From a virus, in IMG/VR virus record IMGVR_UViG_3300042332_000715, positions 1 through 64,000 of that record: 64,000 nucleotides of DNA; one strand, 5' to 3'. Made by a program: the position numbers and the translations under genes. A model generated the notes under the pieces. That model saw only the letters and a list, made by a program, of their open reading frames with translations. It was not told the DNA's origin and did no database searches. Shown here piece after piece: positions 1-64,000 of the stretch (positions within the stretch are counted from its first letter, which is position 1; every line of letters starts with the position of its first letter).

Positions 1-80
1 ATTAAATCGCCAGCCTGATGAGTCGGCAGTGTCAAGCTTGTTCCCGCCGCGCTTGATGCATTAACGTAAGTAATCGCCAC
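1..80 (-). CDS. Virion/tail protein, N-terminal fragment cut by window edge
   Basis: Reading leftward from a GTG at 80-78, an open frame begins M-A-I-T-Y-V-N-A-S-S-A-A-G and runs off the left edge without a stop. The GTG overlaps the TAG stop of the upstream gene (TAGTG), the coupling used at most junctions of this tail-gene block. The opening residues resemble the start of phage tail or adhesin proteins with beta-sandwich domains, but only 26 codons are visible, so no function can be assigned. Confidence 0.6.
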   Translation of the reverse strand, partial: MAITYVNASSAAGTSLTLPTHQAGDL

Positions 81-547
81 TACAGCACCGGTTCCTCTCC
101 GCTACCATCCCAGGACGATAACGCTTCGCGGAATGCTTGCAACCGATCTGTTGCTTCATCCTCTAGCTCTTGCTTGCGGACTTCGGTAGTGATCTGCGAT
201 AGAGTTGGTTCAGCTTGGTATCCTGCTGTAGTCCATCGTGGTATTCGTCCTAGTCTTTTAACCGCATCACGCACCGAATTCGGCCAAGATCCTGCAACCG
301 CTAGCTGATCGATCATGCCTTGCCGCAGATCGTCAGAAAGCGAGATGCCGACAGTAACAAAAGCATCGTAGGCAGCACTAAGAATCGGATCTTGTTCCGC
401 TCCTGCCTTGAATGTTCCGAGCACTAGCCGAGATGCGTTTAATCCATCAGTGCTTGTGCCAAACGCCGCAAGAATGTCGTTGGTTACGACTTGAATTCCT
501 GTCGGCACTGTTTCCATCAAAAAGTCGTAGCGTTCTTGTGCTGTCAT
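80..547 (-). CDS. Hypothetical protein of the tail-fibre block (155 aa)
   Basis: A mostly helical, soluble protein of 155 residues without signal peptide or membrane segment. It has an acidic, Lys/Glu-rich C-terminal helix (about residues 120-148). I recognise no family. Its place directly after a tail fibre and a 34-residue membrane peptide suggests a tail-assembly, chaperone or lysis-related role, which is inference from position only. The ATG at 547-545 lies 1 nt after the stop of the small upstream ORF, so translation is probably coupled. Confidence 0.65.
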   Translation of the reverse strand: MTAQERYDFLMETVPTGIQVVTNDILAAFGTSTDGLNASRLVLGTFKAGAEQDPILSAAYDAFVTVGISLSDDLRQGMIDQLAVAGSWPNSVRDAVKRLGRIPRWTTAGYQAEPTLSQITTEVRKQELEDEATDRLQAFREALSSWDGSGEEPVL

Positions 548-548
548 G

Positions 549-653
549 TTACCTACTTAAAACAAATGCGATGATGATAATTAACGTCCACATGACAAGC
601 CCGATTGCGAGTGCTGTGGCGATGCCTTTGGCTTCCGAAAGGTTGTCTGTCAC
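549..653 (-). CDS. Small single-pass membrane protein (34 aa)
   Basis: A GTG-initiated ORF whose start overlaps the TGA stop of the 893-residue gene (GTGA) and whose TAA lies 1 nt before the next ATG. The peptide has a charged N-terminus (TDNLSEAK), then a strongly hydrophobic stretch of about 20 residues (ATALAIGLVMWTLIIIIAFV) and a short basic end (LSR). That is the plan of a one-pass inner-membrane peptide. Holin or holin-accessory function is possible. It fills the otherwise empty gap between two genes with tight coupling at both ends, which supports it as real. Confidence 0.6.
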   Translation of the reverse strand: MTDNLSEAKGIATALAIGLVMWTLIIIIAFVLSR

Positions 654-3331
654 GATACGATTGACTCCGCAATAGGACGAACAATTGATCTGGCTATTGG
701 CCTAACAATGCCACCTGATGCACCACCGCTTGATCCTTCAGTCACGTTGACAGGCTCCCAAGTCGTCTGCAGCATTTGCCCGCGTCCTGACTCAATAGAC
801 TGGTTGTCGTAAACCAGATCTTCGAGACGCTGGAAATCTGCCCCCTGGACTGGGAATCCCCACAAGTACCGGACCTGCAATCCAGCCAAGTTGCTCGGAG
901 GTGATGCAAGTGTAATGGTGATTCGATTTGATGCTGTGATCTGCACGCTCGACACCGTTAGCGTCGTGCTGAAAGCATTGTCTGAAACTTCAAATCCAAA
1001 GACGTTGCTCGCACTCGATCCCTCGTTTGGCGTCTCTAAAGCGGTTCCGCTGGTATGTGAGACATTGACAGTTATGACAGTCCCGTCTGCGTTGCGATTG
1101 CAACTGCTGATCGAGGGCCCTTGATCTGACAGCGACGTGTACCCATAGCGAAACGCGATAGAGCGACCATATCGGACACCACCGCGACGATAACCTGCTC
1201 TGCCTTGGTGCGGTCCCGCAGTCCATCCGGTAAACTGACTCGTTGCGTCTGGTACAGTTGTCCATGCCGGTGTGACAGTCTGCACTTTTGTCGTTGCGTT
1301 GTAGGTCGTCCCGGTTCGTGTTTGCCCTGCACCTGTGCCAGCAACGATCGTTATCGATGTCACTGGTTCAGATGCGACCCCATCGTAATCTGCTGGTAGT
1401 GTAATCGAGCTTGCTCCACCCGCCTGAGCAGTGCCGACTATCTCCCCAATGATCTGCATGTCCTGGTAATGCCAACCGAGAAATATCTGTGTCCCAAAGC
1501 TAGGATGGTTTGCCGCCCAGTTTCGCTGTATTCGCCGGATCGCAAAATTACTGGCCGGTGGGGATGATGTTTGTCGATTGTGCGGAATCATCACCAATAT
1601 AGGATTGATGCCACGCACAGCACATGCGGATTGCAATCGAGCCCAGAAAAAGTCACATATAATCTGCCAATTGGCTTCGGTTGTGTTTGTGTCGTTAGAC
1701 CCATTTAACCAATAGAAAACAACGTCTCCACCACGCACGTCGAAAGCATCGAGTCTAGATACCATTCGCGGAAAAGTGTTTTCTACGTCGCTGCCCGTAA
1801 CCGTCGCGGAATTAACTGTCCGACTAACTCCGCTCGTCAAACCAACAGCCAGGTTGGTCGATACTGGCGTAACGTCCAAATACCTGACAACAAGCGACGT
1901 GCCGCTCGACGAAACGACAATAGCCGTTCCTCTCAACACGCTACCGCTAGTCCTGATCTCTACCGTCTCCCCAACCGTGTACGTGCCAGATGATGCGAGA
2001 GTAAGCGTTGCGTATCCTGCCCAGTGATCGATACCTGTACCACCCGCAGCGGCAGGGGTGTAGCCTATAGGTCGGCCTGACGTATCAGAGCTAAACTGAT
2101 TTGCCAACGCGCATAATCCGACGGGAGTTTCTGCCGACGGTATTAAAGCAGGCTCATTTAGGCTGGTGCTTTGTATGCCAGTGTAACCCAAAAGCAATGT
2201 GCCAGTCAGCGTATCAATACCAAGTTGCGACTGGTCTAGTCTAGCCATTGGAGATTGGCCAGTCGACACCACCATTGGAGCACAATAGACCGGCGTGTCA
2301 CCGAGGTATTGTATTGATGTTGTGTTTTTATCTCTGGCTTGGATGTAATACGGACCTCCCTCTGGAATGTCTGCTACCCCTGACCAGTTACCGCTGGACG
2401 CTGCAAACGATGTAAAGTCCGTCCAGTCTGCAACAACTCCTAGCGAGTCATTGAGCACTCGGAATTGTGCTGCTGTCGGTGTGTAGTTGTGGTATGTCCC
2501 TCGCAATGTCGGCGTTGATTTTGCCTCGTTGATTTTTCGCGGGAACACTCGATACGACTTGAGATATTCGAGCCTTAATTGATTGCCAGTCGTGTTGACT
2601 TGTAGTGGCGAGCCGCTTGGGCGATTGGTCCAAGTGCCTGATTGCGTTGCCGTTCCTCCGCCCCAGTCGTTAGTAATCGTTGACGCTGCGGAATTGAACG
2701 CGAGAAAACTTAAACGATTGCCTGCACCTATGATAGTATCTGGATCGGTACCCGCCGCTATCGATTCCATGTTGGCTTGAGTCAATGCAACTGAGCCAAC
2801 AAAAAATGTTCCTATTGCTCCTCGATGCTGTTGGCCAAACGAGCTTGCCGCTAAACTTCGACTACCAAAAGATGTATTATACGTTCCGGTGCCGAGCAAT
2901 GTTGCTGTGCCATTGGCTGTACATAACCAATACTCAATCGTGCTGCCGTTGCGCTGCAGAAACGCCCAATACGTTTGATTTGTCAAAGACAATACGTTGG
3001 CCGCTGATAAAAACGTCGCAGCGGGAGTAACTAGATCTGTTGAGGACACACGCACGCGAATACGCATCGCGTGCGGAAGCGATGCCGCCTCTGCCCCAGT
3101 AAAGCCTATGCCCCAATCGTTGCCGCCTGAGCCTGTTGTTATCCCAGTCGTGCCAATTAGCCAACGATTGACCGTATCGCCTCCCGATGGACCCTTCATG
3201 GTGCCGATATCAAACTGGACCGCTATCACCCAATCGCTATCTGGAATGGTAAACGCTGGAAGCGTGTAAGTCCTTGCCGATATATTGACCGGACCGAAAT
3301 TGACAGAGCCTTGATTGAATGATGCTGGCAT
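650..3331 (-). CDS. Large tail fibre/tail-associated protein with SGNH-hydrolase-like segment (893 aa)
   Basis: The longest gene of the left tail block. Residues about 1-240 look like a LamG/concanavalin-type beta sandwich. The middle, about residues 350-720, resembles SGNH/GDSL-type carbohydrate esterases: a TGQSPMARL segment that could hold the nucleophile Ser, a YWLNGSNDTNTTEANW block resembling the G-x-N-D motif, and GPHQGRAGYRRGG where the family has its catalytic His. The final part, to about residue 860, is a beta-rich domain. The C-terminus carries an IVRPIARSIVRPIAESIV repeat, echoed in the 26-aa peptide just upstream. Role inferred: host-surface binding and polysaccharide deacetylation at the tail tip. 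The catalytic residues are a reading of weak motifs; a purely structural fibre is the alternative. Confidence 0.6.
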   Translation of the reverse strand: MPASFNQGSVNFGPVNISARTYTLPAFTIPDSDWVIAVQFDIGTMKGPSGGDTVNRWLIGTTGITTGSGGNDWGIGFTGAEAASLPHAMRIRVRVSSTDLVTPAATFLSAANVLSLTNQTYWAFLQRNGSTIEYWLCTANGTATLLGTGTYNTSFGSRSLAASSFGQQHRGAIGTFFVGSVALTQANMESIAAGTDPDTIIGAGNRLSFLAFNSAASTITNDWGGGTATQSGTWTNRPSGSPLQVNTTGNQLRLEYLKSYRVFPRKINEAKSTPTLRGTYHNYTPTAAQFRVLNDSLGVVADWTDFTSFAASSGNWSGVADIPEGGPYYIQARDKNTTSIQYLGDTPVYCAPMVVSTGQSPMARLDQSQLGIDTLTGTLLLGYTGIQSTSLNEPALIPSAETPVGLCALANQFSSDTSGRPIGYTPAAAGGTGIDHWAGYATLTLASSGTYTVGETVEIRTSGSVLRGTAIVVSSSGTSLVVRYLDVTPVSTNLAVGLTSGVSRTVNSATVTGSDVENTFPRMVSRLDAFDVRGGDVVFYWLNGSNDTNTTEANWQIICDFFWARLQSACAVRGINPILVMIPHNRQTSSPPASNFAIRRIQRNWAANHPSFGTQIFLGWHYQDMQIIGEIVGTAQAGGASSITLPADYDGVASEPVTSITIVAGTGAGQTRTGTTYNATTKVQTVTPAWTTVPDATSQFTGWTAGPHQGRAGYRRGGVRYGRSIAFRYGYTSLSDQGPSISSCNRNADGTVITVNVSHTSGTALETPNEGSSASNVFGFEVSDNAFSTTLTVSSVQITASNRITITLASPPSNLAGLQVRYLWGFPVQGADFQRLEDLVYDNQSIESGRGQMLQTTWEPVNVTEGSSGGASGGIVRPIARSIVRPIAESIVS

Positions 3332-3332
3332 G

Positions 3333-3413
3333 TTAGATTAGCCCCCCGCCATCGCCTACGATTGGACGGACGATGGAGCGAATTATCGGTTGTATGATGC
3401 TGCGTGTGGTCAT
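3333..3413 (-). CDS. 26-residue peptide with RSI-RPI repeat
   Basis: The ATG at 3413-3411 overlaps the TAA of the upstream collagen-like gene (TAATG), and its own TAA is 1 nt before the next ATG, so it sits in a fully coupled chain. The peptide (TTRSIIQPIIRSIVRPIVGDG then Gly/Leu/Ile) is almost entirely the same amphipathic RSI/RPI repeat found at the C-terminus of the 893-residue fibre protein. A capsid or tail anchoring peptide, or a remnant of a larger gene, are both possible. Confidence 0.5.
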   Translation of the reverse strand: MTTRSIIQPIIRSIVRPIVGDGGGLI

Positions 3414-3781
3414 TATGAGTAGGCAACTCCCGTTACGTTGTCACCGGTGTATGTGTATGTCTTGGTCAGGCTGATACCTGATGGAGTCGCACCGGATAGC
3501 ACAATCGAGGTCACTTTGTCGCCGGTGTAGTTAATCGTTTTCGTGATCGTGGTCGTGTTAGGTAAGGTATAAACCACCGTCGAGATTCGGCTAGCCGAAT
3601 AAGTAACGGCGAATGGATATGCCGAAAGATTACTAGCCACCGATTCAAATGTAGAAGCGGCTGTGCCGCTACCGGACCCCGGCGGACCTTCCGGCCCGAC
3701 TGGTCCCTGCGGACCTCGCTCTATAACCTCTATAACGGTCGATACCGCGTCGTCTGAGACGACTTCGATAATATCACTCAT
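3413..3781 (-). CDS. Collagen-like tail fibre protein (122 aa)
   Basis: Residues about 23-38 form a short collagen-type Gly-x-y run (GPQGPVGPEGPPGSGSG), followed by a Thr/Ser-rich beta-strand region with two similar copies of a TYSGDxV-type motif (NYTGDKVTSIVLSGAT and TYTGDNVTGVAYS). Collagen-like triple helices are common in phage fibres and trimerise the shaft. Part of the leftward tail-fibre operon; it overlaps the upstream gene by 8 bp. A perfect 16-bp palindrome around GGCTAGCC lies inside it at 3585-3600. Confidence 0.7.
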   Translation of the reverse strand: MSDIIEVVSDDAVSTVIEVIERGPQGPVGPEGPPGSGSGTAASTFESVASNLSAYPFAVTYSASRISTVVYTLPNTTTITKTINYTGDKVTSIVLSGATPSGISLTKTYTYTGDNVTGVAYS

Positions 3782-4178
3782 CGATGTTCGCCCCGCCTTT
3801 CAGCTTTAATTTGCCCCATATCCAGGTCTTTTCGGTCGTGCCGTCGAACGTCTCGACCTCATAGACCGGCGAATCGCCTTCCGCATAATCGCCGTTAGCG
3901 ATAGAGCGGGTGTCATCGGGAGTCAAAATGGCTAGAATCTCGTTGTCACTATCTCCGCTTACTACAACATCAGGTGTAGGAGTAGTGTCAGTCGATTTTA
4001 GAACTAGCCTAGTACCCCCCGCTTGGGGGGCTTTATCGTAAACAGTCACGTTAACGCGAATACCCGTTAACGGGTAAGGCGTGGTCGTGCCGGTAGTGCT
4101 TCCGGTCCAAAGACGGAATTCTAGCCGTTTGTGATTGCCTACCCAGAGATCTTGGTCGTTGCGAGGTGGTGTTGCCAT
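3774..4178 (-). CDS. Hypothetical virion/tail protein, first gene of left operon (134 aa)
   Basis: A beta-rich protein without signal peptide, ending in Lys/Gly-rich KLKLKGGANIDE. The pattern (short N-terminus, EFRLWTGSTTG, NVTVYDKA, then W-I-W-G-K-L) resembles small baseplate or receptor-binding-protein upper domains, but I cannot name a family. It is the first gene after a leftward promoter at 4187-4215. The ATG at 4178 lies 8 nt past the -10 box, so its mRNA would be leaderless or nearly so. Confidence 0.65.
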   Translation of the reverse strand: MATPPRNDQDLWVGNHKRLEFRLWTGSTTGTTTPYPLTGIRVNVTVYDKAPQAGGTRLVLKSTDTTPTPDVVVSGDSDNEILAILTPDDTRSIANGDYAEGDSPVYEVETFDGTTEKTWIWGKLKLKGGANIDE

Positions 4179-4186
4179 AAGTTTTG

Positions 4187-4215
4187 ATTATAGCATCATA
4201 GGCTAGCCGATGCAA
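4187..4215 (-). promoter_or_regulatory. Leftward sigma70-like promoter for tail-fibre operon
   Basis: Read on the minus strand: TTGCAT, 17-bp spacer, TATAAT. The -10 box is at 4192-4187. The predicted transcript start, about 4179-4181, coincides with the ATG at 4178, leaving no room for a ribosome-binding site. GGCTAGCC (4201-4208) lies within the spacer. Confidence 0.65.
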
Positions 4216-4385
4216 GAGAATTGTAACCTTGGGTTCCGCCTAGCGGAACTTCGGTGCAAAAAAGTACGCATTTGTTCAAAAGGCATTAGGTCATTTTTGA
4301 GAGGCGTCCACCAAGGAAAACATTGGGTGTTTCTGATTTTAGGTACAGTTTGTGTCACATATTGGAGATAACCCATTTATATGGG

Positions 4386-4512
4386 TGTGTGTGGAGGTGT
4401 AACCTCCTGTGGTGTCCTGGTGTGTGTGGAGGTGTAACCTCCTGTGGTGTCCTGGTGTGTGTGGAGGTGTAACCTCCTGTGGTGTCCTGGTGTGTGTGGA
4501 GGTGTAACCTCC
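4386..4512. repeat. Four 35-bp tandem repeats, each with an inverted repeat
   Basis: The perfect hairpin GGAGGTGTAACCTCC begins at 4393, 4428, 4463 and 4498, a strict 35-bp period. The intervening 20 bp are identical and GT-rich. The period is about 3.3 helical turns. Each stem contains a GGAGG Shine-Dalgarno-like core paired with its complement. There are no variable spacers, so it is not a CRISPR array. Candidate roles are origin iterons, an operator array or a recombination site. Confidence 0.85.
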
Positions 4513-4536
4513 TTTTAGCTTTTTTTTGCCGAAATT

Positions 4537-4565
4537 TTGCAGACTACCCGCTAAGTCGGTATACT
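4537..4565 (+). promoter_or_regulatory. Rightward sigma70-like early promoter
   Basis: TTGCAG at 4537-4542, 17-bp spacer, TATACT at 4560-4565. Predicted transcription starts near 4572, giving a leader of about 80 nt before the ATG at 4655. Confidence 0.65.
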
Positions 4566-4578
4566 GGATAGAAATGCG

Positions 4579-4610
4579 AAAAGCTGTATCGCGCAAACGA
4601 CACAGCTTTT
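4579..4610 (+). promoter_or_regulatory. Leader hairpin of first early transcript
   Basis: AAAAGCTGT (4579-4587) pairs perfectly with ACAGCTTTT (4602-4610) around a 14-nt loop. It lies a few bases inside the predicted transcript, so it could stabilise the 5' end or act as a weak attenuator (the 3' arm ends in TTTT). Confidence 0.5.
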
Positions 4611-4654
4611 CTGGCCCATTCCATTACCAGAACTAACGAAATGAGATACCATCT

Positions 4655-5764
4655 ATGGTACGCAAAAAGGTTGCTTTAAGCAACAGAATCTACCAGATTC
4701 CGATCCCAAAAAATGCAGTTTTTTCCGGTCCGCTAGCGGACCATCTAGCCTATCTTAGCTACCGCATCCTGATGATGACTTCGCAACGCGAAGATTATCG
4801 TGAAAAAGGATTCTTCATTCCATTTAGCCGTGATTACGGCAGGCGGATTTTCGGTGGTCAATGGGATCAAGTTAAGCGGCTAGCCGCTTCTGAGTATTCC
4901 CACATATTCCATTTCAATGAGAAGTATTCTTACCTAGAAGGGCAAAAAGGTTTCCCTAAATCCGTCCGCTTAGAGGACGAATATCGTACTGGTGAGGTTG
5001 AACTATACACCCTACGCCGGTCTAGACCGGCAAAAGGTGTCATAGGGATCGAAGAAAACGATAAAACAGGCATGAAGCTCGTCGAAGATTTCGACCACTT
5101 CTATCTGCCAGAGTGTCCACCGGACTTCGATAACGCTTGGCAAGCGTTCACTTGGAGCCGCATAGCGGCTAAAGACTTCTACGCATCGAAGTGTGAGTTC
5201 GGCAGGTTCCACTCGAACTTCACCGCTTTTAAGCACCGTGACAGGCTCCAATGCGACGGTGGAGCGACCGCAATAGATATTGTGGCTTGCCAGCCACTTA
5301 TCTTAGGCGGACTCGTCCTAGAGCATTTTGGGCCCCTTCCTGACGTTGTTGAATGGATACGCCTCTGCTCTGAGGAAGATCCCTATGAGCGGCTAGCCGC
5401 TCTAAATGGCACAGATCGCTCTACGACGAAGGCGAATCTGATTCAGTGTATCTTCGAGCGAAGATTCCATATGCAGGCTATGGCTATCTACCGGCTGCTA
5501 GCAGCCGAATTTCCGACGATTGCTCGGTACTTACTTGAGATCAAGGAAGTACACTATGAGCGAGTCGCTCATAATTGCCAACGGCGTGAATCACTTTTAC
5601 TTATAGAGCAAGCAGTAAAAGATCTGGGTGAGATCCCAGTTGTTACCGTTCATGACGAATTTATTGTTCCCAGCAAGTACGCGGATAAGGTCCAGAACAA
5701 GATCAATCGCCGTTTCCTTGCTGCGGGGCTAAAGCCCCAGTTCAAGAGAACGGAACATTTCTAA
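4655..5764 (+). CDS. Minimal family-A DNA polymerase-like protein (369 aa)
   Basis: First gene of the early arm. Three family-A palm/fingers signatures can be read in the right order. Motif A-like AIDIVACQPLILG has the candidate metal Asp near residue 208. Motif B-like RSTTKANLIQCIF, residues 255-267, keeps the R-x3-K spacing of O-helices, with Ile and Phe at the positions of E. coli Pol I F762 and Y766. Motif C-like VVTVHDEFIVP has His-Asp-Glu at 333-335. A GRFHSNFTAFKHRDR block (about 183-197) precedes motif A, as in Pol I enzymes. There is no exonuclease domain and little room for a thumb; the N-terminal 140 residues are unassigned. A full Pol-I-type polymerase is encoded separately at 20421, so this protein may prime, repair or copy specific structures. 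Identification is motif-based; an inactive relative is possible. Confidence 0.55.
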   Translation: MVRKKVALSNRIYQIPIPKNAVFSGPLADHLAYLSYRILMMTSQREDYREKGFFIPFSRDYGRRIFGGQWDQVKRLAASEYSHIFHFNEKYSYLEGQKGFPKSVRLEDEYRTGEVELYTLRRSRPAKGVIGIEENDKTGMKLVEDFDHFYLPECPPDFDNAWQAFTWSRIAAKDFYASKCEFGRFHSNFTAFKHRDRLQCDGGATAIDIVACQPLILGGLVLEHFGPLPDVVEWIRLCSEEDPYERLAALNGTDRSTTKANLIQCIFERRFHMQAMAIYRLLAAEFPTIARYLLEIKEVHYERVAHNCQRRESLLLIEQAVKDLGEIPVVTVHDEFIVPSKYADKVQNKINRRFLAAGLKPQFKRTEHF

Positions 5765-5782
5765 TAAATTTCTATTTTCCCG

Positions 5783-5811
5783 TTGTCGGCTAGCCGACAT
5801 ATGGCTATAGT
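5783..5811 (+). promoter_or_regulatory. Rightward promoter with palindromic spacer
   Basis: TTGTCG (5783-5788), 17-bp spacer, TATAGT (5806-5811), 20 nt before the ATG at 5832. The palindrome GTCGGCTAGCCGAC (5785-5798) overlaps the -35 box and spacer, so it could be an operator. Confidence 0.5.
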
Positions 5812-5831
5812 ATTGGTGAAAGGGAAATACG

Positions 5832-6152
5832 ATGATCTGTACGATTGCCGGTTTTGACACTTATGACATGCAGGCAGGTAGACGATTGTTCTACTTGAAC
5901 AAGGTAATTCATGTAGGTGCAACCTACTACCAATACAAGCCGGTCTACTACGGACACCAGACCAAATCCGGTCTTTATGTCGTGTACCACGACGAGAAGA
6001 TCGAGGTTCCTGCTCGGCACATCCGAGAAGATAGCTACTGGGTTAGATTTTTGAACCACAAGGAAGATCGAGCGTGCCGCTCATCGCTTCCAAAGTGGAT
6101 GTTGTTTACTGATATTTCTGAGGACGAAAGGAAAACTAGGGCACTAAAATGA
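5832..6152 (+). CDS. Hypothetical early protein (106 aa)
   Basis: A beta-rich, soluble protein with many aromatic residues (YYQYKPVYYGHQ) and a basic C-terminus (EDERKTRALK). No family recognised. A GAAAGGG ribosome-binding site lies 5-10 nt upstream, after a predicted promoter, and the stop overlaps the next start (ATGA at 6149). It is therefore the first of a short operon of accessory early genes. Confidence 0.65.
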   Translation: MICTIAGFDTYDMQAGRRLFYLNKVIHVGATYYQYKPVYYGHQTKSGLYVVYHDEKIEVPARHIREDSYWVRFLNHKEDRACRSSLPKWMLFTDISEDERKTRALK

Positions 6153-6811
6153 GCGAAATCGAAATGAAGGTTGGGGAATGGTATGAAAATACACGTTGCG
6201 AACGTCTGTATTGCGGACTTGAAATACCAGTCACAGTCAGAAAGGGTACTAGATTTGTTTGTTACAGGAAAGACGGAGGATTGAAGTCGTTTACTGATGA
6301 CGGTAGATACTACGACGACAGAACACAAAGCAGCCAGGATATAGTTCGCCATCTGCCCGGTTGCACCGGGTTTGACTGGGAAGAACCCAAGTTCAAGGTC
6401 GGCGATGTCGTCTATGCGACCAAGCCGGAAAACACCAGACAATACCCAATCTGGGCTTGTTCTATGGATGAACTACAAGGCAAAGCCTTGACTGTAACAC
6501 ATGTAAGGAAAGAAACGCTAGATGTCAAAGGAAGTGTGTACTCTTTTCACCATGATTGGCTATCCAAAGAGCCGCCAGCGGCTCAATATAGAGCATTTGC
6601 CAATGAAGAGGAATACGCACCCCACTTCGACCGAAAGGTCTTGCGTCAGAGTAAGGCTTCGCCTGAGGCGAAGGGGCAGTATCGGATCGGCGCGTTCGAC
6701 GAGTCTAAAGTGTGGACGACAGATGGTGTCCAATGCACTTACGCGCAGATGCTCAAAGACGGACGTAAGTTCGCTGACACGAACGAACCGTTTGGGGTAA
6801 AGATAAACTAG
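6149..6811 (+). CDS. Hypothetical protein with SH3/KOW-like domains (220 aa)
   Basis: Two small beta-barrel-like stretches can be seen. One is near residues 5-60 (KVGEWYENTRC, VTVRKGTRFVCYRKDGG). The second is near 79-140 (FKVGDVVYATKPENT, GKALTVTHVRKETLDVKG). The second resembles the FKVGDLV unit that begins the MazG-like protein at 19625. Such modules are common in phage early proteins and may bind host proteins or nucleic acid. The C-terminal third is unassigned. It overlaps its upstream neighbour by 4 bp. Confidence 0.6.
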   Translation: MSEIEMKVGEWYENTRCERLYCGLEIPVTVRKGTRFVCYRKDGGLKSFTDDGRYYDDRTQSSQDIVRHLPGCTGFDWEEPKFKVGDVVYATKPENTRQYPIWACSMDELQGKALTVTHVRKETLDVKGSVYSFHHDWLSKEPPAAQYRAFANEEEYAPHFDRKVLRQSKASPEAKGQYRIGAFDESKVWTTDGVQCTYAQMLKDGRKFADTNEPFGVKIN

Positions 6812-6816
6812 TTACT

Positions 6817-7044
6817 ATGGATAGACGAACTGCAATTAGAACCATAGGAGCGGCTACCGCCGCTCTTGGAATGGGTGGCCTATCCTCGGTGAAACCGAGT
6901 AGCGGCTGCGTGCTGCCTAAAAGCGAATGGCAAACACTTGAGGATGTCATCCTAGTAGAGTGTATTCCATTCGACTTAAAGAATGCTCAGCACATGGATT
7001 TACTTCTAGCGTATCACGCTAGCGGTGAAATAGACAGCAGATAG
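6817..7044 (+). CDS. Small exported protein with twin-arginine signal (75 aa)
   Basis: The N-terminus MDRRTAIRTIGAATAALGMG has the twin-arginine pair, a weakly hydrophobic Ala/Gly-rich stretch and no strong Sec features, which is the plan of a Tat signal. The remainder is about 50 residues and acidic. No family recognised. Tat-type leaders starting with DRRT are frequent in Planctomycetota and some other bacteria, a weak host clue. It starts 5 nt after the preceding stop, with no clear Shine-Dalgarno site. Confidence 0.5.
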   Translation: MDRRTAIRTIGAATAALGMGGLSSVKPSSGCVLPKSEWQTLEDVILVECIPFDLKNAQHMDLLLAYHASGEIDSR

Positions 7045-7104
7045 GTGAGTGGATGCGAAACCAAGATAGAAGAACTTATAGGTACTTAAAGGAGATAGAG
7101 TGAT

Positions 7105-7908
7105 ATGTCCGTGTATTTTACAGCCATCGGGGGATTTGCGAATCAAGCTATCCAATACCTTGCAGCATCCAAACTTGCTCTAGAGCAAGGAACAGATGTA
7201 GTCTGTGATCTGAGCTTCCTAAATTCTCAAAATGAGAACCAGGGCTTCACTATGCGAAGTTATATGCTCGATAAATTACAGAACGCACCCAAGACCTGCG
7301 ATTATCCGCCAGCGGATTGCGAGGTGTTTCCGTGGGAAACCAACGACAACCCAAGCGGCAGATGCTTAGGCAACGTAAAGCTGCAAGGCTATTTCCAAAG
7401 GCTTTCAGCCTTACCAGATCGATATACTTCCTGTGGCATTTTGAAGGTTTACCTTCCGTTTAATGCTATGAAGGAGATTACCGATGGGCCGATGGCAATC
7501 GGCATCCACGTAAGACGTGGCGATTACGTCTCGAATCCTTCCGCGAACGCCTTTCATGGCGTATGCAGTATTGATTATTATATGGAAGCGTTGGACCATA
7601 TTAAGCGGGAGCAACTAGCTCATGATAAGGCTGTTTGCTGGATCGCCACCGACGATAGAGACTGGTGTTTTGAACGTCTGATCCCGAAGTTGAAACGGGA
7701 CTTCCTGTTCATTTCCGATTACACTAACAACGACGTAGAGGAATGGGATATGCTCTCAAACTGCGACGTTGGTATAATGGCCAATTCCAGCTATAGCTGG
7801 CTGGCCGCTTACGTTAGTGGCCATAACGAGTGGATTTATCCGCGTGATTGGCGAACTGGCTCGGGTCGGCTAGCCGACCATTGCCCTGACGCCTGGATTT
7901 GTATTTAA
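7105..7908 (+). CDS. GT11-type alpha-1,2-fucosyltransferase-like glycosyltransferase (267 aa)
   Basis: Residues about 131-141 carry GIHVRRGDYVS, the H-x-R-R-x-D donor-site motif of family GT11 fucosyltransferases. A second family hallmark, NSSYSWLAAYVSG, lies near 226-238 (usually N-S-T/S-F-S-W-W). Further conserved positions include a starting FANQAIQYLAA segment resembling the GLGNQ motif. The length suits the family. Role inferred: transfer of fucose or a related deoxysugar onto a glycan, either on virions or on the host surface to block superinfection. It follows AAAGGAGAT about 10 nt upstream. A perfect palindrome with GGCTAGCC (7868-7875) lies near its 3' end. Confidence 0.8.
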   Translation: MSVYFTAIGGFANQAIQYLAASKLALEQGTDVVCDLSFLNSQNENQGFTMRSYMLDKLQNAPKTCDYPPADCEVFPWETNDNPSGRCLGNVKLQGYFQRLSALPDRYTSCGILKVYLPFNAMKEITDGPMAIGIHVRRGDYVSNPSANAFHGVCSIDYYMEALDHIKREQLAHDKAVCWIATDDRDWCFERLIPKLKRDFLFISDYTNNDVEEWDMLSNCDVGIMANSSYSWLAAYVSGHNEWIYPRDWRTGSGRLADHCPDAWICI

Positions 7909-7927
7909 CTAGAGAGGAGAATTGAAA

Positions 7928-8188
7928 GTGATTACGATTAAGCACAAAGAGAAACGATTGACTGTTCTATCTGCTGTGTACCAAGCATTTATACACGACG
8001 GGAAGACGTATGTTGTTATCAGAAAACCTAATTCAACGTATATGACTATGGACGTGACAGGTACTCGTATTCCGTGCTTGAACATCAAATCTTTGTCCGT
8101 AGTGGCTTTCGAGCGTAACACGCTCGTTGAGCCTGTGGACTTGGAAATAACTGTCGCGCCGATGGATATCCCACTACCGGAAGCATAA
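7928..8188 (+). CDS. Hypothetical early protein (86 aa)
   Basis: A small beta-rich protein, start chosen as GTG at 7928. The GAGGAG at 7914-7919 is then 8 nt away, whereas the TTG at 7922 would be too close. Its stop at 8188 directly abuts the next ATG. No family recognised. Confidence 0.55.
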   Translation: MITIKHKEKRLTVLSAVYQAFIHDGKTYVVIRKPNSTYMTMDVTGTRIPCLNIKSLSVVAFERNTLVEPVDLEITVAPMDIPLPEA

Positions 8189-8635
8189 ATGGTTAGAATA
8201 ATCCCATCTGCCAAAGCAAAAGCCGAAGTTAGGTCCGCTATGCGGACGCTAGGGGCTAATTGCACGTTAGACGAAATCAAGGAATTAACAGGCTATCAGC
8301 CTGCCTTGATTCGGCAGATCATCAAGGAATCCAAGACTAAGCCCAAGAAAACTGGCGTTGTCTCCAAGACTCCCGAGGAGCGGGACGCTCCTGTGTTTAT
8401 TAAGGAAATCCAAAAGAACACTGGACTTGAATGTGTCAAGTTAGTTACGATTAGAGGCATGGACGAATGGATGCTACTTGCCCCTACAGGAGTGCCGCTA
8501 TTGCGGCTTATCGGAAAGGGCGATTTGATTCAATTCGCTAGAGCAGGTAAAGAGCCGTCAAAAGTCCTGCAAGGACTCAAGACGAGTGTTATTGAAGGTA
8601 GACGCCAAGCAAGGAAAAGGAAACGAAAAGTCTAA
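8189..8635 (+). CDS. Putative helix-turn-helix DNA-binding protein (148 aa)
   Basis: Residues about 8-48 (AKAEVRSAMRTLGANCTLDEIKELTGYQPALIRQII) fit a winged-helix or helix-turn-helix pattern. The protein ends in a strongly basic tail (GRRQARKRKRKV). A regulator or structural DNA-binding protein is likely. It abuts the upstream ORF and converges with the PhoH-like gene, overlapping its end by 4 bp. Confidence 0.55.
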   Translation: MVRIIPSAKAKAEVRSAMRTLGANCTLDEIKELTGYQPALIRQIIKESKTKPKKTGVVSKTPEERDAPVFIKEIQKNTGLECVKLVTIRGMDEWMLLAPTGVPLLRLIGKGDLIQFARAGKEPSKVLQGLKTSVIEGRRQARKRKRKV

Positions 8636-9282
8636 AGTCCCTTGAGTGCTGAGAGCACCTCGACGATAACTGGATGACGCATATTACAGCTTGCATCAAA
8701 TCGTTGGATACCAACGCTAGGCAGGCCGTCAACGGCCTTTAAGAAGATCGGATAACCTCCCATGCCTCTAGTATCCTGGGCGCAGTCGCCAATGATAGCT
8801 AGGCGACTGTCTTTGCCTAATCTAGTGACGAGTGCCCGAAACTCCTCTATAGATAAGTTCTGGGCTTCGTCAAGGATTACGAAGGCATTAGAGAACGTCA
8901 TTCCTTGGATGTAGGGAAGCGGATACGCTTCTATTAGGTCTGGATGAATCCCGAGGTCTTTGGCTATAGCGTGCATTGGTGCCAAGTATGGAGCCATTTT
9001 TTCGCTGGCCGTTCCTGGGATCGCCCCTAATTTCGATCTTCCCATTTCAAGCGGAGATCTGACATAGATGATCTTCTCAAATAGCCCCGATTCAATGGCT
9101 TGCTTTCCCCAGGCAAGGGCACACCAGCTTTTCCCTGTTCCTGCATCCCCTTCCAAGCAAACGATTGGTAGATTCTGAAAGAGGTACCAAGCGTTCTGCT
9201 GACTATCATTCAATCGAAATCTTTTGGGCATCTCGTGGAATGACTCAAGTTCCTGGTTTACTGGCCGTTTTCGCTTCGCCAT
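8632..9282 (-). CDS. PhoH-like P-loop ATPase (216 aa)
   Basis: The protein has Walker A GDAGTGKSW (about residues 45-53) and Walker B FVILDEAQNLS (about 132-142). Between them come the PhoH-specific block YVRSPLEMGRSKLGAIPG and, after Walker B, IGDCAQ (sensor region). This is the PhoH core without the N-terminal PIN domain of longer relatives. Phage PhoH proteins are common, with roles proposed in phosphate stress or RNA processing, none settled. It is encoded opposite to the surrounding early genes; a possible -10 (TATAAT on the minus strand, 9315-9320) lies about 33 nt upstream of the start. Confidence 0.85.
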   Translation of the reverse strand: MAKRKRPVNQELESFHEMPKRFRLNDSQQNAWYLFQNLPIVCLEGDAGTGKSWCALAWGKQAIESGLFEKIIYVRSPLEMGRSKLGAIPGTASEKMAPYLAPMHAIAKDLGIHPDLIEAYPLPYIQGMTFSNAFVILDEAQNLSIEEFRALVTRLGKDSRLAIIGDCAQDTRGMGGYPIFLKAVDGLPSVGIQRFDASCNMRHPVIVEVLSALKGL

Positions 9283-9349
9283 AAATGACTTTCTAAGGTA
9301 TGGAGGTACTTTTGATTATACCGTATTCATCCCAAACTTGACACCAAAA

Positions 9350-9646
9350 TCAATCCTCATCGCCGAGATCGGCGGAACGGTAGCCGAGATCCCAGAGAAT
9401 TTTAACCAAATCGGCTTCTAATTCTAAGACTGCTTGCTCGCTGAATCGCGGCTCGATTATGTGAATCAGCTCATGGAGCAAGGCACCTAGAAGGGCTTTG
9501 CCCTTCAGTTTGTGGTTGATCCAGATATGCTTGTGGGCTGTCCTCGAATCGTTCTCAACTAACCCGTCGTAGCCGGGAATGTTGGCGGTAGTTAGAGTCC
9601 AGTACCTTCCTCCTATTTTGACTCTGCGTGGATGGATTTCTGGCAT
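9350..9646 (-). CDS. HExxH zinc metallopeptidase-like protein (98 aa)
   Basis: Residues about 54-61 hold LLHELIHI, an H-E-x-x-H zinc motif. A downstream Glu cluster (SEQAVLELEADLVK) is placed as the third ligand of small SprT/gluzincin-like proteins. The N-terminus (PRRVKIGGRYWTLTTANIPG) is the short beta region typical of tiny phage metallopeptidases of this kind. Substrate unknown; DNA-bound protein removal (SprT role) and protein processing are both possible. Encoded on the minus strand next to the PhoH-like gene. Confidence 0.7.
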   Translation of the reverse strand: MPEIHPRRVKIGGRYWTLTTANIPGYDGLVENDSRTAHKHIWINHKLKGKALLGALLHELIHIIEPRFSEQAVLELEADLVKILWDLGYRSADLGDED

Positions 9647-9663
9647 TTTGAATCTCTTTATGT

Positions 9664-9706
9664 TATAATACGAAAGGCCGCAAGTCGTTCACTCTTGCGG
9701 CCTTTC
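9664..9706 (+). promoter_or_regulatory. Promoter and 5' hairpin of HNH cassette 1
   Basis: TATAAT at 9664-9669 follows TG with one base between (extended -10), so a good -35 is not needed. Three bases on, GAAAGGCCGCAAG (9672-9684) pairs perfectly with CTTGCGGCCTTTC (9694-9706). Transcription would start at or within the 5' arm, making a 5'-terminal hairpin. Cassettes 2 and 3 have the same arrangement. Confidence 0.6.
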
Positions 9707-9736
9707 TAACCATTATCAACTGAATAGGAGTATCAA

Positions 9737-10429
9737 ATGGCTAAGCCCATTATACCGTCTGAATCGTGGATTGCACCTGATTTTTCGCCAGAAACTTTCG
9801 GTCGTTTAACGACCATTAGTTCTCCTTATAAACCCGAAGGGGCGAAATCGCCCGTACAGGACTTTGTTTGTAGCTGCGGGAATAAGGTGACTAAGCCAGT
9901 ATCCAGCGTAAGATCCGGCAACACATCTAGCTGTGGTTGCATTAAAAGGGAGATACTAGAGAAACGAAACTATCGTCACGGAGGTTGTGGTAGCCTAGAA
10001 CATCAAAATTATACGGCTATGCTACAACGCTGCTACTACGAAGCAGGTGAGACGTACAAAAATTACGGAGCACGCGGTATAAAAGTCTGCGACCGGTGGC
10101 TTGAGCCAGATGGTCGCGGCTTCGCTAATTTCCTCGCTGATATGGGTCCACGACCCGAACTCACATCAACAGTAGAGAGAAAAGATCCAAACAAGGACTA
10201 CAGCCCAGATAACTGCTGCTGGCTTCCCAAGAGATTACAAGGCCGGAATCAAAGGAGAAGCCACATGGTCACTATAGGAGACAGAACGCAATGCGTTGCA
10301 GCATGGGCAGAAGAATACGGCATAAAGGCGTCTACTGTATTCGACAGAATATATTTCGGATGGGAACCAGAAGAAGCTATAACCCTACCTGTAGGAGCTA
10401 AGAGGAAAAAACCTTTGATCCGAAACTAG
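9737..10429 (+). CDS. HNH-type homing endonuclease-like protein, copy 1 (230 aa)
   Basis: It shares with three other genes here the order: a PETFGRLTT opening, a Cys4 zinc ribbon (CSCGN then SCGC), NYGARGIKVCDRWLEPDGRG, FLADMGPRP, an acidic/basic core, then DYSPDNCCWL and a C-terminal helix-turn-helix (TQCVAAWAEEYGIKASTVFDRI). The core matches the HNH/AP2-associated free-standing endonucleases of phages. In this copy the expected His in the H-S-I-D-R-I-D block is changed (TSTVERKDPN), so catalysis may be lost. It has its own promoter and 5' hairpin. Its last 32 bp overlap the convergent metallophosphoesterase gene. Confidence 0.75.
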   Translation: MAKPIIPSESWIAPDFSPETFGRLTTISSPYKPEGAKSPVQDFVCSCGNKVTKPVSSVRSGNTSSCGCIKREILEKRNYRHGGCGSLEHQNYTAMLQRCYYEAGETYKNYGARGIKVCDRWLEPDGRGFANFLADMGPRPELTSTVERKDPNKDYSPDNCCWLPKRLQGRNQRRSHMVTIGDRTQCVAAWAEEYGIKASTVFDRIYFGWEPEEAITLPVGAKRKKPLIRN

Positions 10430-11150
10430 CGACTCCATCGCTAATGATTACTGGGTATAGATTGAAAGTCCCATCCTCCCTGAAGTAGCATAAACCGACG
10501 CAATGCACCCATTTGTTCGGTGCATTGCGCATGTAACTTGGGTTTCTGTCGCACAAGCATCCAAGCGATGTGGCGACATGCTTGATAGACACGTCGATAG
10601 GGCTTACAGCCGTACTTTGCTGGAAATCGTGAATGTGACCGTAGATTAGGTTACGTCCGAAGCTACTAACATGCTTGGCAGCATGATTTTGGGTCGTGTA
10701 CAGACCGTGAGTGGAGTACAAATTGCCGATTCGATGGCATTCGTTGTACTGCAAGTGCTTGATTTTGTAGCCAGCTTTACGCCTTTCCTTGAACTGTAAC
10801 CCTTTGTCTACTTCGACCAGACCTCGCACAGCGGGGTTTTGGTCTATGTAGGTATAGGCTCTATTTTCGTGATTGCCTTCATGGTACACCACGTTTTGGC
10901 AATGCTTAGTCAATCGGTCAAATAACTTGTTCCCTTCGTCAAATTCCTTGGCCATATCGATACTGGCCTTATGCACCACAGATTCGCGTATGTGCCTAGA
11001 ACAAGGATCATAATCAAGATAATCGCCCAATATGGTTATCACGTCAGGCTTAAACCAGTGGACGATCTTTAGGGCCGTTTCCACGGCCTGTTCGCTGTGG
11101 TAAGGAACGTGTGTATCGGGCCAGTAGACTACTTTCAATGGTTCAGCCAT
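10398..11150 (-). CDS. Calcineurin-like metallophosphoesterase (250 aa)
   Basis: The metallophosphoesterase motif series is complete: PDTHVPYH (D-x-H, about residues 11-18), ILGDYLDYD (G-D-x2-D), YHEGNHENR (G-N-H-E/D), STHG and YGHIHDFQ (G-H-x-H). These ligands bind two metal ions and hydrolyse phosphomono- or diesters; substrate unknown. It is separate from the Mre11-type nuclease at 33848. Encoded on the minus strand; no strong promoter seen upstream. Confidence 0.85.
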   Translation of the reverse strand: MAEPLKVVYWPDTHVPYHSEQAVETALKIVHWFKPDVITILGDYLDYDPCSRHIRESVVHKASIDMAKEFDEGNKLFDRLTKHCQNVVYHEGNHENRAYTYIDQNPAVRGLVEVDKGLQFKERRKAGYKIKHLQYNECHRIGNLYSTHGLYTTQNHAAKHVSSFGRNLIYGHIHDFQQSTAVSPIDVSIKHVATSLGCLCDRNPSYMRNAPNKWVHCVGLCYFREDGTFNLYPVIISDGVASFGSKVFSS

Positions 11151-11193
11151 TTTTTCTTTTTACCCTTATTTTGATAAATTTCCATCTACGGCA

Positions 11194-11222
11194 TTGACGA
11201 TAACGGCTAATAGCCGTATCAT
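11194..11222 (+). promoter_or_regulatory. Promoter for sigma-like gene
   Basis: TTGACG (11194-11199), 17-bp spacer, TATCAT (11217-11222). The spacer and -10 edge contain the hairpin ACGGCTAATAGCCGT. An AAAGGAG ribosome-binding site precedes the ATG at 11264. Confidence 0.55.
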
Positions 11223-11263
11223 TCGGGGGTCAGCAACAATTCACTTAAAGGAGACTGAGAACT

Positions 11264-11731
11264 ATGGTTACAATCACCCCTGAAATGGATGCCGCCTTGG
11301 ATCACCAAGCCAAATGGATGATATCCATTATAGGTAAATACGTTCGTAAATACCACAGATTTGCAGATGCCGAAGAACTTTTTGCGGACTTTGTGGCGTT
11401 TTATCTCGAAAACCGCCACCATTTCAATCCAGAGCGTGGAGCACGCTCGACGTTTGTGTTCCAGCTATTCAGATCGTTCACGTTCCGAAAAGCAAGAAAA
11501 ATTAGAATAACTACACGGAATGTTGTCGCCGACGTGCCGGTGGTTGCACTAGAATACGATGAGGATGAGATTGAACTGCTAGAGCAGTTCGCTGTCCAAC
11601 CGAGGAAGTCGGCTAGCCGACTCGCTAAAGATATGGGCCGCAAAGAGCGGCATATTGAAGAAACGCTTGATTCGCTGAAAGCGAAAATAGCACAACGACA
11701 ACGTAAAGAAAGGGCAGTAGTATGCAAGTAG
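11264..11731 (+). CDS. Sigma factor-like protein (155 aa)
   Basis: Residues about 22-75 read like sigma70 region 2 (KYHRFADAEELFADFVAFYLEN, then FNPERGARSTFVFQLFRSFTFRKARK). After an acidic linker (EYDEDEIELLEQF), residues about 115-145 (SASRLAKDMGRKERHIEETLDSLKAKI) fit a region-4-type helix-turn-helix. The size and two-domain plan match small alternative sigma factors. It may direct host RNA polymerase to later phage promoters, which could explain the very regular boxes seen here. An anti-sigma or DNA-binding regulator is the alternative. Confidence 0.65.
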   Translation: MVTITPEMDAALDHQAKWMISIIGKYVRKYHRFADAEELFADFVAFYLENRHHFNPERGARSTFVFQLFRSFTFRKARKIRITTRNVVADVPVVALEYDEDEIELLEQFAVQPRKSASRLAKDMGRKERHIEETLDSLKAKIAQRQRKERAVVCK

Positions 11732-12090
11732 ATTTACAAGTAGAAGTCCCGAAGGGATATGAGTTGACTGGGGAATATCGGGCACCTGCAATAAAGGAGC
11801 ACTTCCTCAATACAAACGGCGATGCTGAAATGTGCTACAGAGAGTATGATGTCGCACGGTTGATTCTCCGCAAAGTCGATACGTGGCGTGACGCCACCTT
11901 GGATGATCTCAAACGGGTTATGGACGGTGAAACCGTCGAATGTCGATACGTTGATAGAAATCACGCATATTACGGATTCCGGCTAGCCGGATGGAACACA
12001 AATGACAACAAACGCCCGGTGTGGGCTATGTTGATGCTAGAAATGCCATCAGAACTGTATTATGCTTCAGTAGTACAAGTCAAAGAATGA
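11722..12090 (+). CDS. Hypothetical protein, paralogue of next gene (122 aa)
   Basis: It begins with a EVPKGYELTGEYRAPAIKEHF segment that aligns with IPEGYALDRIGYPMPGEKF in the following gene, so both share a small beta domain of phage early proteins. Ends in WAMLMLEMPSELYYASVVQV. It overlaps the sigma-like gene by 10 bp and couples to the next gene through ATGA at 12087. The palindrome GGCTAGCC (11981-11988) lies in the gene. Function unknown. Confidence 0.6.
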   Translation: MQVDLQVEVPKGYELTGEYRAPAIKEHFLNTNGDAEMCYREYDVARLILRKVDTWRDATLDDLKRVMDGETVECRYVDRNHAYYGFRLAGWNTNDNKRPVWAMLMLEMPSELYYASVVQVKE

Positions 12091-12416
12091 TCTCCGGCAT
12101 ACCAGAGGGCTACGCCCTCGACCGTATCGGCTATCCAATGCCTGGCGAGAAATTCATCGGGCACACCGGAGTCGTTTACGACTATCCAGATTGCGATGTA
12201 GAGATTCAGCATCCAGTGGCGATTGTATCGCCGAAGGAAGGCTGGAAGATACTACGAGCTATCGCCTGGGACGGCCAGCCGACTAGAGCGAGATTCAGAA
12301 CCCGCAAGAACGACCCTTGGCATTTCGGGTACTTAGTTTCCTATCGGCCTGGGGTTTGTAAATGGCAGGCCGACGATGGTAGATGGTTTAGAGTTTGCGA
12401 AACGTGGAGAGTGTAG
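12087..12416 (+). CDS. Hypothetical protein, paralogue of previous gene (109 aa)
   Basis: Start chosen at ATG 12087 because it overlaps the previous TGA (ATGA) and gives an N-terminus alignable with its neighbour. A longer frame opening upstream at 12021 would lie inside that neighbour. Beta-rich with several Trp (HFGYLVSYRPGVCKWQADDGRWFRVCETW). Function unknown. The HNH cassette 2 promoter follows within 7 bp of its stop. Confidence 0.6.
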   Translation: MISGIPEGYALDRIGYPMPGEKFIGHTGVVYDYPDCDVEIQHPVAIVSPKEGWKILRAIAWDGQPTRARFRTRKNDPWHFGYLVSYRPGVCKWQADDGRWFRVCETWRV

Positions 12417-12422
12417 TTAATT

Positions 12423-12451
12423 TTGACAATCCCATCGAAATACTGTAGAAT
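12423..12451 (+). promoter_or_regulatory. Promoter of HNH cassette 2
   Basis: Consensus TTGACA (12423-12428), 17-bp spacer, TAGAAT (12446-12451). The promoter and the bases from about 12488 into the gene are nearly identical to those of cassette 3. Confidence 0.8.
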
Positions 12452-12453
12452 AC

Positions 12454-12487
12454 GAAAGGCTAGTAAGGTGGTACTTACTAGCCTTTC
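12454..12487 (+). promoter_or_regulatory. 5'-terminal hairpin of HNH cassette 2 transcript
   Basis: GAAAGGCTAGTAAG (12454-12467) pairs over 14 bp with CTTACTAGCCTTTC (12474-12487). The outer GAAAGG/CCTTTC is shared with cassettes 1 and 3. The inner pairs differ but remain complementary, so structure rather than sequence is kept. Confidence 0.75.
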
Positions 12488-12516
12488 TAACCACTCAAAA
12501 TAGGACAGTATTTCAA

Positions 12517-13197
12517 ATGGCTGATTACATTGTAATCAACGGTATCCGTATTGCAAGTGATTTTGAACCAGAAACCTTCGGTCGTTTAACGACCATAGGT
12601 CCGAGGTTTATGGTAGGGAGAAGATCTTATCAAGTGTGTCAATGTAACTGTGGTGCGATTAAGGTGATAGCTACGTCGTCTTTAATGTCCGGCTATACTG
12701 TAAGTTGCGGATGCCAACGTAACGAAACTAATAGCAAACGCCTAACCAGACATGGTAAAGTACGAACTTCTGTATATAGGGCTTGGCAACACATGAAAGG
12801 TCGTTGTTACGATAAAAACGATGTAATGTATCCATGCTATGGCGGGCGTGGCATCAAAGTATGCGACCGCTGGCTTGAGCCAGATGGTCGCGGCTTTATA
12901 AATTTCTTAGAAGACATGGGACAGAAGCCCAGTCCGAAACATTCGATTGATCGAATAGATAACGACGGCAACTACGAGCCAGATAATTGCCGTTGGGCAA
13001 CTTTGTCTGAGCAGGCACGCAATAAAACTACTAATCGTTATGTAACTGCGTTCGGCCAAACGCGACCATTGGTGGAATTAGTCGAGCAGTATTCCTTACC
13101 TTATTCCATTGTATTTTATAGGATACAAGATGGCTGGTCGCCAGAAGATGCACTTACTAAGCCGCTTGGGAGCAGACGTGACAAGAAAAACCCTTAA
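12517..13197 (+). CDS. HNH-type homing endonuclease-like protein, copy 2 (226 aa)
   Basis: Zinc-ribbon Cys pairs (CQCNCG and SCGCQ) lie around residues 45-70. Then come YGGRGIKVCDRWLEPDGRG, a FLEDMGQKP loop and the nuclease core KHSIDRIDNDGNYEPDNCRWA with the His and Asn expected of an HNH site. A C-terminal helix-turn-helix ends with WSPEDALTKPLG. The first ~95 coding bases and ~25 upstream bases are the same as in copy 3, showing recent duplication. The gene ends inside the start region of the SNF2-type helicase, suggesting insertion at that gene's start. Confidence 0.8.
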   Translation: MADYIVINGIRIASDFEPETFGRLTTIGPRFMVGRRSYQVCQCNCGAIKVIATSSLMSGYTVSCGCQRNETNSKRLTRHGKVRTSVYRAWQHMKGRCYDKNDVMYPCYGGRGIKVCDRWLEPDGRGFINFLEDMGQKPSPKHSIDRIDNDGNYEPDNCRWATLSEQARNKTTNRYVTAFGQTRPLVELVEQYSLPYSIVFYRIQDGWSPEDALTKPLGSRRDKKNP

Positions 13198-14515
13198 ACA
13201 GCACCAGATCGAAGCCGTCGATTTTGCCGTCAAGAATAACGGCAAAATCATTAACGGCGATACGGTCGGTCTTGGCAAGAGCCTCAGCACTATCGGCTAC
13301 TTCGAAAAGCTGGACAAGTGGCCAGTATTGGTCGTATGTCCGTCTAGTGTTAAGTATCACTGGAAGAATGAGTTTGAGGAATACATCGGCGACAAGGCTA
13401 TCGTAGTAGAGGGCGAAACGCTCTGCGAGGGCGAAATACGCCACAGATGCGTAATCATTAACTACGACATTCTAGCTTCCCAGCTAGCTTGGCTTTGTGA
13501 ACAGAACTTCGAATGTGTAGTGTTTGATGAATGCCAGATGCTAGCCAACCTTACGACCGGATGGACAAAAGCTGCTCGTATCCTCGCAAAGCGATGTCCG
13601 AGGGTCATGGGTTTAAGTGCTACTCCGATAAACAATCGGCCAGCCGATTTCTGGCCTGTGTTGAACATGGTTCGACCTGACCTATTCCCGTCTTTCAAAG
13701 AGTACGCATGGAAGTATTGTGCTCCGACACTCAACTTCGGGCGTTGGGAATATAAAGGTGCTGAGAACATGGATCAGTTACACGGAATCCTGAAAGGATT
13801 TATGATCCGCAGGAACAAGAGCGTCCTTAATCTCCCGCCGCAAACCTTGCGGATAGAGTTCGTGGACATGGTAAACAGAGAAGCCTACGATCTATTGCAC
13901 CGAGAGTACGTTACTGCGTCTAGACGCAGCAGGTTCGGCGGAAAGAATGCCGGTGCATACCGGCTAACTTTATTGCAAAATCTGCTTATGCTGGTGGCTC
14001 GCTGTAAAGCGAGAAGCACAGTCGAATGGATTCGGAACTACCTCGACACAAATCCTAATGAAAAGCTGATAGCTTTCTGCACGCATACGCAGATGCTAGA
14101 CGTTATCCATCGACGTGGAGCACCGGAAGGGCAGTCGATGTTCATTAACGGTAGTGTCGCTTCGAAGCGACGAACCGAACTAATACAGAGGTTCCAGACT
14201 GATCCTAGCTGTAGGCTAGCCGTATGTAACATTAAGGCCGCAGGAGCGGGTATCACGCTCACAGCGGCTACTAAGGCGGTAGTCTGCGAACTTCCCTGGA
14301 CAGCCAAAGATATCACGCAGATCATGGGAAGGAATCACCGGATCGGTCAGACCCGCGAAACGGAGATGATTTTTCTCTTGACCAAAGATACTATCGAAGA
14401 AAAACTTTGTAGGGTGATTCAGGAGAAGCAGGCTATCCACGAAGCGATCATCGAAGGCAAGAAACTAAACGACCTACCGATCCACAAGATGCTGGAAATG
14501 GAGATGGGAAAATAA
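13178..14515 (+). CDS. SNF2/DEAD-type superfamily 2 helicase (445 aa)
   Basis: Helicase motifs appear in order: LKQHQIEAV (Q-like), GDTVGLGKSLST (Walker A), VVFDECQML (DExx box), GLSATPINN (motif III), FINGSVASKRRTEL (motif IV region), AAGAGITLTAA (motif V) and QIMGRNHRIGQTRET (motif VI). The H-R-I-G-Q wording is typical of SNF2/SMARCAL1-like translocases. In phages such proteins (T4 UvsW role) remodel forks and recombination intermediates. I chose GTG 13178 as start: GGGAG lies 5 nt upstream and the longer ATG options lie deep inside the HNH gene. It couples to the next gene by TAATG. Confidence 0.9.
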   Translation: MTRKTLKQHQIEAVDFAVKNNGKIINGDTVGLGKSLSTIGYFEKLDKWPVLVVCPSSVKYHWKNEFEEYIGDKAIVVEGETLCEGEIRHRCVIINYDILASQLAWLCEQNFECVVFDECQMLANLTTGWTKAARILAKRCPRVMGLSATPINNRPADFWPVLNMVRPDLFPSFKEYAWKYCAPTLNFGRWEYKGAENMDQLHGILKGFMIRRNKSVLNLPPQTLRIEFVDMVNREAYDLLHREYVTASRRSRFGGKNAGAYRLTLLQNLLMLVARCKARSTVEWIRNYLDTNPNEKLIAFCTHTQMLDVIHRRGAPEGQSMFINGSVASKRRTELIQRFQTDPSCRLAVCNIKAAGAGITLTAATKAVVCELPWTAKDITQIMGRNHRIGQTRETEMIFLLTKDTIEEKLCRVIQEKQAIHEAIIEGKKLNDLPIHKMLEMEMGK

Positions 14516-14814
14516 TGGGAACGGTATACGCAATCGTCTGCGACGAAGTCAGAGAGAAAATAGACCCTAGCTCAATTAGTGGCAATCACAATAAACTACA
14601 TCGCATATGCGAGCCTGGGCATCCCATCGGAGCTGTCGCGTTGTTCGCCTTATGGAGTAGATGGGAGTGGTTCCCGATTACGCTAGCGGCGGATACCGCC
14701 GTGGAAGATCCCCTTACCGGGCTTCAACCCTACGACGACTACCGCGACGTAACGTCGCAGGTACTTGCGGCCTATAATGACTATTACGACACAGACCTAC
14801 AATACACACCATGA
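14515..14814 (+). CDS. Hypothetical protein (99 aa)
   Basis: An acidic protein with several aspartate/tyrosine-rich C-terminal residues (YDDYRDVTSQVLAAYNDYYDTDLQY). No family recognised. Coupled on both sides (TAATG with the helicase, 4-bp overlap with the next ORF), hence probably translated. Confidence 0.55.
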   Translation: MGTVYAIVCDEVREKIDPSSISGNHNKLHRICEPGHPIGAVALFALWSRWEWFPITLAADTAVEDPLTGLQPYDDYRDVTSQVLAAYNDYYDTDLQYTP

Positions 14815-15038
14815 CCAAACAAGTCCCCCTCACAGAAGTTCCGACCGATCTACAGGAAAATTTCAAGGATTTCTGTAGAATAAACGATTGGACCGAAGCA
14901 GAAGTGCTGACGCACCTAATGCTTTATGCACTGAAACAAGATGTAAACCTAGCGATTCCACTTCATTCTCAACGGACAGGTATGTACCTGAAAAAAGAAA
15001 AATGGTTACACGAACAATTGCAGCGTTTGGGTTGGTAG
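14811..15038 (+). CDS. Hypothetical protein (75 aa)
   Basis: Helical throughout, with an EVPTDLQENFKDFCRINDWTEAEVLTHLMLYAL stretch (residues about 8-40) that could be a ribbon-helix-helix or small helical-bundle domain. No clear signature. Its last 37 bp overlap the start of the secreted serine protease gene. Confidence 0.5.
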   Translation: MTKQVPLTEVPTDLQENFKDFCRINDWTEAEVLTHLMLYALKQDVNLAIPLHSQRTGMYLKKEKWLHEQLQRLGW

Positions 15039-15730
15039 TAGTTCTACTTATATCGCAGGTCGCTTTTGGGATTGATCCCGAGGCTAACGCGGTATTCCGC
15101 GTGCGAACTCCGGCTATGGCCGATGGATCATATGGCCAGGGAACTTGCTTCGCCATTAAGCAAACTGATACTACTTTGTACTTAGGTACTGCTTTCCACG
15201 TCGTCGAGACGACGAAGGGCAACATTACTACGGGCTATGCCTATCAGTTGGAGAGCGATACGCTCAAGGACTTACCTAAGGCTAAGGTGGTGGCAGTAGA
15301 CATCAAGGCCGATATAGCTGTGCTGGCGTGCCAGCTTGAGCGGAAGTTCGATATTCTGCCTTTGGTATCGGTGGAGAACATGAAAGACGTAAGGAAAATA
15401 GGCTTTGCCTATGGACCTTCGGGACGTGAAGTAAAGTTCCACGGATATGCTTCGGGATTCTGGCTAGAAACTTCTGGGATTTTATCGTTCGCATACGAGA
15501 ACTATGTGTATAGTGATGGAGTAGTCGCCCCTGGTCAAAGCGGCGGACCCGCAACGACCGATGGCGTAATTATAGGTGTTGTATCAGGAGGTAGTTCTTG
15601 GTACGATGCCGTCGAGGACAAAGAAAAGCCGGTGACTTGGCCTGCTCGACTAGGGAGCGCAAGGCGGCTCCAAGAAATACTAGATTGGGCAGTTAAGCAG
15701 AATGACGTTTCAAAGCCTACAACAAAATAA
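15002..15730 (+). CDS. Secreted trypsin-like (HtrA-type) serine protease (242 aa)
   Basis: Start chosen at ATG 15002 because it gives a textbook Sec signal peptide (VTRTIAAFGLVVVLLISQVAFG, cleavage after residue ~23); a longer frame opens upstream at 14888 but lies within the neighbouring gene. The catalytic triad is readable: His in GTAFHVVE, Asp in DIKADIAVL, Ser in PGQSGGPATT. Spacing matches S1C/HtrA catalytic domains; no PDZ domain follows. It would act in the periplasm or outside, perhaps in lysis, receptor removal or superinfection control. A secreted protease inside a replication-gene cluster is unusual. Confidence 0.85.
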   Translation: MVTRTIAAFGLVVVLLISQVAFGIDPEANAVFRVRTPAMADGSYGQGTCFAIKQTDTTLYLGTAFHVVETTKGNITTGYAYQLESDTLKDLPKAKVVAVDIKADIAVLACQLERKFDILPLVSVENMKDVRKIGFAYGPSGREVKFHGYASGFWLETSGILSFAYENYVYSDGVVAPGQSGGPATTDGVIIGVVSGGSSWYDAVEDKEKPVTWPARLGSARRLQEILDWAVKQNDVSKPTTK

Positions 15731-16250
15731 ATCGGGTCCAAGCCCCGCTGTAGAACTCCATACCAGATACGGTCGATTAACGAATGGCAAGTCCAAAATC
15801 GGCGACTGGAGGAATCTTCTACAGCGGGATTTTTCTTTTGACGAACTATCCAGCCTGATTAACTGGCTAGAAGTTCACAGGGCAGGAGCGTTTCCTTCAT
15901 CGACTACCATACTAAGGAACATCAAGGATATGCTTGCTGAAAGCAAGAACGATCCGGTAGCCTGCCGTATCAATGTATCTATGATGGCTATGGACATGTG
16001 TGAGTTGATTCACCATGCAGGGCATCCGGTCGAACCAGAACTGGTTCAAGATGCTCTTGATAAGTACAGAGAATACTTAACCAGCCATCCACCTGAGTTT
16101 GATTTCTTAGATTCTCCATCTACTTTCGTGCATGACTGGTTCGTAGTACGCGCTCGTTATGGCTCGCCGCGAATGCGGCGTTTCCATCTTGAGCATGTAA
16201 AGTTCAAGGAATACATTGCGCTCGTGAAACGAGCTATGGAAAGAGGGTAA
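15702..16250 (+). CDS. Hypothetical protein (182 aa)
   Basis: A mainly helical protein with no signal or membrane segment. Segments such as RRFHLEHVKFKEYIALVKRAMERG near the C-terminus are basic and helical. No family recognised. It overlaps the protease gene by 29 bp and ends 2 bp before the -35 box of HNH cassette 3. Its neighbours downstream are primase and helicase, so a replication accessory role is conceivable. Confidence 0.5.
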   Translation: MTFQSLQQNKSGPSPAVELHTRYGRLTNGKSKIGDWRNLLQRDFSFDELSSLINWLEVHRAGAFPSSTTILRNIKDMLAESKNDPVACRINVSMMAMDMCELIHHAGHPVEPELVQDALDKYREYLTSHPPEFDFLDSPSTFVHDWFVVRARYGSPRMRRFHLEHVKFKEYIALVKRAMERG

Positions 16251-16252
16251 TT

Positions 16253-16281
16253 TTGACAATCACGCCAGAATACTGTAGAAT
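16253..16281 (+). promoter_or_regulatory. Promoter of HNH cassette 3
   Basis: TTGACA (16253-16258), 17-bp spacer, TAGAAT (16276-16281), near-identical to the cassette 2 promoter. Confidence 0.8.
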
Positions 16282-16283
16282 AC

Positions 16284-16317
16284 GAAAGGCCGCGAGTAAC
16301 CACACTCACGGCCTTTC
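16284..16317 (+). promoter_or_regulatory. 5'-terminal hairpin of HNH cassette 3 transcript
   Basis: GAAAGGCCGCGAGT (16284-16297) pairs with ACTCACGGCCTTTC (16304-16317) with a single C-A mismatch and a 6-nt loop. Stem length and outer bases match cassettes 1 and 2. Confidence 0.7.
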
Positions 16318-16346
16318 TAACCACTCAAAATAGGACAGTATTTCAA

Positions 16347-17039
16347 ATGGCTGATTACATTGTAATCAACGGTATCCGTATTGCAAGTGATTTTGAACCA
16401 GAAACCTTCGGTCGTTTAACGACCATAGGTCCGAGGTTTATGGTATCCAGCGGATCAGGTAAACGATACGTTTACCAAGTGTGTAGATGTGTGTGCGGTA
16501 CAATCAAAGTAGTTAATATATCCGAAGCCAAACAACGAAAAATAGCCAGTTGCGGTTGTCTTAAACGAGAAGAAAACATAGGCAATCGATTCGCTTATAA
16601 ACACGGAGAAACACACCGCACGCCTGAATACAACACATGGACTGATATACGAAAACGATGTAACTGTAAATCATGTAATGATTACCCAGATTACGGCGGA
16701 CGTGGGATCAAAATATGTGACAGATGGGCATTACTGAAAGGTATCGGCTATTCGAATTTTCTAGAGGACATGGGTAGACGCCCTAGCACGAAACATTCGA
16801 TTGATCGAATAGACGTGAATGGCGATTATTGCCCAGAGAACTGTAGATGGGCAACAATGCACGAGCAAAACGCAAACAAACGCAACAATGTATTGCTGAC
16901 ATACAACGGAGAGACTAAGACACAGGCTCAGTGGGCGAGAGACATAGGCATAACGACTCAAACCCTGTACGCCCGCCTTAGGCGGGGATGGTCATTAGAA
17001 AAAGCCCTTACAGAGCCGGTAACGCAACCCAAGAAATGA
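16347..17039 (+). CDS. HNH-type homing endonuclease-like protein, copy 3 (230 aa)
   Basis: Same architecture as the other copies: PETFGRLTT, Cys pairs (CRCVCG and SCGCL), DYGGRGIKICDRW, FLEDMGRRP, then the core KHSIDRIDVNGDYCPENCRWA and a C-terminal helix-turn-helix (TQAQWARDIGITTQTLYARL). The LEPDGRG loop found in copies 1, 2 and 4 is replaced by ALLKGIGYS, so the copies are diverging by segments. The TGA stop overlaps the primase start codon (ATGA at 17036), a seamless junction. Confidence 0.8.
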   Translation: MADYIVINGIRIASDFEPETFGRLTTIGPRFMVSSGSGKRYVYQVCRCVCGTIKVVNISEAKQRKIASCGCLKREENIGNRFAYKHGETHRTPEYNTWTDIRKRCNCKSCNDYPDYGGRGIKICDRWALLKGIGYSNFLEDMGRRPSTKHSIDRIDVNGDYCPENCRWATMHEQNANKRNNVLLTYNGETKTQAQWARDIGITTQTLYARLRRGWSLEKALTEPVTQPKK

Positions 17040-17908
17040 TTACTGACTTTCTTACAAAATACGGCGTGGAATACTCGACAACATCGAAACATTCCCGCCC
17101 AGGCTGGCTGCAAACTTACTGTCCGCGATGCCATTCAGATCGTTGGCATTGCGGCATCAAAGAGACGCTTGACCGTAGTTCGTGTTATGTTTGTGGAGGT
17201 TGGCACCTTCCTAAGTTGTTGAAGGCGCTAACTAATGCGTCTTGGCAGGAGATCAGTGAACTCCTAGGCCAGAGAGCGTATGTGCGAGCAGAAGCTAATG
17301 ATGTTCCATTAGGTACGTATACTCCGCCCACCAATCTAGTCGGCATAGCCGAATGTGATGCGGTCCATGCTTACGTCCTAGAGCGGGGTCTAGACCCCGA
17401 TTACCTAGAATCTGTGTGGGATATACGGGCCACAGGTCCATTCTCCAATTACCCATTCCGCTTGTTCATCCCGATTCACAAAGGCAAACGGATCGTTTCG
17501 TGGACGGCTAGGGCCGCGTGCGGCCAAGAGCCTCGCTACCAAACGGCTTCGGCTATGCAGAAGTCGTTCGACGAGAAAAAAATGCTTTTCGGGAATCAGT
17601 TTATCCGCGAAGCGGCTATAATAGTCGAGGGTCCGTTATCAGCTATCAATGTAGGGCGAGGGGCAGTTGCTACGCTAGGCGTAGCCTACACTCAGCAGCA
17701 AGTTAACTTGATGGCCGACATTTGGAGGAGAATCATTGTGTTCGATAACGAACCCAAGGCACAGGCTCGGGCAAGACAACTAGCTGACCAGCTAGCCGTC
17801 TTTCCTGGCGAGACATTTGTTGTTAATCTAGATGCGCCAGATCCCGGTTCGGCTAGCCGAACAGAGGTCAGACAGTTACGCGATTTCGCGTTTGGGAAAG
17901 GAAAGTAA
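17036..17908 (+). CDS. Toprim DNA primase with zinc ribbon (290 aa)
   Basis: The N-terminus has a zinc ribbon (CPRCHSD, then CYVCGGW; residues about 30-60). The Toprim signature is AAIIVEGPLSAINVGRGAVATLG (Glu-Gly and Ala-rich turn, about residues 196-218) followed by IIVFDNEPKAQARARQ (D-x-D-like). This matches short DnaG/T7-type primases without a fused helicase; the helicase is encoded at 18235. Start chosen at ATG 17036, overlapping the HNH stop. Longer upstream starts would lie within the HNH gene. A GGCTAGCC palindrome is at 17851-17858. Confidence 0.85.
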   Translation: MITDFLTKYGVEYSTTSKHSRPGWLQTYCPRCHSDRWHCGIKETLDRSSCYVCGGWHLPKLLKALTNASWQEISELLGQRAYVRAEANDVPLGTYTPPTNLVGIAECDAVHAYVLERGLDPDYLESVWDIRATGPFSNYPFRLFIPIHKGKRIVSWTARAACGQEPRYQTASAMQKSFDEKKMLFGNQFIREAAIIVEGPLSAINVGRGAVATLGVAYTQQQVNLMADIWRRIIVFDNEPKAQARARQLADQLAVFPGETFVVNLDAPDPGSASRTEVRQLRDFAFGKGK

Positions 17909-17909
17909 A

Positions 17910-18245
17910 ATGGCTGAATTCGAAAAGAAATCGATTCATTTCATGGATCATCATCTAAAGGAAGAAACGACTATTACCATCAAGCCAGGAATGGGCTGGT
18001 GTCTGTGGACAGACAAAGGCCCATCTGGACCTTGCGCACAGTCTATGGACACTACGATGCCGTGGGGCGGCATTCTATTCTTCCCTGATTACGACGCTTG
18101 CGTCGAATTCCTAAAGAACAAGAAAGTACGCCCTGGCGTACAAACTAACCTTCTATGGGGTGAGGTAGGTAGCTTTGGTACGGGCAACATAACCCTAACA
18201 GTCGTGGAACGACTACCGGGGGAGAGTGAAATAAATGCAGATTGA
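17910..18245 (+). CDS. Hypothetical protein between primase and helicase (111 aa)
   Basis: Start chosen at ATG 17910, which has GGGAAAGGAAAG upstream and lies 1 nt after the primase stop. Beta-rich with many Gly and Trp residues (GMGWCLWTDKGPSGPC, TNLLWGEVGSFGTGN). No family recognised. It overlaps the helicase gene by 11 bp, so it is likely expressed with the primosome genes. Confidence 0.6.
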   Translation: MAEFEKKSIHFMDHHLKEETTITIKPGMGWCLWTDKGPSGPCAQSMDTTMPWGGILFFPDYDACVEFLKNKKVRPGVQTNLLWGEVGSFGTGNITLTVVERLPGESEINAD

Positions 18246-19623
18246 GGAGGTAAATGGCAGCGATGAACGGCTAGCCGTTACTGCGTTGTGCCTAGATACT
18301 GCTACGCTAGCTAAGGTAGCTCCGGCATTGCCGGAGAATCCTTTTCCTAGTAAGTGGAGCAATCGAGTCGCCTCTTGGTGCGTATCGCACTACCAGCAAT
18401 TTTCGGAGGCTCCCGGTCCTGTAGCCCTAACAGCGATTTACGCTGAATGGGCATCTACGGCAGATGAAACCATATCACAACTTGTCGGTAAATTTCTTTC
18501 ATCGCTTTCAGCGATAGACATGAATACCGAGTATTGCGTGGACTTAATCGAGCGTCTAGTACGCAAGACCGCTACGCGGTCAATCGTAGATAAGGCAATG
18601 GCGGCTCTCTCTAACGGGAAACTAGAGGAAGCCGTAAGTGCCATACAGGGCTGGAAGCCCCCTAAAATCGCGCAGGACGCTGAATTTGTCGAACCCCTTG
18701 ATGATATCAGTGTTATCGAGGACGCGTTCGAGAAGGCCCATTACGAGCCTTTAATCACGTTCAAAGCCGATTCAGCGATTGGCCGATTCTTCGGCCCTAC
18801 GCTCCATCGAGATGCTTTGGTCGTGTTTTGCGGTCCCGACAAGTCGGGTAAAAGCTCGCACTTGGCGAGCCTATGTCAAAGGGCTATGGTACAAGGCAAG
18901 CGGGTCGCTTATATCAACATAGGCGATTTGAGCCAAGAACAAGCCCTGAAGCGATGGACTACAGCTTTCGTCGGGCGACCGGCGTATCGCTGCAAGTACA
19001 ACCTGCCGACTGAAATTGAATACAAAGAGAAAGAATTTTCCCTGAAATACGAAACTCGGCTTGCCGAGTCTGGCTATAGTATGGATGATGCTAAACTCGC
19101 TTGGCAGCGACTAAGCGAGTTAGCACCGAAAAGGCTGCGATTCGTTAGCCGACCAGCAAACACGATGACCGTCGAGGACTTGCGTGATATGCTGCTAGGC
19201 TGGGCGAATCAAGGCTGGGTGGCCGATGTAGTCGGCGTGGATTATGCCGCCCTTCTCGCCCCTTCCAGGGGCATTAAGGAAAGGCATGAAGCACTCGATC
19301 ACATTTGGAAGTCGTTAAGGCAGATAAGCCAAGAGCTAAAAGTCCTGATGCTTACAGCATCCCAGACTAATGCTGACGCTTATAATGCCGCGACGTACTG
19401 GATCACTAAGGCTAACTTTTCGGGTAGCAAAGGCATTTGGGCACACTGTAACGCGGCAATCGGTATCAATATAACTAATACTGAAAGACGGCAGCAGGTG
19501 TGTAGGTTTAATTTCATAGCTCAGCGAGAGCGAGAGTATATGTCGGATCTTCCGACTGAATACATCGCTGTTGCTGGATGTCCGCATATCGGACGTTTTC
19601 ATTTACTTTCGGAGTTTATTTGA
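18235..19623 (+). CDS. Replicative DnaB-type helicase (462 aa)
   Basis: The RecA-fold core has Walker A CGPDKSGKSSHL (about residues 199-210), a Walker B-like VVGVDYAALLAP (about 333-344) and motif H4-like LMLTASQTNADAY, with a final R-F-N-F-I-A-Q-R-E segment. The N-terminal ~160 residues are helical, like a DnaB N-terminal domain. It follows the primase, as in T7- and T4-type primosomes. A long spacer between Walker A and the DnaB-specific segments suggests divergence. The GGCTAGCC palindrome occurs at 18269-18276. Confidence 0.85.
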   Translation: MQIEEVNGSDERLAVTALCLDTATLAKVAPALPENPFPSKWSNRVASWCVSHYQQFSEAPGPVALTAIYAEWASTADETISQLVGKFLSSLSAIDMNTEYCVDLIERLVRKTATRSIVDKAMAALSNGKLEEAVSAIQGWKPPKIAQDAEFVEPLDDISVIEDAFEKAHYEPLITFKADSAIGRFFGPTLHRDALVVFCGPDKSGKSSHLASLCQRAMVQGKRVAYINIGDLSQEQALKRWTTAFVGRPAYRCKYNLPTEIEYKEKEFSLKYETRLAESGYSMDDAKLAWQRLSELAPKRLRFVSRPANTMTVEDLRDMLLGWANQGWVADVVGVDYAALLAPSRGIKERHEALDHIWKSLRQISQELKVLMLTASQTNADAYNAATYWITKANFSGSKGIWAHCNAAIGINITNTERRQQVCRFNFIAQREREYMSDLPTEYIAVAGCPHIGRFHLLSEFI

Positions 19624-19624
19624 A

Positions 19625-20188
19625 ATGGCGAAGTTTAAGGTAGGGGATTTGGTTAGGTGCTTAGATTCAGACGATGCCGTAGGCATCACAAAGCATACCT
19701 ACTACATGGTAATGAAGGTCAGCGAAAGCTATCCTACCATCACAATTCGTGATGACGACGGAGAGGAAAGTGAATATCTAAGAGAGCGATTTGAACTAGT
19801 TCCACAAACTCATAGCGATCTCATTGAGTTACCTTTGAAATACGTCTGCGTTAACGAACTATGTCAGATGATCCACGCTTCTAATTTGAAGGCAGGATGG
19901 TGGGACGCTGCCGATAACGCCCTCGTCGTGCCAACGAAGCTAGCGTTGATTCATAGCGAAATCAGCGAAGCATTGGAAAGTCACCGCAAGAACACCAAGG
20001 ACGACAAGCTACCGCAATACGACGGCATCGCCGTCGAGCTAGCGGACGCTGTTATCCGCATTTTCGATCTAGCAGGCTTCCTCGGAATCCCACTTGGCAC
20101 TATCATGGCAGAGAAGGAAGCCTTCAACGCCAAACGTGAAGATCACAAAGTCGAAAACCGGGCAAAGCCCCAAGGAAAAAGATACTAA
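19625..20188 (+). CDS. SH3-like plus MazG-like dNTP pyrophosphohydrolase (187 aa)
   Basis: Start chosen at ATG 19625, 1 nt after the helicase stop. Residues about 1-60 are a KFKVGDLVRCLD small-barrel unit like that in the gene at 6149. Residues about 95-165 carry MazG/all-alpha NTP-pyrophosphatase motifs: LALIHSEISEALESHRK (E-x-x-E) and VELADAVIRIFDLAGFLG (E-x-x-D), the metal ligands. Such enzymes hydrolyse dNTPs or ppGpp and tune nucleotide pools. The two-domain fusion is worth noting. Confidence 0.75.
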   Translation: MAKFKVGDLVRCLDSDDAVGITKHTYYMVMKVSESYPTITIRDDDGEESEYLRERFELVPQTHSDLIELPLKYVCVNELCQMIHASNLKAGWWDAADNALVVPTKLALIHSEISEALESHRKNTKDDKLPQYDGIAVELADAVIRIFDLAGFLGIPLGTIMAEKEAFNAKREDHKVENRAKPQGKRY

Positions 20189-20189
20189 C

Positions 20190-20417
20190 ATGAAAACTGC
20201 AATCGTAACTCTCTGTCTGTTACTGTGCGTAAATACTGTTACGGCCAATGATCGCATAACGATCAGGGACAAAGCAGGTCGCATCCAGTCTACTATTCAA
20301 TCTTCTGGTAATGGACGACTAGTCGTCCGAAACCAAAAGGGTCAAATCACAGGTTCAATAACGATCAAGGGCGGTAACGCCCAATATCGCAATTCGAAAG
20401 GTCAGATAGGGAAGTAG
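20190..20417 (+). CDS. Small secreted beta-repeat protein (75 aa)
   Basis: Start chosen at ATG 20190 with CAAGGAAAAAG upstream. Residues 1-19 (MKTAIVTLCLLLCVNTVTA) are a Sec signal peptide. The mature part is three imperfect repeats of the form R-D/N-x-x-G-x-I-x-x-x-I-x-x-x-G (IRDKAGRIQSTIQSSGNG, VRNQKGQITGSITIKGGN, YRNSKGQIGK), suggesting a small beta-roll. Function unknown; it may act at the cell envelope. Confidence 0.6.
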   Translation: MKTAIVTLCLLLCVNTVTANDRITIRDKAGRIQSTIQSSGNGRLVVRNQKGQITGSITIKGGNAQYRNSKGQIGK

Positions 20418-20420
20418 ACT

Positions 20421-21818
20421 ATGCCGTATCAACCTGCAACAGCCGGAGCCTACAAATTATTCCATCAAGGGACTCTCGCCCTGTCCCGAATGGAAGCAGT
20501 AGGCATGCCGATTAACCTGCCTAAAATGCAGGCTAATCGAGAGGAAGTCGCACTAAAGATACGTGAAGGCGAAGCTAAGCTGCGCAAACACGAAGTCTAT
20601 AAGACGCAGCAGAAGATCTTTGGTAAGGAAACATCTCTCGGTTCCCGAGATCAATTAGCTCATGTGCTGTTCCAGCACATGAAACTAAAGGGTGCGAAAC
20701 GCACCAAGAATGGTAAGTACAAGTTGGACGACGATACTTTACGCTTGCTCGACATGGAGTATTGCGACTCTTTTTTATCACTACAGAAGCTCGTTAAACT
20801 TAAAGGGACGTACCTAGATGCTTTATGCAATCTAGCGGTGGACGGAAGAATACACGGAAGCCTTAACCTACATAAAGTAAAGTCATTCAGAGGATCGGCA
20901 GAAGAACCCAATCTAAATAATTTACCTAGCAGAAACAAAATTGTCACGGCGTATGTAAAAGGGGCCGTTTGTCCTTCTCCTGGTTATTTGATTGTAGAGT
21001 CTGATTACGGGGCACTTGAAGTTAGAGTCGCTGCGACATACCACAAAGACTCCACAATGTTGTCGTATCTGGAAACAGGGTATGATATGCACAGAGAGAT
21101 TGCTAAGCAATGCTTTCTGTATGACGACGAGTTTATAGAAGCCAATACTTCGCTTGCGAAGGATCTTAGAACAGAAGCTAAGGGAGCAGCTACCTTTGCA
21201 TTTTGTTATGGCTCTACGCACCCAGAAGTCGCACAGCGACTATGGAAAATAGCCAACAAGAAAAACATGCTTGCACATTTAGCATCAAAAGGCATTAAAC
21301 GCCTCGGTATGGAATACGATGCTGTAGAAAGTAGGTGGATAATAAATCATGGCCCAGATGCTTTAGTTACCCATATTAAAGCAGTCGAGTACGACTTCTG
21401 GAATGTACGATTCCCGTTTTATGGTCAATGGAGATTGGATTGGTACAGAGCATACATGCAAAAAGGTTTCTGTATGAACCATACAGGCTTTATGTGGTAT
21501 GGCGTAGAACGTAAGACGTTTATAAATAATTTTCCGATCCAAAGTACGGCTTTTCATATACTATTACAAGCTATCATACTAATACAACAAGAACTTATAA
21601 AGAGAAAGATGAAGTCTAGGCTGTTCTTAGAGATACACGACTCCATCTTGGCAGAAGTCTACGAGCCTGAACTAGAGGAGTACATAGCATTGACTACAGA
21701 CATAATGACGAATAAAATGCGTCAGATGTACGACTGGCTTTGCTTGGATCTGGTCGTGGAGCACGAATACTCACCGCTTTCTTGGGCGGATAAGAAGCCA
21801 TACGAAGGGAAATACTAG
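20421..21818 (+). CDS. Family-A DNA polymerase, polymerase domain only (465 aa)
   Basis: Motif A IVESDYGALEVRVAA has Asp 195. Motif B is RTEAKGAATFAFCYG (residues 250-264), with Lys-to-Tyr spacing one residue longer than usual. Then come NNFPIQSTAFHIL (370-381) and motif C LEIHDSILAEV (His-Asp 406-407). The N-terminus (ALSRMEAVGMPINLPKM) is where the thumb of Pol I enzymes begins, so the 5' nuclease and 3'-5' exonuclease domains are missing. An exonuclease of the right type is encoded at 31109. The first third of the gene is rich in short hairpins (for example 20690-20705); the stretch 20830-21230 has few. Confidence 0.92.
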   Translation: MPYQPATAGAYKLFHQGTLALSRMEAVGMPINLPKMQANREEVALKIREGEAKLRKHEVYKTQQKIFGKETSLGSRDQLAHVLFQHMKLKGAKRTKNGKYKLDDDTLRLLDMEYCDSFLSLQKLVKLKGTYLDALCNLAVDGRIHGSLNLHKVKSFRGSAEEPNLNNLPSRNKIVTAYVKGAVCPSPGYLIVESDYGALEVRVAATYHKDSTMLSYLETGYDMHREIAKQCFLYDDEFIEANTSLAKDLRTEAKGAATFAFCYGSTHPEVAQRLWKIANKKNMLAHLASKGIKRLGMEYDAVESRWIINHGPDALVTHIKAVEYDFWNVRFPFYGQWRLDWYRAYMQKGFCMNHTGFMWYGVERKTFINNFPIQSTAFHILLQAIILIQQELIKRKMKSRLFLEIHDSILAEVYEPELEEYIALTTDIMTNKMRQMYDWLCLDLVVEHEYSPLSWADKKPYEGKY

Positions 21819-22538
21819 ATGCCAAAAAGAAAGCACGACCGTACAGGATTTTTGTTGGTAAATTCTAGCTATACGGAGCAGCGATACGGAAAATGGACTA
21901 CTCTTGGCCCTGTATTTTACTTACCAGAAAAAACAGGAAGCAAAGTACGTCACGCTTTTCAAGTCTGTCAATGCGAATGCGGTACATGCAAAATAGTCAA
22001 AGTAGGAACGCTGAAGCGATCTCTGTCTCAAAGTTGCGGCTGCGAAAGAAATAAACTACACAAAGAGAGAAGAACTACTCATGGACACGCAGGAGGCACA
22101 AACAAGAAAATGAGCGGCGTATACGCCGTGTGGCACGCCATGCGACGTAGGTGCTATGGAGAAAATACTAAGGCATATCCAGATTATGGAGGTCGTGGCA
22201 TCAAGGTTTGCGACCGCTGGCTTGAGCCAGATGGTCGAGGCTTTATAAACTTCCTGGCGGACATGGGACCGAAGCCTAGCACGAAACATTCGATTGATCG
22301 AATAGACGTGAATGGCAATTACGAACCGGCAAATTGTCGATGGGCAACTAGGTCTGAGCAGAACAGAAACAGAAGGGATACTCGTTACATAGAATACAAT
22401 GGACAAAAGAAATCTCTAACATGCTGGTCCGAACAGACTGGATTAAATGCTAGTTGCATATCTTTTCGCCTTAAAAGCGGTTGGAGCGTTGAAGATGCTT
22501 TGACGAAGCCTTCCGCATACAGAAAACCAAATACATAA
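21819..22538 (+). CDS. HNH-type homing endonuclease-like protein, copy 4 (239 aa)
   Basis: Same module order as the other copies: zinc Cys pairs CQCECG and SCGCE, DYGGRGIKVCDRWLEPDGRG, FLADMGPKP, KHSIDRIDVNGNYEPANCRWA, C-terminal helix-turn-helix. It differs in having no private promoter or 5' hairpin. The ATG directly follows the polymerase stop (TAGATG), and its stop overlaps the next start (TAATG at 22538). It is thus embedded seamlessly between polymerase and kinase genes and would be expressed by read-through. Confidence 0.8.
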   Translation: MPKRKHDRTGFLLVNSSYTEQRYGKWTTLGPVFYLPEKTGSKVRHAFQVCQCECGTCKIVKVGTLKRSLSQSCGCERNKLHKERRTTHGHAGGTNKKMSGVYAVWHAMRRRCYGENTKAYPDYGGRGIKVCDRWLEPDGRGFINFLADMGPKPSTKHSIDRIDVNGNYEPANCRWATRSEQNRNRRDTRYIEYNGQKKSLTCWSEQTGLNASCISFRLKSGWSVEDALTKPSAYRKPNT

Positions 22539-23155
22539 TGTTTCTCTACCCTCTAATAAATAGCACACAGCACGAAATGAAACCAACCATATTTGCTTGC
22601 ATCGGAAACCAAGGAGCAGGAAAGGACGAAATCTGCAACTATTTGCGAGACAAGTATTCCTTCGCCAAGGTCGGATTCTCCGACCCGATCTATGCGTTAC
22701 TTGAGGAAATGAATCCAGCAGTATACGTCCGTTCCGCAAATAAATACTTCCCCTACAATTCCTTAGTAGCTAATCACGGACTTGACTGGGCTAAACGACT
22801 TTACCCCGAAATACGCCGATGGCTTCAAATCATAGGGACCGAGTACGGTCGTGATGTATTCGGCCCAGATTGTTGGGTCAGAGCGTTAGACGCTCGCATC
22901 AAAGATTTACCGTTTGTCGCGGTACGCGACGTTCGGTTCGAAAACGAGATTGATTATATCCGCTCACGCGGTGGGTTTATCGTATGGGTACAGTCTAACC
23001 GAGCACCAGAACGAGATACCTCGCATACCAGCGAGAAACTCGTATTCGCCGACCACGCCGATTACACTGTACAAAACAACGGAACTCTGGTAGAACTTTA
23101 CCGGCAGTTGGATGTAATCTTGGCTGATTGGAATAACTTGGGAGTTAGTGAATAA
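22538..23155 (+). CDS. Deoxynucleoside monophosphate kinase (T4 gp1-like, up to 205 aa)
   Basis: A P-loop GNQGAGKDEICNYL lies near the N-terminus. The family hallmarks follow: FSDPIYALLEEM, RRWLQIIGTEYGRDVFGPDCWV and VAVRDVRFENEIDYIRSRGG, matching phage deoxynucleotide monophosphate kinases that make dNDPs. Two starts are possible. ATG 22538 overlaps the HNH stop. ATG 22577 begins just before the P-loop, as in relatives (MKPTIFACIGNQG), and is probably the original start before the HNH gene inserted. Supplies the phage replisome. Confidence 0.85.
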   Translation: MFLYPLINSTQHEMKPTIFACIGNQGAGKDEICNYLRDKYSFAKVGFSDPIYALLEEMNPAVYVRSANKYFPYNSLVANHGLDWAKRLYPEIRRWLQIIGTEYGRDVFGPDCWVRALDARIKDLPFVAVRDVRFENEIDYIRSRGGFIVWVQSNRAPERDTSHTSEKLVFADHADYTVQNNGTLVELYRQLDVILADWNNLGVSE

Positions 23156-24085
23156 ATGGATCTCCACATCAAATATCGACCAACAGACCTAGCCTCAGTC
23201 GTTGGACAACCGCAAGCGGTTAAACAACTCAAAGGCTTCCTCGACGCTAATACTGTTCCCCATGTAATGGGGTTCTACGGGCCACCGGGCGTCGGTAAAA
23301 CGACGATGGCAAGGATCATGGCTAATGCAGTCGGTGCAACCGACATGAACATTACCGAGATCAACCTAGCCGTTAAAAACGGCATCGATGACGTTCGCTC
23401 GCTTCAAGAGCGTTGTGCCTTACGTCCTTTAGGCGGCAAGAATGCCGCATTCATCTTGGACGAAGCACATTCGCTGACGAAGCAGGCGTACCAAGGATTG
23501 CTCAAGCTATTCGAGGATACGCCCAAGCACGTCTACTTTTTTCTTTGCACAAGCCAGCCCGAGAAGATCGACAAAGCGATTAAAACCCGCGTAACGGGTA
23601 TCAATCTACATGCTGTAACTCAATCAGTATTAGTAAAGCTAATATCAGACGTATGCTTTGCGGAATCTAGTATAGTGCTAGACGCTGAGCACGCTGAGCC
23701 TATCGCCAGAGCCGCTAACGGCTCCCCGCGACAAGCTCTAGTGTATCTCGGGCAGGCGTTAGCCTGCGGATTTGATCCTGTAGCGATGGCCTCGCTGTTC
23801 GCTGAAACCGATGAGAAGGTAAGCTATTTCCCGATCTGCGAAGCGATTATGTTCCCGAAGCAGAACGATTGGAGCCGCGTATACGGCTTGATTACGTCGA
23901 TACCGGATGAGGAAGTTGAGGCAGCACGGTGGATGATTCTTTCATACGCCAAGTCCTGTATGAAGAATCCGAAGAACGCCGAGCGGGGGGCTAGAGTCAT
24001 TCAGGCGATGAAGTCGCCATTTTTTGACTCAAAACTTGCTGGATTTTTGTCGAATTACTATCTCGTCTGGTCGAAAAATGTGTAA
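23156..24085 (+). CDS. AAA+ clamp loader subunit (309 aa)
   Basis: Opens with IKYRPTDLASVVGQPQAV, the classic clamp-loader N-terminus. Walker A GPPGVGKTTMAR (about residues 42-53), Walker B AAFILDEAHSLT (D-E-A-H), sensor 1 FLCTSQ and sensor 2/SRC-like KAIKTRV follow. The C-terminal domain is helical. It lacks zinc Cys residues seen in many gamma subunits. It would load the DnaN-like clamp from 30077. Between 23209 and 23767 the gene holds at least seven perfect short hairpins. Confidence 0.9.
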   Translation: MDLHIKYRPTDLASVVGQPQAVKQLKGFLDANTVPHVMGFYGPPGVGKTTMARIMANAVGATDMNITEINLAVKNGIDDVRSLQERCALRPLGGKNAAFILDEAHSLTKQAYQGLLKLFEDTPKHVYFFLCTSQPEKIDKAIKTRVTGINLHAVTQSVLVKLISDVCFAESSIVLDAEHAEPIARAANGSPRQALVYLGQALACGFDPVAMASLFAETDEKVSYFPICEAIMFPKQNDWSRVYGLITSIPDEEVEAARWMILSYAKSCMKNPKNAERGARVIQAMKSPFFDSKLAGFLSNYYLVWSKNV

Positions 24086-24130
24086 AGTATGGTTGTTGAC
24101 CTAACGTGTCCAAGAGAAAGGTATAATTGA

Positions 24131-24514
24131 ATGTCCAAGATTGAATTGAAAGTAACTAGAGAAAACATTCCCGAACAGCTTGAGTCGCTTCCCAGCGACA
24201 TTAGCTACTGGGAAACTGCTCTGGCCGAAGCTCAGAACAAGTTGTACTTGGCTGAGCTAGAGAAGGATGTCCTTGTTGCGAATACCAACATTGAGATCCG
24301 AACCAATCCACTCGCGTTCGGTAATCCAAAGATTACCGATGCTTCCGTGGCTGCCATTTGCCAAACGCAGCAGAACGTGATCGACGCTGAGAAGGCCGTG
24401 ATAGCGGCCAAGCTCGAAGTCGCAAATACGAAAGCTGTGGTGAATGCACTTGACTGCAAGCGTTCCGCTTGTAAGTATTTGTGTGAACTACTGGTTTCCG
24501 GTAGATTCAACTAA
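24131..24514 (+). CDS. Hypothetical coiled-coil protein upstream of SSB (127 aa)
   Basis: A long helical segment (residues about 22-110, LPSDISYWETALAEAQNKLYLAELEKDVL and AEKAVIAAKLEVANTKAVVNALD) indicates a coiled coil. The C-terminus has two Cys (CKRSACKYLCELL). This size and place next to a phage single-strand-binding protein recalls recombination-mediator accessory proteins, but I see no diagnostic motif. AGAAAGG lies 9 nt before the ATG. Confidence 0.6.
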   Translation: MSKIELKVTRENIPEQLESLPSDISYWETALAEAQNKLYLAELEKDVLVANTNIEIRTNPLAFGNPKITDASVAAICQTQQNVIDAEKAVIAAKLEVANTKAVVNALDCKRSACKYLCELLVSGRFN

Positions 24515-24541
24515 CCTGTTTTACTTGTTAACCTGTTTTAC
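24512..24541 (+). repeat. Tandem 13-bp direct repeats upstream of SSB gene
   Basis: TAACCTGTTTTAC occurs at 24512-24524 and 24529-24541 (17-bp period), followed by a partial third copy (CCTGTTTCC). The first copy includes the stop codon of the preceding gene. T-rich repeats in the leader of a single-strand-binding protein mRNA are suitable for autogenous translational control, as in T4 gene 32; this is inference. Confidence 0.6.
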
Positions 24542-24571
24542 CTGTTTCCTTACTAGGAGTTTTGTTTAGCT

Positions 24572-25429
24572 ATGTCTTACGAAGATGACTTTGACAATAT
24601 CGATGCCAGCCTTTTCGAAAAGAAAGGCAACGATTTCTACTACATGATCGACCTACCTGCTGAGTTCAAGAAATTGAAGCTCGAAAAGGAAGGTGTCTTG
24701 AAGGCAGTTATTGTACCTTACGTTTCTACCCAATCACCGTACCGCGAAAGCGGTAAGTTGTGGTTCTTCCGCGATTACTACGCCCATAATGGGCTAGGTC
24801 CGACACAAAAAGACAGATACTTCGATTGTGTCAAGACGTTCGGCGATGATAAGTGTCCAATCGGAGACGCTTTGGCGTCTATGGGTGTTAAGAAAAAGGC
24901 ACAGCGTCTTGGACTTGTCAATATGTTCGTCTTGTCTTACGCGGGGCAAGAGATTAACGAGCTAATGCTCGTCGATCATTCGTTCTCGAATTTCTTGGAA
25001 GTGATCCACAAAGCTGCCCAGGATATGTACGAAATGGAGCAGGAGCCGTACATCAAAAAGTACATGCACCATACTGAAGGTGCCGTGCTTTCGATCAAGC
25101 TCAGCGAAGATTCGTTCGAGAAAAGCAAGTACCGTTACGCTTCGGCAGTTACCTTCAAGCCGCACAAGGGACTTGACGGCAAGATCGAAGAACTCATTCC
25201 AAAGGCTCTCGACCTCGACACTGCTCTGAACAAGCTCAGCTACGAGGACGCCTACAAGCGTTTCATTAGCGGCAAGCCGCCAGTCACCAAAAAGGCTGAA
25301 GGCGAGACTGCTGCTGCCAAGACAGAAACCAAGTCCACTAAGGCGGAATCCGCCAAAGCGGATAAGGCTGTCGAGGAAGCGGTCGCTGCGGCTAAAGACG
25401 AATCTGCGTTTGACGCAGGTTGGGAATAG
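24572..25429 (+). CDS. Single-stranded DNA-binding protein, gp32-like (285 aa)
   Basis: An N-terminal acidic start, then a core with YFDCVKTFGDDKCPIGDALASMG (Cys residues recall the zinc site of gp32-type proteins). The C-terminal tail is low-complexity: Ala/Lys/Glu-rich (residues about 240-275), ending in acidic DESAFDAGWE. An acidic tail with a terminal aromatic is the usual partner-binding element of SSBs. Next to RecA and clamp-loader genes. Codon use is more biased (AAG, CTC, TTC) than in neighbours, fitting high expression. Confidence 0.75.
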   Translation: MSYEDDFDNIDASLFEKKGNDFYYMIDLPAEFKKLKLEKEGVLKAVIVPYVSTQSPYRESGKLWFFRDYYAHNGLGPTQKDRYFDCVKTFGDDKCPIGDALASMGVKKKAQRLGLVNMFVLSYAGQEINELMLVDHSFSNFLEVIHKAAQDMYEMEQEPYIKKYMHHTEGAVLSIKLSEDSFEKSKYRYASAVTFKPHKGLDGKIEELIPKALDLDTALNKLSYEDAYKRFISGKPPVTKKAEGETAAAKTETKSTKAESAKADKAVEEAVAAAKDESAFDAGWE

Positions 25430-25464
25430 TTGTCGGCTAGCCGACGTTTTACGTTAATCTAAAC

Positions 25465-25490
25465 AAAGCCCTGCTAGCAGGGCTTTTCTT
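25465..25490 (+). terminator. Rho-independent terminator after SSB gene
   Basis: AAAGCCCTG-CTAG-CAGGGCTTT (25465-25486) followed by TTCTTTTG. A second palindrome, GTCGGCTAGCCGAC (25432-25445) followed by GTTTTACG, lies just upstream. A strong stop for the SSB mRNA. Confidence 0.8.
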
Positions 25491-25506
25491 TTGGGATCAC
25501 AAGGAA

Positions 25507-26142
25507 ATGACACAAGCAATCAAAAAACTACGCACGATCTATTTGGACATGGACGGTGTTTTAGTGGATTTCGTCGGTGGCGTGTTACGCCATTTTAATA
25601 TCAGCCCGAACGAACAGGCTAACACCAAGTCATGGGATTTCTTCTCGCAGTTTGAGATCGACCAGAAATTCTTCTGGAACAATGTCGCAGCGAGCACCGG
25701 CTTCTGGCGCGACTTAGACCCGTATCCATACACGCAAGGCGTAATGGACTTATGCCTCAAATACGCGGAGGAAGTCAAGCTATGTACTAGCTGCGGCTGT
25801 TCCGCTGCCGCTAGCGGCAAGAACGAGTGGGCTAAGCGGCATCTTGGCATGGAATCGAAGGATGTAATCCACATAGTGGATAAATGGCGGCTTGCATATA
25901 TGCCGAGAACCATTCTAATTGACGATAGCGAAAGTAATCTAGCCCTTTGGCATGATGCGTGTACCGCCGCGAATCGCGGCTTATACGCTTGGAGCATTCT
26001 GTTCCCGCAACCTTGGAACACCAGCAGGCATTTCGCGGACACGCGATTAGCCTTTTTACAACGAAATTTGAGAGTTCATACAACGAGAAAAGAAAATGGC
26101 GAAAGCAAAGAAACCACTGGAAGAACTACAAGCTGCAATTAA
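25507..26142 (+). CDS. HAD-family 5'(3')-deoxyribonucleotidase-like (211 aa)
   Basis: HAD motif I IYLDMDGVLVDF (D-x-D, residues about 11-22) and motif III/IV TILIDDSESNL (D-D, about 139-149) are clear. A cap region has WRDLDPYPYTQGVMDL. The pattern matches phage NT5C-type nucleotidases that dephosphorylate dNMPs. The C-terminal ~20 residues (TTRKENGESKETTGRTTSCN) overlap the RecA gene by 47 bp. The tail may be a by-product of that overlap. AAGGAA lies just upstream. Confidence 0.8.
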   Translation: MTQAIKKLRTIYLDMDGVLVDFVGGVLRHFNISPNEQANTKSWDFFSQFEIDQKFFWNNVAASTGFWRDLDPYPYTQGVMDLCLKYAEEVKLCTSCGCSAAASGKNEWAKRHLGMESKDVIHIVDKWRLAYMPRTILIDDSESNLALWHDACTAANRGLYAWSILFPQPWNTSRHFADTRLAFLQRNLRVHTTRKENGESKETTGRTTSCN

Positions 26143-27166
26143 CGAAGTACCCAAATCGATTGCTCTGGCACCGCCAGACTTATCGCTAGGGTGTGATTTG
26201 CTCGACCTGCACGTCAGCGGGAAGATCGGACAAGCCGTTTCACCCGGCACGTTCCTATGGCTGCATGGGCCTAGCGGTAGCGGCAAGAGTTTCCATGCCA
26301 AGACCGTGATGGCCGAGGCAGCTAATTCAGACATCTACCGCGACCACCGATTCGTCGTTATCGACGGCGAGAACGGGTCTAACTTCGACACGGCCAAGTT
26401 CTTCGGGCGTCGGCTAGCCGACAGGATGGAACTGGTTGAAGTTGAATCTCTCGATCACTTGTACGACAAGCTAGACGAGATATTCCAAGAACCTGCGATT
26501 GTTATTGTCGATAGCTTCGACTCTTGGATGCCGCAAGCGGCAAAGAAAAAGCTGGAAGATGATAAGAAACGACGAGCCGAAGGCAAGGAGCCAGATGGCG
26601 ATTACGGCATGGCCCACGGTAAAATCCACTCCAACCGCTTGCGGTTGCTGATACCGAGCCTATCGAAAACCAATTCCATCCTAGCTGGCATAAGCCAGCA
26701 CCGGGATAACGTCAATAAGGCCAATCCGTATTCGCCCAAGGACGTTGTGCCCGGTGGCCGGGCCATTAAGTTCTGGTGTCACATTGAGATCGAAACGCAG
26801 ATAGGAACCAAGATCAAGCGTAAGATCAACGGCGTCGAGACGCCGATTGGCGATAATATCTTGGTGAAGGTAGTCAAGAACCGTGTTAACGGTTTACGAC
26901 TTAGCTTCGAAGAACAGTTCTACCCTACGCTCGGGATAGACAATACAGGCACTAGCCTGTCATGGCTTGAAGCCAACAAGTACATTACTCAAACTTCTGG
27001 TAGATACTCGCTGCCGTTTCTCGGCGACAAGTCCTACTTCCGCGAGGAAGTTATCTCCAAGATTGAGGATGGTAATTTAGAGAATGAGCTACGTTCGATC
27101 CTCGAACAAGGCTATAGTGATTACATGAGTCAAATGACTGTTTCAAGGAAATCGAGGTACGAGTAA
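26096..27166 (+). CDS. RecA/UvsX-family recombinase (356 aa)
   Basis: Walker A LHGPSGSGKSFHA (about residues 59-71), an aspartate/glutamate strand RFVVIDGENGS, Walker B AIVIVDSFDSWMP (about 134-146), then the L1/L2 regions (MAHGKIHSNRLRLL and SILAGISQHRDN). VVPGGRAIKFWCHIEIE is the conserved stretch that follows in RecA-like cores. It would coat single-stranded DNA and drive strand exchange alongside the Mre11/Rad50-type proteins encoded downstream. GGCTAGCC occurs at 26412-26419. Confidence 0.88.
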   Translation: MAKAKKPLEELQAAINEVPKSIALAPPDLSLGCDLLDLHVSGKIGQAVSPGTFLWLHGPSGSGKSFHAKTVMAEAANSDIYRDHRFVVIDGENGSNFDTAKFFGRRLADRMELVEVESLDHLYDKLDEIFQEPAIVIVDSFDSWMPQAAKKKLEDDKKRRAEGKEPDGDYGMAHGKIHSNRLRLLIPSLSKTNSILAGISQHRDNVNKANPYSPKDVVPGGRAIKFWCHIEIETQIGTKIKRKINGVETPIGDNILVKVVKNRVNGLRLSFEEQFYPTLGIDNTGTSLSWLEANKYITQTSGRYSLPFLGDKSYFREEVISKIEDGNLENELRSILEQGYSDYMSQMTVSRKSRYE

Positions 27167-27367
27167 ATGGAAATCGGCGAGATGATATGGCAGATAATTA
27201 AATTCATGGCATTGTGGTGGATTGTCTGGCGATTTTTAGATTTCTGTAGCGATTTGCGGCAAGCAGTTATCGTTTGGAAAGAACGTAATGTGATTGAAAA
27301 AGAACTACTAGCAGTTCGCTACCTAATCGACAAAGAATGGCTAGAAAGGAAATCAAATGGAAACTAG
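27167..27367 (+). CDS. Small membrane protein (66 aa)
   Basis: A hydrophobic, Trp-rich helix at residues about 6-28 (MIWQIIKFMALWWIVWRFLDFC) is followed by an amphipathic, charged C-terminal helix. One-pass inner-membrane protein. Starts right after the RecA stop. Function unknown. Confidence 0.6.
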   Translation: MEIGEMIWQIIKFMALWWIVWRFLDFCSDLRQAVIVWKERNVIEKELLAVRYLIDKEWLERKSNGN

Positions 27368-27638
27368 AGAGCAGATTGAATCAAAAATCAAAACCACCGA
27401 AGCCAGAATTGCTAAACTGAAGCGTGAAATATTCTGGCTAGATTTGTTGAGTTGGCTATTGCTGGGCTTACTCGGCGGGATTGTTTTCTATCACTGCAAC
27501 ACAGCTATGGTAGAGGCGTATAACCATAAACTCCAATGGCAACGCATAGCGATAATCGCATTCAGTGCCTTTGCCTGCGGCTTCGCGGCTTTTAATAAGG
27601 CGGAGGAGGTGTGTAAGTGGATATTCAATCAGCGATAA
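27357..27638 (+). CDS. Two-pass membrane protein with N-terminal coiled coil (93 aa)
   Basis: Residues 1-25 are a charged helix (EQIESKIKTTEARIAKLKRE). Membrane helices lie near 28-45 (LDLLSWLLLGLLGGIVFYH) and 63-80 (AIIAFSAFACGFAAF). Short charged C-terminus. Overlaps the preceding gene by 11 bp. A holin-like topology is possible, but the early-gene setting argues for another role. Confidence 0.6.
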   Translation: METREQIESKIKTTEARIAKLKREIFWLDLLSWLLLGLLGGIVFYHCNTAMVEAYNHKLQWQRIAIIAFSAFACGFAAFNKAEEVCKWIFNQR

Positions 27639-27712
27639 TCGCTGCCTTTTGTGCGTTGATGTTCTACATGGCTGGCGTCTTGATTTTGATTGACTCGGAG
27701 AAAGACAAGTGA
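27617..27712 (+). CDS. 31-residue membrane peptide
   Basis: GTG at 27617 has GGAGGAGG 7 nt upstream. The peptide is DIQSAIIAAFCALMFYMAGV-LILIDSEKDK, a single hydrophobic helix with charged ends. Its TGA overlaps the next GTG start (GTGA), so it lies within a coupled chain. Confidence 0.6.
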   Translation: MDIQSAIIAAFCALMFYMAGVLILIDSEKDK

Positions 27713-28557
27713 AAACCAACCTTTACCTACTAATCGACACTTCTGCGTTGGCCCATAGAGCCCTCCATACCGTAGGGGAGCTTACGCACCCAGACGATCC
27801 CGAGCAGTACACAGGCGTTCTATACCAGATCTGGAAAACGGCTTCGTCCGTTTCTGGTTACTTGCGTAGTCGGAATCTAGTGTTCTGCTTCGATAGCAAG
27901 CAGTCTATGCGACGGGAATCATACCCATCGTACAAATCGCAACGGCTAGCCGATAAAGCAAAAGAGTCTAGTGACCAAGCCGCGAAGCGACAAGGCATGT
28001 ACGACCAGATGAAGGTCTTGCCTAAGCTACTCCATGAGATGGGAGCCAAGAACATCTACGGTCAAACAGGCTACGAGGCTGACGACCTCATTGCCTCTGC
28101 GATCAAATGGAATCCCGATAAGGATTTCATTATCGTCGGACGCGATAAAGACCTCTACCAGCTTCTAGCTGCGAATGTCAGAATGTATGACGTGCAGAAT
28201 GAAGTATTCTACACCGAGAAGGACTTTCGAGCCGAATACGGCATCGACCCCGCACAATGGGCTAGCGTCAAGGCTTGGGCTGGCTGCACCAGCGATAGCG
28301 TAGACGGATTGCCCGGCGTAGGCGATAAGACTGCGATTAAATGGATCACAGGTAAATTACCACAGGAAAATAAGAAATACGCCACGTTCGTCGAGAACAT
28401 TTCGGTCTATAATAAAAACATACCAATCGTGCGGTTGCCGCTCGAAGGTACAAATCCGATCACTTTAGTTGAACAAGAGCGAATGATCGACTGGTCGATC
28501 CTAGCTCGGTTCATAGGTTCTACAGCATCTATTTCTGATGGAGTTGATTTTGACTAG
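27709..28557 (+). CDS. Flap endonuclease / 5'-3' exonuclease (282 aa)
   Basis: Metal-site motifs of the FEN/T5 D15/Pol I 5'-nuclease family are visible: LLIDTSALAHRAL, FCFDSKQSMRRESYPSYKSQR, GYEADDLIASA (E-A-D-D), FIIVGRDKDLYQLL (G-x-D-x-D), and the helix-hairpin-helix DSVDGLPGVGDKTAIKWI. It would remove Okazaki primers. It supplies the third activity (5' nuclease) missing from the polymerase-only protein at 20421. The GTG start at 27709 overlaps the preceding stop. Confidence 0.92.
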   Translation: MKTNLYLLIDTSALAHRALHTVGELTHPDDPEQYTGVLYQIWKTASSVSGYLRSRNLVFCFDSKQSMRRESYPSYKSQRLADKAKESSDQAAKRQGMYDQMKVLPKLLHEMGAKNIYGQTGYEADDLIASAIKWNPDKDFIIVGRDKDLYQLLAANVRMYDVQNEVFYTEKDFRAEYGIDPAQWASVKAWAGCTSDSVDGLPGVGDKTAIKWITGKLPQENKKYATFVENISVYNKNIPIVRLPLEGTNPITLVEQERMIDWSILARFIGSTASISDGVDFD

Positions 28558-28879
28558 ACAAGAGACTAAAAGGCTGAAAGCCATTATCGCCAAGCAAAAC
28601 AAAGTAAAGCAGAAAGCTGCGGAACGCAGCAATCAGCGAACACTTTACTGGTTGAACAAGAAAAGCAGCCCGAAAACGCCTGAGATCAAGCGTGGAGTCC
28701 GCATCAAGGACAAGCACGTGTTGCAGATCTTGCTCGGGTCGCTGAACGACCGTAACCTTGACCGTTACAGCAAGCAGGGTATGACCCGCGAACTAGCGAA
28801 AGAGATCATCGAGACTCGACCTTCGCTTATGGCGAAGTACGAAGCCATCGTCCTCGGCTTACAGCCGATTGGAGGCTAA
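28538..28879 (+). CDS. Hypothetical basic protein (113 aa)
   Basis: Highly basic N-terminal half (RQETKRLKAIIAKQNKVKQKAAERSNQR) followed by a helical C-terminal half. No motif recognised. It overlaps the flap-nuclease gene by 20 bp; a nucleic-acid-binding role is plausible from charge alone. Confidence 0.55.
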   Translation: MELILTRQETKRLKAIIAKQNKVKQKAAERSNQRTLYWLNKKSSPKTPEIKRGVRIKDKHVLQILLGSLNDRNLDRYSKQGMTRELAKEIIETRPSLMAKYEAIVLGLQPIGG

Positions 28880-28880
28880 G

Positions 28881-28976
28881 GTGAGCGGACTGGGCGAATG
28901 CATAATGGTGTGTATAGTAGGCTGCATAGTAGCAGGATTTGCTGTAGTGGCTAACTCAATTGAAGATAGAAGGTGA
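28881..28976 (+). CDS. 31-residue membrane peptide
   Basis: GTG at 28881 with GGAGG 5 nt upstream. SGLGECIMVCIVGCIVAGFA-VVANSIEDRR: one hydrophobic helix, basic tail. Ends 4 nt before the next GTG. Confidence 0.6.
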   Translation: MSGLGECIMVCIVGCIVAGFAVVANSIEDRR

Positions 28977-28980
28977 AATC

Positions 28981-29100
28981 GTGAGCGAATTCGTTCAAGG
29001 TATCCTAGTCGGTGGCTTCTTACTAGCAGTCACCGAGCTACTAGGCTCGATACTGCTGTTTTTGATTTTGACTCGTAAGCATGAGCGGGATAATGGCTAA
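28981..29100 (+). CDS. 39-residue membrane peptide
   Basis: GTG at 28981; peptide SEFVQGILVGGFLLAVTELL-GSILLFLILTRKHERDNG with two short or one long hydrophobic helix and a basic tail. It overlaps the next gene's start at 29093 by 8 bp. AGAAGGTG precedes the start. Confidence 0.6.
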   Translation: MSEFVQGILVGGFLLAVTELLGSILLFLILTRKHERDNG

Positions 29101-29599
29101 AGGCTCGCAGTTTGAAAGGAACATCTCCGTGCAGCTATCGCTGTGGTGGAGTGACGGCAAAGATGATTCATGGTTCTGGCGATCTAGCACGTCGGGGGCG
29201 CGAGCGACCCAGCGTGCCAAGCAAGGCAAGAATACCCTTAACGCTGCGGGCGACTTAGCCGCCCAATGCGCAGAGGGGCAAAAATTACTGGACTTGATTA
29301 CCTTCGAATTGAAGCGAGGATACCCCAAGATCTGCATAGCAGATATATGGGAGAAAGACTCTGGTGGCTTCCACGATTTCATCGAACAGGCCCGTAAGTC
29401 AGCTAGCCTAGCAGGAACCCGCTGGTTCGCCGTTCTTCATAAACGGGACAGGCGAGAGCCTGTAATTTATGTCGAAGATATGCGAGATCATTCGTTCGAG
29501 ATCATGGCATGGGCCGACTTCCTTACCCCTCAGAACCGCGATAAGTGGCTAGCCACTTGGGACAATGAATATGCCGAAGAAAAAACCAAAGCCGAGTAA
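29093..29599 (+). CDS. PD-(D/E)XK nuclease, probable Holliday-junction resolvase-like (168 aa)
   Basis: An N-terminal helix KGSQFERNISVQLSLWW (Glu), a strand with GDLAAQ (Asp) and LITFELKRGYP (E-x-K) provide the residues of a PD-(D/E)XK site. The length fits phage resolvases and related recombination nucleases. Start chosen at ATG 29093; ATG 29081 is the in-frame alternative. Located between flap nuclease and clamp genes. Confidence 0.65.
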   Translation: MAKGSQFERNISVQLSLWWSDGKDDSWFWRSSTSGARATQRAKQGKNTLNAAGDLAAQCAEGQKLLDLITFELKRGYPKICIADIWEKDSGGFHDFIEQARKSASLAGTRWFAVLHKRDRREPVIYVEDMRDHSFEIMAWADFLTPQNRDKWLATWDNEYAEEKTKAE

Positions 29600-30080
29600 C
29601 GACCTAGATCGATATGTATCGATAACAGTCGCAGACGCGTTCTATACCAAGCCGGTCGTAGCGTTAGACAATATGTACCACCCGCATCCGATGCCTCGGA
29701 AGTGGTGGTCACAAAGGCTGGCACTTGATCTGGAAATTGATACGGTAGTGCATACTGCCGTCCACGGCGAAACTAAAATCGTCATGGGATACATCGTTTC
29801 TAGCTGGGATGGGCAGTCGGATAGTGTTAGCATAACACGCTTGCTTGTGGCTCCGAGTTTTCGGAGAACCAAGATTGCGACCATGCTAGTGCTTCGCGTC
29901 CAGGCGGACATGCCGCCTATTACGAACAAGCTGACGTTTCTTGTACCGGAACTAGACCTTGACACGCAACTGTTTCTGAAGGACACTGGCTTCCGAGCCA
30001 AAGTGCCGTTGAAGGCGAATGCCTTCCCTGGCTACGTCAACGAGAACGGCATCTTGTTTATACGAAAGGAAAGCAAGTGA
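29565..30080 (+). CDS. GNAT-family N-acetyltransferase (171 aa)
   Basis: The acetyl-CoA loop ITRLLVAPSFRRTKIATMLVLRV (residues about 90-112) matches the R/Q-x-x-G/A core loosely; KIA stands where G-I-G/A is common. The later strand and helix are LTFLVPELDLDTQLFLKDTGFRA, with family-typical F-x-x-x-G-F. Target unknown; phage GNATs may modify host proteins. ATG 29571 is an alternative start. It overlaps the preceding gene by 35 bp and couples to the clamp gene. Confidence 0.7.
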   Translation: MNMPKKKPKPSNDLDRYVSITVADAFYTKPVVALDNMYHPHPMPRKWWSQRLALDLEIDTVVHTAVHGETKIVMGYIVSSWDGQSDSVSITRLLVAPSFRRTKIATMLVLRVQADMPPITNKLTFLVPELDLDTQLFLKDTGFRAKVPLKANAFPGYVNENGILFIRKESK

Positions 30081-31108
30081 AATTCTACCGACAAGCATTA
30101 CTCAGAACGCTGGAAAGCGTTTCGCCTGGGCTAAATTCGAAGGATACGCTGGAACAGAGTTCGTGCTTCGTCTTTACGGACGGAGAGGTAACGACCTATA
30201 ATAGCGAGATCCTTTGCATCGCTAGCGTCAAGAATGACGAGGGCGAGCTGTTCAAATGCTATGGAGCAGTACCGGCGAAGCCGCTGCTAGAAACCTTACG
30301 CAAGAGTCCAGACGAAGAAATCGAAGTCAAAGCTGCCGAAGATCATATTTCGATCAAAGGCACAGGACGCAAGCAGAAGATCGTCATGTCGAGCCAAATT
30401 CTGCTAGATACGCAGGAGGTAGAACGACCCAGCGAGTTCTCTGATCTTCCGCCAGTGTTTTCAGAGGCTTTGACGCTTGCAGCGTCGTATGCCGCTAAGG
30501 ATGCTGACGAGTTCGCTTTGAACTGCGTAGCAGTTAGTGCGAAAGGCTTACAAGCCACCAACAAACTAGCTGCCATTCGTTATGCCGTAAGCACCGGCCT
30601 AGCCGGCGGGACGGCTTTGATTCGGGCATCGAGTGCTAAGAACATCGCGGGCCTTGGACTCGCTACAGCGAGTTATGGCAAAGAATTCGTGTGGTTTACG
30701 ACCTATGCTGGAACCAAAGTCGCTTTGCGGTTACTGGAATCCGAGTATCCTACGGCTAGTATGACTGCAATCTTCACAGAGCCGTTGACCATGAAGCTAG
30801 AGCTTCCAGGGTCGGTAGCGGACATCGTGGCTAGGACTGTACCGTTCTTGGCGGAAAATGCTGTAGGTAAAGTAGTCGAGATTCACGTTGACACCGATCT
30901 GCTAACTGTGCGAGCACAGAATGCAGTAGGTGAATTCGTTGAGGAAAAACAGATTGTTTACAAAGGAGAACGCTTAGCGTTCAAGGTTAATCCAGAATCA
31001 CTTGCGGGTATATTCCGCACCGGATCACATTTAGAAGTTACGCCATCGTCCCTTCGGACAAAAGGCGATGGATATTGTTTGGTCATTAGTGCGGAGCAGA
31101 TTGAATAA
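30077..31108 (+). CDS. Sliding clamp, DnaN-like (343 aa)
   Basis: GTG start at 30077 with GAAAGGAAAG upstream. Three repeated clamp-type domains can be followed by pattern: FYRQALLRTLESVSPGL start, VKAAEDHISIKGTGRK, a central LNCVAVSAKGLQATNKLAAIRYAV block, and a final FKVNPESLAGIFRTGS with a C-terminal VISAEQIE. The length (343) and order agree with bacterial beta clamps. Works with the clamp loader at 23156 and the two-part polymerase. Confidence 0.75.
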   Translation: MKFYRQALLRTLESVSPGLNSKDTLEQSSCFVFTDGEVTTYNSEILCIASVKNDEGELFKCYGAVPAKPLLETLRKSPDEEIEVKAAEDHISIKGTGRKQKIVMSSQILLDTQEVERPSEFSDLPPVFSEALTLAASYAAKDADEFALNCVAVSAKGLQATNKLAAIRYAVSTGLAGGTALIRASSAKNIAGLGLATASYGKEFVWFTTYAGTKVALRLLESEYPTASMTAIFTEPLTMKLELPGSVADIVARTVPFLAENAVGKVVEIHVDTDLLTVRAQNAVGEFVEEKQIVYKGERLAFKVNPESLAGIFRTGSHLEVTPSSLRTKGDGYCLVISAEQIE

Positions 31109-32329
31109 ATGTTCACATTCTTTGTCCAGCAAGATAAAAAGCCGTTGGCTTTAGTACCTGACTGCCGCTCCTGCGGACTGGCTCTCAAATGCCAGAACCC
31201 AGTTCTAAAAGCCGTCAAACGACCGTCTAAGACGGTCATCGTCGTAAATGGACCTAACGAAGATCTTCCCGATGGGGTAAAACACCAGAAGCGGCTCGCA
31301 GCCGCTTTAGAGAAGGCTGGGCTGTCGATACACGACTACAGTATCGTACCAGCAATCGCTTGCCCAGGCGATAAGCTGAACCCGAAAGTCCAGTATTGGA
31401 AGTATTGCCAACCCCTAATGATCCAACAAATCAAGGCTTTAGAGCCTGAAAAGATCATAGTGTACGGCAAGCACGCTATCGCTAGCGTGATCGACTGGCT
31501 CTACCGCGAACACGCGGAACTGCCAGATCGTTGGATCGGGCGTAAGATTCCCTGCCGGGAACTGAACGCATGGATCTTACCGATAGGGAATAAGGGTATG
31601 GTGGTCAATCCTGCGGTAGCTCAGACTTGGCTCTATCGCTTTATTAGAGAAGCTGATAGTATCCAAGGTCGTCCATATGACCAAGTGCCGGACTACAATA
31701 AGACAATCAAGATCCTACACGACGCTGAAAGCGTCAAACAGGCATTAGGGGCGGCTAGCCGCTCACCGTTGTCTGCGTTTGACTACGAAACGAATTGCCT
31801 ACGGCCCGAGAAGCCAAAAGCGAAGATCTTCACAGCTAGCGTAGCTTGGCTCGAAGGAACCGAATCGAAGTGCGTAGCCTTCCCGATGAAAGCGGAGTTC
31901 ATCCAGTATTGGATTGAATACTTACTTTCTGATTCGGCGAAAATCGCCGCCAACATGAAGTTCGAGCATCGCTGGTCTAAGAAGCATTTCGGTGTAGACG
32001 TGAAACGTCTTATGTGGGATACGAATCTAGTCGGGCATATGTACGACCCGCAGCCCGGCGTAACTAGCCTGAAATTTCAGGCTTTCCGTGATTTGGGCGT
32101 GCCGTTTTACGCAGGTGAGGTAGAAAAATACTTCACTACGCAAGACGAAGCGGGCTATAATTCTATTCACTTGGCTAACACGCGGTCGCTGCTGGAATAC
32201 AACGCGATTGACTCATTGGCTGAGCTGGACCTGGGGATCTTGCAAATGTATCAATCCCCGATTGGTAGCGAGTTTTGGAGTTCGGCATTGCCGAACAAAC
32301 GGTTTTATACGAAAGGTATGTGGTTATGA
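31109..32329 (+). CDS. UDG-like domain fused to 3'-5' proofreading exonuclease (406 aa)
   Basis: Residues about 1-190 resemble a family-4 uracil-DNA glycosylase fold: Cys pair DCRSCGLALKC, NGPNEDLPDGVKHQKRLAAAL in place of the GExPG...G-x-L-L motif, IVPAIACPGDK, then YCQPLMIQQIKALEPEKIIVYG. The catalytic GE-x-P-G sequence is altered, so glycosylase activity is doubtful. Residues about 215-400 are a DnaQ/Pol I-type exonuclease: AFDYETNCL (Exo I), ANMKFEHRW (Exo II), YNAIDSLAELDL (Exo III). Order and domain content match the front half of SPO1-type polymerases, whose polymerase half is encoded at 20421. Confidence 0.75.
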   Translation: MFTFFVQQDKKPLALVPDCRSCGLALKCQNPVLKAVKRPSKTVIVVNGPNEDLPDGVKHQKRLAAALEKAGLSIHDYSIVPAIACPGDKLNPKVQYWKYCQPLMIQQIKALEPEKIIVYGKHAIASVIDWLYREHAELPDRWIGRKIPCRELNAWILPIGNKGMVVNPAVAQTWLYRFIREADSIQGRPYDQVPDYNKTIKILHDAESVKQALGAASRSPLSAFDYETNCLRPEKPKAKIFTASVAWLEGTESKCVAFPMKAEFIQYWIEYLLSDSAKIAANMKFEHRWSKKHFGVDVKRLMWDTNLVGHMYDPQPGVTSLKFQAFRDLGVPFYAGEVEKYFTTQDEAGYNSIHLANTRSLLEYNAIDSLAELDLGILQMYQSPIGSEFWSSALPNKRFYTKGMWL

Positions 32330-33468
32330 TCCAAGAAATTCGCTACCAAAACGTACAACCGCACCGGCAACGAAGGCTAGCCTTCGAACCCGGCCTGAAC
32401 GTAATCGTCGGTGAAACCGACAAGGGTAAGTCCTCGTTAATTCGAGGACTTCGCTGGCTCGCCTTACATGAGTCCGCTAGCGGACTGATTACCCACGGCG
32501 AAACCGTGATGAAGGTAGGCGTGAAAACGCCTAATGGTACGATCATCCGTTTTAAGGATTCCAAGGAATCGGGCTATAAGCTAGGCGAGGAATACTTCAA
32601 GGCCTGTAAGACGGATCAGCCCAAGGAAGTCCAAGACCGTTTGTCGCTAACCGAGATCAACTTTCAGTCGCAATTCGACTCTATGTTCCTCCTGGCAGCG
32701 ACAGGCGGTCAACGTGCTAAGGAAATCAATAAGCTGGTTGCCTTAGAGGACATCGATCTAGCAACTACGTGGCTCAAATCCAAATCCGCTAAATTAGCTA
32801 CGCTAATGCAGGCGGCAGAGGATAAGATTAGTAAATGTAATGCTGATCTAGGGGCATACGTCGATCTCGACGAACGCCTAAAGATCTATGCTTCGCTACG
32901 CGAAGTCTTTGATAGGATTAGCGAAAATAATACTAGAGCGAGAGCATTAACGCAGTTTATCTGCGAGCTAGAAACTATCGATGGCTTTCTTCGCACAAAC
33001 TTAGCCGCTACGATGCGGCTGGAAAAGCTGATTGCCGCTCTAGAGCGGCTAGAGGCCACCAAAGCCGCTAAAGCGGCTCTAGAATCGCTTGTCAGCGATC
33101 AGAAGGCCGTAGAGTCGCTTCCGCGTCTAGACGCGGCTATCAAAGCGTTAGACGGCTTAATTGCGGTACGCGAAAGACAGTCCAAACTGCAAGTTCTGTT
33201 TGGCGAGCATAGCGTAAACGAAACCCATATTTTCGTATTAAATGGAAAAATTCCTGTTCTAGTGGAGGGTGGATTGGCTATAGTAGAAGCAACAAAGAAA
33301 AAGCGTGAAACGCTTAAAAACATTCTAGGCTCGATACGAGCGGTTCGTGACGAGTTCGATCTAGCCGCTACAGCGGCTAAGGAAACTGAAGCTCGGCTAG
33401 CCGAGCTAGAAAAGCCTACACGCTGTCAAGCGTGCGGGAAATGCGTAATGTACTGCGAAACTTGTTGA
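32326..33468 (+). CDS. Rad50/SbcC N-terminal half with Cys-rich end (380 aa)
   Basis: ATG 32326 overlaps the previous TGA. N-terminal ABC-type ATPase half: IRYQNVQPHRQRRLAFEPGL, Walker A IVGETDKGKSSLIRGL (residues about 27-42), Q-loop FQSQFDSMFLL. A long coiled coil (about 145-360) follows. The protein then ends at CQACGKCVMYCETC, four to five cysteines reminiscent of a zinc hook. Normal Rad50 continues into a second coil and Walker B half. Here those parts are separate genes (34850 and 35058). GGCTAGCC in an 18-bp palindrome is at 33395-33402. Confidence 0.8.
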   Translation: MIQEIRYQNVQPHRQRRLAFEPGLNVIVGETDKGKSSLIRGLRWLALHESASGLITHGETVMKVGVKTPNGTIIRFKDSKESGYKLGEEYFKACKTDQPKEVQDRLSLTEINFQSQFDSMFLLAATGGQRAKEINKLVALEDIDLATTWLKSKSAKLATLMQAAEDKISKCNADLGAYVDLDERLKIYASLREVFDRISENNTRARALTQFICELETIDGFLRTNLAATMRLEKLIAALERLEATKAAKAALESLVSDQKAVESLPRLDAAIKALDGLIAVRERQSKLQVLFGEHSVNETHIFVLNGKIPVLVEGGLAIVEATKKKRETLKNILGSIRAVRDEFDLAATAAKETEARLAELEKPTRCQACGKCVMYCETC

Positions 33469-33472
33469 TCTA

Positions 33473-33565
33473 GATCGATGCTTCCGTGGTGTAATCAAGC
33501 CAACACAGCTTCGGCTAGCCGAAGAAATTACGGGTTGGACTCCCGTAGGCGGCATCGATCTTTTT
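33473..33565 (+). ncRNA. tRNA-shaped structured element with extended stem and U-run
   Basis: Positions 33480-33554 can be laid on a tRNA cloverleaf. Acceptor GCTTCCG/AGGCGGC has 5 of 7 pairs, one of them a wobble. U8 is at 33487. The D-arm is GTGT/ACAC with A14 and A21. The T-arm is ACGGG-TTGGACT-CCCGT. The usual G19-C56 pair is replaced by C19 and G56. T48 can pair with A15. The anticodon arm is the exact palindrome CTTCGGCTAGCCGAAG, which leaves no normal 7-nt loop. Outside, GATCGAT (33473) pairs with ATCGATC (33554-33560), followed by TTTTT. It may be a tRNA relic, a tRNA-like small RNA, or a branched terminator for the Rad50 N-half mRNA. Confidence 0.45.
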
Positions 33566-33581
33566 ATTTGAAAGGGAAATA

Positions 33582-33851
33582 ATGAAAGCATTCGACATTC
33601 AGTTGGAAGAATCCGACTACTACAAGCATTGGCGATTCAAGGTGCATGGATTTTGGTCGAGATCGACCGTATCCGTATATCAATTCCGCAAGATGGACGA
33701 AAACGAAGTATGGGTAGAGCCTACTTTGAACTGGTCTTGCGGTGGCAGGGACTACGAGGAAGAACCTTCTGATTCCCAAGCAGCAAGAAATTTCGCGTCA
33801 GCAATGCTAAAAGCCGCTCAAATACTGGATGAAATCAAGGAAGCAAAGTGA
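33582..33851 (+). CDS. Hypothetical protein (89 aa)
   Basis: A small alpha/beta protein with many aromatic and acidic residues (YYKHWRFKVHGFWSRSTVSVY, ENEVWVEPTLNWSCGGRDYEEEP). No family recognised. AAAGGGAAA precedes the ATG. It overlaps the nuclease gene by 4 bp, so it is probably made with it. Confidence 0.6.
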   Translation: MKAFDIQLEESDYYKHWRFKVHGFWSRSTVSVYQFRKMDENEVWVEPTLNWSCGGRDYEEEPSDSQAARNFASAMLKAAQILDEIKEAK

Positions 33852-34741
33852 ATAAACCAATCCTAATTACCACCAGCGATTGGCATTTGCGTAGCACCGT
33901 TCCGGTGAGTCGCTTGGCCAAATGCTGGTATGCAGTCATGGAACTACGCATCGAGCAACTACGGCAGCAGTATCCAGACGTGCCTATCGCAATCGCAGGC
34001 GATTTATTTGATCGTCCCGATCCGCCTTCCAGTCTAGTATCATGGGCTATTTCCATCTTACAGGGAATGGAGATCTACGCGATTCCAGGGCAGCACGATC
34101 TACCGTATCACCGCTATCAAGCCCGCGACGAGGGTGCTTACGGCGCACTCATAAAGGCCGGAACGATAAAGGACTTGCCTGCTTATCAGTGGACTGTCGT
34201 TGGGAATATGGCTGCTGCGGTCGCTATGTATTCGATGCCTTGGGAGCATTATGCTCCGCCGAAAGAGAGTGCCCTAGAAGGGCCATTTAGATTGGCTTTG
34301 ATGCACAAGTACCTCTGGACGGATGCGAGCAATGCATACGTTGGTGCCGACCAAGATACCCACGTCGTAGGCATGACCGAGCACCTGAAACAATTTGACC
34401 TAATCGCCGTAGGCGATAATCATATTCCGTGGAAAGTTCCCAAGATCGTGAATCACGGTAGCCTATTCTCGATGACTTCCGCCCAGGTGGGGCATGTGCC
34501 CCTCATTGGCGTAGTATACGAGGATGGAACCTACAAGGTGGAACCTTTCCCTGAAATCGACGTACAATGGCAACCAACTGCGATTTCGCAGAAAGTTGAT
34601 TCTGTGTTGGAAAGCCTTTCGACGATGACCGTCGTTACGGCTGGATTCCGTGAAACTATTTCTACTTGGGTGGAGCAGTCCAATGGACAAGAACGAGTCC
34701 TCTACGAAGATCTCCTCGATCATCTCGCATCCAAAGATTAA
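33848..34741 (+). CDS. Mre11/SbcD-type nuclease subunit (297 aa)
   Basis: Phosphoesterase motifs in order: TSDWHLRS (D-x-H), IAGDLFDRPDPP (G-D-x-x-D), PGQHDLPYH (G-N-H-D variant with Gln), LMHKYL, and VGDNHIPWKV, where Mre11 normally has G-H-x-H. The last change (Asp for His) could alter a metal ligand. A C-terminal region follows (from about residue 225), as in Mre11. GTG start at 33848. The nuclease would pair with the split Rad50 proteins to process DNA ends and hairpins, which is notable in a hairpin-rich genome. Confidence 0.85.
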   Translation: MNKPILITTSDWHLRSTVPVSRLAKCWYAVMELRIEQLRQQYPDVPIAIAGDLFDRPDPPSSLVSWAISILQGMEIYAIPGQHDLPYHRYQARDEGAYGALIKAGTIKDLPAYQWTVVGNMAAAVAMYSMPWEHYAPPKESALEGPFRLALMHKYLWTDASNAYVGADQDTHVVGMTEHLKQFDLIAVGDNHIPWKVPKIVNHGSLFSMTSAQVGHVPLIGVVYEDGTYKVEPFPEIDVQWQPTAISQKVDSVLESLSTMTVVTAGFRETISTWVEQSNGQERVLYEDLLDHLASKD

Positions 34742-34874
34742 GTGCCGCAAATGCGGCGAGATTCTGGTAACTTCGCGTAGCGAAGAAACAGTCGAGGAGG
34801 TAGACTGCCCCTTCGACAGAAAAGGTAAATGCGAACTACGAAAGGAAAAGTGCAATTGTCCCTCGATAAACTAA
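34683..34874 (+). CDS. Putative small zinc-finger protein (63 aa)
   Basis: Frame beginning DKNESSTKISSIISHPKIKC with CRKCG near residue 21 and a Cys-rich end (CPFDRKGKCELRKEKCNC). Eight Cys could form two zinc sites. The first 59 bp overlap the Mre11-type gene and the last 25 bp overlap the coiled-coil gene, so its reality rests on the Cys pattern. ATG 34683 chosen; GTG or ATG options upstream fall deeper inside the nuclease gene. Confidence 0.45.
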   Translation: MDKNESSTKISSIISHPKIKCRKCGEILVTSRSEETVEEVDCPFDRKGKCELRKEKCNCPSIN

Positions 34875-35089
34875 AGGCTGAGCTAGCTCAGCATAATGCC
34901 AAGCGTAACCAATTGATCGGCAAGCGTGACACGCTTCTAGATCGACTAAAGAGCGAGTTCGGGTTAAAGTCATTCGCCGAAGCCGAAGCCGAAATCGAGC
35001 GTCTAGACGCTCAGGCAACGGCTGAAATGGCCGAATACGAAAAGCTCAAAAAGGAATATGAGAATGTTAGCACAGGAATGGCTAAATAA
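34850..35089 (+). CDS. Coiled-coil protein, probable Rad50/SbcC coil segment (79 aa)
   Basis: GTG 34850 is preferred (AAAGGA 4 nt upstream; gives QLSLDKLKAELAQHNAKRNQ). Nearly the entire protein is heptad-patterned. It lies just before, and overlaps by 32 bp, the gene for the Rad50 C-terminal ATPase half. It may supply the returning coil of the split Rad50 or be a recombination accessory factor. ATG 34829 is an alternative start. Confidence 0.6.
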   Translation: MQLSLDKLKAELAQHNAKRNQLIGKRDTLLDRLKSEFGLKSFAEAEAEIERLDAQATAEMAEYEKLKKEYENVSTGMAK

Positions 35090-35648
35090 AGTAGCCGACG
35101 ATCTCGCCGAAAGACGGCGTAATCGAGATGCTATTCTAGGCTTACGTGACGCGGCTAGCCGCGAATTGCTGGAGCTATGTGCTACTGAAAATTCGCTGAA
35201 AGCGGTAGATGAACGAGTCAAGGCGTTAGCCTTGCTATGTCAGCAGAACTGCAAAGCAAGTATCGAGGAACTTGTGACTCGATGCTTGGCAGCAGTATTC
35301 CCCGAGAACCGATACCGCTTTAACCTAGTGTTCGAGCGGAAACGGGATCAGACCGAAGCCCGTATCGTCCTCACGGACGGTGACGGGAACGAGTACGATC
35401 CTTTGCGGAATAACGGTGGAGGAGTAGCAGATATAATAGCGTTCGCTCTTAGATTAGCTACGCTAATGTTGAGAGTTCCGCAGCCTGCTAAGGTGCTCGT
35501 CTTAGACGAGCCATTCAGGTGCGTTAGTGCCGATCATAGACAACGAATTGCCGATCTCCTAGTCTCGCTAACAAGCGAGTTAGGGTTTCAGATCATTATG
35601 GTTACTCATATGCGCGAGCTAGCTCGCGGGAATGTTATTGAGCTATAG
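35058..35648 (+). CDS. Rad50/SbcC C-terminal half (196 aa)
   Basis: After a short coil (residues about 1-70), the ABC-type C-terminal lobe is clear: an ARIVLTDGDGNEYDPLRNNGGGVADIIAFAL signature region, Walker B KVLVLDEPFRCVS (about 151-163) and the His loop IIMVTHM. With the N-half at 32326 this makes a complete ATPase from two polypeptides. ATG 35064 is an alternative start. GGCTAGCC at 35153-35160. Confidence 0.85.
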   Translation: MRMLAQEWLNKVADDLAERRRNRDAILGLRDAASRELLELCATENSLKAVDERVKALALLCQQNCKASIEELVTRCLAAVFPENRYRFNLVFERKRDQTEARIVLTDGDGNEYDPLRNNGGGVADIIAFALRLATLMLRVPQPAKVLVLDEPFRCVSADHRQRIADLLVSLTSELGFQIIMVTHMRELARGNVIEL

Positions 35649-35969
35649 ATGCCACCAATCAGACGACATAGGGATTCGCTGCCGGAAGCGGAACGCTTCA
35701 TACCAGCTAGTCCCGAGGAAGCCTTGCTTGTATTCGGTAATCTCGGGACACCCGAGTTTCCGAACTACCAAGTATCGACGGACACGCTACCGGGTTCATT
35801 TGAGCGGTTAGAAGTTTATCGGCTAAGGGCGGAACGCCGGGAGCCGATCTTCAATCCGCACGATAGGAACGATTTTACAGGGGTTGGAATGGCACCTAAG
35901 ACATTCAAAGACCCCATCAAACAAATTCTTCACAACATGGAACAGAGAGAAAAATGTCGAAATCACTAA
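35649..35969 (+). CDS. Hypothetical protein (106 aa)
   Basis: A basic N-terminus (PPIRRHRDSLPEAERF), Pro-rich middle and C-terminal helix. No domain recognised. It starts right after the Rad50 C-half stop and overlaps the glycosyltransferase gene by 16 bp. Confidence 0.5.
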   Translation: MPPIRRHRDSLPEAERFIPASPEEALLVFGNLGTPEFPNYQVSTDTLPGSFERLEVYRLRAERREPIFNPHDRNDFTGVGMAPKTFKDPIKQILHNMEQREKCRNH

Positions 35970-36718
35970 CACCTTTCGTTTGCGTTTGTGCCATTTGGAA
36001 CCATCGCCAAGAATGGACTGAGAACTTGATTCAGTTGTTCTTAGATCAGGATTACGAAGGCCATAAATCATTGTTTCTACTGGACGATAGACCAGGGAGA
36101 TTTGAATCACAAACGCTCGTTAGCGAGCTAGGTACTTTCGTAGGCGTAGAATCGTTCGACGAGCGATTTCCTTGCCTGCCGTGCAAGTACGATAAGATTC
36201 TGTATTGGGCGACAATAGCCGGTATTAGAATGCGTAAAGATCCATACGTTGCAGTTTTAGATGACGACGATCTCTATCTACCCCATTACCTCTCTGACCA
36301 CGCAGCGGTCCTTGAGGAACATCCTTGGAGTTATCCCGCCGAAATCTTCAGCAGTTATGGCGGTAGATTCAATGTGGAGCCAACCGGGGGCCGGTTCTGG
36401 ACTTCCTCCGCCTATCGCCTATCATCGCTGGAAGCGATTGGAGGCTACGGCGATTCGAAGAACATGGCATACGACCAGGGCTTCCTAGATCGAATGGAAA
36501 GGAAATTCGGTAAAGCAGGGACGCCTAAGCGTCCGAACTTTGTGTATAACTGGGATGTGACTTTCGATTCGCACGTATCCGCTGAAGGCGGAAAGACCGA
36601 AAGTGCTTGGTACGATAATTGTCAACCTTCGGTCCCTACGGGACCATTGGTTCCAAAGTACAACGACATTACCATCGAACTACTCAAGAAAGCAAAGGAA
36701 CATCCACTGTGCGTATAG
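35954..36718 (+). CDS. GT-A fold (family 2-like) glycosyltransferase (254 aa)
   Basis: Residues 1-40 give a nucleotide-sugar-binding start (FVCVCAIWNHRQEWTENLIQ, LFLLDDRPG). The D-x-D metal site is VAVLDDDDLYLPHYL (about residues 94-108). The acceptor side has GGRFWTSSAYRLSSLEAIGGYG and DQGFLDRME. Its target may be a glycan or modified DNA base. Its closeness to the deazaguanine cluster makes DNA hypermodification thinkable but unproven. Confidence 0.75.
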   Translation: MSKSLTPFVCVCAIWNHRQEWTENLIQLFLDQDYEGHKSLFLLDDRPGRFESQTLVSELGTFVGVESFDERFPCLPCKYDKILYWATIAGIRMRKDPYVAVLDDDDLYLPHYLSDHAAVLEEHPWSYPAEIFSSYGGRFNVEPTGGRFWTSSAYRLSSLEAIGGYGDSKNMAYDQGFLDRMERKFGKAGTPKRPNFVYNWDVTFDSHVSAEGGKTESAWYDNCQPSVPTGPLVPKYNDITIELLKKAKEHPLCV

Positions 36719-37236
36719 ACATCTACGGCCCTAGCCATTGCAACTACTTCGTTGCTAAAGCAGCGGCCAAATCGATTGATAATGCCATTTCGTTATTCTT
36801 CGGCCAGCCGAAGGAAATACGGTTACACAATCGATGGACAGAAAAGAATACGTTTAACGATGCGATTAAATCGCATTACCAGCATCGAGCCAGCGTGCAG
36901 GCTATTACGCTTGAGGAATCAGATGCGGAAGTATTCTGGTTTGTTCACGAAGATCGCGTACCTACGCTGCCCTTCACGCCTAAGCGTGCTATCAGCATGG
37001 TTAAGGATAAGGTAGTTAGATCTTGGGGTATTTCTGCCGTAAAATTCTGCGAAGTCTACGGATGGCAAGTAGGCGACGTGCTAGAATGTATGGACGAGCC
37101 GATAGTGCTCAAGATCGAAACGATTGACCAATCAACAGGCACCGTCTACGGTGGACGTTGCAATGAATTCCAGCAGGACTTCGGGGCAGTCCAAGAGATC
37201 TTCCCTAATTTCCGATTTAGAAAGGTAGAGCTATGA
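36709..37236 (+). CDS. Hypothetical protein (175 aa)
   Basis: GTG 36709 overlaps the glycosyltransferase stop region by 10 bp; a longer frame upstream lies inside that gene. An alpha/beta start (RIDIYGPSHCNYFVAKAAAK) is followed by acidic beta segments and ends NFRFRKVEL. No family recognised. It precedes the deazaguanine cluster in the same direction. Confidence 0.55.
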   Translation: MRIDIYGPSHCNYFVAKAAAKSIDNAISLFFGQPKEIRLHNRWTEKNTFNDAIKSHYQHRASVQAITLEESDAEVFWFVHEDRVPTLPFTPKRAISMVKDKVVRSWGISAVKFCEVYGWQVGDVLECMDEPIVLKIETIDQSTGTVYGGRCNEFQQDFGAVQEIFPNFRFRKVEL

Positions 37237-37496
37237 GCACAACCGAAGATATTCGCAAATGGTTTGACGATGGAGCAGAGAGCGGCTATGACTTCATGCT
37301 CATCGTATGTCAAGTTAACGGAGACAATCCGTTTCCTATCTACACTTACGTCGCAAATCACGCGCAGCGTATTGCGGAGTATGAGCAGATACAGCATAAA
37401 GTGCTCGAATCATACGATCTCTCGGTCGATATCGACCTTCAGATTAGAATGAAACGAGCGTATTTTGGCATGAATACACCGAATCCGAACGTGTAA
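37233..37496 (+). CDS. Hypothetical protein (87 aa)
   Basis: A small acidic protein (TTEDIRKWFDDGAESGYDFMLIVCQVNGDN) coupled by ATGA overlap to the upstream gene and ending 9 nt before queD. The fold looks alpha/beta; no family recognised. Co-expression with the modification genes is likely from spacing. Confidence 0.6.
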   Translation: MSTTEDIRKWFDDGAESGYDFMLIVCQVNGDNPFPIYTYVANHAQRIAEYEQIQHKVLESYDLSVDIDLQIRMKRAYFGMNTPNPNV

Positions 37497-37505
37497 AGGG
37501 AAACT

Positions 37506-37859
37506 ATGTTACAAGTAGAAAAAACCAAGACATTTTACGCAGCTCACAGCGTAAAATGTTTCGGACCAGAGCACAAGTGCGCTAGAAAGCACGGCCACAG
37601 CTATACCGTAACGGTATGGGCAACTACATACCAAGAAAATCCATTGGAATTTTCGACGCTTGAGCAATCTGTGGATTCTCTAATATCGCAATGGGATCAC
37701 AATGATCTGAATGAGGTCTACCCGAAATTCGACCCTACGGTAGAATTCCTGTGTGTTCGGCTAGCCGAACATTTACTGGATAGCGGAATACCTGTAACTA
37801 AACTTCGCATACAAGAAACTCAATCCTCTGCGGTGGTATGGAATGCGTTTTCTGTTTGA
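37506..37859 (+). CDS. queD: 6-carboxy-5,6,7,8-tetrahydropterin synthase (117 aa)
   Basis: QueD/PTPS signatures: zinc His in FYAAHSVKC and KHGHSYTV, the catalytic Cys ahead of it (CARKHGH), WDHNDLNEV (D-H-x-x-L-N) and a C-terminal ETQSSAVVW with the conserved Glu. Converts 7,8-dihydroneopterin triphosphate (made by FolE) to CPH4, the second step towards preQ0. GGGAAACT precedes the ATG. It overlaps the transglycosylase gene by 17 bp. GTTCGGCTAGCCGAAC is at 37755-37770. Confidence 0.92.
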   Translation: MLQVEKTKTFYAAHSVKCFGPEHKCARKHGHSYTVTVWATTYQENPLEFSTLEQSVDSLISQWDHNDLNEVYPKFDPTVEFLCVRLAEHLLDSGIPVTKLRIQETQSSAVVWNAFSV

Positions 37860-38445
37860 TGTTTCCAAGGCCAAAGAGCAGTCGTTGATTCCTATACTCA
37901 CCGCAGGGCAGTTAATAACGCCTTTGACTAGGTACAGGAAATGGATGGACGTGTACGCCATTGATAACGGCTGTTACGGAGGACTGCGAGAAAAGGATTT
38001 TCTTTCTTTATTGAGACGGGAAGATACAAATAAAGCATCGTGCTTATACGTTACTTGCCCTGATGTAGTCGGAGATGTAAAGGCGACTCTAGCCTCTTTT
38101 GCTGTATGGAATCCACGCATACTTGATCTAGGGTTCAAGACCGCCTATGTAGCACAAGATGGAGCTACCATAGCAAATACGCCTTGGGATGAATTTACCG
38201 CTTTATTTCTAGGTGGTAAAGATCCTTGGAAAGACAGTCTAGAGGCTAAGGCATTAGTTAGGGAATCCGTAGTGAGGGGTAAACATACGCACATAGGGCG
38301 TGTAAACGCCCTTGATCGATTCATCCGATATTCTGAACTGGGTGCCCATACGTGCGATGGAAGCGGCGTGAGTCGCTATCCTAACGCAAAGCTACCCCAA
38401 TTCCTACCTTACCAAATCAAGCGATATGAACAACCAAATACCTGA
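37843..38445 (+). CDS. dpdA: DpdA-like DNA guanine transglycosylase (200 aa)
   Basis: Phage DpdA proteins are short TGT-like barrels that replace guanine in DNA by a 7-deazaguanine. Family wording is visible: YAIDNGCYGG (Asp 41), YVTCPDVVGDVKATL (Asp 74), AYVAQDGA (Gln-Asp 105-106), LFLGGKDPWK (Gly-Gly, Lys 130), HIGRVNALDRF (Arg 153) and HTCDGSGVSRYP (Asp 172). These correspond to the nucleophile, base-recognition and DNA-binding positions. It lacks the tRNA-TGT zinc site. Embedded among preQ0 synthesis genes, it is most likely the DNA-modifying enzyme. Confidence 0.85.
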   Translation: MRFLFDVSKAKEQSLIPILTAGQLITPLTRYRKWMDVYAIDNGCYGGLREKDFLSLLRREDTNKASCLYVTCPDVVGDVKATLASFAVWNPRILDLGFKTAYVAQDGATIANTPWDEFTALFLGGKDPWKDSLEAKALVRESVVRGKHTHIGRVNALDRFIRYSELGAHTCDGSGVSRYPNAKLPQFLPYQIKRYEQPNT

Positions 38446-39100
38446 AAACTATTCTAACCTAAAGAACGTTCTGGACGTTCACAGCATTTTCTACACCATC
38501 CAAGGCGAAGGTCCGTATGCCGGACATCCCGCCATATTTATCCGGCTAGCCGGATGTAATTTACAATGTCCTAACTGCGATACTGACTACACATCCAAAC
38601 GGATAGCCTACTCGGTATCCGAGTTAGCTACAATAGTAGATGGTTTAGGGGAATTGCATAACTGCCTTCTAGTAGTCATCACGGGAGGGGAGCCATTACG
38701 CCAAGCCGCAACAATAGACTTAATCGAGCAGTTTATTATTTGGGGTATGGTAGTGCAAATAGAAACTAACGGCATGTACCCAATAGCGGACTTACCAGAA
38801 GAAACTACTATCGTATGTAGTCCAAAGACGAGCCGCATACATGAATCATTACTAAACAATCCTGCGGTACACTTTAAGTACGTTGTCCGCGAGTTTGAAG
38901 TAGATGGAAACGGATTGCCTTCGTTAGTCTTAGGCAAAAAAGTAGCTATGCAAAAACCTAAAGGCATGATCTGGCTGCAAGCTGAGGACGAGAAAGACGA
39001 AGAAAAAAATCGCAAAAACCTGCGATACGTCGCAGATCTGTGTGTAAGATATGGGTACAGATTTTCTGTTCAGTTACATAAACTAGGAGGATTGGAATGA
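38426..39100 (+). CDS. queE: 7-carboxy-7-deazaguanine synthase, radical SAM (224 aa)
   Basis: IQGEGPYAGHPAIFIRLAGC is the QueE opening. The [4Fe-4S] cluster motif is CNLQCPNCDTDY (C-x3-C-x2-C). The SAM-binding VITGGEPLRQ and a C-terminal YGYRFSVQLHKLGG are also typical. Converts CPH4 to CDG. Overlaps dpdA by 20 bp and queC by 4 bp (ATGA). ATCCGGCTAGCCGGAT lies at 38540-38555. Confidence 0.92.
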   Translation: MNNQIPENYSNLKNVLDVHSIFYTIQGEGPYAGHPAIFIRLAGCNLQCPNCDTDYTSKRIAYSVSELATIVDGLGELHNCLLVVITGGEPLRQAATIDLIEQFIIWGMVVQIETNGMYPIADLPEETTIVCSPKTSRIHESLLNNPAVHFKYVVREFEVDGNGLPSLVLGKKVAMQKPKGMIWLQAEDEKDEEKNRKNLRYVADLCVRYGYRFSVQLHKLGGLE

Positions 39101-39723
39101 AAACGGTATTAGCTTTATCAGGCGGTATGGATTCAGTTACACTACTTTACGACTTACTTTCGCAAGGTCATCAGGTGTTTCCGGTATTTTTCGATTACGG
39201 CCAAAAGCACAGGGATGGCGAGCGATATTTCGCTAGATACCATGCCGATAAGAGCGGACTGGTACTACAGCACGTAGAAGCTAAGTATTTCTACGATATA
39301 GATTCTGCTCTGACTAGCTCTGTTGTTGAAGTACCTGAAGGTCACTACGAATCGCCCGCCATGTCGAAAAACGTCGTACCTGGACGTAACTTACTTTTCG
39401 GTACTTTAATGGCGATTCACGCTTGTCGTGTAGGAGCTTCGGGCATAGCAATAGCGGCCCATGCAGGTGATTACGCGGTGTACGCTGATTGCCGTGGAGC
39501 ATTCCTAACTACGCTTAAATGTGCCATCCGCATTTCGACAGATGATAAGGTCAACCGGATCGAATCACCATACTTGGAAGTACGGAAGCAGGAAATCGTA
39601 AAACGCGGATTGGAGTTAGGTATTGACTACTCTACGACTTGGAGCTGTTATGTAGGCGGTAGGACGCCTTGTGGTAAGTGCGGAGCTTGCGTAGAACGCA
39701 TGGAGATTCTGGGGAATGTGTAA
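39097..39723 (+). CDS. queC: 7-cyano-7-deazaguanine synthase (208 aa)
   Basis: PP-loop ATP pyrophosphatase motif ALSGGMDSVTLLY near the N-terminus, FDYGQKH, VPGRNLLF, and a C-terminal zinc site CYVGGRTPCGKCGAC. Makes preQ0 from CDG and ammonia. There is no fused glutaminase (Gat) domain, so the expected end product is preQ0, not the amidine form. Overlaps folE by 8 bp. Confidence 0.92.
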   Translation: MKTVLALSGGMDSVTLLYDLLSQGHQVFPVFFDYGQKHRDGERYFARYHADKSGLVLQHVEAKYFYDIDSALTSSVVEVPEGHYESPAMSKNVVPGRNLLFGTLMAIHACRVGASGIAIAAHAGDYAVYADCRGAFLTTLKCAIRISTDDKVNRIESPYLEVRKQEIVKRGLELGIDYSTTWSCYVGGRTPCGKCGACVERMEILGNV

Positions 39724-40252
39724 CTACGAGGACGCCTTAAAAGCTAGAGGCGAATGGCGAGAAGGGACTTATGAAAGTCCTGCTAGGGCTAAAAAAGCCT
39801 TAGCCGAAATGACAGCAGGATACGATACAGACGTGTCGGATTTGTTTACTCTGTTTGATAGTCCCAATAATATGCCGGTAATCTGCGCGAACATTGAATT
39901 TAGCTCGCTATGCGAGCATCATTTACTGCCGTTCTTAGGTAGTATATCCGTTGCCTATACGCCAAACGGTAAGGTAGTAGGGCTATCTAAGATAGGGCGT
40001 GTGGTCGAAGCCCTCAGTAAGAGATTTCAAATTCAAGAACGACTAGGACAGGAGATAGCTGATGCTATAAACTGCAATGTCGGAGCCTCGGGATGTACCG
40101 TATTGATCGATGCGATACATACTTGCATGTGCTGTAGAGGGGTAAGTAAAAGAGCCGTAACTAGGACAATCGCAAATGTAGGCGATGCCTACGATCTGCG
40201 ATTGTCCCTATTGCTGTCAACGCACAGACTAGCTACACTTACCGTTAGCTAG
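39716..40252 (+). CDS. folE: GTP cyclohydrolase I (178 aa)
   Basis: Zinc and active-site residues: SSLCEHHLLPFLG (Cys, His-His) and HTCMCCRGV (His, Cys). The helical segment VGLSKIGRVVEALSKRFQIQERL is typical. Catalyses the first step of the deazaguanine path (GTP to dihydroneopterin triphosphate). Last gene of the early arm; its final 24 bp overlap the convergent glycosyltransferase gene. Confidence 0.93.
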   Translation: MCNYEDALKARGEWREGTYESPARAKKALAEMTAGYDTDVSDLFTLFDSPNNMPVICANIEFSSLCEHHLLPFLGSISVAYTPNGKVVGLSKIGRVVEALSKRFQIQERLGQEIADAINCNVGASGCTVLIDAIHTCMCCRGVSKRAVTRTIANVGDAYDLRLSLLLSTHRLATLTVS

Positions 40253-42256
40253 TTTCTTTCTAGCCCGTTTGATTGCTTGTTTCACCGCAATCTTCACGGC
40301 GGGCCTAAAGAAAAACTTCTCTAAACCTCTTGCCTGAGCTTGGTCGCGTAACCAATCAAGTATCTCATCCATGATTTCTTCGCACTTATCGGGGCCGATA
40401 GCATCCATCTTTGCTGCCATTGCGTTGCAAGAACAGTTTTCGGTGGCTGTGATGCCTAGCGTTGCTAAGATTGCCTTGAGTTCCTGCCCGCTTCCGCATG
40501 GACGCCCTTCATCATCGGACTTGGGCCAAATGACGATAGGCGTCTCTGGCCGTTCGTCCTCAACGCAAGTTAGTACGGTGTAACCGTACTGATCTTGACT
40601 ATGGTAGGAAATAAACCAGTTCGGATTCTTTTTGATGAACATTCGCACCGCGAAGAACATCCCAGGCTTCTTACCATCCTCGCCGGTGATACCGGCATGG
40701 TTGACTATAGCCCCGCGAAGTACGATGTACTTTTTGATTCGAGGACTTAGCTTGTCTAAGATCTCAGTGATTCTACCGTAGGAGTTATCATCGTTAACAT
40801 AGAGCAAGTCGAAGTCCCGATCTAGATCGGGGATCGGATCGCTCACTTGTCTAGGGACGTTGATGTATTCGGTCAACCGTCCAGCACCTTTGGCAACGGT
40901 TTCACCGATGATATCAAGTAAGGTATCCTGCTCACTTTGGTATGAAACGAGCGTAGAAGGCGACGTACAGTCGCAGCTACCTCCATTAGTGCATGATCCC
41001 GAGCACTTAACCCGATCAAGCCCCGCCGCCCAGAACAGCGTCGTTTCACGACGTTTGTTCAATTCAACAATGCTGTTACATTTGGTTCCTAACTCGACGT
41101 ACTTAGCGAAATGCTGTTCCGCATCCCGTGGTTCGCTAGCAACTTCAACGGCCATGCCGTTTAGATTGGTTGCAACAATCGGTAGCTTCATTCCGAGGTT
41201 GGAAAGCATTACAGGCTTCATATTGCTTGGGGCCGTGTTTGGAGCCCAATTGGAATAGGGATCGTAGTTGATCGGATCAGCCACGCACTTGTCCCATTCT
41301 TCCTGCTTGACCTTTATATCCTCTACGAAGTGCTTGCGGACTTGTTCTAGGTCTAGACCTAGCTCCATGAATTCAAGCACGTAGTTTCGCATCTTGCCGA
41401 CTGTGGTGATTGGATACCGTGGGCCTTCGGGACGCCCGAAGCGGTGGTTCCATCCCATGAAGGGAAGGCATAAGGTCTTGCGACCTGCTTGCCTGTACTT
41501 CTCATGGATATAGCATTCCTCGCCGCCGAAGTGTTTGTGGTGCGGATTGAACCCGAGCCAGTGTTCCTTGGCTGCGATGAATAGTCCTAGCCCTTGGGCT
41601 GGCACTTCGAAAATGTCGTCATCGGCTACGCCTGCCTCGGTGAAACCGAGTTTGCGGAGTGCCATTTCGTGCCCCGGCCAGCCGTGGTTGAATTCCAGTT
41701 CGTAGTTGTCCGTCATTACCTGCTTGAGCTGGACCTTAGTGCCGTCCTCGGACGGCTTGGCAACGTAGTATTTGCCGTCTTTCTTCCAGGCATTAGCCCA
41801 CGTTCCCCACATTTCGCCACGCCATTCGCACTCAAAGTGCGTTTGTTGGTAGTTCAACGTGTCCATAAGCAGCGGGCCTGTGAACATATTCTTCTTCATT
41901 TGCTCGTCGGCCTTTTCCCAGAAAGCCTTCAGCTTTGCGATGGCTCCGGCCTTGAGCATGACGTGGCAGTCCATGACCACTACTAGCTCGCCTTTGGCGA
42001 GTTCGAATAGGTGGTGGCGTGTCCGGCTGGTGCCGGTATCGCCTTCTAACGTATGGTAGGAGATAGGAACGCCAGTTCCTTGGATGTTTTCGATGAATTG
42101 GCGTGTATCGCGTCCGTGGATATGCTCAGGTGCATTATCCAAAACGATGATCTCGCAATCAGTAAGATCCTGGTACATACGCAACGCCTGGACTGTAGAG
42201 AAAACTCCGTAGAAGTCCGTATGGGTTGCCATGCAAAGCGACAGCTTTATTGACAT
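40229..42256 (-). CDS. Multidomain glycosyltransferase with Cys-rich centre (675 aa)
   Basis: Residues about 1-290 are a GT-A-type glycosyltransferase: LSLCMATHTDFYG start, EIIVLDNAPEH, LVVVMDCHVML as D-x-H/D-x-D site, and GGEECYIHEKYRQAGRK. A Cys-rich stretch (residues about 417-432: CSGSCTNGGSCDCTS) links to a C-terminal alpha/beta domain (about 440-600). That domain ends with NCSCNAMAAKMDAIGPDKCEE, a recurrent C-x-C...MD-x-x-GP-x-x-C pattern. First late gene in the right arm, behind its own promoter (42287-42315). It may glycosylate virion proteins; the C-terminal role is unknown. Confidence 0.7.
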   Translation of the reverse strand: MSIKLSLCMATHTDFYGVFSTVQALRMYQDLTDCEIIVLDNAPEHIHGRDTRQFIENIQGTGVPISYHTLEGDTGTSRTRHHLFELAKGELVVVMDCHVMLKAGAIAKLKAFWEKADEQMKKNMFTGPLLMDTLNYQQTHFECEWRGEMWGTWANAWKKDGKYYVAKPSEDGTKVQLKQVMTDNYELEFNHGWPGHEMALRKLGFTEAGVADDDIFEVPAQGLGLFIAAKEHWLGFNPHHKHFGGEECYIHEKYRQAGRKTLCLPFMGWNHRFGRPEGPRYPITTVGKMRNYVLEFMELGLDLEQVRKHFVEDIKVKQEEWDKCVADPINYDPYSNWAPNTAPSNMKPVMLSNLGMKLPIVATNLNGMAVEVASEPRDAEQHFAKYVELGTKCNSIVELNKRRETTLFWAAGLDRVKCSGSCTNGGSCDCTSPSTLVSYQSEQDTLLDIIGETVAKGAGRLTEYINVPRQVSDPIPDLDRDFDLLYVNDDNSYGRITEILDKLSPRIKKYIVLRGAIVNHAGITGEDGKKPGMFFAVRMFIKKNPNWFISYHSQDQYGYTVLTCVEDERPETPIVIWPKSDDEGRPCGSGQELKAILATLGITATENCSCNAMAAKMDAIGPDKCEEIMDEILDWLRDQAQARGLEKFFFRPAVKIAVKQAIKRARKKLANGKCS

Positions 42257-42286
42257 AGAAATTCCTTATGGGTAAGAGACTGAATC

Positions 42287-42315
42287 AGTATACCTGATTC
42301 CGTCGTAAATTGCAA
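42287..42315 (-). promoter_or_regulatory. Leftward promoter with operator-like inverted repeat
   Basis: Minus strand: TTGCAA (42315-42310), 17-bp spacer, TATACT (42292-42287). The inverted repeat GAATCAG-TATAC-CTGATTC (42283-42301) is centred on the -10 box, a position suited to a repressor or activator. AAGGA lies just before the ATG at 42256. Confidence 0.6.
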
Positions 42316-42322
42316 GAGCCTA

Positions 42323-45300
42323 CTAGAGCGGGGGCGGTGCCCCAGTAGTGGTTGTTGTGGTTGTGGTTGTGGTTGTGGTTGTGGTTGTGGTAGGGGCTGG
42401 TGTGGTCGTAGCCACGCAGCCGCAAGAACCGCAACTGAACTCAGTGCCAGGAGGGCAAATCCCAACTGGACCTGAACTGCAACCACACTGGAAGGCCCAG
42501 CAGCTATCGCACGGATTAGGGGTAGTCGTAGGAGGCGTTCCCGTAGTTGTCGTAGTAGTCGTGGTACTGGTCCCTGGACCTACGGTAGTCGTAGTCGTAC
42601 TGGTGGTTGTAGTCGTAGTTGTAGGGCCTTCGCACGCATTACAGTTAGATATTACTACGCCGCCATCGGCGATGCAGGCACTTGAACCGTATCCAACATA
42701 GCAATAGGCCGGGCTGCTATTACGGAAGCAACAATCCGCTAGCGGGTTATTAGTGGTTGTAGTAGTGGTAGGCGGTGTGAACGTCGTAGTCGACGTAGTC
42801 GATGTTGACGCTAGACCACAAGGATCGGTACTGCAATCTTGATTAACAAAGAATAGCCCTCCGATTTGGTTACAGGGAGTCCGCTCGGTGTCGTTGAGGC
42901 ATTGCCACGTAGGAGCGGCGGTGCCCATGCGAGAAGCAACACAGCAAGCACCTTTAGGTATTGCAGTTGTCGTAGGGGATGCACAAGAGCTACCTAAATT
43001 GGAGCAATTACATGGGCCAGGACCGGGCCATCCCGTACAGTTCGTAAAGCGAACCTCTACAGCTTTGGGAAGGCTTGGGTTCTCTGGATTCGTCGGATTT
43101 TTACCTACGGCACATGCACAATCGCAAGTGTCATCCACGCAGAACCAGCTACCATTAGTCGTGAACCTATGGCAGCAGACGCCACGTCTAGCTGTAGGGC
43201 AGGTAACATTGCTGCAAGGCGGCTGTGTAGTAGGATTTTGAGTAGTCGGAGGAAATACATATCCGCATGCCACTGTTATCGTATCACAAGATCCACTTAT
43301 AGGCAGCGTTACGCTGCTAGCGGGCGGGCAGGCACAATTAGTTGGGCATTTATTATCCCGCAATGTCCAGGTGTTAGATACTGTGGAGGAGTACCGGCAA
43401 TAGCCGGTAAGGCAAGGGTCTGGTGTCGAACTGCAACAACCGCAAGGATTAGGGGTAGTCGATGTTGTTGATGTCACTTGGCTGCTGCACATGGTTATAG
43501 CGGTACGCACGCAATCCGATCCAGATCCCGATGGGGGCGGATTAGCCGCTGCATCGCTAGGTCTGGGGCAACCGCAATTAGTGCTGTACAGCACATCATT
43601 TGTACCGTTGCTGCCGGTAATGCCCGTATCAGCGGGAGGCACGCAAGAAGCACTTATCGATCCATTATTACCTGTGGTTAAATTAAAGGTCCAGCCAGAA
43701 AAGTAATAGGTACTGCCGCTTTGCAGTAACCAAAGACCTGTCCAAGAACAAACGCCGGAGCAAGTAGGATCAGGCGGAGGTCCAGGAGGCTCATCCTTAA
43801 CGCATTTAATCGTACCGCAAAGCGGTGGCTCACCCTCTATTATACGTCTATACCCAGGAGGGCATGTCCCGCCGCTAGGGGGCTGTGTGGATTGTGTAGG
43901 GCATATACATACCCTACCGTCAGTGCCGATGCACTGATTGGGTGCGTTTGTAGTGCTAGGGGTACTAGTAGACGTTGATGTAGTTGTGTTAGAAGGGAAA
44001 CACGGAAGGCCATCAGACGGTGGAACCGTCGTTTGGCTTACGCCGCTAGGGAATACTGCTGCCCCTTCTTTACTACAAACTGTTCTAGTGCATTCGAATG
44101 GTTTGGGACAGAAACTCGGGCGGCTACATCCGCAATGGGGATTTCTAGTAGTGGTACTAGTCGTCGAAGTAGTTCCAGGCGGTAATGGGGGATCTATGAC
44201 TGTTGGCGGGAATATGCGGCCTCGCTTACATTGATCGCAATCGAAATCACTGAATTGCCTGCATTGTGTATAGTAGATGTACGTATTGGTTTCTACATCC
44301 AGCCACGCGCCTTCATCCGTACCGTCTCCGGTGACTATGCCCCTGCCGTTATTGGTGTCAATCCAGATTGGCGGTGGATTAAACGGTCTGTATCCTTCGG
44401 GGCAAGTGACACATTGAAACCAGTTAGCTACGAACTGGTTTGTATCCCTATCCACCCGAATCGTACCGTCACGCGACAGTTTATTCACGCCGTCTATTTT
44501 CCATAAATCTAGCTGCCTATCGTAAGGGTAGGCTCTGTATATAGCATACTTCTGGCTGTCCTGCTGGTTGGCACTTATGTCTATTAGATTTTGCATCTGC
44601 TCGCCTCGCGGTTCGTCGCAAGGTGATGCCACGCAAGGTGATTCAAAGACAGACGCTAGTTTATCCCAATTATGCTCACGCAAATAGACAAAATCGCGGA
44701 AAAGCGGATACTTACCGTCTGGGCATTGCTTACAATTCTGCCATGTACCAAACTCTGCCCCTTGGCGGTTTATAGCCGATCTGTAGGTATCTGGACTGGC
44801 CGTACCGAATATAAAATCAGCTTGGCTACATGGCGAAGAATTCGGGGCTGGTGTGGTCGGAGCCGGTGTGGTGGTCGGCCCTGTGCCTATGCAATTAGAC
44901 ACTAACTCGCCTTCGACGAGAAAGCAGGGGTCGCCTAATCCATAACAGGTGCAACCTGTAGGACATACAGATCCGTCTTTAAGTGCGTATCTAAACCTTT
45001 GGTACGGTGTAGGTACTCCATACTCGTTAGGGGCAGGGGTTGTGGACGTATCTATGCAAACTAAAGTACATTTAGTGTTGATACACGGCGAAACCGTGAC
45101 GGGAGGCTCCAATCCGTTGTCTCCTGGATTGTTGGGATCATAAGACGTAGTAGGAGAGCTGGTCGTCGTAGTGGTGGTCGATGTAACATTCTGGCACCCG
45201 CCAGTAGGCATTTGCCATACACCGTGCTGGTCAGCCTGCCAAAAACAATCTCCTTCACATCCGTAACTAGCTGTATGTGTATCTCCTGGATTTTGGCCTG

Positions 45301-45739
45301 GGCGTAAGGTAGTATTGCTTGCCGACACTACATCAGGTTTTTCACAACTCCAAGATCCGTCTTTTTTCTGCCATATCTGTGTGATATCATTCTGATTCCG
45401 CGAGTGATAATCACTGACCGGAACGCGTACCGGAACTCCGTTAATGTCCAATACCGGTTCTAGTATAGAACCTCCTATAAGATTCTGCTGTTTTGTGCTT
45501 CGCCATAAACAGCAATAGCTCGGCATAGTAGATACGGACAAAGAACCATCCGGCAGTCGCTCTTGCTTACCTGCTTGAATGCCTACCTCGCAAGTAGGCA
45601 AAGCCCAATAGCTGTCGCCTTCTTCATGTACTACCTTCTGGCTCTCTTTGATCGGATTCGGAGGCGGAGCAGAGTATTGCCTAGAAAGCAAGGCGGCGAT
45701 TTCACGCCGATCTGCTTCATTGAGAAGGTATTTTTTCAT
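42323..45739 (-). CDS. Giant Thr-rich, Cys-rich modular virion protein (1138 aa)
   Basis: A mosaic of small Cys-rich modules separated by Thr/Ser/Pro linkers (for example TTTTTTSSPTT, TTTTRNPHCGC, STTTTTVGPGTS), ending in a run of about 16 Thr and GAPPPL. The modules carry C-x-C and C-x2-C pairs (GCSRPSFCPKPFEC, CGCCSSTPDPCLTGYC) and recall disulfide-stabilised lectin or EGF-like units. No signal peptide. It lies between the tail genes and the glycosyltransferase, so it is probably a tail or fibre component, and the Thr runs may be O-glycosylated. The valine-rich plus-strand frames over it are shadows of Thr codons. I name no family. Confidence 0.7.
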   Translation of the reverse strand: MKKYLLNEADRREIAALLSRQYSAPPPNPIKESQKVVHEEGDSYWALPTCEVGIQAGKQERLPDGSLSVSTMPSYCCLWRSTKQQNLIGGSILEPVLDINGVPVRVPVSDYHSRNQNDITQIWQKKDGSWSCEKPDVVSASNTTLRPGQNPGDTHTASYGCEGDCFWQADQHGVWQMPTGGCQNVTSTTTTTTSSPTTSYDPNNPGDNGLEPPVTVSPCINTKCTLVCIDTSTTPAPNEYGVPTPYQRFRYALKDGSVCPTGCTCYGLGDPCFLVEGELVSNCIGTGPTTTPAPTTPAPNSSPCSQADFIFGTASPDTYRSAINRQGAEFGTWQNCKQCPDGKYPLFRDFVYLREHNWDKLASVFESPCVASPCDEPRGEQMQNLIDISANQQDSQKYAIYRAYPYDRQLDLWKIDGVNKLSRDGTIRVDRDTNQFVANWFQCVTCPEGYRPFNPPPIWIDTNNGRGIVTGDGTDEGAWLDVETNTYIYYTQCRQFSDFDCDQCKRGRIFPPTVIDPPLPPGTTSTTSTTTRNPHCGCSRPSFCPKPFECTRTVCSKEGAAVFPSGVSQTTVPPSDGLPCFPSNTTTSTSTSTPSTTNAPNQCIGTDGRVCICPTQSTQPPSGGTCPPGYRRIIEGEPPLCGTIKCVKDEPPGPPPDPTCSGVCSWTGLWLLQSGSTYYFSGWTFNLTTGNNGSISASCVPPADTGITGSNGTNDVLYSTNCGCPRPSDAAANPPPSGSGSDCVRTAITMCSSQVTSTTSTTPNPCGCCSSTPDPCLTGYCRYSSTVSNTWTLRDNKCPTNCACPPASSVTLPISGSCDTITVACGYVFPPTTQNPTTQPPCSNVTCPTARRGVCCHRFTTNGSWFCVDDTCDCACAVGKNPTNPENPSLPKAVEVRFTNCTGWPGPGPCNCSNLGSSCASPTTTAIPKGACCVASRMGTAAPTWQCLNDTERTPCNQIGGLFFVNQDCSTDPCGLASTSTTSTTTFTPPTTTTTTNNPLADCCFRNSSPAYCYVGYGSSACIADGGVVISNCNACEGPTTTTTTTSTTTTTVGPGTSTTTTTTTTGTPPTTTPNPCDSCWAFQCGCSSGPVGICPPGTEFSCGSCGCVATTTPAPTTTTTTTTTTTTTTTTGAPPPL

Positions 45740-45742
45740 TGT

Positions 45743-46198
45743 TTACTCGGTAACTGGATATGCAGTAATCGACAGTAATGCAGTCGCGGACTCTGCCTTA
45801 GCGAAAACAGGAAATGGGTATTCTACCACACTCGCTCTGCGATGCCGTAAAATACCGACTACTACGCCGTCAGCATTAGTTAATGTAATCTTATTCAAAG
45901 CCATTGCTTCTTTCAAGGCGTCTGGCGAGTCTTTGGCTATTTTTACTGGATCGTGCGATAGAATGAGCATACATTTACCCCATTCACAGGGGCCGATGTT
46001 TAGTTCGACAGCATTAGACGGACTGATCTTCTGTGCCGTTTGGAAGGCTTCTGCTTCCTGCGGATTTGTGTAATCAAACGCGTGAGTAACAGATTTCATG
46101 GAAGATACGGCATACTCCTCGTATCTACCGTTAATGATGATCGTTGCACGATCATTACTGAAGCCTTTGGCTTCCTGATTGAGTGTGTTTATTTCCAT
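45743..46198 (-). CDS. Hypothetical virion protein (151 aa)
   Basis: An alpha/beta protein with GFSNDRATIIINGRYEEYAV at the start, resembling phage baseplate or prophage-tail assembly domains that begin with such a strand pair. C-terminal half VGILRHRRASVVEYPFPVF. No confident family. In the tail operon between the fibre protein and a 317-aa tail protein. Confidence 0.6.
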   Translation of the reverse strand: MEINTLNQEAKGFSNDRATIIINGRYEEYAVSSMKSVTHAFDYTNPQEAEAFQTAQKISPSNAVELNIGPCEWGKCMLILSHDPVKIAKDSPDALKEAMALNKITLTNADGVVVGILRHRRASVVEYPFPVFAKAESATALLSITAYPVTE

Positions 46199-46199
46199 G

Positions 46200-47153
46200 T
46201 TAACTCAGTGAGCTTGGGATACCTAAAAGTAGTAAATTGCCTTGATAGTGAACTTGGGGCGTTTGGATATACTGGGGATCTCGGTAGACTGGCTGGCCGA
46301 AATCGTCATACCCTGTTTGCTTTAGCTGCCTGCCAAGGAAGTCCAGCGGGACTGATACGTTCTCGTCTGTCGACGACTTCGCGGGTATGAATGACTTGGG
46401 GTCTAGGTAACTGCCTGAGCCGCCATAGACCTTTGTGCCTTCTGCCGGAACAGGTTTATCAAAGCCTTGTATATCAAACTCGAATGTGTACGTAGTCGTG
46501 AAGTAGTAGAAGCAACTACCGTAGACCTTTCTAGACCATTTAGCGTCCGCAAATCTAACGCAACGGGCAGGTAAACCCCACAGCGGAGCGTCATTGAGCT
46601 TATTCACCAATTGCACGTAAGTAGACAGAGGCAACGTGACCGAATTAAAAGTTATGTTGATCGTCGGGTACGCGTATCTATATTCTACAGCAGGTCCAGT
46701 AATTGGCTCAAAGTTTGGATGGCGAAGCGGTTTGCCGAATCTATCTAAGCTGGCTTGTCTGGCTTCGTGTACGAAGTCGCCGCTAATATCCACTGGCTCA
46801 AGTAGCGGATTTTCGACTGGGAATGTCTGGCAACGCCACGATTGCTTGGTAGACCAATACTGCGTGATTACCCAATTAGTATACGGTCCTAGTTCTTTAA
46901 CGTCGCGGTGCGGAGCTATGTTAAGCTGCGGCGTACAGAACGCCCATAGATCATTGCCCGTCACAGCGGGCCATAATGCGGTAAGATTAAAAGGCGATCC
47001 TACCGCAAAGAGCGGCCAGTTGTTGAGGATGAATGCTATGTTATCGTGCTGCGAAAACGTCTGTATATGCCAATCGATCTCATAGTAACGATGACCTTCA
47101 TCGTCTCTATTGAATCGCTGGGCGATTGGACCTACTACTCGCGGTGCCGTCAT
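46200..47153 (-). CDS. Tail/baseplate protein (317 aa)
   Basis: A beta-rich protein with EIDWHIQTFSQHDNIAFILNNW, VEYRYAYPTINITFNSVTLPL and a Pro/Gly-rich end. Located immediately after the tape measure gene, where distal tail or tail-tip proteins are found in siphoviruses. The identity is positional; no diagnostic motif was seen. Confidence 0.55.
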   Translation of the reverse strand: MTAPRVVGPIAQRFNRDDEGHRYYEIDWHIQTFSQHDNIAFILNNWPLFAVGSPFNLTALWPAVTGNDLWAFCTPQLNIAPHRDVKELGPYTNWVITQYWSTKQSWRCQTFPVENPLLEPVDISGDFVHEARQASLDRFGKPLRHPNFEPITGPAVEYRYAYPTINITFNSVTLPLSTYVQLVNKLNDAPLWGLPARCVRFADAKWSRKVYGSCFYYFTTTYTFEFDIQGFDKPVPAEGTKVYGGSGSYLDPKSFIPAKSSTDENVSVPLDFLGRQLKQTGYDDFGQPVYRDPQYIQTPQVHYQGNLLLLGIPSSLS

Positions 47154-47165
47154 ATTCGTATTCTG

Positions 47166-49631
47166 CTATACTAAAGCAGCCTCCTCTATGTTTCCGTCTA
47201 AGGGTAAGGTGGAGCCGCGTGTGTTACGCTCGATTCGCCCCAGCAGATCTTCCATTTTCTGGTTGGGGTTTTTCTTTTCGTCTATTTTCATCATAGCTGC
47301 TTGGTCTTGGCCGTACTGATACATACGCATAGCATGATCTGCTGATCCTAGTACCGCATGTTCACGTAACTTTGCTGGGTCTGCCGCTTCGCCCTCTCCG
47401 GCACCTTTTACGAATTTCTTAAAATCAATATCAGGCTTATCCTTTAGGGTCGAATCTATATCTGGCGGTAGGAAAGGCTTTAACGCTTCTTTTATTTTAT
47501 CTACGCCCAACATATCGTTCATATTCGGCCCATCGAATTTGAACATGCTAGTATCGTACTCAGCCTTAATACCTGCTATATCCGCCATCTGCTTACGTAG
47601 ATTTTCAGTCAAGTTGAGTACAGAGTCCGGTATTTGCGTTCCAAATGCGTATGCAATTGTATTTGCTAGCCACATTATAGGATCGTAAAGCATATACAAT
47701 GGTGTGAGTATACCGTCGATTATCATTAGCCCCCAGTTGTTGGCTATGAAATCGAATATAGCTGATATGTTATGCCCGAAATTATACATAAATCCTAACA
47801 AATACCCGAACGCTGTCATAGCGTCTGTGGCTAAGCCCCAGAATCCCCTTTCGTTACGTACTGCGGCGATGGCTAATCCTATACCTGCAATAGCTATTAT
47901 GAGCCAGCCTATAGGACCGATGGCTGCGATCCACGCTAATACCATACCTGATCGAAGTAACGCTATACTGGCCGTGACTGCTTGTATAGCCAAGCGGAGC
48001 GGTGCAAATAAAAGCATTAGCGATCCTAATAGCCATTTCGTTGTAGCCAGTGCAGCACCCAATAAATGAAATCCTACAACGTATTTAAGTATCTGAATAC
48101 CAAGTAGTACGTACTGCTTGACGACTTCCTTATTTGCCTTCATCCACCCTACGGTAGCTGTTGTGTATCGCACAACCGTTTCGAGTCCTTTCTTTAAGTC
48201 GTCGGCAAACGTCTCAGTGATCTGAATCTTAATGAGGTCTAGCGTTTCAAGAAACTGGTTGGCCCAGCCCGTCAAGCTCTTAGCTTGCTCCGCTGTAACG
48301 CCTGCAAAATCGCCTCCCTTGGCTGTTTCGACTTCGAGAGCTGCTTTAATTATATCTGAATCTAACTGCCTTTTACGCATAGCAGTTAGCAGGAAGTCCA
48401 TCTGCTTCTCTATCTCCTCGTCTGTGGCTACGCCCTTGCCTCCGGCAAGTTCCCTAGCGGCGGTCTTTAATGGATTGAAGCCCGCGTTAACCATCTGACG
48501 TAATTCTTGTCCCTGTAGTCGCCCGAATCCCGTAGCTTGCCCTACTGCCAAGCCGAGTGACTTTAGCTTGTCTGTATTCCCCCCTGCAACGTCTCCGAGC
48601 ATCCGAGTCAGCTCCATAGCATTCTCGGCAGACTGCCCGTATTTCATCATAATAGACGTGGCCTCAAGTACGCCTTCTAGCTTATACGGCGATTGAATAG
48701 CGAACTGCTGCATCTCCTCGACGACTTTCTTAGCCGCTTCTGCCGATCCCGCATACGCACGCATTTGAATGGTGGCGTTTTCTACTTCTGCGTATGGCGT
48801 CAGGAAATCCTTGCCCATAGACACCATGTTCTGTAATGCTCCGGTATGCATGAACATATCTGCTCTTGCACCCATCATACCGCCACCTCCCCCTCCTCCG
48901 CCGCCAGTGGAGCCTCGGCGTCTATTACGGAAAGGGGGGAAGTTCGTGAGGCTTGCATTGGCGTTAGCCATGTATTGACGCATAAGCCTCTGCATCGCCG
49001 CGTGGAATGTACGCGCAAATGCTCTGTATTGATTACCTGATGAGGCCGCTAATAGCGATGCAGATATGCCTTGGACTAAGAGGCGTAGAACTTGGCGTAC
49101 AGTAGCGAGGAGGAGCCTTCGTACCATTCCGACGTACGGAACACTCGAAGCGATATTAGCCGCAGCGGCGACCGCTACATTACCCACGACTTGTGTGATG
49201 GCACGTAAAAGTGGTCGGACAGCTCTGCGTATCTGGGCGGTAACGCTTCTAGATCCTGCCGTGTTGGCTGGCATGGACGACACCACACTTTGGATGTATG
49301 CGGTAATGCCTGTATTTATGGCCCTTACTGCTTGGCGGAAAGTGTATTGTATCTGCCTCTTGCCTACACTAGTCGACCCTATGTTGGTCGTTATGTTCTT
49401 TATGTTGGCCGAGATCGCTTTCGCTACTGCGGCGGTGCCTTGCTTTACCGCATCCCTTACGGTTCTCCGTATGAACCTTGTGTTGACCCCACTCCCTGAT
49501 GCGGCGGCGTTAAACACCTGTTGGACCTGCTTCAGTCCCGCAATGGTGTCTGCCACTATCCGTTTAGCATGGGAGTTATCTCCCATGATTTTAATGACAA
49601 GTGGCGGTAGTTCGCGTTTAGGTCCGGTCAT
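47166..49631 (-). CDS. Tape measure protein (821 aa)
   Basis: Long helical N-terminus with repeated helix-breaking segments (residues 1-230). A Gly-rich STGGGGGGGGGMMGARADMF stretch follows, then the conserved tape-measure block ENATIQMRAYAGSAEAAKKVVEEMQ and LDLIKIQITETF. Hydrophobic segments lie at about 515-610 (VLLGIQILKYVVGFHLLGAAL, IAAIGPIGWLIIAIAGIGLAIAA). It is the longest late gene but one and directly follows the tail chaperones. It sets tail length (roughly 0.15 nm per residue, about 120 nm) and may form a DNA channel. Confidence 0.85.
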   Translation of the reverse strand: MTGPKRELPPLVIKIMGDNSHAKRIVADTIAGLKQVQQVFNAAASGSGVNTRFIRRTVRDAVKQGTAAVAKAISANIKNITTNIGSTSVGKRQIQYTFRQAVRAINTGITAYIQSVVSSMPANTAGSRSVTAQIRRAVRPLLRAITQVVGNVAVAAAANIASSVPYVGMVRRLLLATVRQVLRLLVQGISASLLAASSGNQYRAFARTFHAAMQRLMRQYMANANASLTNFPPFRNRRRGSTGGGGGGGGGMMGARADMFMHTGALQNMVSMGKDFLTPYAEVENATIQMRAYAGSAEAAKKVVEEMQQFAIQSPYKLEGVLEATSIMMKYGQSAENAMELTRMLGDVAGGNTDKLKSLGLAVGQATGFGRLQGQELRQMVNAGFNPLKTAARELAGGKGVATDEEIEKQMDFLLTAMRKRQLDSDIIKAALEVETAKGGDFAGVTAEQAKSLTGWANQFLETLDLIKIQITETFADDLKKGLETVVRYTTATVGWMKANKEVVKQYVLLGIQILKYVVGFHLLGAALATTKWLLGSLMLLFAPLRLAIQAVTASIALLRSGMVLAWIAAIGPIGWLIIAIAGIGLAIAAVRNERGFWGLATDAMTAFGYLLGFMYNFGHNISAIFDFIANNWGLMIIDGILTPLYMLYDPIMWLANTIAYAFGTQIPDSVLNLTENLRKQMADIAGIKAEYDTSMFKFDGPNMNDMLGVDKIKEALKPFLPPDIDSTLKDKPDIDFKKFVKGAGEGEAADPAKLREHAVLGSADHAMRMYQYGQDQAAMMKIDEKKNPNQKMEDLLGRIERNTRGSTLPLDGNIEEAALV

Positions 49632-49891
49632 CTTTCCTTAACTCCGAAAATGGCAAGGAATGCCTCTTTCATTTCTTCATCACCTAGTTTACGTTTACGG
49701 GGCTGTTCGAATTTAATTAAATGATCTTCGAGTTTCGTTTTAGCCCCGCCCATCGTGCGGTAAACTGCTTGAGCAGTGGCCGCTTGGTAGTATTCCCACT
49801 TTTCCACTTTTCCTCGCCTAATAACAAAATAGGCTTGCCACTTCTCGAACTCCTCGACGGTTGTGTACCGTTTAGCGAGTTGGACAGGCAA
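49628..49891 (-). CDS. Tail assembly chaperone, C-terminal frameshift part (T-like)
   Basis: In the -1 frame relative to the upstream gene and continuous with it through a slippery site at 49942-49951: the fused product reads D-P-K-K then VLSDEEYLWYNLAHELGLPVQLAKRY. The TTG at 49891 gives the shortest independent ORF, but fusion is likely, as in lambda gpG-GT. The C-terminal half (RKRKLGDEEMKEAFLAIFGVKER) is basic and helical. It overlaps the tape measure start by 4 bp. Confidence 0.75.
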   Translation of the reverse strand: MPVQLAKRYTTVEEFEKWQAYFVIRRGKVEKWEYYQAATAQAVYRTMGGAKTKLEDHLIKFEQPRKRKLGDEEMKEAFLAIFGVKER

Positions 49892-49935
49892 GCCTAGTTC
49901 ATGTGCTAGGTTGTACCAAAGGTACTCCTCATCAC

Positions 49936-50292
49936 TTAGGACTTTTTTGGGTCGGCTTCTCCGTCATCGCTCCGATCCATCTTATTGAGCTTCAAGGCTA
50001 GTTTGTGTAGCTCTTGTAGCGTTTCATCTGGCCAAGTCTTTAGCACATCTTTGGCTACCAACTTACCGTCTGGACCCTTCAAGCACCTGCAAAGCAGATC
50101 AGTGAATTGGCCAGTAAAGTCGTTGAACTTTACCACGTTGCCGTCTTTGTCGAGATCGACTTTAGCGGCTTGTGATACGCGGAAATCGTCTGCCTGTTCA
50201 CCAGTAAGCTGGCACAGCTTGTAGGTGACTTCAACATCATCGTCTCCGACGATAACGACAGGCTCGGACTTAGTTTTGATTGAAAATAACAT
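49936..50292 (-). CDS. Tail assembly chaperone (G-like, 118 aa)
   Basis: An acidic, alpha/beta protein (VVIVGDDDVEVTYKLCQLTGEQADDFRVS; LNKMDRSDDGEADPKKS) upstream of the tape measure, with the usual size and place of the gpG-type chaperone. The stop TAA at 49936-49938 follows the slippery CCCAAAAAAG, so a minority of ribosomes should continue into the T-like frame. Confidence 0.75.
   Translation of the reverse strand: MLFSIKTKSEPVVIVGDDDVEVTYKLCQLTGEQADDFRVSQAAKVDLDKDGNVVKFNDFTGQFTDLLCRCLKGPDGKLVAKDVLKTWPDETLQELHKLALKLNKMDRSDDGEADPKKS
49942..49951 (-). other. Programmed -1 frameshift site
   Basis: Minus strand CCCAAAAAAG, 0-frame CCA AAA AAG TCC TAA. Slippage on A-AAA-AAG puts the next codon at GTC and opens the T-like frame to its stop at 49628. 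Position (end of the first of two tail chaperone ORFs, before the tape measure) is the conserved place for such a shift. Confidence 0.75.
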
Positions 50293-50322
50293 ACACGTCT
50301 CGCAAGAGTAAAAGAAACAAAG

Positions 50323-50347
50323 AATCGGCGGTCACTAGCCGCCGATT
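50323..50347 (-). terminator. Terminator/attenuator after tail tube gene
   Basis: AATCGGCGG (50323-50331) pairs perfectly with CCGCCGATT (50339-50347) around a 7-nt loop. On the minus strand it is followed by CTTTGTTTCTTTT. It probably lowers expression of the chaperone and tape measure genes relative to the tail tube gene. Confidence 0.65.
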
Positions 50348-50370
50348 TATAGTTAGACTGAAAGTCAGGA

Positions 50371-50826
50371 CTACGGTGCAACCGTAGTGGTCGTACCGGT
50401 GGTGTAAACGTAACCGAATTCAGCAGGCGGATTGCTGGTGGTCAAGTTGCTTGGCTTCAAGGTCAAAGTAGCCGTAGGCTTCTCGTTGATAGTAAGAGCC
50501 GAAGGCTCTAAGCCTTGAACGATGCAGTAAACGAGCAAGCTGGAACCATCGCGGAATCGGATAGTAACTGCTCGGTTTTGGCGAGCGACCGCTTTGATCT
50601 GATCGAATGCTCCGACCGCGTAGTGGACAGTAACGCTGACATCGCCCATAGTGAGCAAAGCACCGCCTAGAAATGTCCGCCAGTTGTTATTGAGCATATT
50701 AGTCTGCTCAACTGGATCGTCCGACATGATCGAAGGTGGCGTGATGTCTACTGGTTCGAAAAGTGCCGAAACGCCGTCGATGGCAATCGTGGTTTTGAAA
50801 CCATTGGACAGGATTGTGTTTGACAT
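50371..50826 (-). CDS. Major tail tube-like protein (151 aa)
   Basis: Beta-rich, with MTLNNNWRTFLGGALLTMGDVSVTVHYAVGA-type strands seen in HK97-family tail tube proteins; ends with a Thr/Val/Pro tail (GTTTTVAP). A terminator follows, typical for a highly expressed tube gene, and the chaperone pair comes next. The family assignment is from position and strand pattern. Confidence 0.65.
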   Translation of the reverse strand: MSNTILSNGFKTTIAIDGVSALFEPVDITPPSIMSDDPVEQTNMLNNNWRTFLGGALLTMGDVSVTVHYAVGAFDQIKAVARQNRAVTIRFRDGSSLLVYCIVQGLEPSALTINEKPTATLTLKPSNLTTSNPPAEFGYVYTTGTTTTVAP

Positions 50827-50827
50827 A

Positions 50828-51244
50828 TTAAGAAATGGCTATCAAAAAGGATTGTGTGAAACGCCAGCGGCGTGTTTGAGGCTCTTGGCCCATACATCCT
50901 ATTGTATTAGCTTTGCTGATACATTGCACGATTTTCCCACCTGTGGAGGTCGCTACCACGTTCTTCAGCACGTCCTCCCAGATCACAGGTAAGGCGTTAA
51001 ACGCCTCATTGTGGTCGTGGGCTCGGACGTGGACCTCGACCAAATTCCGCTCGGTGTGCTCTCCGCTCATATTTCGGTCGTCTAGACGACCCTTACCGTC
51101 AAAGCAGAGAATAGCCTTGTCAGGCTGATCTTGCATGTGATTCACGTACACGGCGAAGCCGAGATTAGTTGCCTTAGTTAAAATGACATTGGCGAATAAG
51201 CCCGCAGGTGACTGTTGTGGGGGTAAAGTCGTAGTAGTTGTCAT
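50828..51244 (-). CDS. Minor tail/head-completion protein (138 aa)
   Basis: Start set at ATG 51244, which overlaps the TGA of the upstream gene (ATGA); a longer frame would start within that gene. Opens with Thr-rich TTTTTLPPQQSPAG, then a mixed alpha/beta body. Its place between the gp10-like gene and the tail tube fits a tail terminator or tail completion protein. Confidence 0.6.
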   Translation of the reverse strand: MTTTTTLPPQQSPAGLFANVILTKATNLGFAVYVNHMQDQPDKAILCFDGKGRLDDRNMSGEHTERNLVEVHVRAHDHNEAFNALPVIWEDVLKNVVATSTGGKIVQCISKANTIGCMGQEPQTRRWRFTQSFLIAIS

Positions 51245-51627
51245 GCTGAAGCTATTGCCTGCCAAAAGAGGTACGAAGCGTCGTCTACGTTATTTTCGAC
51301 TGCCACTTCGAGGTATTTTACCTCGTATGGTTCATCGTGCTGGTAAACGGCGTATTGAGCGGGAACCCGCTCTCTGCCGTCCTTGAAGAATCCCTTGACT
51401 GGAAAGCCAAACCCGACAACGGCTACGGCGTCCCAGCCGCTACCTTCGACGAAATAATCACCTGAAGCACGCAAAGCACCTGTATCGACAGGCGTAATAT
51501 CGAGGGAATCCTTGAGGATTTGGCGAGCAACGCCGCCTAGCCCTTGGGCATATGCCTTGCCAGTATCCTTGTGGTACTTGCGTAGGGCTTTCTCTAGTTC
51601 TTTTATTCCCTCGACTTTTACCTTCAT
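51241..51627 (-). CDS. HK97 gp10-like head-tail joining protein (128 aa)
   Basis: Pattern KVEGIKELEKALRKYHKDTGKAYAQGL at the start, then ITPVDTGALRASGDY, the P-V-x-T-G-x-L-R-x-S motif of gp10-like neck proteins, and a QYAVYQHDEP turn. Sits in the usual connector gene order. Confidence 0.8.
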   Translation of the reverse strand: MKVKVEGIKELEKALRKYHKDTGKAYAQGLGGVARQILKDSLDITPVDTGALRASGDYFVEGSGWDAVAVVGFGFPVKGFFKDGRERVPAQYAVYQHDEPYEVKYLEVAVENNVDDASYLFWQAIASA

Positions 51628-51899
51628 GGATCAGTCTTTAAGTTAGGTATTTTCTTGTCGATCTTGTCAAGAGCGCATTTAAGTCCGTCCAATGCGTCAG
51701 CATTTCGCTCTAAGTGAACTGCCGTCTTATCTAAGTGCTTCGAGGTTTCTTCGAGGTGCTTAACAGCAGCATCCTTCAATGGGATCGCTACGTGGTCGAG
51801 GAGAATCTTTGTGAACTTGTAGATGCCATATAGAAGGGCACAGAGAACGGCAAAGGCTACGCCATTGTTTATGATGAATTGGATTGTTTGTTCGGACAT
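51624..51899 (-). CDS. Membrane protein with coiled-coil tail (91 aa)
   Basis: One hydrophobic helix at residues about 10-30 (NNGVAFAVLCALLYGIYKF), then a long amphipathic helix (LEETSKHLDKTAVHLERNADALDGL). Topology suggests a holin or spanin-like protein placed between connector genes; function unknown. Confidence 0.55.
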   Translation of the reverse strand: MSEQTIQFIINNGVAFAVLCALLYGIYKFTKILLDHVAIPLKDAAVKHLEETSKHLDKTAVHLERNADALDGLKCALDKIDKKIPNLKTDP

Positions 51900-52246
51900 T
51901 ATGCATACGCTTCAAATAGAGTAACGGAACGGGTTTTCAGCATCGGCGTCTCCTCTACCATGATTATCTCATGTACTCCGGTATTGCTTTTTGGTACTGT
52001 AGGGCTGGTCAGGCTGGCTAAAGACCCTTTACGGACCATGCCTTTAGGCTGTAGCCGCGATTGGGTGATTAGCTCGATCTTGGAGAATACAGGAGATCCA
52101 TCTTCGGCGAATACTTGTTTGATGGCTTCGTCCCATCTACAAGTCATCTGTGCTGGTGCGGCATACGTTGGTTGGCCGTATCTATCGGCCCCTGTATACG
52201 CCCAGTACACCATCGTATCTTTCTGTACTTCTCTTATGATTCTCAT
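51899..52246 (-). CDS. Head closure/minor capsid-like protein (115 aa)
   Basis: A beta-rich protein with VYWAYTGADRYGQPTYAAP and MTCRWDEA, typical of small phage stopper proteins in the connector block. Overlaps neighbours at both ends. Assignment mainly positional. Confidence 0.55.
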   Translation of the reverse strand: MRIIREVQKDTMVYWAYTGADRYGQPTYAAPAQMTCRWDEAIKQVFAEDGSPVFSKIELITQSRLQPKGMVRKGSLASLTSPTVPKSNTGVHEIIMVEETPMLKTRSVTLFEAYA

Positions 52247-52626
52247 GCGACTTCTGTACCTGCCCAGAAGAATTGCTTCAATCCTCCACCCGTAATGACT
52301 CGGTTGTTCCAGGCGGCTAGCCGCCCCGAGCTATCGAGCATCATGGCAGTTGCTCCGAAGTGCGTAATACCAAGGCCGCTATCGAGCTTGGTATCGTATC
52401 GTACTTGCAGACTCTTGACCTTTTCCATGCTCACACGCGGGTCGCTTACGGCGACGAGGTGTGCTGCAAGGTATCGCGTAACTAGGTCAAACGTGGCATC
52501 GTCTAAACGATCTCCTACGACGTTCGTAAGCATCAGTACAGCATCGTCGATGAACGGCTGTACTTCTGGTATTCTGTCAGCAGCAAACGCCACTAATCGC
52601 CTTACGTCGTCCTCGGTGGTTGCCAT
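52243..52626 (-). CDS. Head-tail connector/adaptor-like protein (127 aa)
   Basis: N-terminal helical half (DVRRLVAFAADRIPEVQPFIDDAVLMLTN, then FDLVTRYLAAHLVAVSD) as in helical head-completion adaptors, followed by a Gly-rich C-terminus (ITGGGLKQFFWAGTEVA). GGCGGCTAGCCGCC lies at 52312-52325. Function inferred from fold pattern and gene order. Confidence 0.6.
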   Translation of the reverse strand: MATTEDDVRRLVAFAADRIPEVQPFIDDAVLMLTNVVGDRLDDATFDLVTRYLAAHLVAVSDPRVSMEKVKSLQVRYDTKLDSGLGITHFGATAMMLDSSGRLAAWNNRVITGGGLKQFFWAGTEVA

Positions 52627-53201
52627 TAGTTCTTCCAGGTAAGTAAAGAGCCTTTATGTATTTTCTTGACGCCGTTGGCGTCGTAGATCTCGTAGAACGG
52701 ATAAGCACCCTTAGTCGGCTTCGCCGTCTCGTCGATTACGTGCTCGGAATCGTTCTTCCAATCCCAGCCATTCTTGACCCATTGCGGTAATACACGCTCT
52801 CGGTCGTAGTCGCACCAGCGACAGGACTTGATGGTGTATTGGATGACCGTGTTGCGTAGTTTCTTGGGCTCCGCTGGCGGAGCAGCTTTTGCCGCTTCAT
52901 GCAGGCTATCGTGCAGGTCCAACATTTCCTCGCGGCTCAGGCCGCTAACATCTTGCTTATGGTCGTTCTGTAAGTGATCTTCGATCTTACCTGGAAAGGA
53001 CCAATGGCGATTCGATTTTGGTTTTACCTCAGGTTTTACCTCAGGTTTTACCTCAGGAGCCGGTGAACCGGAATCGATAGTTTTGTCTTTTGGCTGGTCA
53101 TCTGTGATGATGTTAATAGGTTGGTCTAGTTCGATTGGTCGAACAGTAACCGTACATCCTACAGCAAACAAACATAAAACGATCAGTAGTAAATTTTTCA
53201 T
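52626..53201 (-). CDS. Lipoprotein with thioredoxin-like domain (191 aa)
   Basis: Signal peptide with lipobox LCLFAVGC (residues about 9-16) for export and lipidation. An EVKPEVKPEVKPKS linker is encoded by three 12-bp repeats at about 53021-53066. The C-terminal domain has IKSCRWCDYDRERVLPQW (C-x-x-C) and a cis-Pro-like KGAYPFYEIYD, so a thioredoxin fold. Outer- or inner-membrane anchored. It may reduce or form disulfides in the Cys-rich virion protein, which is inference. Confidence 0.75.
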   Translation of the reverse strand: MKNLLLIVLCLFAVGCTVTVRPIELDQPINIITDDQPKDKTIDSGSPAPEVKPEVKPEVKPKSNRHWSFPGKIEDHLQNDHKQDVSGLSREEMLDLHDSLHEAAKAAPPAEPKKLRNTVIQYTIKSCRWCDYDRERVLPQWVKNGWDWKNDSEHVIDETAKPTKGAYPFYEIYDANGVKKIHKGSLLTWKN

Positions 53202-54106
53202 ATTGAACCTGGATTCACTTTAGAGCCTGGGAATACCCAGAAAACGTGTGTTTTGGCACATTGCCACAAGCTGCTCATCGTGATTAGTCCGAAGCCATCT
53301 TCTCCCCACCCAGAGCCGCCTACGCGACCTAAGAGTGGATTCTTGGATGGACCCCAAGAGTTCTGGATGTCGGGATGGACTAGATCCTCGCCACCTACCC
53401 ATTTACCACTGTGCAATAGCACAGCATGATTTCCGAAACCTGCCGACTGTTGAACATAGCCTTGACGTAACGCCGAAAAAGATCGGCCTGCGTGGACGGC
53501 TATTTCAACTTGGTGATCCCGAGCCAAAGCGGAAGCAATGGCGATCTTGAATGTCTGATAGTCGGTATTAGGGACTCGAAAAGGCTCGAACGATTGGAAT
53601 GTTTTTGCCGCTTCATCTGCTGCCTTCAGCAGCGGTTGATTGACTTGGCGGCGGTTGAATGCTGTTAGCGGGAACAGCATCTCGACTCCGTTTACTCGGA
53701 GTTTTACGGGAGCTACGCCCCCTTGCATCGTATAGTTCATGTTGTCTATCAACTGTGAACCACCATCGCGTCCGCGATTGACGTTCATGTATAAGTGGCT
53801 ATCAGCCAGAAATACTTCCGCCATGCCGTCAAGGGCTCGACGATTGTGATATGCAGCAATAGTTGCGCTGCTGGCACACTTACCGACCGAGCCTTGGTTG
53901 ACAATCAAGCCACTTCGCAGTCGTCTAAACGACTTGTATTTATCGCCCTTCAGCGACTTCTCTATATCAGCCGGATCGAGAAATCGATCTTCGCCGTATA
54001 GCGGATAACGCAAAGCGTTTTCGGTATCTTCCTTGGTAGGCATCAAAAGCCCAGTGGCTACTTGCGAGCCATCGGGCAATGTGATTACGTCGTACTCGTT
54101 ACTCAT
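53198..54106 (-). CDS. Papain-like (C1 family) cysteine peptidase (302 aa)
   Basis: The C1 active site is present: VNQGSVGKCASSATIAAY (oxyanion Gln and nucleophile Cys, residues about 70-87), GNHAVLLHS (His) and DIQNSWGP (Asn), in the standard order with Gly/Trp around them. No signal peptide. It lies within the head gene operon next to the lipoprotein, unlike normal head proteases. It could process virion or host-wall proteins, or be part of lysis. Confidence 0.85.
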   Translation of the reverse strand: MSNEYDVITLPDGSQVATGLLMPTKEDTENALRYPLYGEDRFLDPADIEKSLKGDKYKSFRRLRSGLIVNQGSVGKCASSATIAAYHNRRALDGMAEVFLADSHLYMNVNRGRDGGSQLIDNMNYTMQGGVAPVKLRVNGVEMLFPLTAFNRRQVNQPLLKAADEAAKTFQSFEPFRVPNTDYQTFKIAIASALARDHQVEIAVHAGRSFSALRQGYVQQSAGFGNHAVLLHSGKWVGGEDLVHPDIQNSWGPSKNPLLGRVGGSGWGEDGFGLITMSSLWQCAKTHVFWVFPGSKVNPGSI

Positions 54107-54486
54107 TTAAGTATGTCCTCAAGTCCGTTCTGCCATTTGACGACTTTGCGTAGGCCAGTAACCTTACTGTCGGCAACCTCTGCCGCTGCTAGCAGCGGAG
54201 GCTCGACTTTAAGGCTTGCAGCCTTCGCAATCACTTCCTGCCAGTTAGGATCGTCTTGGTCGATGACTAGCCACCCCTTGAAGCCATGCTTCTCTACGAA
54301 GCTCTTAGCTTCACGAATGGCGATTACCTCATCGACGCTTGGCGTCTGCTTTTCGTGTACACAAAGTAGTAAGGTGCCGTTAAGCGATTTACCGCTATCC
54401 GGCGATTTACTCGGTAGTAAATAACTCGCCCCGAAGATAAACAAAGCGAGGAATATGACCGCTAACGGTCCTGGTTTGTTGTCCAT
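54103..54486 (-). CDS. Membrane-anchored hypothetical protein (127 aa)
   Basis: An N-terminal hydrophobic helix (PLAVIFLALFIFGASYLL) followed by an alpha/beta soluble domain (LLLCVHEKQTPSVDEV, GWLVIDQDDPN). The latter pattern is thioredoxin-like without the C-x-x-C. Located between holin-like and peptidase genes; role unknown. Confidence 0.6.
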   Translation of the reverse strand: MDNKPGPLAVIFLALFIFGASYLLPSKSPDSGKSLNGTLLLCVHEKQTPSVDEVIAIREAKSFVEKHGFKGWLVIDQDDPNWQEVIAKAASLKVEPPLLAAAEVADSKVTGLRKVVKWQNGLEDILK

Positions 54487-54489
54487 CGT

Positions 54490-54810
54490 TTACTCCTTTG
54501 GAGGAGTAGGCGATGCAATCTCGGATAGAACAGTGACCAAGGCCGCAACGCCTTCCTTCGAGCCGTGCTTTTCCATGTAACGCAGAACGGCTTCGGTGTA
54601 TTGTAATGCTACGGCTCGGTCAGGGACGCTAGGAGCGTCCGGCTGGCCTTTCATAGATTGCTTATGTAGACGTTCTAAAACGTCCTCAATAATTGAATCA
54701 CGTTTGTCGTTAACTGGCAACAAGGGCTTCACAAGCCGCCAGATTGCCCAGATACCACCAGAACCGCCGACTACGGCGGCGATGACTGCAAGAATTGTTT
54801 GTAGATCCAT
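54490..54810 (-). CDS. Holin-like membrane protein (106 aa)
   Basis: One hydrophobic segment at residues about 5-30 (TILAVIAAVVGGSGGIWAIWRLV) followed by a charged helical tail. Fits a single-pass phage holin or membrane anchor; not proven. Confidence 0.5.
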   Translation of the reverse strand: MDLQTILAVIAAVVGGSGGIWAIWRLVKPLLPVNDKRDSIIEDVLERLHKQSMKGQPDAPSVPDRAVALQYTEAVLRYMEKHGSKEGVAALVTVLSEIASPTPPKE

Positions 54811-54812
54811 AT

Positions 54813-55088
54813 TTATGCCCCGTATCGGATTGCTCCGACAAATACTTCATCGTCTTTTTGGTCTAAAACAGACAAGCCCGATACTTGCCTGTTGGAAAAA
54901 TACTGAAACACCGCCATAAGCACTTGAATGAACAATGCGATTAAGGCAGGATCAATAGCTTTGGTTCTGCGATCTTCCTTGACTAGCCGCTCGTATTCGA
55001 CTCGATTGCCGCTTGCAGCGGCCCAGTGAGTCCTAGCGACCTGTACTGCAAGTCGCTTGTGTGCCAATGACAGTTTCTTTCTGAACAT
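54813..55088 (-). CDS. Hypothetical protein (91 aa)
   Basis: Basic N-terminus (FRKKLSLAHKRLAVQVARTHW), then a hydrophobic helix (DPALIALFIQVLMAVFQYF) that could insert in the membrane, and an acidic tail. No family recognised. It lies downstream of the decoration/capsid genes. Confidence 0.5.
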   Translation of the reverse strand: MFRKKLSLAHKRLAVQVARTHWAAASGNRVEYERLVKEDRRTKAIDPALIALFIQVLMAVFQYFSNRQVSGLSVLDQKDDEVFVGAIRYGA

Positions 55089-55093
55089 TTCGT

Positions 55094-55324
55094 TTAGCCT
55101 TGTACTAGCTCAAACTTAGGTCGGCCCCAGATTGCAATTAGGTCATCGTCGGATTCGACGATATCACCTGTGAAATAAGCCTTAGATCCGACGCGGTGCT
55201 TTCCGCCTAGAACCTTGAACTTGCGTTTAGTGCTCTTTACTTCGGGAACCGAAGCAGGAGCCTCAACGACAGGAGCCTCAACGACAGGCTCGGTAGATGT
55301 AACTTCGTCTTTGGATTTCGCCAT
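55094..55324 (-). CDS. Hypothetical head-associated protein (76 aa)
   Basis: The N-terminal half is an acidic Pro/Ala/Val repeat (VVEAPVVEAPASVPEV), encoded by a 15-bp direct repeat, and the C-terminal half is a compact beta unit (RKFKVLGGKHRVGSKAYFTGD, FELVQG). The latter resembles small capsid-stabilising domains found in phage head operons. Follows the capsid terminator region; AUG preceded by GGGTGATTAT. Confidence 0.55.
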   Translation of the reverse strand: MAKSKDEVTSTEPVVEAPVVEAPASVPEVKSTKRKFKVLGGKHRVGSKAYFTGDIVESDDDLIAIWGRPKFELVQG

Positions 55325-55345
55325 GATAGATAATCACCCTTGGTA

Positions 55346-55388
55346 CAAAAATACCGCCCACTCAGGGGTGAAGCTGAATGAGCGGTAT
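55346..55388 (-). terminator. Strong rho-independent terminator after major capsid gene
   Basis: Minus strand: ATACCGCTCATTCAG (55388-55374) pairs over 15 bp with CTGAGTGGGCGGTAT (55365-55351), including two G-U pairs, then TTTTTG. A stop directly after the capsid gene fits the need for excess capsid mRNA. Confidence 0.85.
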
Positions 55389-55409
55389 GGCGGGACGAGG
55401 ATTTGAACG
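55388..55409 (-). other. tRNA 3'-end-like sequence
   Basis: Minus strand CGTTCAAATCCTCGTCCCGCCA matches the T-loop, 3' T-stem and acceptor end of a bacterial tRNA gene ending in CCA-like bases. The matching 5' T-stem and 5' acceptor half are missing. Such fragments can be attP cores of tRNA-integrating elements or relics of one. No integrase is in the window. Confidence 0.4.
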
Positions 55410-55417
55410 ACTGCTAA

Positions 55418-56530
55418 TTAAGCAGTTGTTGCGTTTCCAGTGAAGTGAACAATACCGCACTTGGAGTTTTGATCCGTTTTCATCAACGGAACCATCATCG
55501 CCATGACTCGGAAGTTAATGGTTTCACCGCCATCGGTTGACCATTGAACTGTTCGAAGATCCATACCCATCAAGACCGAAGCGGTCATTGGGTCGCGTTG
55601 AACCATGAGCAATTGGTTTCCAGTCAAGTAGTCCAATTGTTGGACACTTGCGATGCCTGGAATTCCCAGCAACTTGTTGTAGACGTTAGGTCCAGCATAG
55701 TTAGCTGTGTAATCTTGCATCATGTACTGCATCAACGCTGGGCTATAGAACAGGTTGTAAGGCCCGTACTGATAATCATCGTGAGCTTCCTGAATCATCT
55801 TCAGAACGCTGTTGAACAGCATGCTTGGGGTCCATCCAGCAACCGTTGGGTTGAGGAATGCACCAGTCGTTCGTCCTGGGAAGTTGGTCAAACCATAAAG
55901 GCTTTGTCCACCGTAGGAGTACGATCCCCAAGTACCGAGAACTAGCTTCTCAGCAGCTTCAGCGACCTTACGTCCGCAGTATTCGAGCATGTGAACAGGA
56001 AGTCGCTGTCCGGTCTTACGAGCGATAGCGATTTCGCGTGCTTCGAGGCTGAATTCCTTGTGGATGATCGGCAATGGAATGCTGACCAAATCAACAACAG
56101 TTCGGTCGTTACCAGTGTTCGACTTAGGCGACATGCTGATAGTAGCATCGTCGATGTCGCTAACTCGTTCGTACTGATAGATCGAGTGGCTGTAAGCCTC
56201 TGGGAAGTTGACCGATTGGCCAGCAGCTTGCAGAGCGTTAATCAATTGGAGACGAGGACGCGCGACTTCTACGAGTCGTTGATCCAAGAACTCCCATTCA
56301 TTCTTGCGGAGCACGGCTCCGGCGTTGGTTGCCAACTGTGCTTGATACTGACGATTACCGTTATCGTCGTACTTGCCGTTCCATACTGGAACGTAATCGC
56401 GTCCGTCGCTTCCGACGAAAGGTCGGAACGACATATAGTCGCCTGCTTTAAGCAAACGGCTTGCAACGGAGCCAGAAGCGTCGAAGCCTTGCCCGTTGTT
56501 TACAATAAACTCTGTTTGTACTTCACTCAT
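55418..56530 (-). CDS. Major capsid protein, HK97-fold type (370 aa)
   Basis: Starts SEVQTEFIVNNGQGF, then an N-arm, an E-loop-like region (about 120-160, IPLPIIHKEFSLEAREIAIARKTGQRLP) and a helical spine CGRKVAEAAEKLVLGTWGSY. The P-domain has WTPSMLFNSVLKMIQEAHDDY, and the C-terminal strand is MAMMVPLMKTDQNSKCGIVHF. The ordering matches encapsulin-like HK97 capsid proteins. Coding sequence contains noticeably fewer short hairpins than neighbours and is followed by a strong terminator. Confidence 0.85.
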   Translation of the reverse strand: MSEVQTEFIVNNGQGFDASGSVASRLLKAGDYMSFRPFVGSDGRDYVPVWNGKYDDNGNRQYQAQLATNAGAVLRKNEWEFLDQRLVEVARPRLQLINALQAAGQSVNFPEAYSHSIYQYERVSDIDDATISMSPKSNTGNDRTVVDLVSIPLPIIHKEFSLEAREIAIARKTGQRLPVHMLEYCGRKVAEAAEKLVLGTWGSYSYGGQSLYGLTNFPGRTTGAFLNPTVAGWTPSMLFNSVLKMIQEAHDDYQYGPYNLFYSPALMQYMMQDYTANYAGPNVYNKLLGIPGIASVQQLDYLTGNQLLMVQRDPMTASVLMGMDLRTVQWSTDGGETINFRVMAMMVPLMKTDQNSKCGIVHFTGNATTA

Positions 56531-56557
56531 TTTTGATCTGTGAGGCTTTCTTTGGGA

Positions 56558-57019
56558 TTAGGCAATTCGAACGAGCATTAGTTGTTCACCAGAAGTCGTT
56601 CCTGCTTCTTCAGCAGTAGCGAAAACTTTAGGAACAGGAGTTGTACCGATTCCGGTAGCTGCTACGAGCAATCCGGCGTTGTTGACCATCAACCTGTCGC
56701 CGATAGCGAGAGTCACGCCAGTTGGAACTCTTGCGTAACGCAAGGCACCAGCAGGGCTATACTCAGCTCGGGCAGGGGCACCTGCGGCATAAGCCACATC
56801 GACGCCTCCGGTGGACCCGTCACCTTGGAACTTATCCTCGATAACGAGGAGAGTCGGAACCGAAAGTCCTTGTGTCGCTACAGGAGTTAGTTCGTCAGCG
56901 GAAGTCCGAGCAACGAAAGTTCCTGGCTTGATCGAAGTACCAGAAGCGGTAGGCTTCTCGATCATTGGTCCTTCGACTTCGGTATTCTTGATAATTGTTC
57001 TTGCGTTTGCAGTCGTCAT
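56558..57019 (-). CDS. Head decoration/stabilisation protein (153 aa)
   Basis: Beta-rich, Gly/Ala/Thr-rich, with ASGTSIKPGTFVARTSADELTPVA and LAIGDRLMVNNAGLLVAA, which resembles capsid decoration or DUF2190-type fibre-like proteins next to the capsid gene. Placed between the scaffold/protease and capsid genes, as in many phages. Confidence 0.65.
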   Translation of the reverse strand: MTTANARTIIKNTEVEGPMIEKPTASGTSIKPGTFVARTSADELTPVATQGLSVPTLLVIEDKFQGDGSTGGVDVAYAAGAPARAEYSPAGALRYARVPTGVTLAIGDRLMVNNAGLLVAATGIGTTPVPKVFATAEEAGTTSGEQLMLVRIA

Positions 57020-57026
57020 GGCTTAA

Positions 57027-58379
57027 TTAGCTCTTTGCGAAAGAAGGAGGAGGAAGGGGAACCGATTCGCTGGAAGCGGTGGAACCGCTTGCTTGGTTGC
57101 CCACGAAAGCCTCGCCAGCGTAAACGCCGGAGTTTTGCTTAGGAGCAGGAGCAGCGATAACAGTTGCCAACTTGTTAAGGTGTGCGGTCGAGAAGGAAGC
57201 TAGTTCTTCCTTGGTGAATGAATCCTTGGTGTTCGCCACGATCTTGTCGATCAGAGCTTCTCGCGTCTTGACTGCTAAATCAATCGCGTCGTTGACTTGG
57301 TTCTTAACGCCTTCCGAAGCATGTTCGAGCAATTCGGAAACCGAATTACAAACGATCTTCGCGGGCGATTGAACTGGTGCGGGAGCGGGAGCCGGTGCAA
57401 GGGCTTTCTCGAAAGCCTTGAACTGGTCGTCGCTCATGTTCGTTACGAACTCAGCGTGTTCGCTGCCGAGCTTGTTGATGAGGTCTTTTCGTTCCATGTT
57501 CTCTTGTTTTTGGTTTTGGACTGAGTAAGTAACTTTGCGAGTTACAGGTGTCGCATTACCTATTAGTTTAACTAATCCAGATTCTATTGCATAATTTTGG
57601 CGAAAATAGGAAGATTCCCCTTGACTGGACTTTTCGAACACGACATATTTGTCATATACGGCTACGATGTAGGCGTAAATATTCGGGCCTTCAGCCGTCA
57701 TTACTTCATGCTCTGCATATACAGCCTGCCTTACCTGATCTACAATTTCGGTGAGGTTCTTAGCATTACCTACCAGCTCCGGTAGCTGTTCAGGTCTAGA
57801 AGGCTTCTCAGCCTTATTGACGAGAAGCCCCGCACCATCTTTAAGTGAGCAGGCACCTTCCCCTGATAGGATGATTGCCAAGTGGTCAGGACGATAGTTC
57901 GTCGCCTTTGCGACGTATTCGTTGTTAGCAAACGTACCTTGTAAGGGCTGTGCATCGATATACAATCCTGTAGATACTTCGAGCTTCTCGCCTGCGTGTA
58001 ACGCAGCTTGAACAATCTCGGCTCCTGGTACTTTGCCTAAGCGGTCGATCTCGAACCACGCTTCAGCGACTAGTCGCTTTTTGCGTTTATCGTACTTGGT
58101 GTTGAGGACCATCCCTACAGCGTGCTTCTCTAGGGATTCGGGCGAAGCCCCCGACACCTTAGTACCATCGGACGTTTCAGGGTGGTTAATGGTGATTGGC
58201 TTGGCATTCCAAGCAGGCACCGACATAGCAATGTCATTGCCCTCGTAATACACTGGACCCGCAGAACCTTTCCAGACGCCTTCGACGATCATGGAAACAG
58301 GAGCTACTAGGTAGTTTCGGCCTTGTAAAGTCTTTTGGGATACCTTAGCCGACGCTAGGTTCGCTATCAGTTTTTCCAT
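57027..58379 (-). CDS. Prohead protease/scaffold-like protein (450 aa)
   Basis: Residues about 1-220 carry the DUF2213-like block: LVAPVSMIVEGVWKGSAGPVYYEG, NAKPITINHPE, HAVGMVLNTKYD, LEVSTGLY and a DHLAIIL strand. This looks like a capsid maturation protease or its inactive relative. Residues about 320-450 are an Ala/Pro-rich (APAPAPAP) and helical scaffold tail (SVSELLEHASEGVKNQVNDAI). Fusion of protease and scaffold in one gene is common. It overlaps the upstream small gene by 35 bp. Confidence 0.7.
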   Translation of the reverse strand: MEKLIANLASAKVSQKTLQGRNYLVAPVSMIVEGVWKGSAGPVYYEGNDIAMSVPAWNAKPITINHPETSDGTKVSGASPESLEKHAVGMVLNTKYDKRKKRLVAEAWFEIDRLGKVPGAEIVQAALHAGEKLEVSTGLYIDAQPLQGTFANNEYVAKATNYRPDHLAIILSGEGACSLKDGAGLLVNKAEKPSRPEQLPELVGNAKNLTEIVDQVRQAVYAEHEVMTAEGPNIYAYIVAVYDKYVVFEKSSQGESSYFRQNYAIESGLVKLIGNATPVTRKVTYSVQNQKQENMERKDLINKLGSEHAEFVTNMSDDQFKAFEKALAPAPAPAPVQSPAKIVCNSVSELLEHASEGVKNQVNDAIDLAVKTREALIDKIVANTKDSFTKEELASFSTAHLNKLATVIAAPAPKQNSGVYAGEAFVGNQASGSTASSESVPLPPPSFAKS

Positions 58380-58665
58380 CTTCGGAATACTCCAATACGT
58401 TCTTTTCGTTCCAGTAAGCTACAATTCCCACGAAAGCAGGAATGTGGATGTTCCATACAAAGTTGACGATACCTTTATCGATCTCACGGAGATGATATTC
58501 GCATTGCTCGACGATTTCATCGTCACTCAATTCGCCTTCAACTTCGACCATGCTGTTGACGAGATAGAGGTCTGCAACATCCATAGCGAATAGTGCCGCA
58601 GACTCTACGTCTTTTTGTTTCATAGCTGCTACAAAAAGTTGAGCAGCAAGTGGGTTAAAGTGCAT
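58345..58665 (-). CDS. Hypothetical head-operon protein (106 aa)
   Basis: Mainly helical, acidic (VEVEGELSDDEIVEQCEYHL) with no known motif. Its ATG (58665) abuts the portal stop region and its end overlaps the scaffold/protease gene. A portal-associated or assembly factor by position. Confidence 0.55.
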   Translation of the reverse strand: MHFNPLAAQLFVAAMKQKDVESAALFAMDVADLYLVNSMVEVEGELSDDEIVEQCEYHLREIDKGIVNFVWNIHIPAFVGIVAYWNEKNVLEYSEDGKTDSEPSVG

Positions 58666-60182
58666 TATCGTTTGGGCCTTTGTTGGGTATTAGTTGGGGT
58701 CTTGTTAGGGTCTTTCGATTGTCCTGGCTTCGGCATTTTGGGGATCGAGCTTGGGATATTGCCATTCGCCGAGCCTGATAGAACTGATTTCAGTTCAGCC
58801 AGGACTGGCGAGAATTCAGTCTTATCTGCGGCCATGATTGCTTGTACCATTTGGGCCGAGAAGCCCATGACCTTGCCAAGATATTCAGGCAATGGAATCA
58901 AGGCTTCGGCACCCGAAGTCGCGTATCTTGCTAAGCCTTCGGACATCTTGGCAGCTACTTCGGCTTGCTCAATGATTGAGAGCGGAGCCATAGGCTCCCA
59001 TCTCACCATATAAGGTAATGGCTGATCTTGCTGCGGCTTTGGTTCTGGGAGAACCCCTGCCTGGATAAGACGATCAAGCGTTGGCCTAATGATGTATGGC
59101 GTTACGTGACGCTCTTTTCTAAGAGCAATACGTTCTCGCCAAAGAATGGTGTCCTGCGGGCTGTCTAGCTGGCCTTGCTGCGATCCTATGAATGTCTGCA
59201 TTGGGATGCCTTTATTCATGGCAATCAGCATCAATAGGTTCTTAGTGTGATTGGTAGGGTCGGCTACCTGTGGCAATAGCGATTTAACGCTTACGCCGAC
59301 CATAGTGATGTACCGCTGCAATCCTTCGGCATACAGCTTTACGTCCTCACGTAACGCTTCGCGTTCTTCTGCGGAGAAATCGCCGTGTTTGGGATCAACT
59401 TCGAAGCTAAGCCCTGGGAAGGCACCCTTCCAGAACATCTCACCAGAGCCTCCTACGACCTTGCGTAGATCGAGGAGACGGTTGTACACGGATTCCATCC
59501 GTGGGGCACCGAAGATCTCGGATTCAATGCGATTGTCCGCTATGTGGACGACCCGCGACCAGTGGACTCGATGATTCTGAGCAGTTGTTTCGGTAGAGCT
59601 AGGATGCTCTTGGAACGTCAATGTGTAGTATCGTGGCTGTCCGTAACGCGGATTCGTCCGGTCGTCCTCAAATTCCATGATGGAAACAGAGCCTTCACCA
59701 AATACCCTGTAGTAGAGTATTTGTGCATCGCCACGCGATTCCAATGGTCCGGTTTCATCGAAGCCCGGTGCGGGCGTTTCAAACTCTCCGCCATCGTCGA
59801 AGCCGAGAAATAGAATACCGAATCGTCCGATACCGCTTACGCGGTCAGCACGATGGAGGTAAGAATACAGATTGGTCTTGGCGTTTAGGCGGTCAACCGC
59901 CTTTTCGAAGTCGGTTTCGCGTTCTTCCTCGGTTTCATAGACGCTTGGATAGTCTTTCCAGCATTCGTCCGGCTGAATATCCACGACCCGATTGGCAATT
60001 TCATGGCGACGATACATCGTCACGTAATCAGCAGGTGTGATAGTTTGGGGATAACCGCACATCTGATCGAGATTTCGATCTAGATTTTCGCCGTCCATAA
60101 TAGGCACACCGGCTAACGCTCGGTCAAATAAGTTTGTGACCAGTTCTAGACTGCGAATGTGCTGAGTTGGATCGGGTTTCAC
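58665..60182 (-). CDS. Portal protein (505 aa)
   Basis: GTG start at 60182. The N-terminal crown/stem region YRRHEIANRVVDIQPDECWKDYPSVYE and the helical stem LMLIAMNKGIPMQTFIGSQQGQLDSPQDT (about 330-360) are as in DUF1073-type portals. The protein ends in a Pro/Lys/Gln-rich tail. The length is usual for portals, and it lies two genes upstream of the capsid. Preceded by 858 bp of noncoding sequence, so it needs its own promoter or read-through. Confidence 0.85.
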   Translation of the reverse strand: MKPDPTQHIRSLELVTNLFDRALAGVPIMDGENLDRNLDQMCGYPQTITPADYVTMYRRHEIANRVVDIQPDECWKDYPSVYETEEERETDFEKAVDRLNAKTNLYSYLHRADRVSGIGRFGILFLGFDDGGEFETPAPGFDETGPLESRGDAQILYYRVFGEGSVSIMEFEDDRTNPRYGQPRYYTLTFQEHPSSTETTAQNHRVHWSRVVHIADNRIESEIFGAPRMESVYNRLLDLRKVVGGSGEMFWKGAFPGLSFEVDPKHGDFSAEEREALREDVKLYAEGLQRYITMVGVSVKSLLPQVADPTNHTKNLLMLIAMNKGIPMQTFIGSQQGQLDSPQDTILWRERIALRKERHVTPYIIRPTLDRLIQAGVLPEPKPQQDQPLPYMVRWEPMAPLSIIEQAEVAAKMSEGLARYATSGAEALIPLPEYLGKVMGFSAQMVQAIMAADKTEFSPVLAELKSVLSGSANGNIPSSIPKMPKPGQSKDPNKTPTNTQQRPKR

Positions 60183-60267
60183 GGTACTTACCTGAGAAAG
60201 AATTAGAGACGCTAATTCTGTATTGTACCATGATTGAAGATATTACCTCGATTTTCGAGGCTAAACG

Positions 60268-60307
60268 AAAAACCCCGTCTAGGACGTAACTTATTTCCTA
60301 GACGGGG
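60268..60307 (-). terminator. Leftward rho-independent terminator 1
   Basis: Minus strand: CCCCGTCTAGGA (60307-60296) pairs over 12 bp with TCCTAGACGGGG (60284-60273), followed by TTTTT. It would stop leftward transcripts before the portal gene. Confidence 0.85.
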
Positions 60308-60365
60308 TAATGCTGAAGCCGCGAAGCGACTTCGTTACAGATCCCACACATGGTAGGATTATACG

Positions 60366-60407
60366 AAAAACCCCCTCGGACGAAAGGATTAAAACTTCCG
60401 AGGGGGT
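60366..60407 (-). terminator. Leftward rho-independent terminator 2
   Basis: Minus strand: CCCCCTCGGA (60406-60397) pairs with TCCGAGGGGG (60380-60371), then TTTTTCG. It stands about 60 bp before terminator 1. Confidence 0.85.
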
Positions 60408-60414
60408 CTATGTA

Positions 60415-60450
60415 GCTTGCCGGTAAAGGAGGAGAGCAAACCCGGCAAGC
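60415..60450. other. Hairpin presenting an AAAGGAGGAG loop
   Basis: GCTTGCCGG (60415-60423) pairs with CCGGCAAGC (60442-60450). The 18-nt loop holds AAAGGAGGA on the plus strand, a near-perfect anti-16S target, and AAGGAGGGG follows at about 60451. No start codon with an open frame lies downstream, so it is not an ordinary ribosome-binding site. Confidence 0.5.
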
Positions 60451-60528
60451 AAGGAGGGGTTCAACCTGACAGTTGTACTTCCATTGTACCCCGCTAGCGG
60501 GGCGGTGTCAAGAGATGTAATAAAATTC

Positions 60529-60556
60529 TTGCCAAAGTCAAATCATTTGGTAGAAT
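60529..60556 (+). promoter_or_regulatory. Rightward promoter of structured RNA
   Basis: TTGCCA (60529-60534), 16-bp spacer, TAGAAT (60551-60556), opposite in direction to all flanking late genes. The TAGAAT box is the same as in HNH cassettes 2 and 3. Start predicted near 60563. Confidence 0.6.
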
Positions 60557-60562
60557 GGTACG

Positions 60563-61030
60563 ATCCACGGCCTAGCCGTGGCGGGTGGACTCGGGGCTGG
60601 ACGCTCCCCATCCGGGCGCGTGTTAGCGTGAAAGCCAAGCCTACTAGGTGGCAGATCGGGTAGTCAAGCATTACGACTTGGGAAGCTGAAAGCTTCGGGG
60701 AATGACGTGAGATACGGCATCTTCCTACAGCGTGGTACTAGGAAGCGACAGGATTACGCTAACACATAGCCCGCATCTATATGCGGGTTGGGGAGTGTAG
60801 TAGGGGCACCTACTACGACGGGCAAAGAGAACTGAAGATCCTCTGTACATTACCTAGCGAAAAACTAAACCCAAGCTCTGTGTACCCTCACAACTTGGTC
60901 CCGTGGCATTCACCTATAAGGTGTAACTAGCTAGAGTAAGAACCCCTGGATAGGTAACACATCCATAGCCAAACAAGCCGTTACACGGCTAAAACAAACA
61001 CCGCAAGGCATAATGCCGGGCATAGAGGGT
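60563..61030 (+). ncRNA. Large structured noncoding RNA candidate (about 470 nt)
   Basis: Perfect stems in series: 60565-60581 (7 bp), a long-range 10-bp stem GTGTTAGCGT (60620-60629) with ACGCTAACAC (60756-60765), and inside it GAAGC-TGAAA-GCTTC (60682-60696) and CTTCCTA/TAGGAAG (60721-60745). Further stems are CCCGCAT-CTAT-ATGCGGG (60770-60787), GTAGTAGG-GGCA-CCTACTAC (60797-60816), CACC/GGTG (60911-60923) and AGCCG/CGGCT (60976-60990). Unpaired stretches on this strand are A-rich (GCGAAAAACTAAACCC), as expected of an RNA, and a promoter precedes it. I see no RNase P, tmRNA or intron core. GOLLD- or ROOL-like large phage RNAs are candidates. The 3' end is unclear; no terminator precedes the terminase gene end. 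Confidence 0.6.
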
Positions 61031-61040
61031 TCCCACGCAC

Positions 61041-62468
61041 TTACTTCAAAACGCCTAATTTAACCGTTTGCTTGGTCAAAACATTGAATGCTAGCGAAGT
61101 GGCATCCACTTGGTCGTCATGCGACCCATCTGGGAAATACATGAATTCAGACTCGTAATCGTCCCAAACTTCACCGCCAATGGCGGTGTGGATGTTTCCC
61201 ATGTTGATCTGAGTCGAGAGCGAATCCGCTCTAACTAGCTTACTGCCGCTGGAAGCGGCCTTTTCGACGTGGACGACGAAGCCATTTAGCCGCTTCACGG
61301 CTGCTTTGGCAGCGTCGATACCTGCGGAGCCTAGTTCTTGCTCTAGAGCGATCTTAACGTGCCTGCCATCGGCGTGAGCCGTTGCTACGATGATCTTCTC
61401 GCGTTCGTCCGTGTCCCACTGACCTCTGCGAATGTCGAGAATCCAGATCGTCCCATCGTCCATCATTCCCAGCTTGGCGCCGACCGTAAAGTCGCCGCTA
61501 GCCGCGAGAGCGGCTTTATCCCAAGCACGCACGATCTTTTTGAACGCTCGATCCGCTGGCGGAGCCAAGTGCTTAACGACTCTATCTATCTTGATAGCAC
61601 CACCACCGGGCGGAATGGGCTGTTGCAGGATTTGTCCTGCGTAGCCCCAATCACCTAACTGGACCCGCAAATCGGCAAGAGCCTTCCGGCTCAATCGATC
61701 AGGGTCGAACAAACCATCGACGTAGTGTTGACGTAGTTCAGGTGGATTGATAAAGTCGGATTCGACCCCCGGCAAGCAGATCAGCTTGACATTTGGATAT
61801 TCTTTCAGCATGACTGCCGTAGGGTCGCCAACGGAGATCCGTTGCATGACAAGGTAGGTGAAGGACACGTCCTTGTCCACTTTCCGGCTCGGCAGCGTTT
61901 CTTTCATAAACCTAGCCGCCTCTAGCTGCGCTGCTGCCGATCTACCGCCCTGCGGGTCCAGAGGATCGTCGATGCCCAGAACGTGGGCGTGACGCCCCAT
62001 GATACCGCCTTTGATGCCGTAGGCGTATCTATCGCCTCCGAGCGTATTACTCCAAAGGCTCATCTTGTTTAAGTCGCCGCGTAGCTCGATTTCGGGGAAT
62101 AGCTTCTGGTAGAGCGGAGATTGAACCACACGTCTGCTCTTGACGGTGAGTTCGAATGCTAGATCTTCCGTAAAGCTGGCACCGAGGAACCGCAGCCCTG
62201 GAAACCTAGTCCACGCCCAAGGCGTGTAAAGGACCGTGAAGATCGATGACTTCGACGTACCGGGACTGATGTTGCAGATTAGATCGTATTCCTTCGGTTC
62301 GCCGCGAAAGACCCTTTCGGATGCGACCTGAAGTTCGTTGCACAGGTACGGGATGTGCCAATTTACCTTTAGTTTCTGGTCGGAGATCACAGGCCAGAAG
62401 GTTTTGACGAAGTGGAAGTAGCTCTCTCTACAAAGGCGGCTTAGCTCGCCGTAGTAGTCAATTTGCAT
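61041..62468 (-). CDS. Terminase large subunit (475 aa)
   Basis: ATPase half: ICNISPGTSKSSIF (Walker A-like, about residues 66-79), LRFLGASFTED, and Walker B HVLGIDDPLDPQG. The nuclease half is RNase H-like: IVRAWDKAALAASGDFTVG (first Asp), WILDIRRGQWDT and a C-terminal GSHDDQVDATSLAFN with two Asp. It packages DNA through the portal. It is the most upstream late gene visible on this strand and is separated from the portal by the noncoding RNA region. No small terminase is obvious next to it. Confidence 0.92.
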   Translation of the reverse strand: MQIDYYGELSRLCRESYFHFVKTFWPVISDQKLKVNWHIPYLCNELQVASERVFRGEPKEYDLICNISPGTSKSSIFTVLYTPWAWTRFPGLRFLGASFTEDLAFELTVKSRRVVQSPLYQKLFPEIELRGDLNKMSLWSNTLGGDRYAYGIKGGIMGRHAHVLGIDDPLDPQGGRSAAAQLEAARFMKETLPSRKVDKDVSFTYLVMQRISVGDPTAVMLKEYPNVKLICLPGVESDFINPPELRQHYVDGLFDPDRLSRKALADLRVQLGDWGYAGQILQQPIPPGGGAIKIDRVVKHLAPPADRAFKKIVRAWDKAALAASGDFTVGAKLGMMDDGTIWILDIRRGQWDTDEREKIIVATAHADGRHVKIALEQELGSAGIDAAKAAVKRLNGFVVHVEKAASSGSKLVRADSLSTQINMGNIHTAIGGEVWDDYESEFMYFPDGSHDDQVDATSLAFNVLTKQTVKLGVLK

Positions 62469-62525
62469 TATTTGCCTCTATACATTAGAATTAACGCTTC
62501 TCTTACTCTATCATAAGGTAAACTT

Positions 62526-62984
62526 ATGCCTAAGCCATCAAAAAAGCCGAAATCGGCTACTACAGTGTTCTTGGAGTCTTGTGCTCGCCGCGCGAAGCGG
62601 ATTCTACTAGGAATGGGCGAAGAACCGGCAGAGCCGGTCAATCGCGGGTTCAACCGCACTAAGATCAAGCTATCCGAGAAATACGCACATACGATTCTCG
62701 ACAGCACAAAAGAAGGGCCGTGTGCGGCCCTTGCTCGGAATATGATCGACTTAACTGTGTCCTTGGATAACTATTGGGCACAGTTGTTTCCCATTATGGA
62801 GGAAATCGATCACAAGATTAAGACTCAGAACTGCTATCTTGAGATTGATCCGACTGGGTGGTACTTTCGGGATTCGGCTGGGAATCTTCTTTCTTCAGGC
62901 GAATCCCTCCGGCTCTGGTTAGCATCTCACGCACAGTTGTATACCGATTGGGAAGTCGAGGTGTTTGACCGCGAGGCGGAGTAA
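62526..62984 (+). CDS. Hypothetical protein, possible small terminase-like (152 aa)
   Basis: Basic N-terminus (PKPSKKPKSATTVFLESCARRAKRIL), a central helical part (SEKYAHTILDSTKEGPCAALARNMIDLTVSLDNYW) and a C-terminal WYFRDSAGNLL strand region. Position just upstream of, and divergent from, the terminase gene would suit a small terminase or regulator, but no helix-turn-helix is clear. Its last 167 bp overlap the HU-like gene on the other strand. Confidence 0.5.
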   Translation: MPKPSKKPKSATTVFLESCARRAKRILLGMGEEPAEPVNRGFNRTKIKLSEKYAHTILDSTKEGPCAALARNMIDLTVSLDNYWAQLFPIMEEIDHKIKTQNCYLEIDPTGWYFRDSAGNLLSSGESLRLWLASHAQLYTDWEVEVFDREAE

Positions 62985-63468
62985 GTGCTTCCCTCGGGAT
63001 CGTTTCGGGATCGACTACGATACCCTGCGAATCCAAGATATACTGAGCGATGCGTGCCCGATCTCGGGCCTCATCGTTCGCCTTCCATTGTTCGATCAGC
63101 TTCAGCTTGTGCAGGCGTGCCTGCTCGTAGCGTTCGTACTTGGTAGCATCCTTTTCGCATAGATACTCCAAGAATTCCTCGTTTTCGGGGTTCTTGGGTA
63201 GGTCTTTGAGCCAGTCTTTGAGCTTTTTCGCCGTTGTGAATCGGAAAAAGCTACGGGCTTCGCCCGATCTGATGGAGATGGAGAGGTCCATGATGCCCAA
63301 TTGGGGGATTCGGACGTATCCAGTCTCTTTGAACTGAGCTACTAGCTCGATGAAAGCCGACTCAACGACTGCCTTAGCCAAACCCTTAGTAATCCCTTGC
63401 TGTTTGGCAACAGCCTCGGATATCGACTTAATTGTTGTGGTTTTTTTCTTGATTTTACCCATCGTCAT
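62818..63468 (-). CDS. HU/IHF-like DNA-binding protein with long tail (216 aa)
   Basis: Residues about 8-90 follow the HU plan: TTTIKSISEAVAKQQGITKGLAKAVVESAFIELVAQFK (helices) then GYVRIPQLGIMDLSISIRSGEARSFFRFTTAKKLKDWL (beta arms). A charged helical extension and an acidic Ser/Gln-rich tail (ESTTQSDQSQDSSSES) follow. Longer than HU (about 90 residues). ATG 63462 (MGKIKK) is an alternative start. Possible role in packaging or DNA compaction. Confidence 0.65.
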   Translation of the reverse strand: MTMGKIKKKTTTIKSISEAVAKQQGITKGLAKAVVESAFIELVAQFKETGYVRIPQLGIMDLSISIRSGEARSFFRFTTAKKLKDWLKDLPKNPENEEFLEYLCEKDATKYERYEQARLHKLKLIEQWKANDEARDRARIAQYILDSQGIVVDPETIPREALTPPRGQTPRLPNRYTTVREMLTRAGGIRLKKEDSQPNPESTTQSDQSQDSSSES

Positions 63469-63514
63469 GCCCTGTATTGTGTATATTAGGTGTCAGAAAG
63501 GGGTATATCATACC

Positions 63515-64000
63515 ATGCAATTAGAAGAATTTCAGCAAAAAGTGTCGGAAATGTTGTCCGAGGTCGAATTCGAGGACTCCGATCAGGTTACTGTTCTCGC
63601 TAGCTACTTAGCTGCTTGCAGCAGCAATGTAGTCCGGCAGATCAACGAAGTCTACAATGAAGCCACCGGCTTCCCGGTAGACGATAACTACGACGAACAC
63701 ATGGCAAACCTCGACACTTTGTCGTTTGCTCTCGGTGTTGACGTAGTTACGCTAAACGAAGAACGACTTAGAGCGGCCCTGCTCGCTCTGCAATGCCGCT
63801 TAGCACGCAAAGCGTTGCTCGGCAACGTAGATCAGATTCAAGTGTTCGATTGTATGCTTGGGATGCTGACTGGATACGTCGCAGGTGTCTTGATCGCTTC
63901 GCGTTCGGACGACCTTGAGAACAAGGAAAGATGGCAGGCTGTCGGGAATATGCTGCGAAAAGATCTATTTGATCGTATCATGGCAGAAATCAGCAAGCAC
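63515..64000 (+). CDS. Hypothetical protein, 3' end beyond window (162+ aa)
   Basis: ATG at 63515 preceded by AGAAAGGGG; 162 sense codons run to the window edge without a stop. The protein starts QLEEFQQKVSEMLSEVEFED and is mostly helical, with NEATGFPVDDNYDEHMANLDTL in the middle and acidic overall. The frame is too long and well formed to be chance. No family recognised. It contains matched short hairpins (for example GCCACCGGC near 63663). Confidence 0.7.
   Translation, partial: MQLEEFQQKVSEMLSEVEFEDSDQVTVLASYLAACSSNVVRQINEVYNEATGFPVDDNYDEHMANLDTLSFALGVDVVTLNEERLRAALLALQCRLARKALLGNVDQIQVFDCMLGMLTGYVAGVLIASRSDDLENKERWQAVGNMLRKDLFDRIMAEISKH

Follow-up and report, generated by a model that had tools for sequence, protein, structure and literature searches.

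A putative structured non-coding RNA of about 480 nt in the terminase-portal interval of an uncultured lake phage

To our knowledge, few large phage RNAs have been described, and the main ones, ROOL and GOLLD, are without known function. The pRNA of phi29, with a size of about 170 nt, is a phage RNA that adjoins packaging genes and stays with the packaging motor. Models of ROOL, GOLLD and OLE are presumably all contained in Rfam. A study of these three RNAs used profiles from Rfam and described hairpins with highly conserved loops that form intermolecular contacts, as well as a conserved 3' region and a less conserved 5' region in GOLLD (PMC12286853); OLE is mostly a Bacillota RNA (PMC12054373).

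The window analyzed here, a stretch of 64,000 bases, stems from a 67,210-base IMG/VR virus record of an uncultured lake phage. Its positions 60563 to 61040, which are our approximate revised limits for an element of about 480 nt on the plus strand, are very probably transcribed into a folded non-coding RNA of a class outside Rfam, as far as can be judged from sequence. It resembles GOLLD, likewise a large structured phage RNA, in that one of two domains is better conserved than the other, but GOLLD often exceeds 800 nt and it is the 5' half that is conserved here. With ROOL it has in common the hairpins and conserved loops of a large phage RNA, although it is shorter than the studied ROOL (659 nt) and not located near tRNAs; it falls into a similar size class as OLE, likewise a large structured RNA. 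The neighborhood of packaging genes is shared with the phi29 pRNA, compared with which it is far larger and sits in a cargo-type slot. What separates it from all four is the lack of an Rfam match. At the gathering score, no Rfam family was found in the window, and a search of 60180-61060 at E <= 10 gave two matches outside the RNA, CRISPR-DR32 (E 6.1) and anti-hemB (E 2.4), and no others; in the copy of a sister phage (L009, see below), only narK (E 1) and P9 (E 6.3) appeared, far below their gathering scores. Neither sequence thus matched the ROOL, GOLLD or OLE covariance models. An earlier note on this DNA had been unable to assign the element to a known class, which agrees with these searches, but the kinship to GOLLD and ROOL that it considered finds no backing in Rfam, nor in a tRNA island of the kind frequently found near these RNAs, as ARAGORN and Rfam detected no tRNA, tmRNA or tRNA-like match in the 64 kb window.

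The late genes (terminase, portal, capsid and connector genes) are all encoded on the minus strand, with minus-strand ORFs reaching to about 40 kb; genes matching replication functions (helicases, primase, DNA polymerase, clamp and clamp loader) lie on the plus strand at about 13-33 kb. Between the intact terminase and portal genes extends an interval of about 860 bases without a credible gene, of which the RNA element occupies the right part, its 3' limit abutting the terminase stop codon. Two sister copies were traced by terminase search and IMG/VR pattern scans: a full one on a contig that we encountered as L002, L009 and L015 (IMGVR_UViG_3300008107_000977), and a truncated one, L010, on a contig that stops within the 5' domain (IMGVR_UViG_3300008110_001456). 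Such an end in the invariant half would be in line with several alleles being present in the population, but may also be an ordinary assembly break. The features of the locus are as follows.

60182-58665, minus strand: portal gene
60529-60556, plus strand: sigma-70-like promoter TTGCCA-16-TAGAAT with TG before the -10 element, expected start about 60563
60563-60790, plus strand: 5' domain, about 98-100% identical to L009, and to L010 as far as its copy extends
60565-60581, plus strand: 5'-terminal hairpin P0, CCACGGC-CUA-GCCGUGG
60620-60631/60754-60765, plus strand: 12-bp stem closing the multibranch core, pair probabilities 0.81-1.0
60768-60789, plus strand: hairpin AGCCCGCAU-cuau-AUGCGGGUU where the two domains meet
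60790-60946, plus strand: 3' multibranch domain, closed by GGGG (60790-60793) pairing with CCCC (60943-60946) and by the long-range helix listed below
60797-60816, plus strand: hairpin H1, five two-sided compensatory changes, loop GGCA invariant
60826-60844, plus strand: hairpin H2, with 6 bp in L009 and only weakly formed in the window
60850-60857/60931-60939, plus strand: long-range helix UUAC(AC)CUAG/CUAGaGU(GU)AA, pairing kept in L009
60871-60898, plus strand: hairpin CCAAG..GUG..CAC..CUUGG, stems invariant
60911-60923, plus strand: hairpin H3, CACCU/AGGUG changed to CUCGGC/GCCGAG, three two-sided compensatory changes
60947-60965, plus strand: hairpin H4, UGGAU/AUCCA changed to AGCAU/AUGCU, loop AGGUAACAC invariant
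60976-60990, plus strand: hairpin H5, AGCCG/CGGCU changed to GGCGG/CCGCC
61245-61265, plus strand: weak candidate terminator GCCGCT-gga-AGCGGC-CTTTTC inside the terminase gene, present in L009
62468-61041, minus strand: large terminase gene, stop codon 61041-61043

The promoter-like pair described in the earlier note could be located at 60529-60556. The bare pattern is at chance level (2 sites found versus 1.4 expected), yet it is identical in L009 and kept in altered form in L010 (TTGTCA...TACAAT), where bases in both hexamers differ and the site is still promoter-like. No credible ORF was found within the RNA region, in agreement with the same note: the reading frames are interrupted differently in the window and in L009, and the 3' half contains frame-breaking indels.

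The plus-strand fold is modestly more stable than dinucleotide shuffles (z -2.4 or -3.2 in two runs), and the minus strand gives nearly equal values (z -2.0 or -2.3). A long-range stem enclosing a multibranch domain, as proposed before, is indeed present, although with a length of 12 instead of 10 bp. The A-rich joints are real as well, but not diagnostic: unpaired A amounts to 45% in the RNA and to 45% in shuffles, and was therefore discarded as evidence on the strand. At the level of sequence, the comparison with L009 is stronger evidence than folding alone. Identity to L009 is about 95-97% in the flanking genes, about 99% in the 5' half and about 67% in the 3' half of the RNA; in 120-base windows, the flanks mostly reach 91-99% (one window 88%), against 98-100% in the 5' and 67-68% in the 3' domain. 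The 5' domain is thus conserved above the flanking coding DNA. The border between the invariant and the divergent part, which extends from about 60794 to the terminase stop, is sharp and looks like the trace of an exchange of the whole 3' module.

Despite this divergence, pairing in the 3' domain is maintained. Hairpin H1, for example, changes from GUAGUAGG/CCUACUAC to GGUGAGGC/GCCUC-ca-ACC in L009 with pairing kept, and in H1, H3, H4 and H5 together, 12 pairs are changed on both sides and none is broken in an alignment of the only two full-length sequences, whose 3' segments were aligned by hand between invariant anchors; with the weaker H2 counted, the two-sided changes number 14. The two compensatory changes in H4 are independent of the hand alignment, because this hairpin aligns without gaps. 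A paired insertion of 2 bp (AC/GU) lengthens the long-range helix from UUAC/GUAA to UUACAC/GUGUAA, and the last pair of the neighboring CUAGC/GCUAG helix is lost in L009, the sole broken pair counted in the whole structure. The segments of H1, H3, H4 and H5 beat their own shuffles in both phages (p 0.001-0.03), H2 only in L009. Forcing the conserved helices costs 8.1 kcal/mol in the window (free fold -170.4) and 3.1 in L009 (free fold -185.0). Compensatory changes relative to a sister phage, which the earlier note had named as a check on its proposal, are thus present in H1, H3, H4 and H5, and this general mark of large structured phage RNAs is found here between two full sequences. Within the same structure, a motif UAACACAU..UAGCC is present twice on the plus strand, at 60758-60772, where it belongs to the 3' side of the long stem, and at 60953-60970, within hairpin H4 and its flank; the long stem also contains GUGUUA, to which the loop of H4 is complementary. 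This repeat and complementarity could reflect a switch, a contact, or chance.

Further copies were sought in several collections, and statements on their absence refer to the named searches, the metagenome collection lying outside that scope. Exact pattern scans of IMG/VR with six conserved pieces retrieved only L009 and L010 beyond chance (the matches L005-L008 and L011-L014 were read and discarded as chance), one pattern run on GTDB contigs found none, and blastn against GenBank phages and PLSDB plasmids yielded no copy. In a DNA search of 40 records, the 38 related phages without a known copy gave chance-level matches only, and a covariance model of the 5' core recovered from related records only the three copies, other matches being at chance level. 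The same model gave a weak match of 22.8 bits in 1 of 294 genomes of one phylum, taken as chance in view of many broken pairs, and 0 matches in 299 genomes of a second phylum. Terminase relatives in GTDB are mostly from Bacteroidota, plus Planctomycetes and others; since these are at most 44% identical and spread over several phyla, we do not claim a host.

A profile search provided six relatives with 57-70% identical terminases (L016, L017, L020, L021, L022 and L023). Their terminase-portal gaps measure 282-1,219 bases each, that of L017 being the same sequence as in L018 and L019, and contain other, mostly small ORFs, which in L016, L020 and L021 have a ribosome-binding-site-like stretch and lie on the strand opposite the terminase (ORF scan) and in L017, L022 and L023 were identified by eye. 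A -10-like TATA(A/C/G)T, a loosened consensus pattern, is found on the same strand as the RNA in all six. Blastn of the slot as well as whole-record DNA and model searches found the RNA in none of them. The terminase-portal interval therefore resembles a promoter-equipped cargo slot whose contents can be exchanged, the RNA being one of them; this argues against a packaging role and for an accessory, trans-acting RNA. As other ORFs, downstream of a promoter that faces against the late genes, fill the slot of the relatives, the RNA most likely takes the place of cargo genes, is read from the plus strand and acts in trans. The idea, prompted by phi29, of an RNA at work beside the terminase is not supported: the examined phages with related terminases lack the RNA and have other genes in this place, whereas a pRNA would be expected to stay with its motor. 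The slot ORFs include a 62-aa one (MRKNKWG...) in L020 and a 221-aa one without Pfam match in L023. Another phage, L003 (39% terminase identity), was rejected as a carrier, the mere 55 or so bases between its terminase and portal genes leaving no room.

The reading we prefer, with somewhat better than even chances in our estimation, is that of a structured non-coding RNA of about 480 nt that has a promoter of its own, of the sigma-70 type, forms accessory cargo in the interval that separates large terminase and portal, and acts in trans. It is preferred because of the conserved and covarying structure, the strongly differing rates of change in its two domains and the same-orientation slot in relatives. 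The element indeed faces against the late genes, as noted before, its plus-strand promoter opposing the minus-strand terminase and portal genes, and a convergent antisense regulator has to be considered. Such a transcript would enter the 3' end of the terminase gene, perhaps up to 61265, and lower terminase or late expression early, with the structure serving only to stabilize it. The antisense-facing promoter retained in relatives would suit this role, as would the lack of an intrinsic plus-strand terminator within the RNA region and ahead of the terminase gene, the weak terminator-like hairpin at 61245-61265 lying about 200 nt inside the latter. However, this hairpin was not found at its position in L020, L021 and L022, and the surrounding coding motif is altered in L016, L017 and L023; moreover, antisense action needs neither an invariant 5' domain nor covarying internal hairpins. 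We consider this explanation unlikely.

Fold and covariation speak to structure, not to strand, and the complementary hairpins have similar energies on both strands, so that the structured RNA might instead be a long 3' UTR with which the terminase transcript extends to the minus-strand terminators downstream (60405-60365). Against this stands the single change within the 12-bp stem, an A to G substitution in L009 that converts U-A to U.G and preserves pairing on the plus strand only. Together with the conserved promoter right at the 5' hairpin (promoter-like also in L010) and the plus orientation in which relatives use the slot, this favors the plus strand and leaves the UTR with a rather low probability. 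A packaging or origin site acting as DNA would account for the location next to the terminase gene, but recognition of double-stranded DNA does not call for stems rewritten with pairing kept, and in the slot of the six closest relatives, ORFs are present instead of similar DNA; we regard this as highly improbable. Least credible appears a diverged self-splicing intron or ribozyme remnant, which size and multibranch folding might suggest: at E <= 10, neither sequence was matched by a ribozyme or group I/II intron family of Rfam, and no gene is interrupted, terminase and portal being intact on both sides.

For the accessory RNA, our best guess is a role as an early-infection scaffold or decoy. 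It would be transcribed rightward from its own promoter early in infection, being on the same strand as the replication genes, its 5' hairpin might protect the RNA end, and it would act in trans instead of serving in packaging. Functional contacts may be made by the invariant 5' domain together with the invariant loops, GGCA in H1 and AGGUAACAC in H4, with the 3' stems free to drift or be swapped; late leftward terminase transcription would produce antisense of the RNA up to the terminators at 60405-60365 and could shut it off. As conserved loops of ROOL, GOLLD and OLE make intermolecular contacts, contact with a partner or a second copy would first be expected at the two invariant loops, which by analogy would also be candidates for ROOL/GOLLD-like multimer or nanocage contacts. 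Taken further, one might envisage a new large phage RNA class whose invariant loops mediate assembly, either between copies or with a host machine, whose 3' domain is exchangeable and subject to diversifying selection, and which serves as non-coding cargo in a protein-gene slot; to this we assign only a small chance. What makes the locus of interest is that an Rfam-unmatched RNA sits where relatives have small protein genes, and that an invariant half adjoins a fast-changing one. Its function may thus be approachable via the roles of the relatives' proteins and the contacts of the variable half.

Several other observations were made in the window. Next to the element, at 60511-60365 on the minus strand, lies a likely small RNA candidate of about 110 nt with a promoter (TTGACA-17-TACAAT), a strong terminator and a fold z of -5.1; the loop of its stem-loop contains CUCUCCUCCUUU, an anti-Shine-Dalgarno stretch, and the promoter and both stems are also present in L009 and L010. 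A segment of about 98 bases with a second terminator hairpin (60264-60361), flanked by the direct repeat ACGAAAAACCCC, is missing from both. Farther away, two plus-strand ORFs, 20421-21815 and 31109-32326, match successive parts of PHROG 17 (DNA polymerase; 835-1237 and 549-820, respectively). By Pfam, the former is a family A polymerase, with an HNH endonuclease gene directly downstream, and the latter has only a weak uracil-DNA-glycosylase match.
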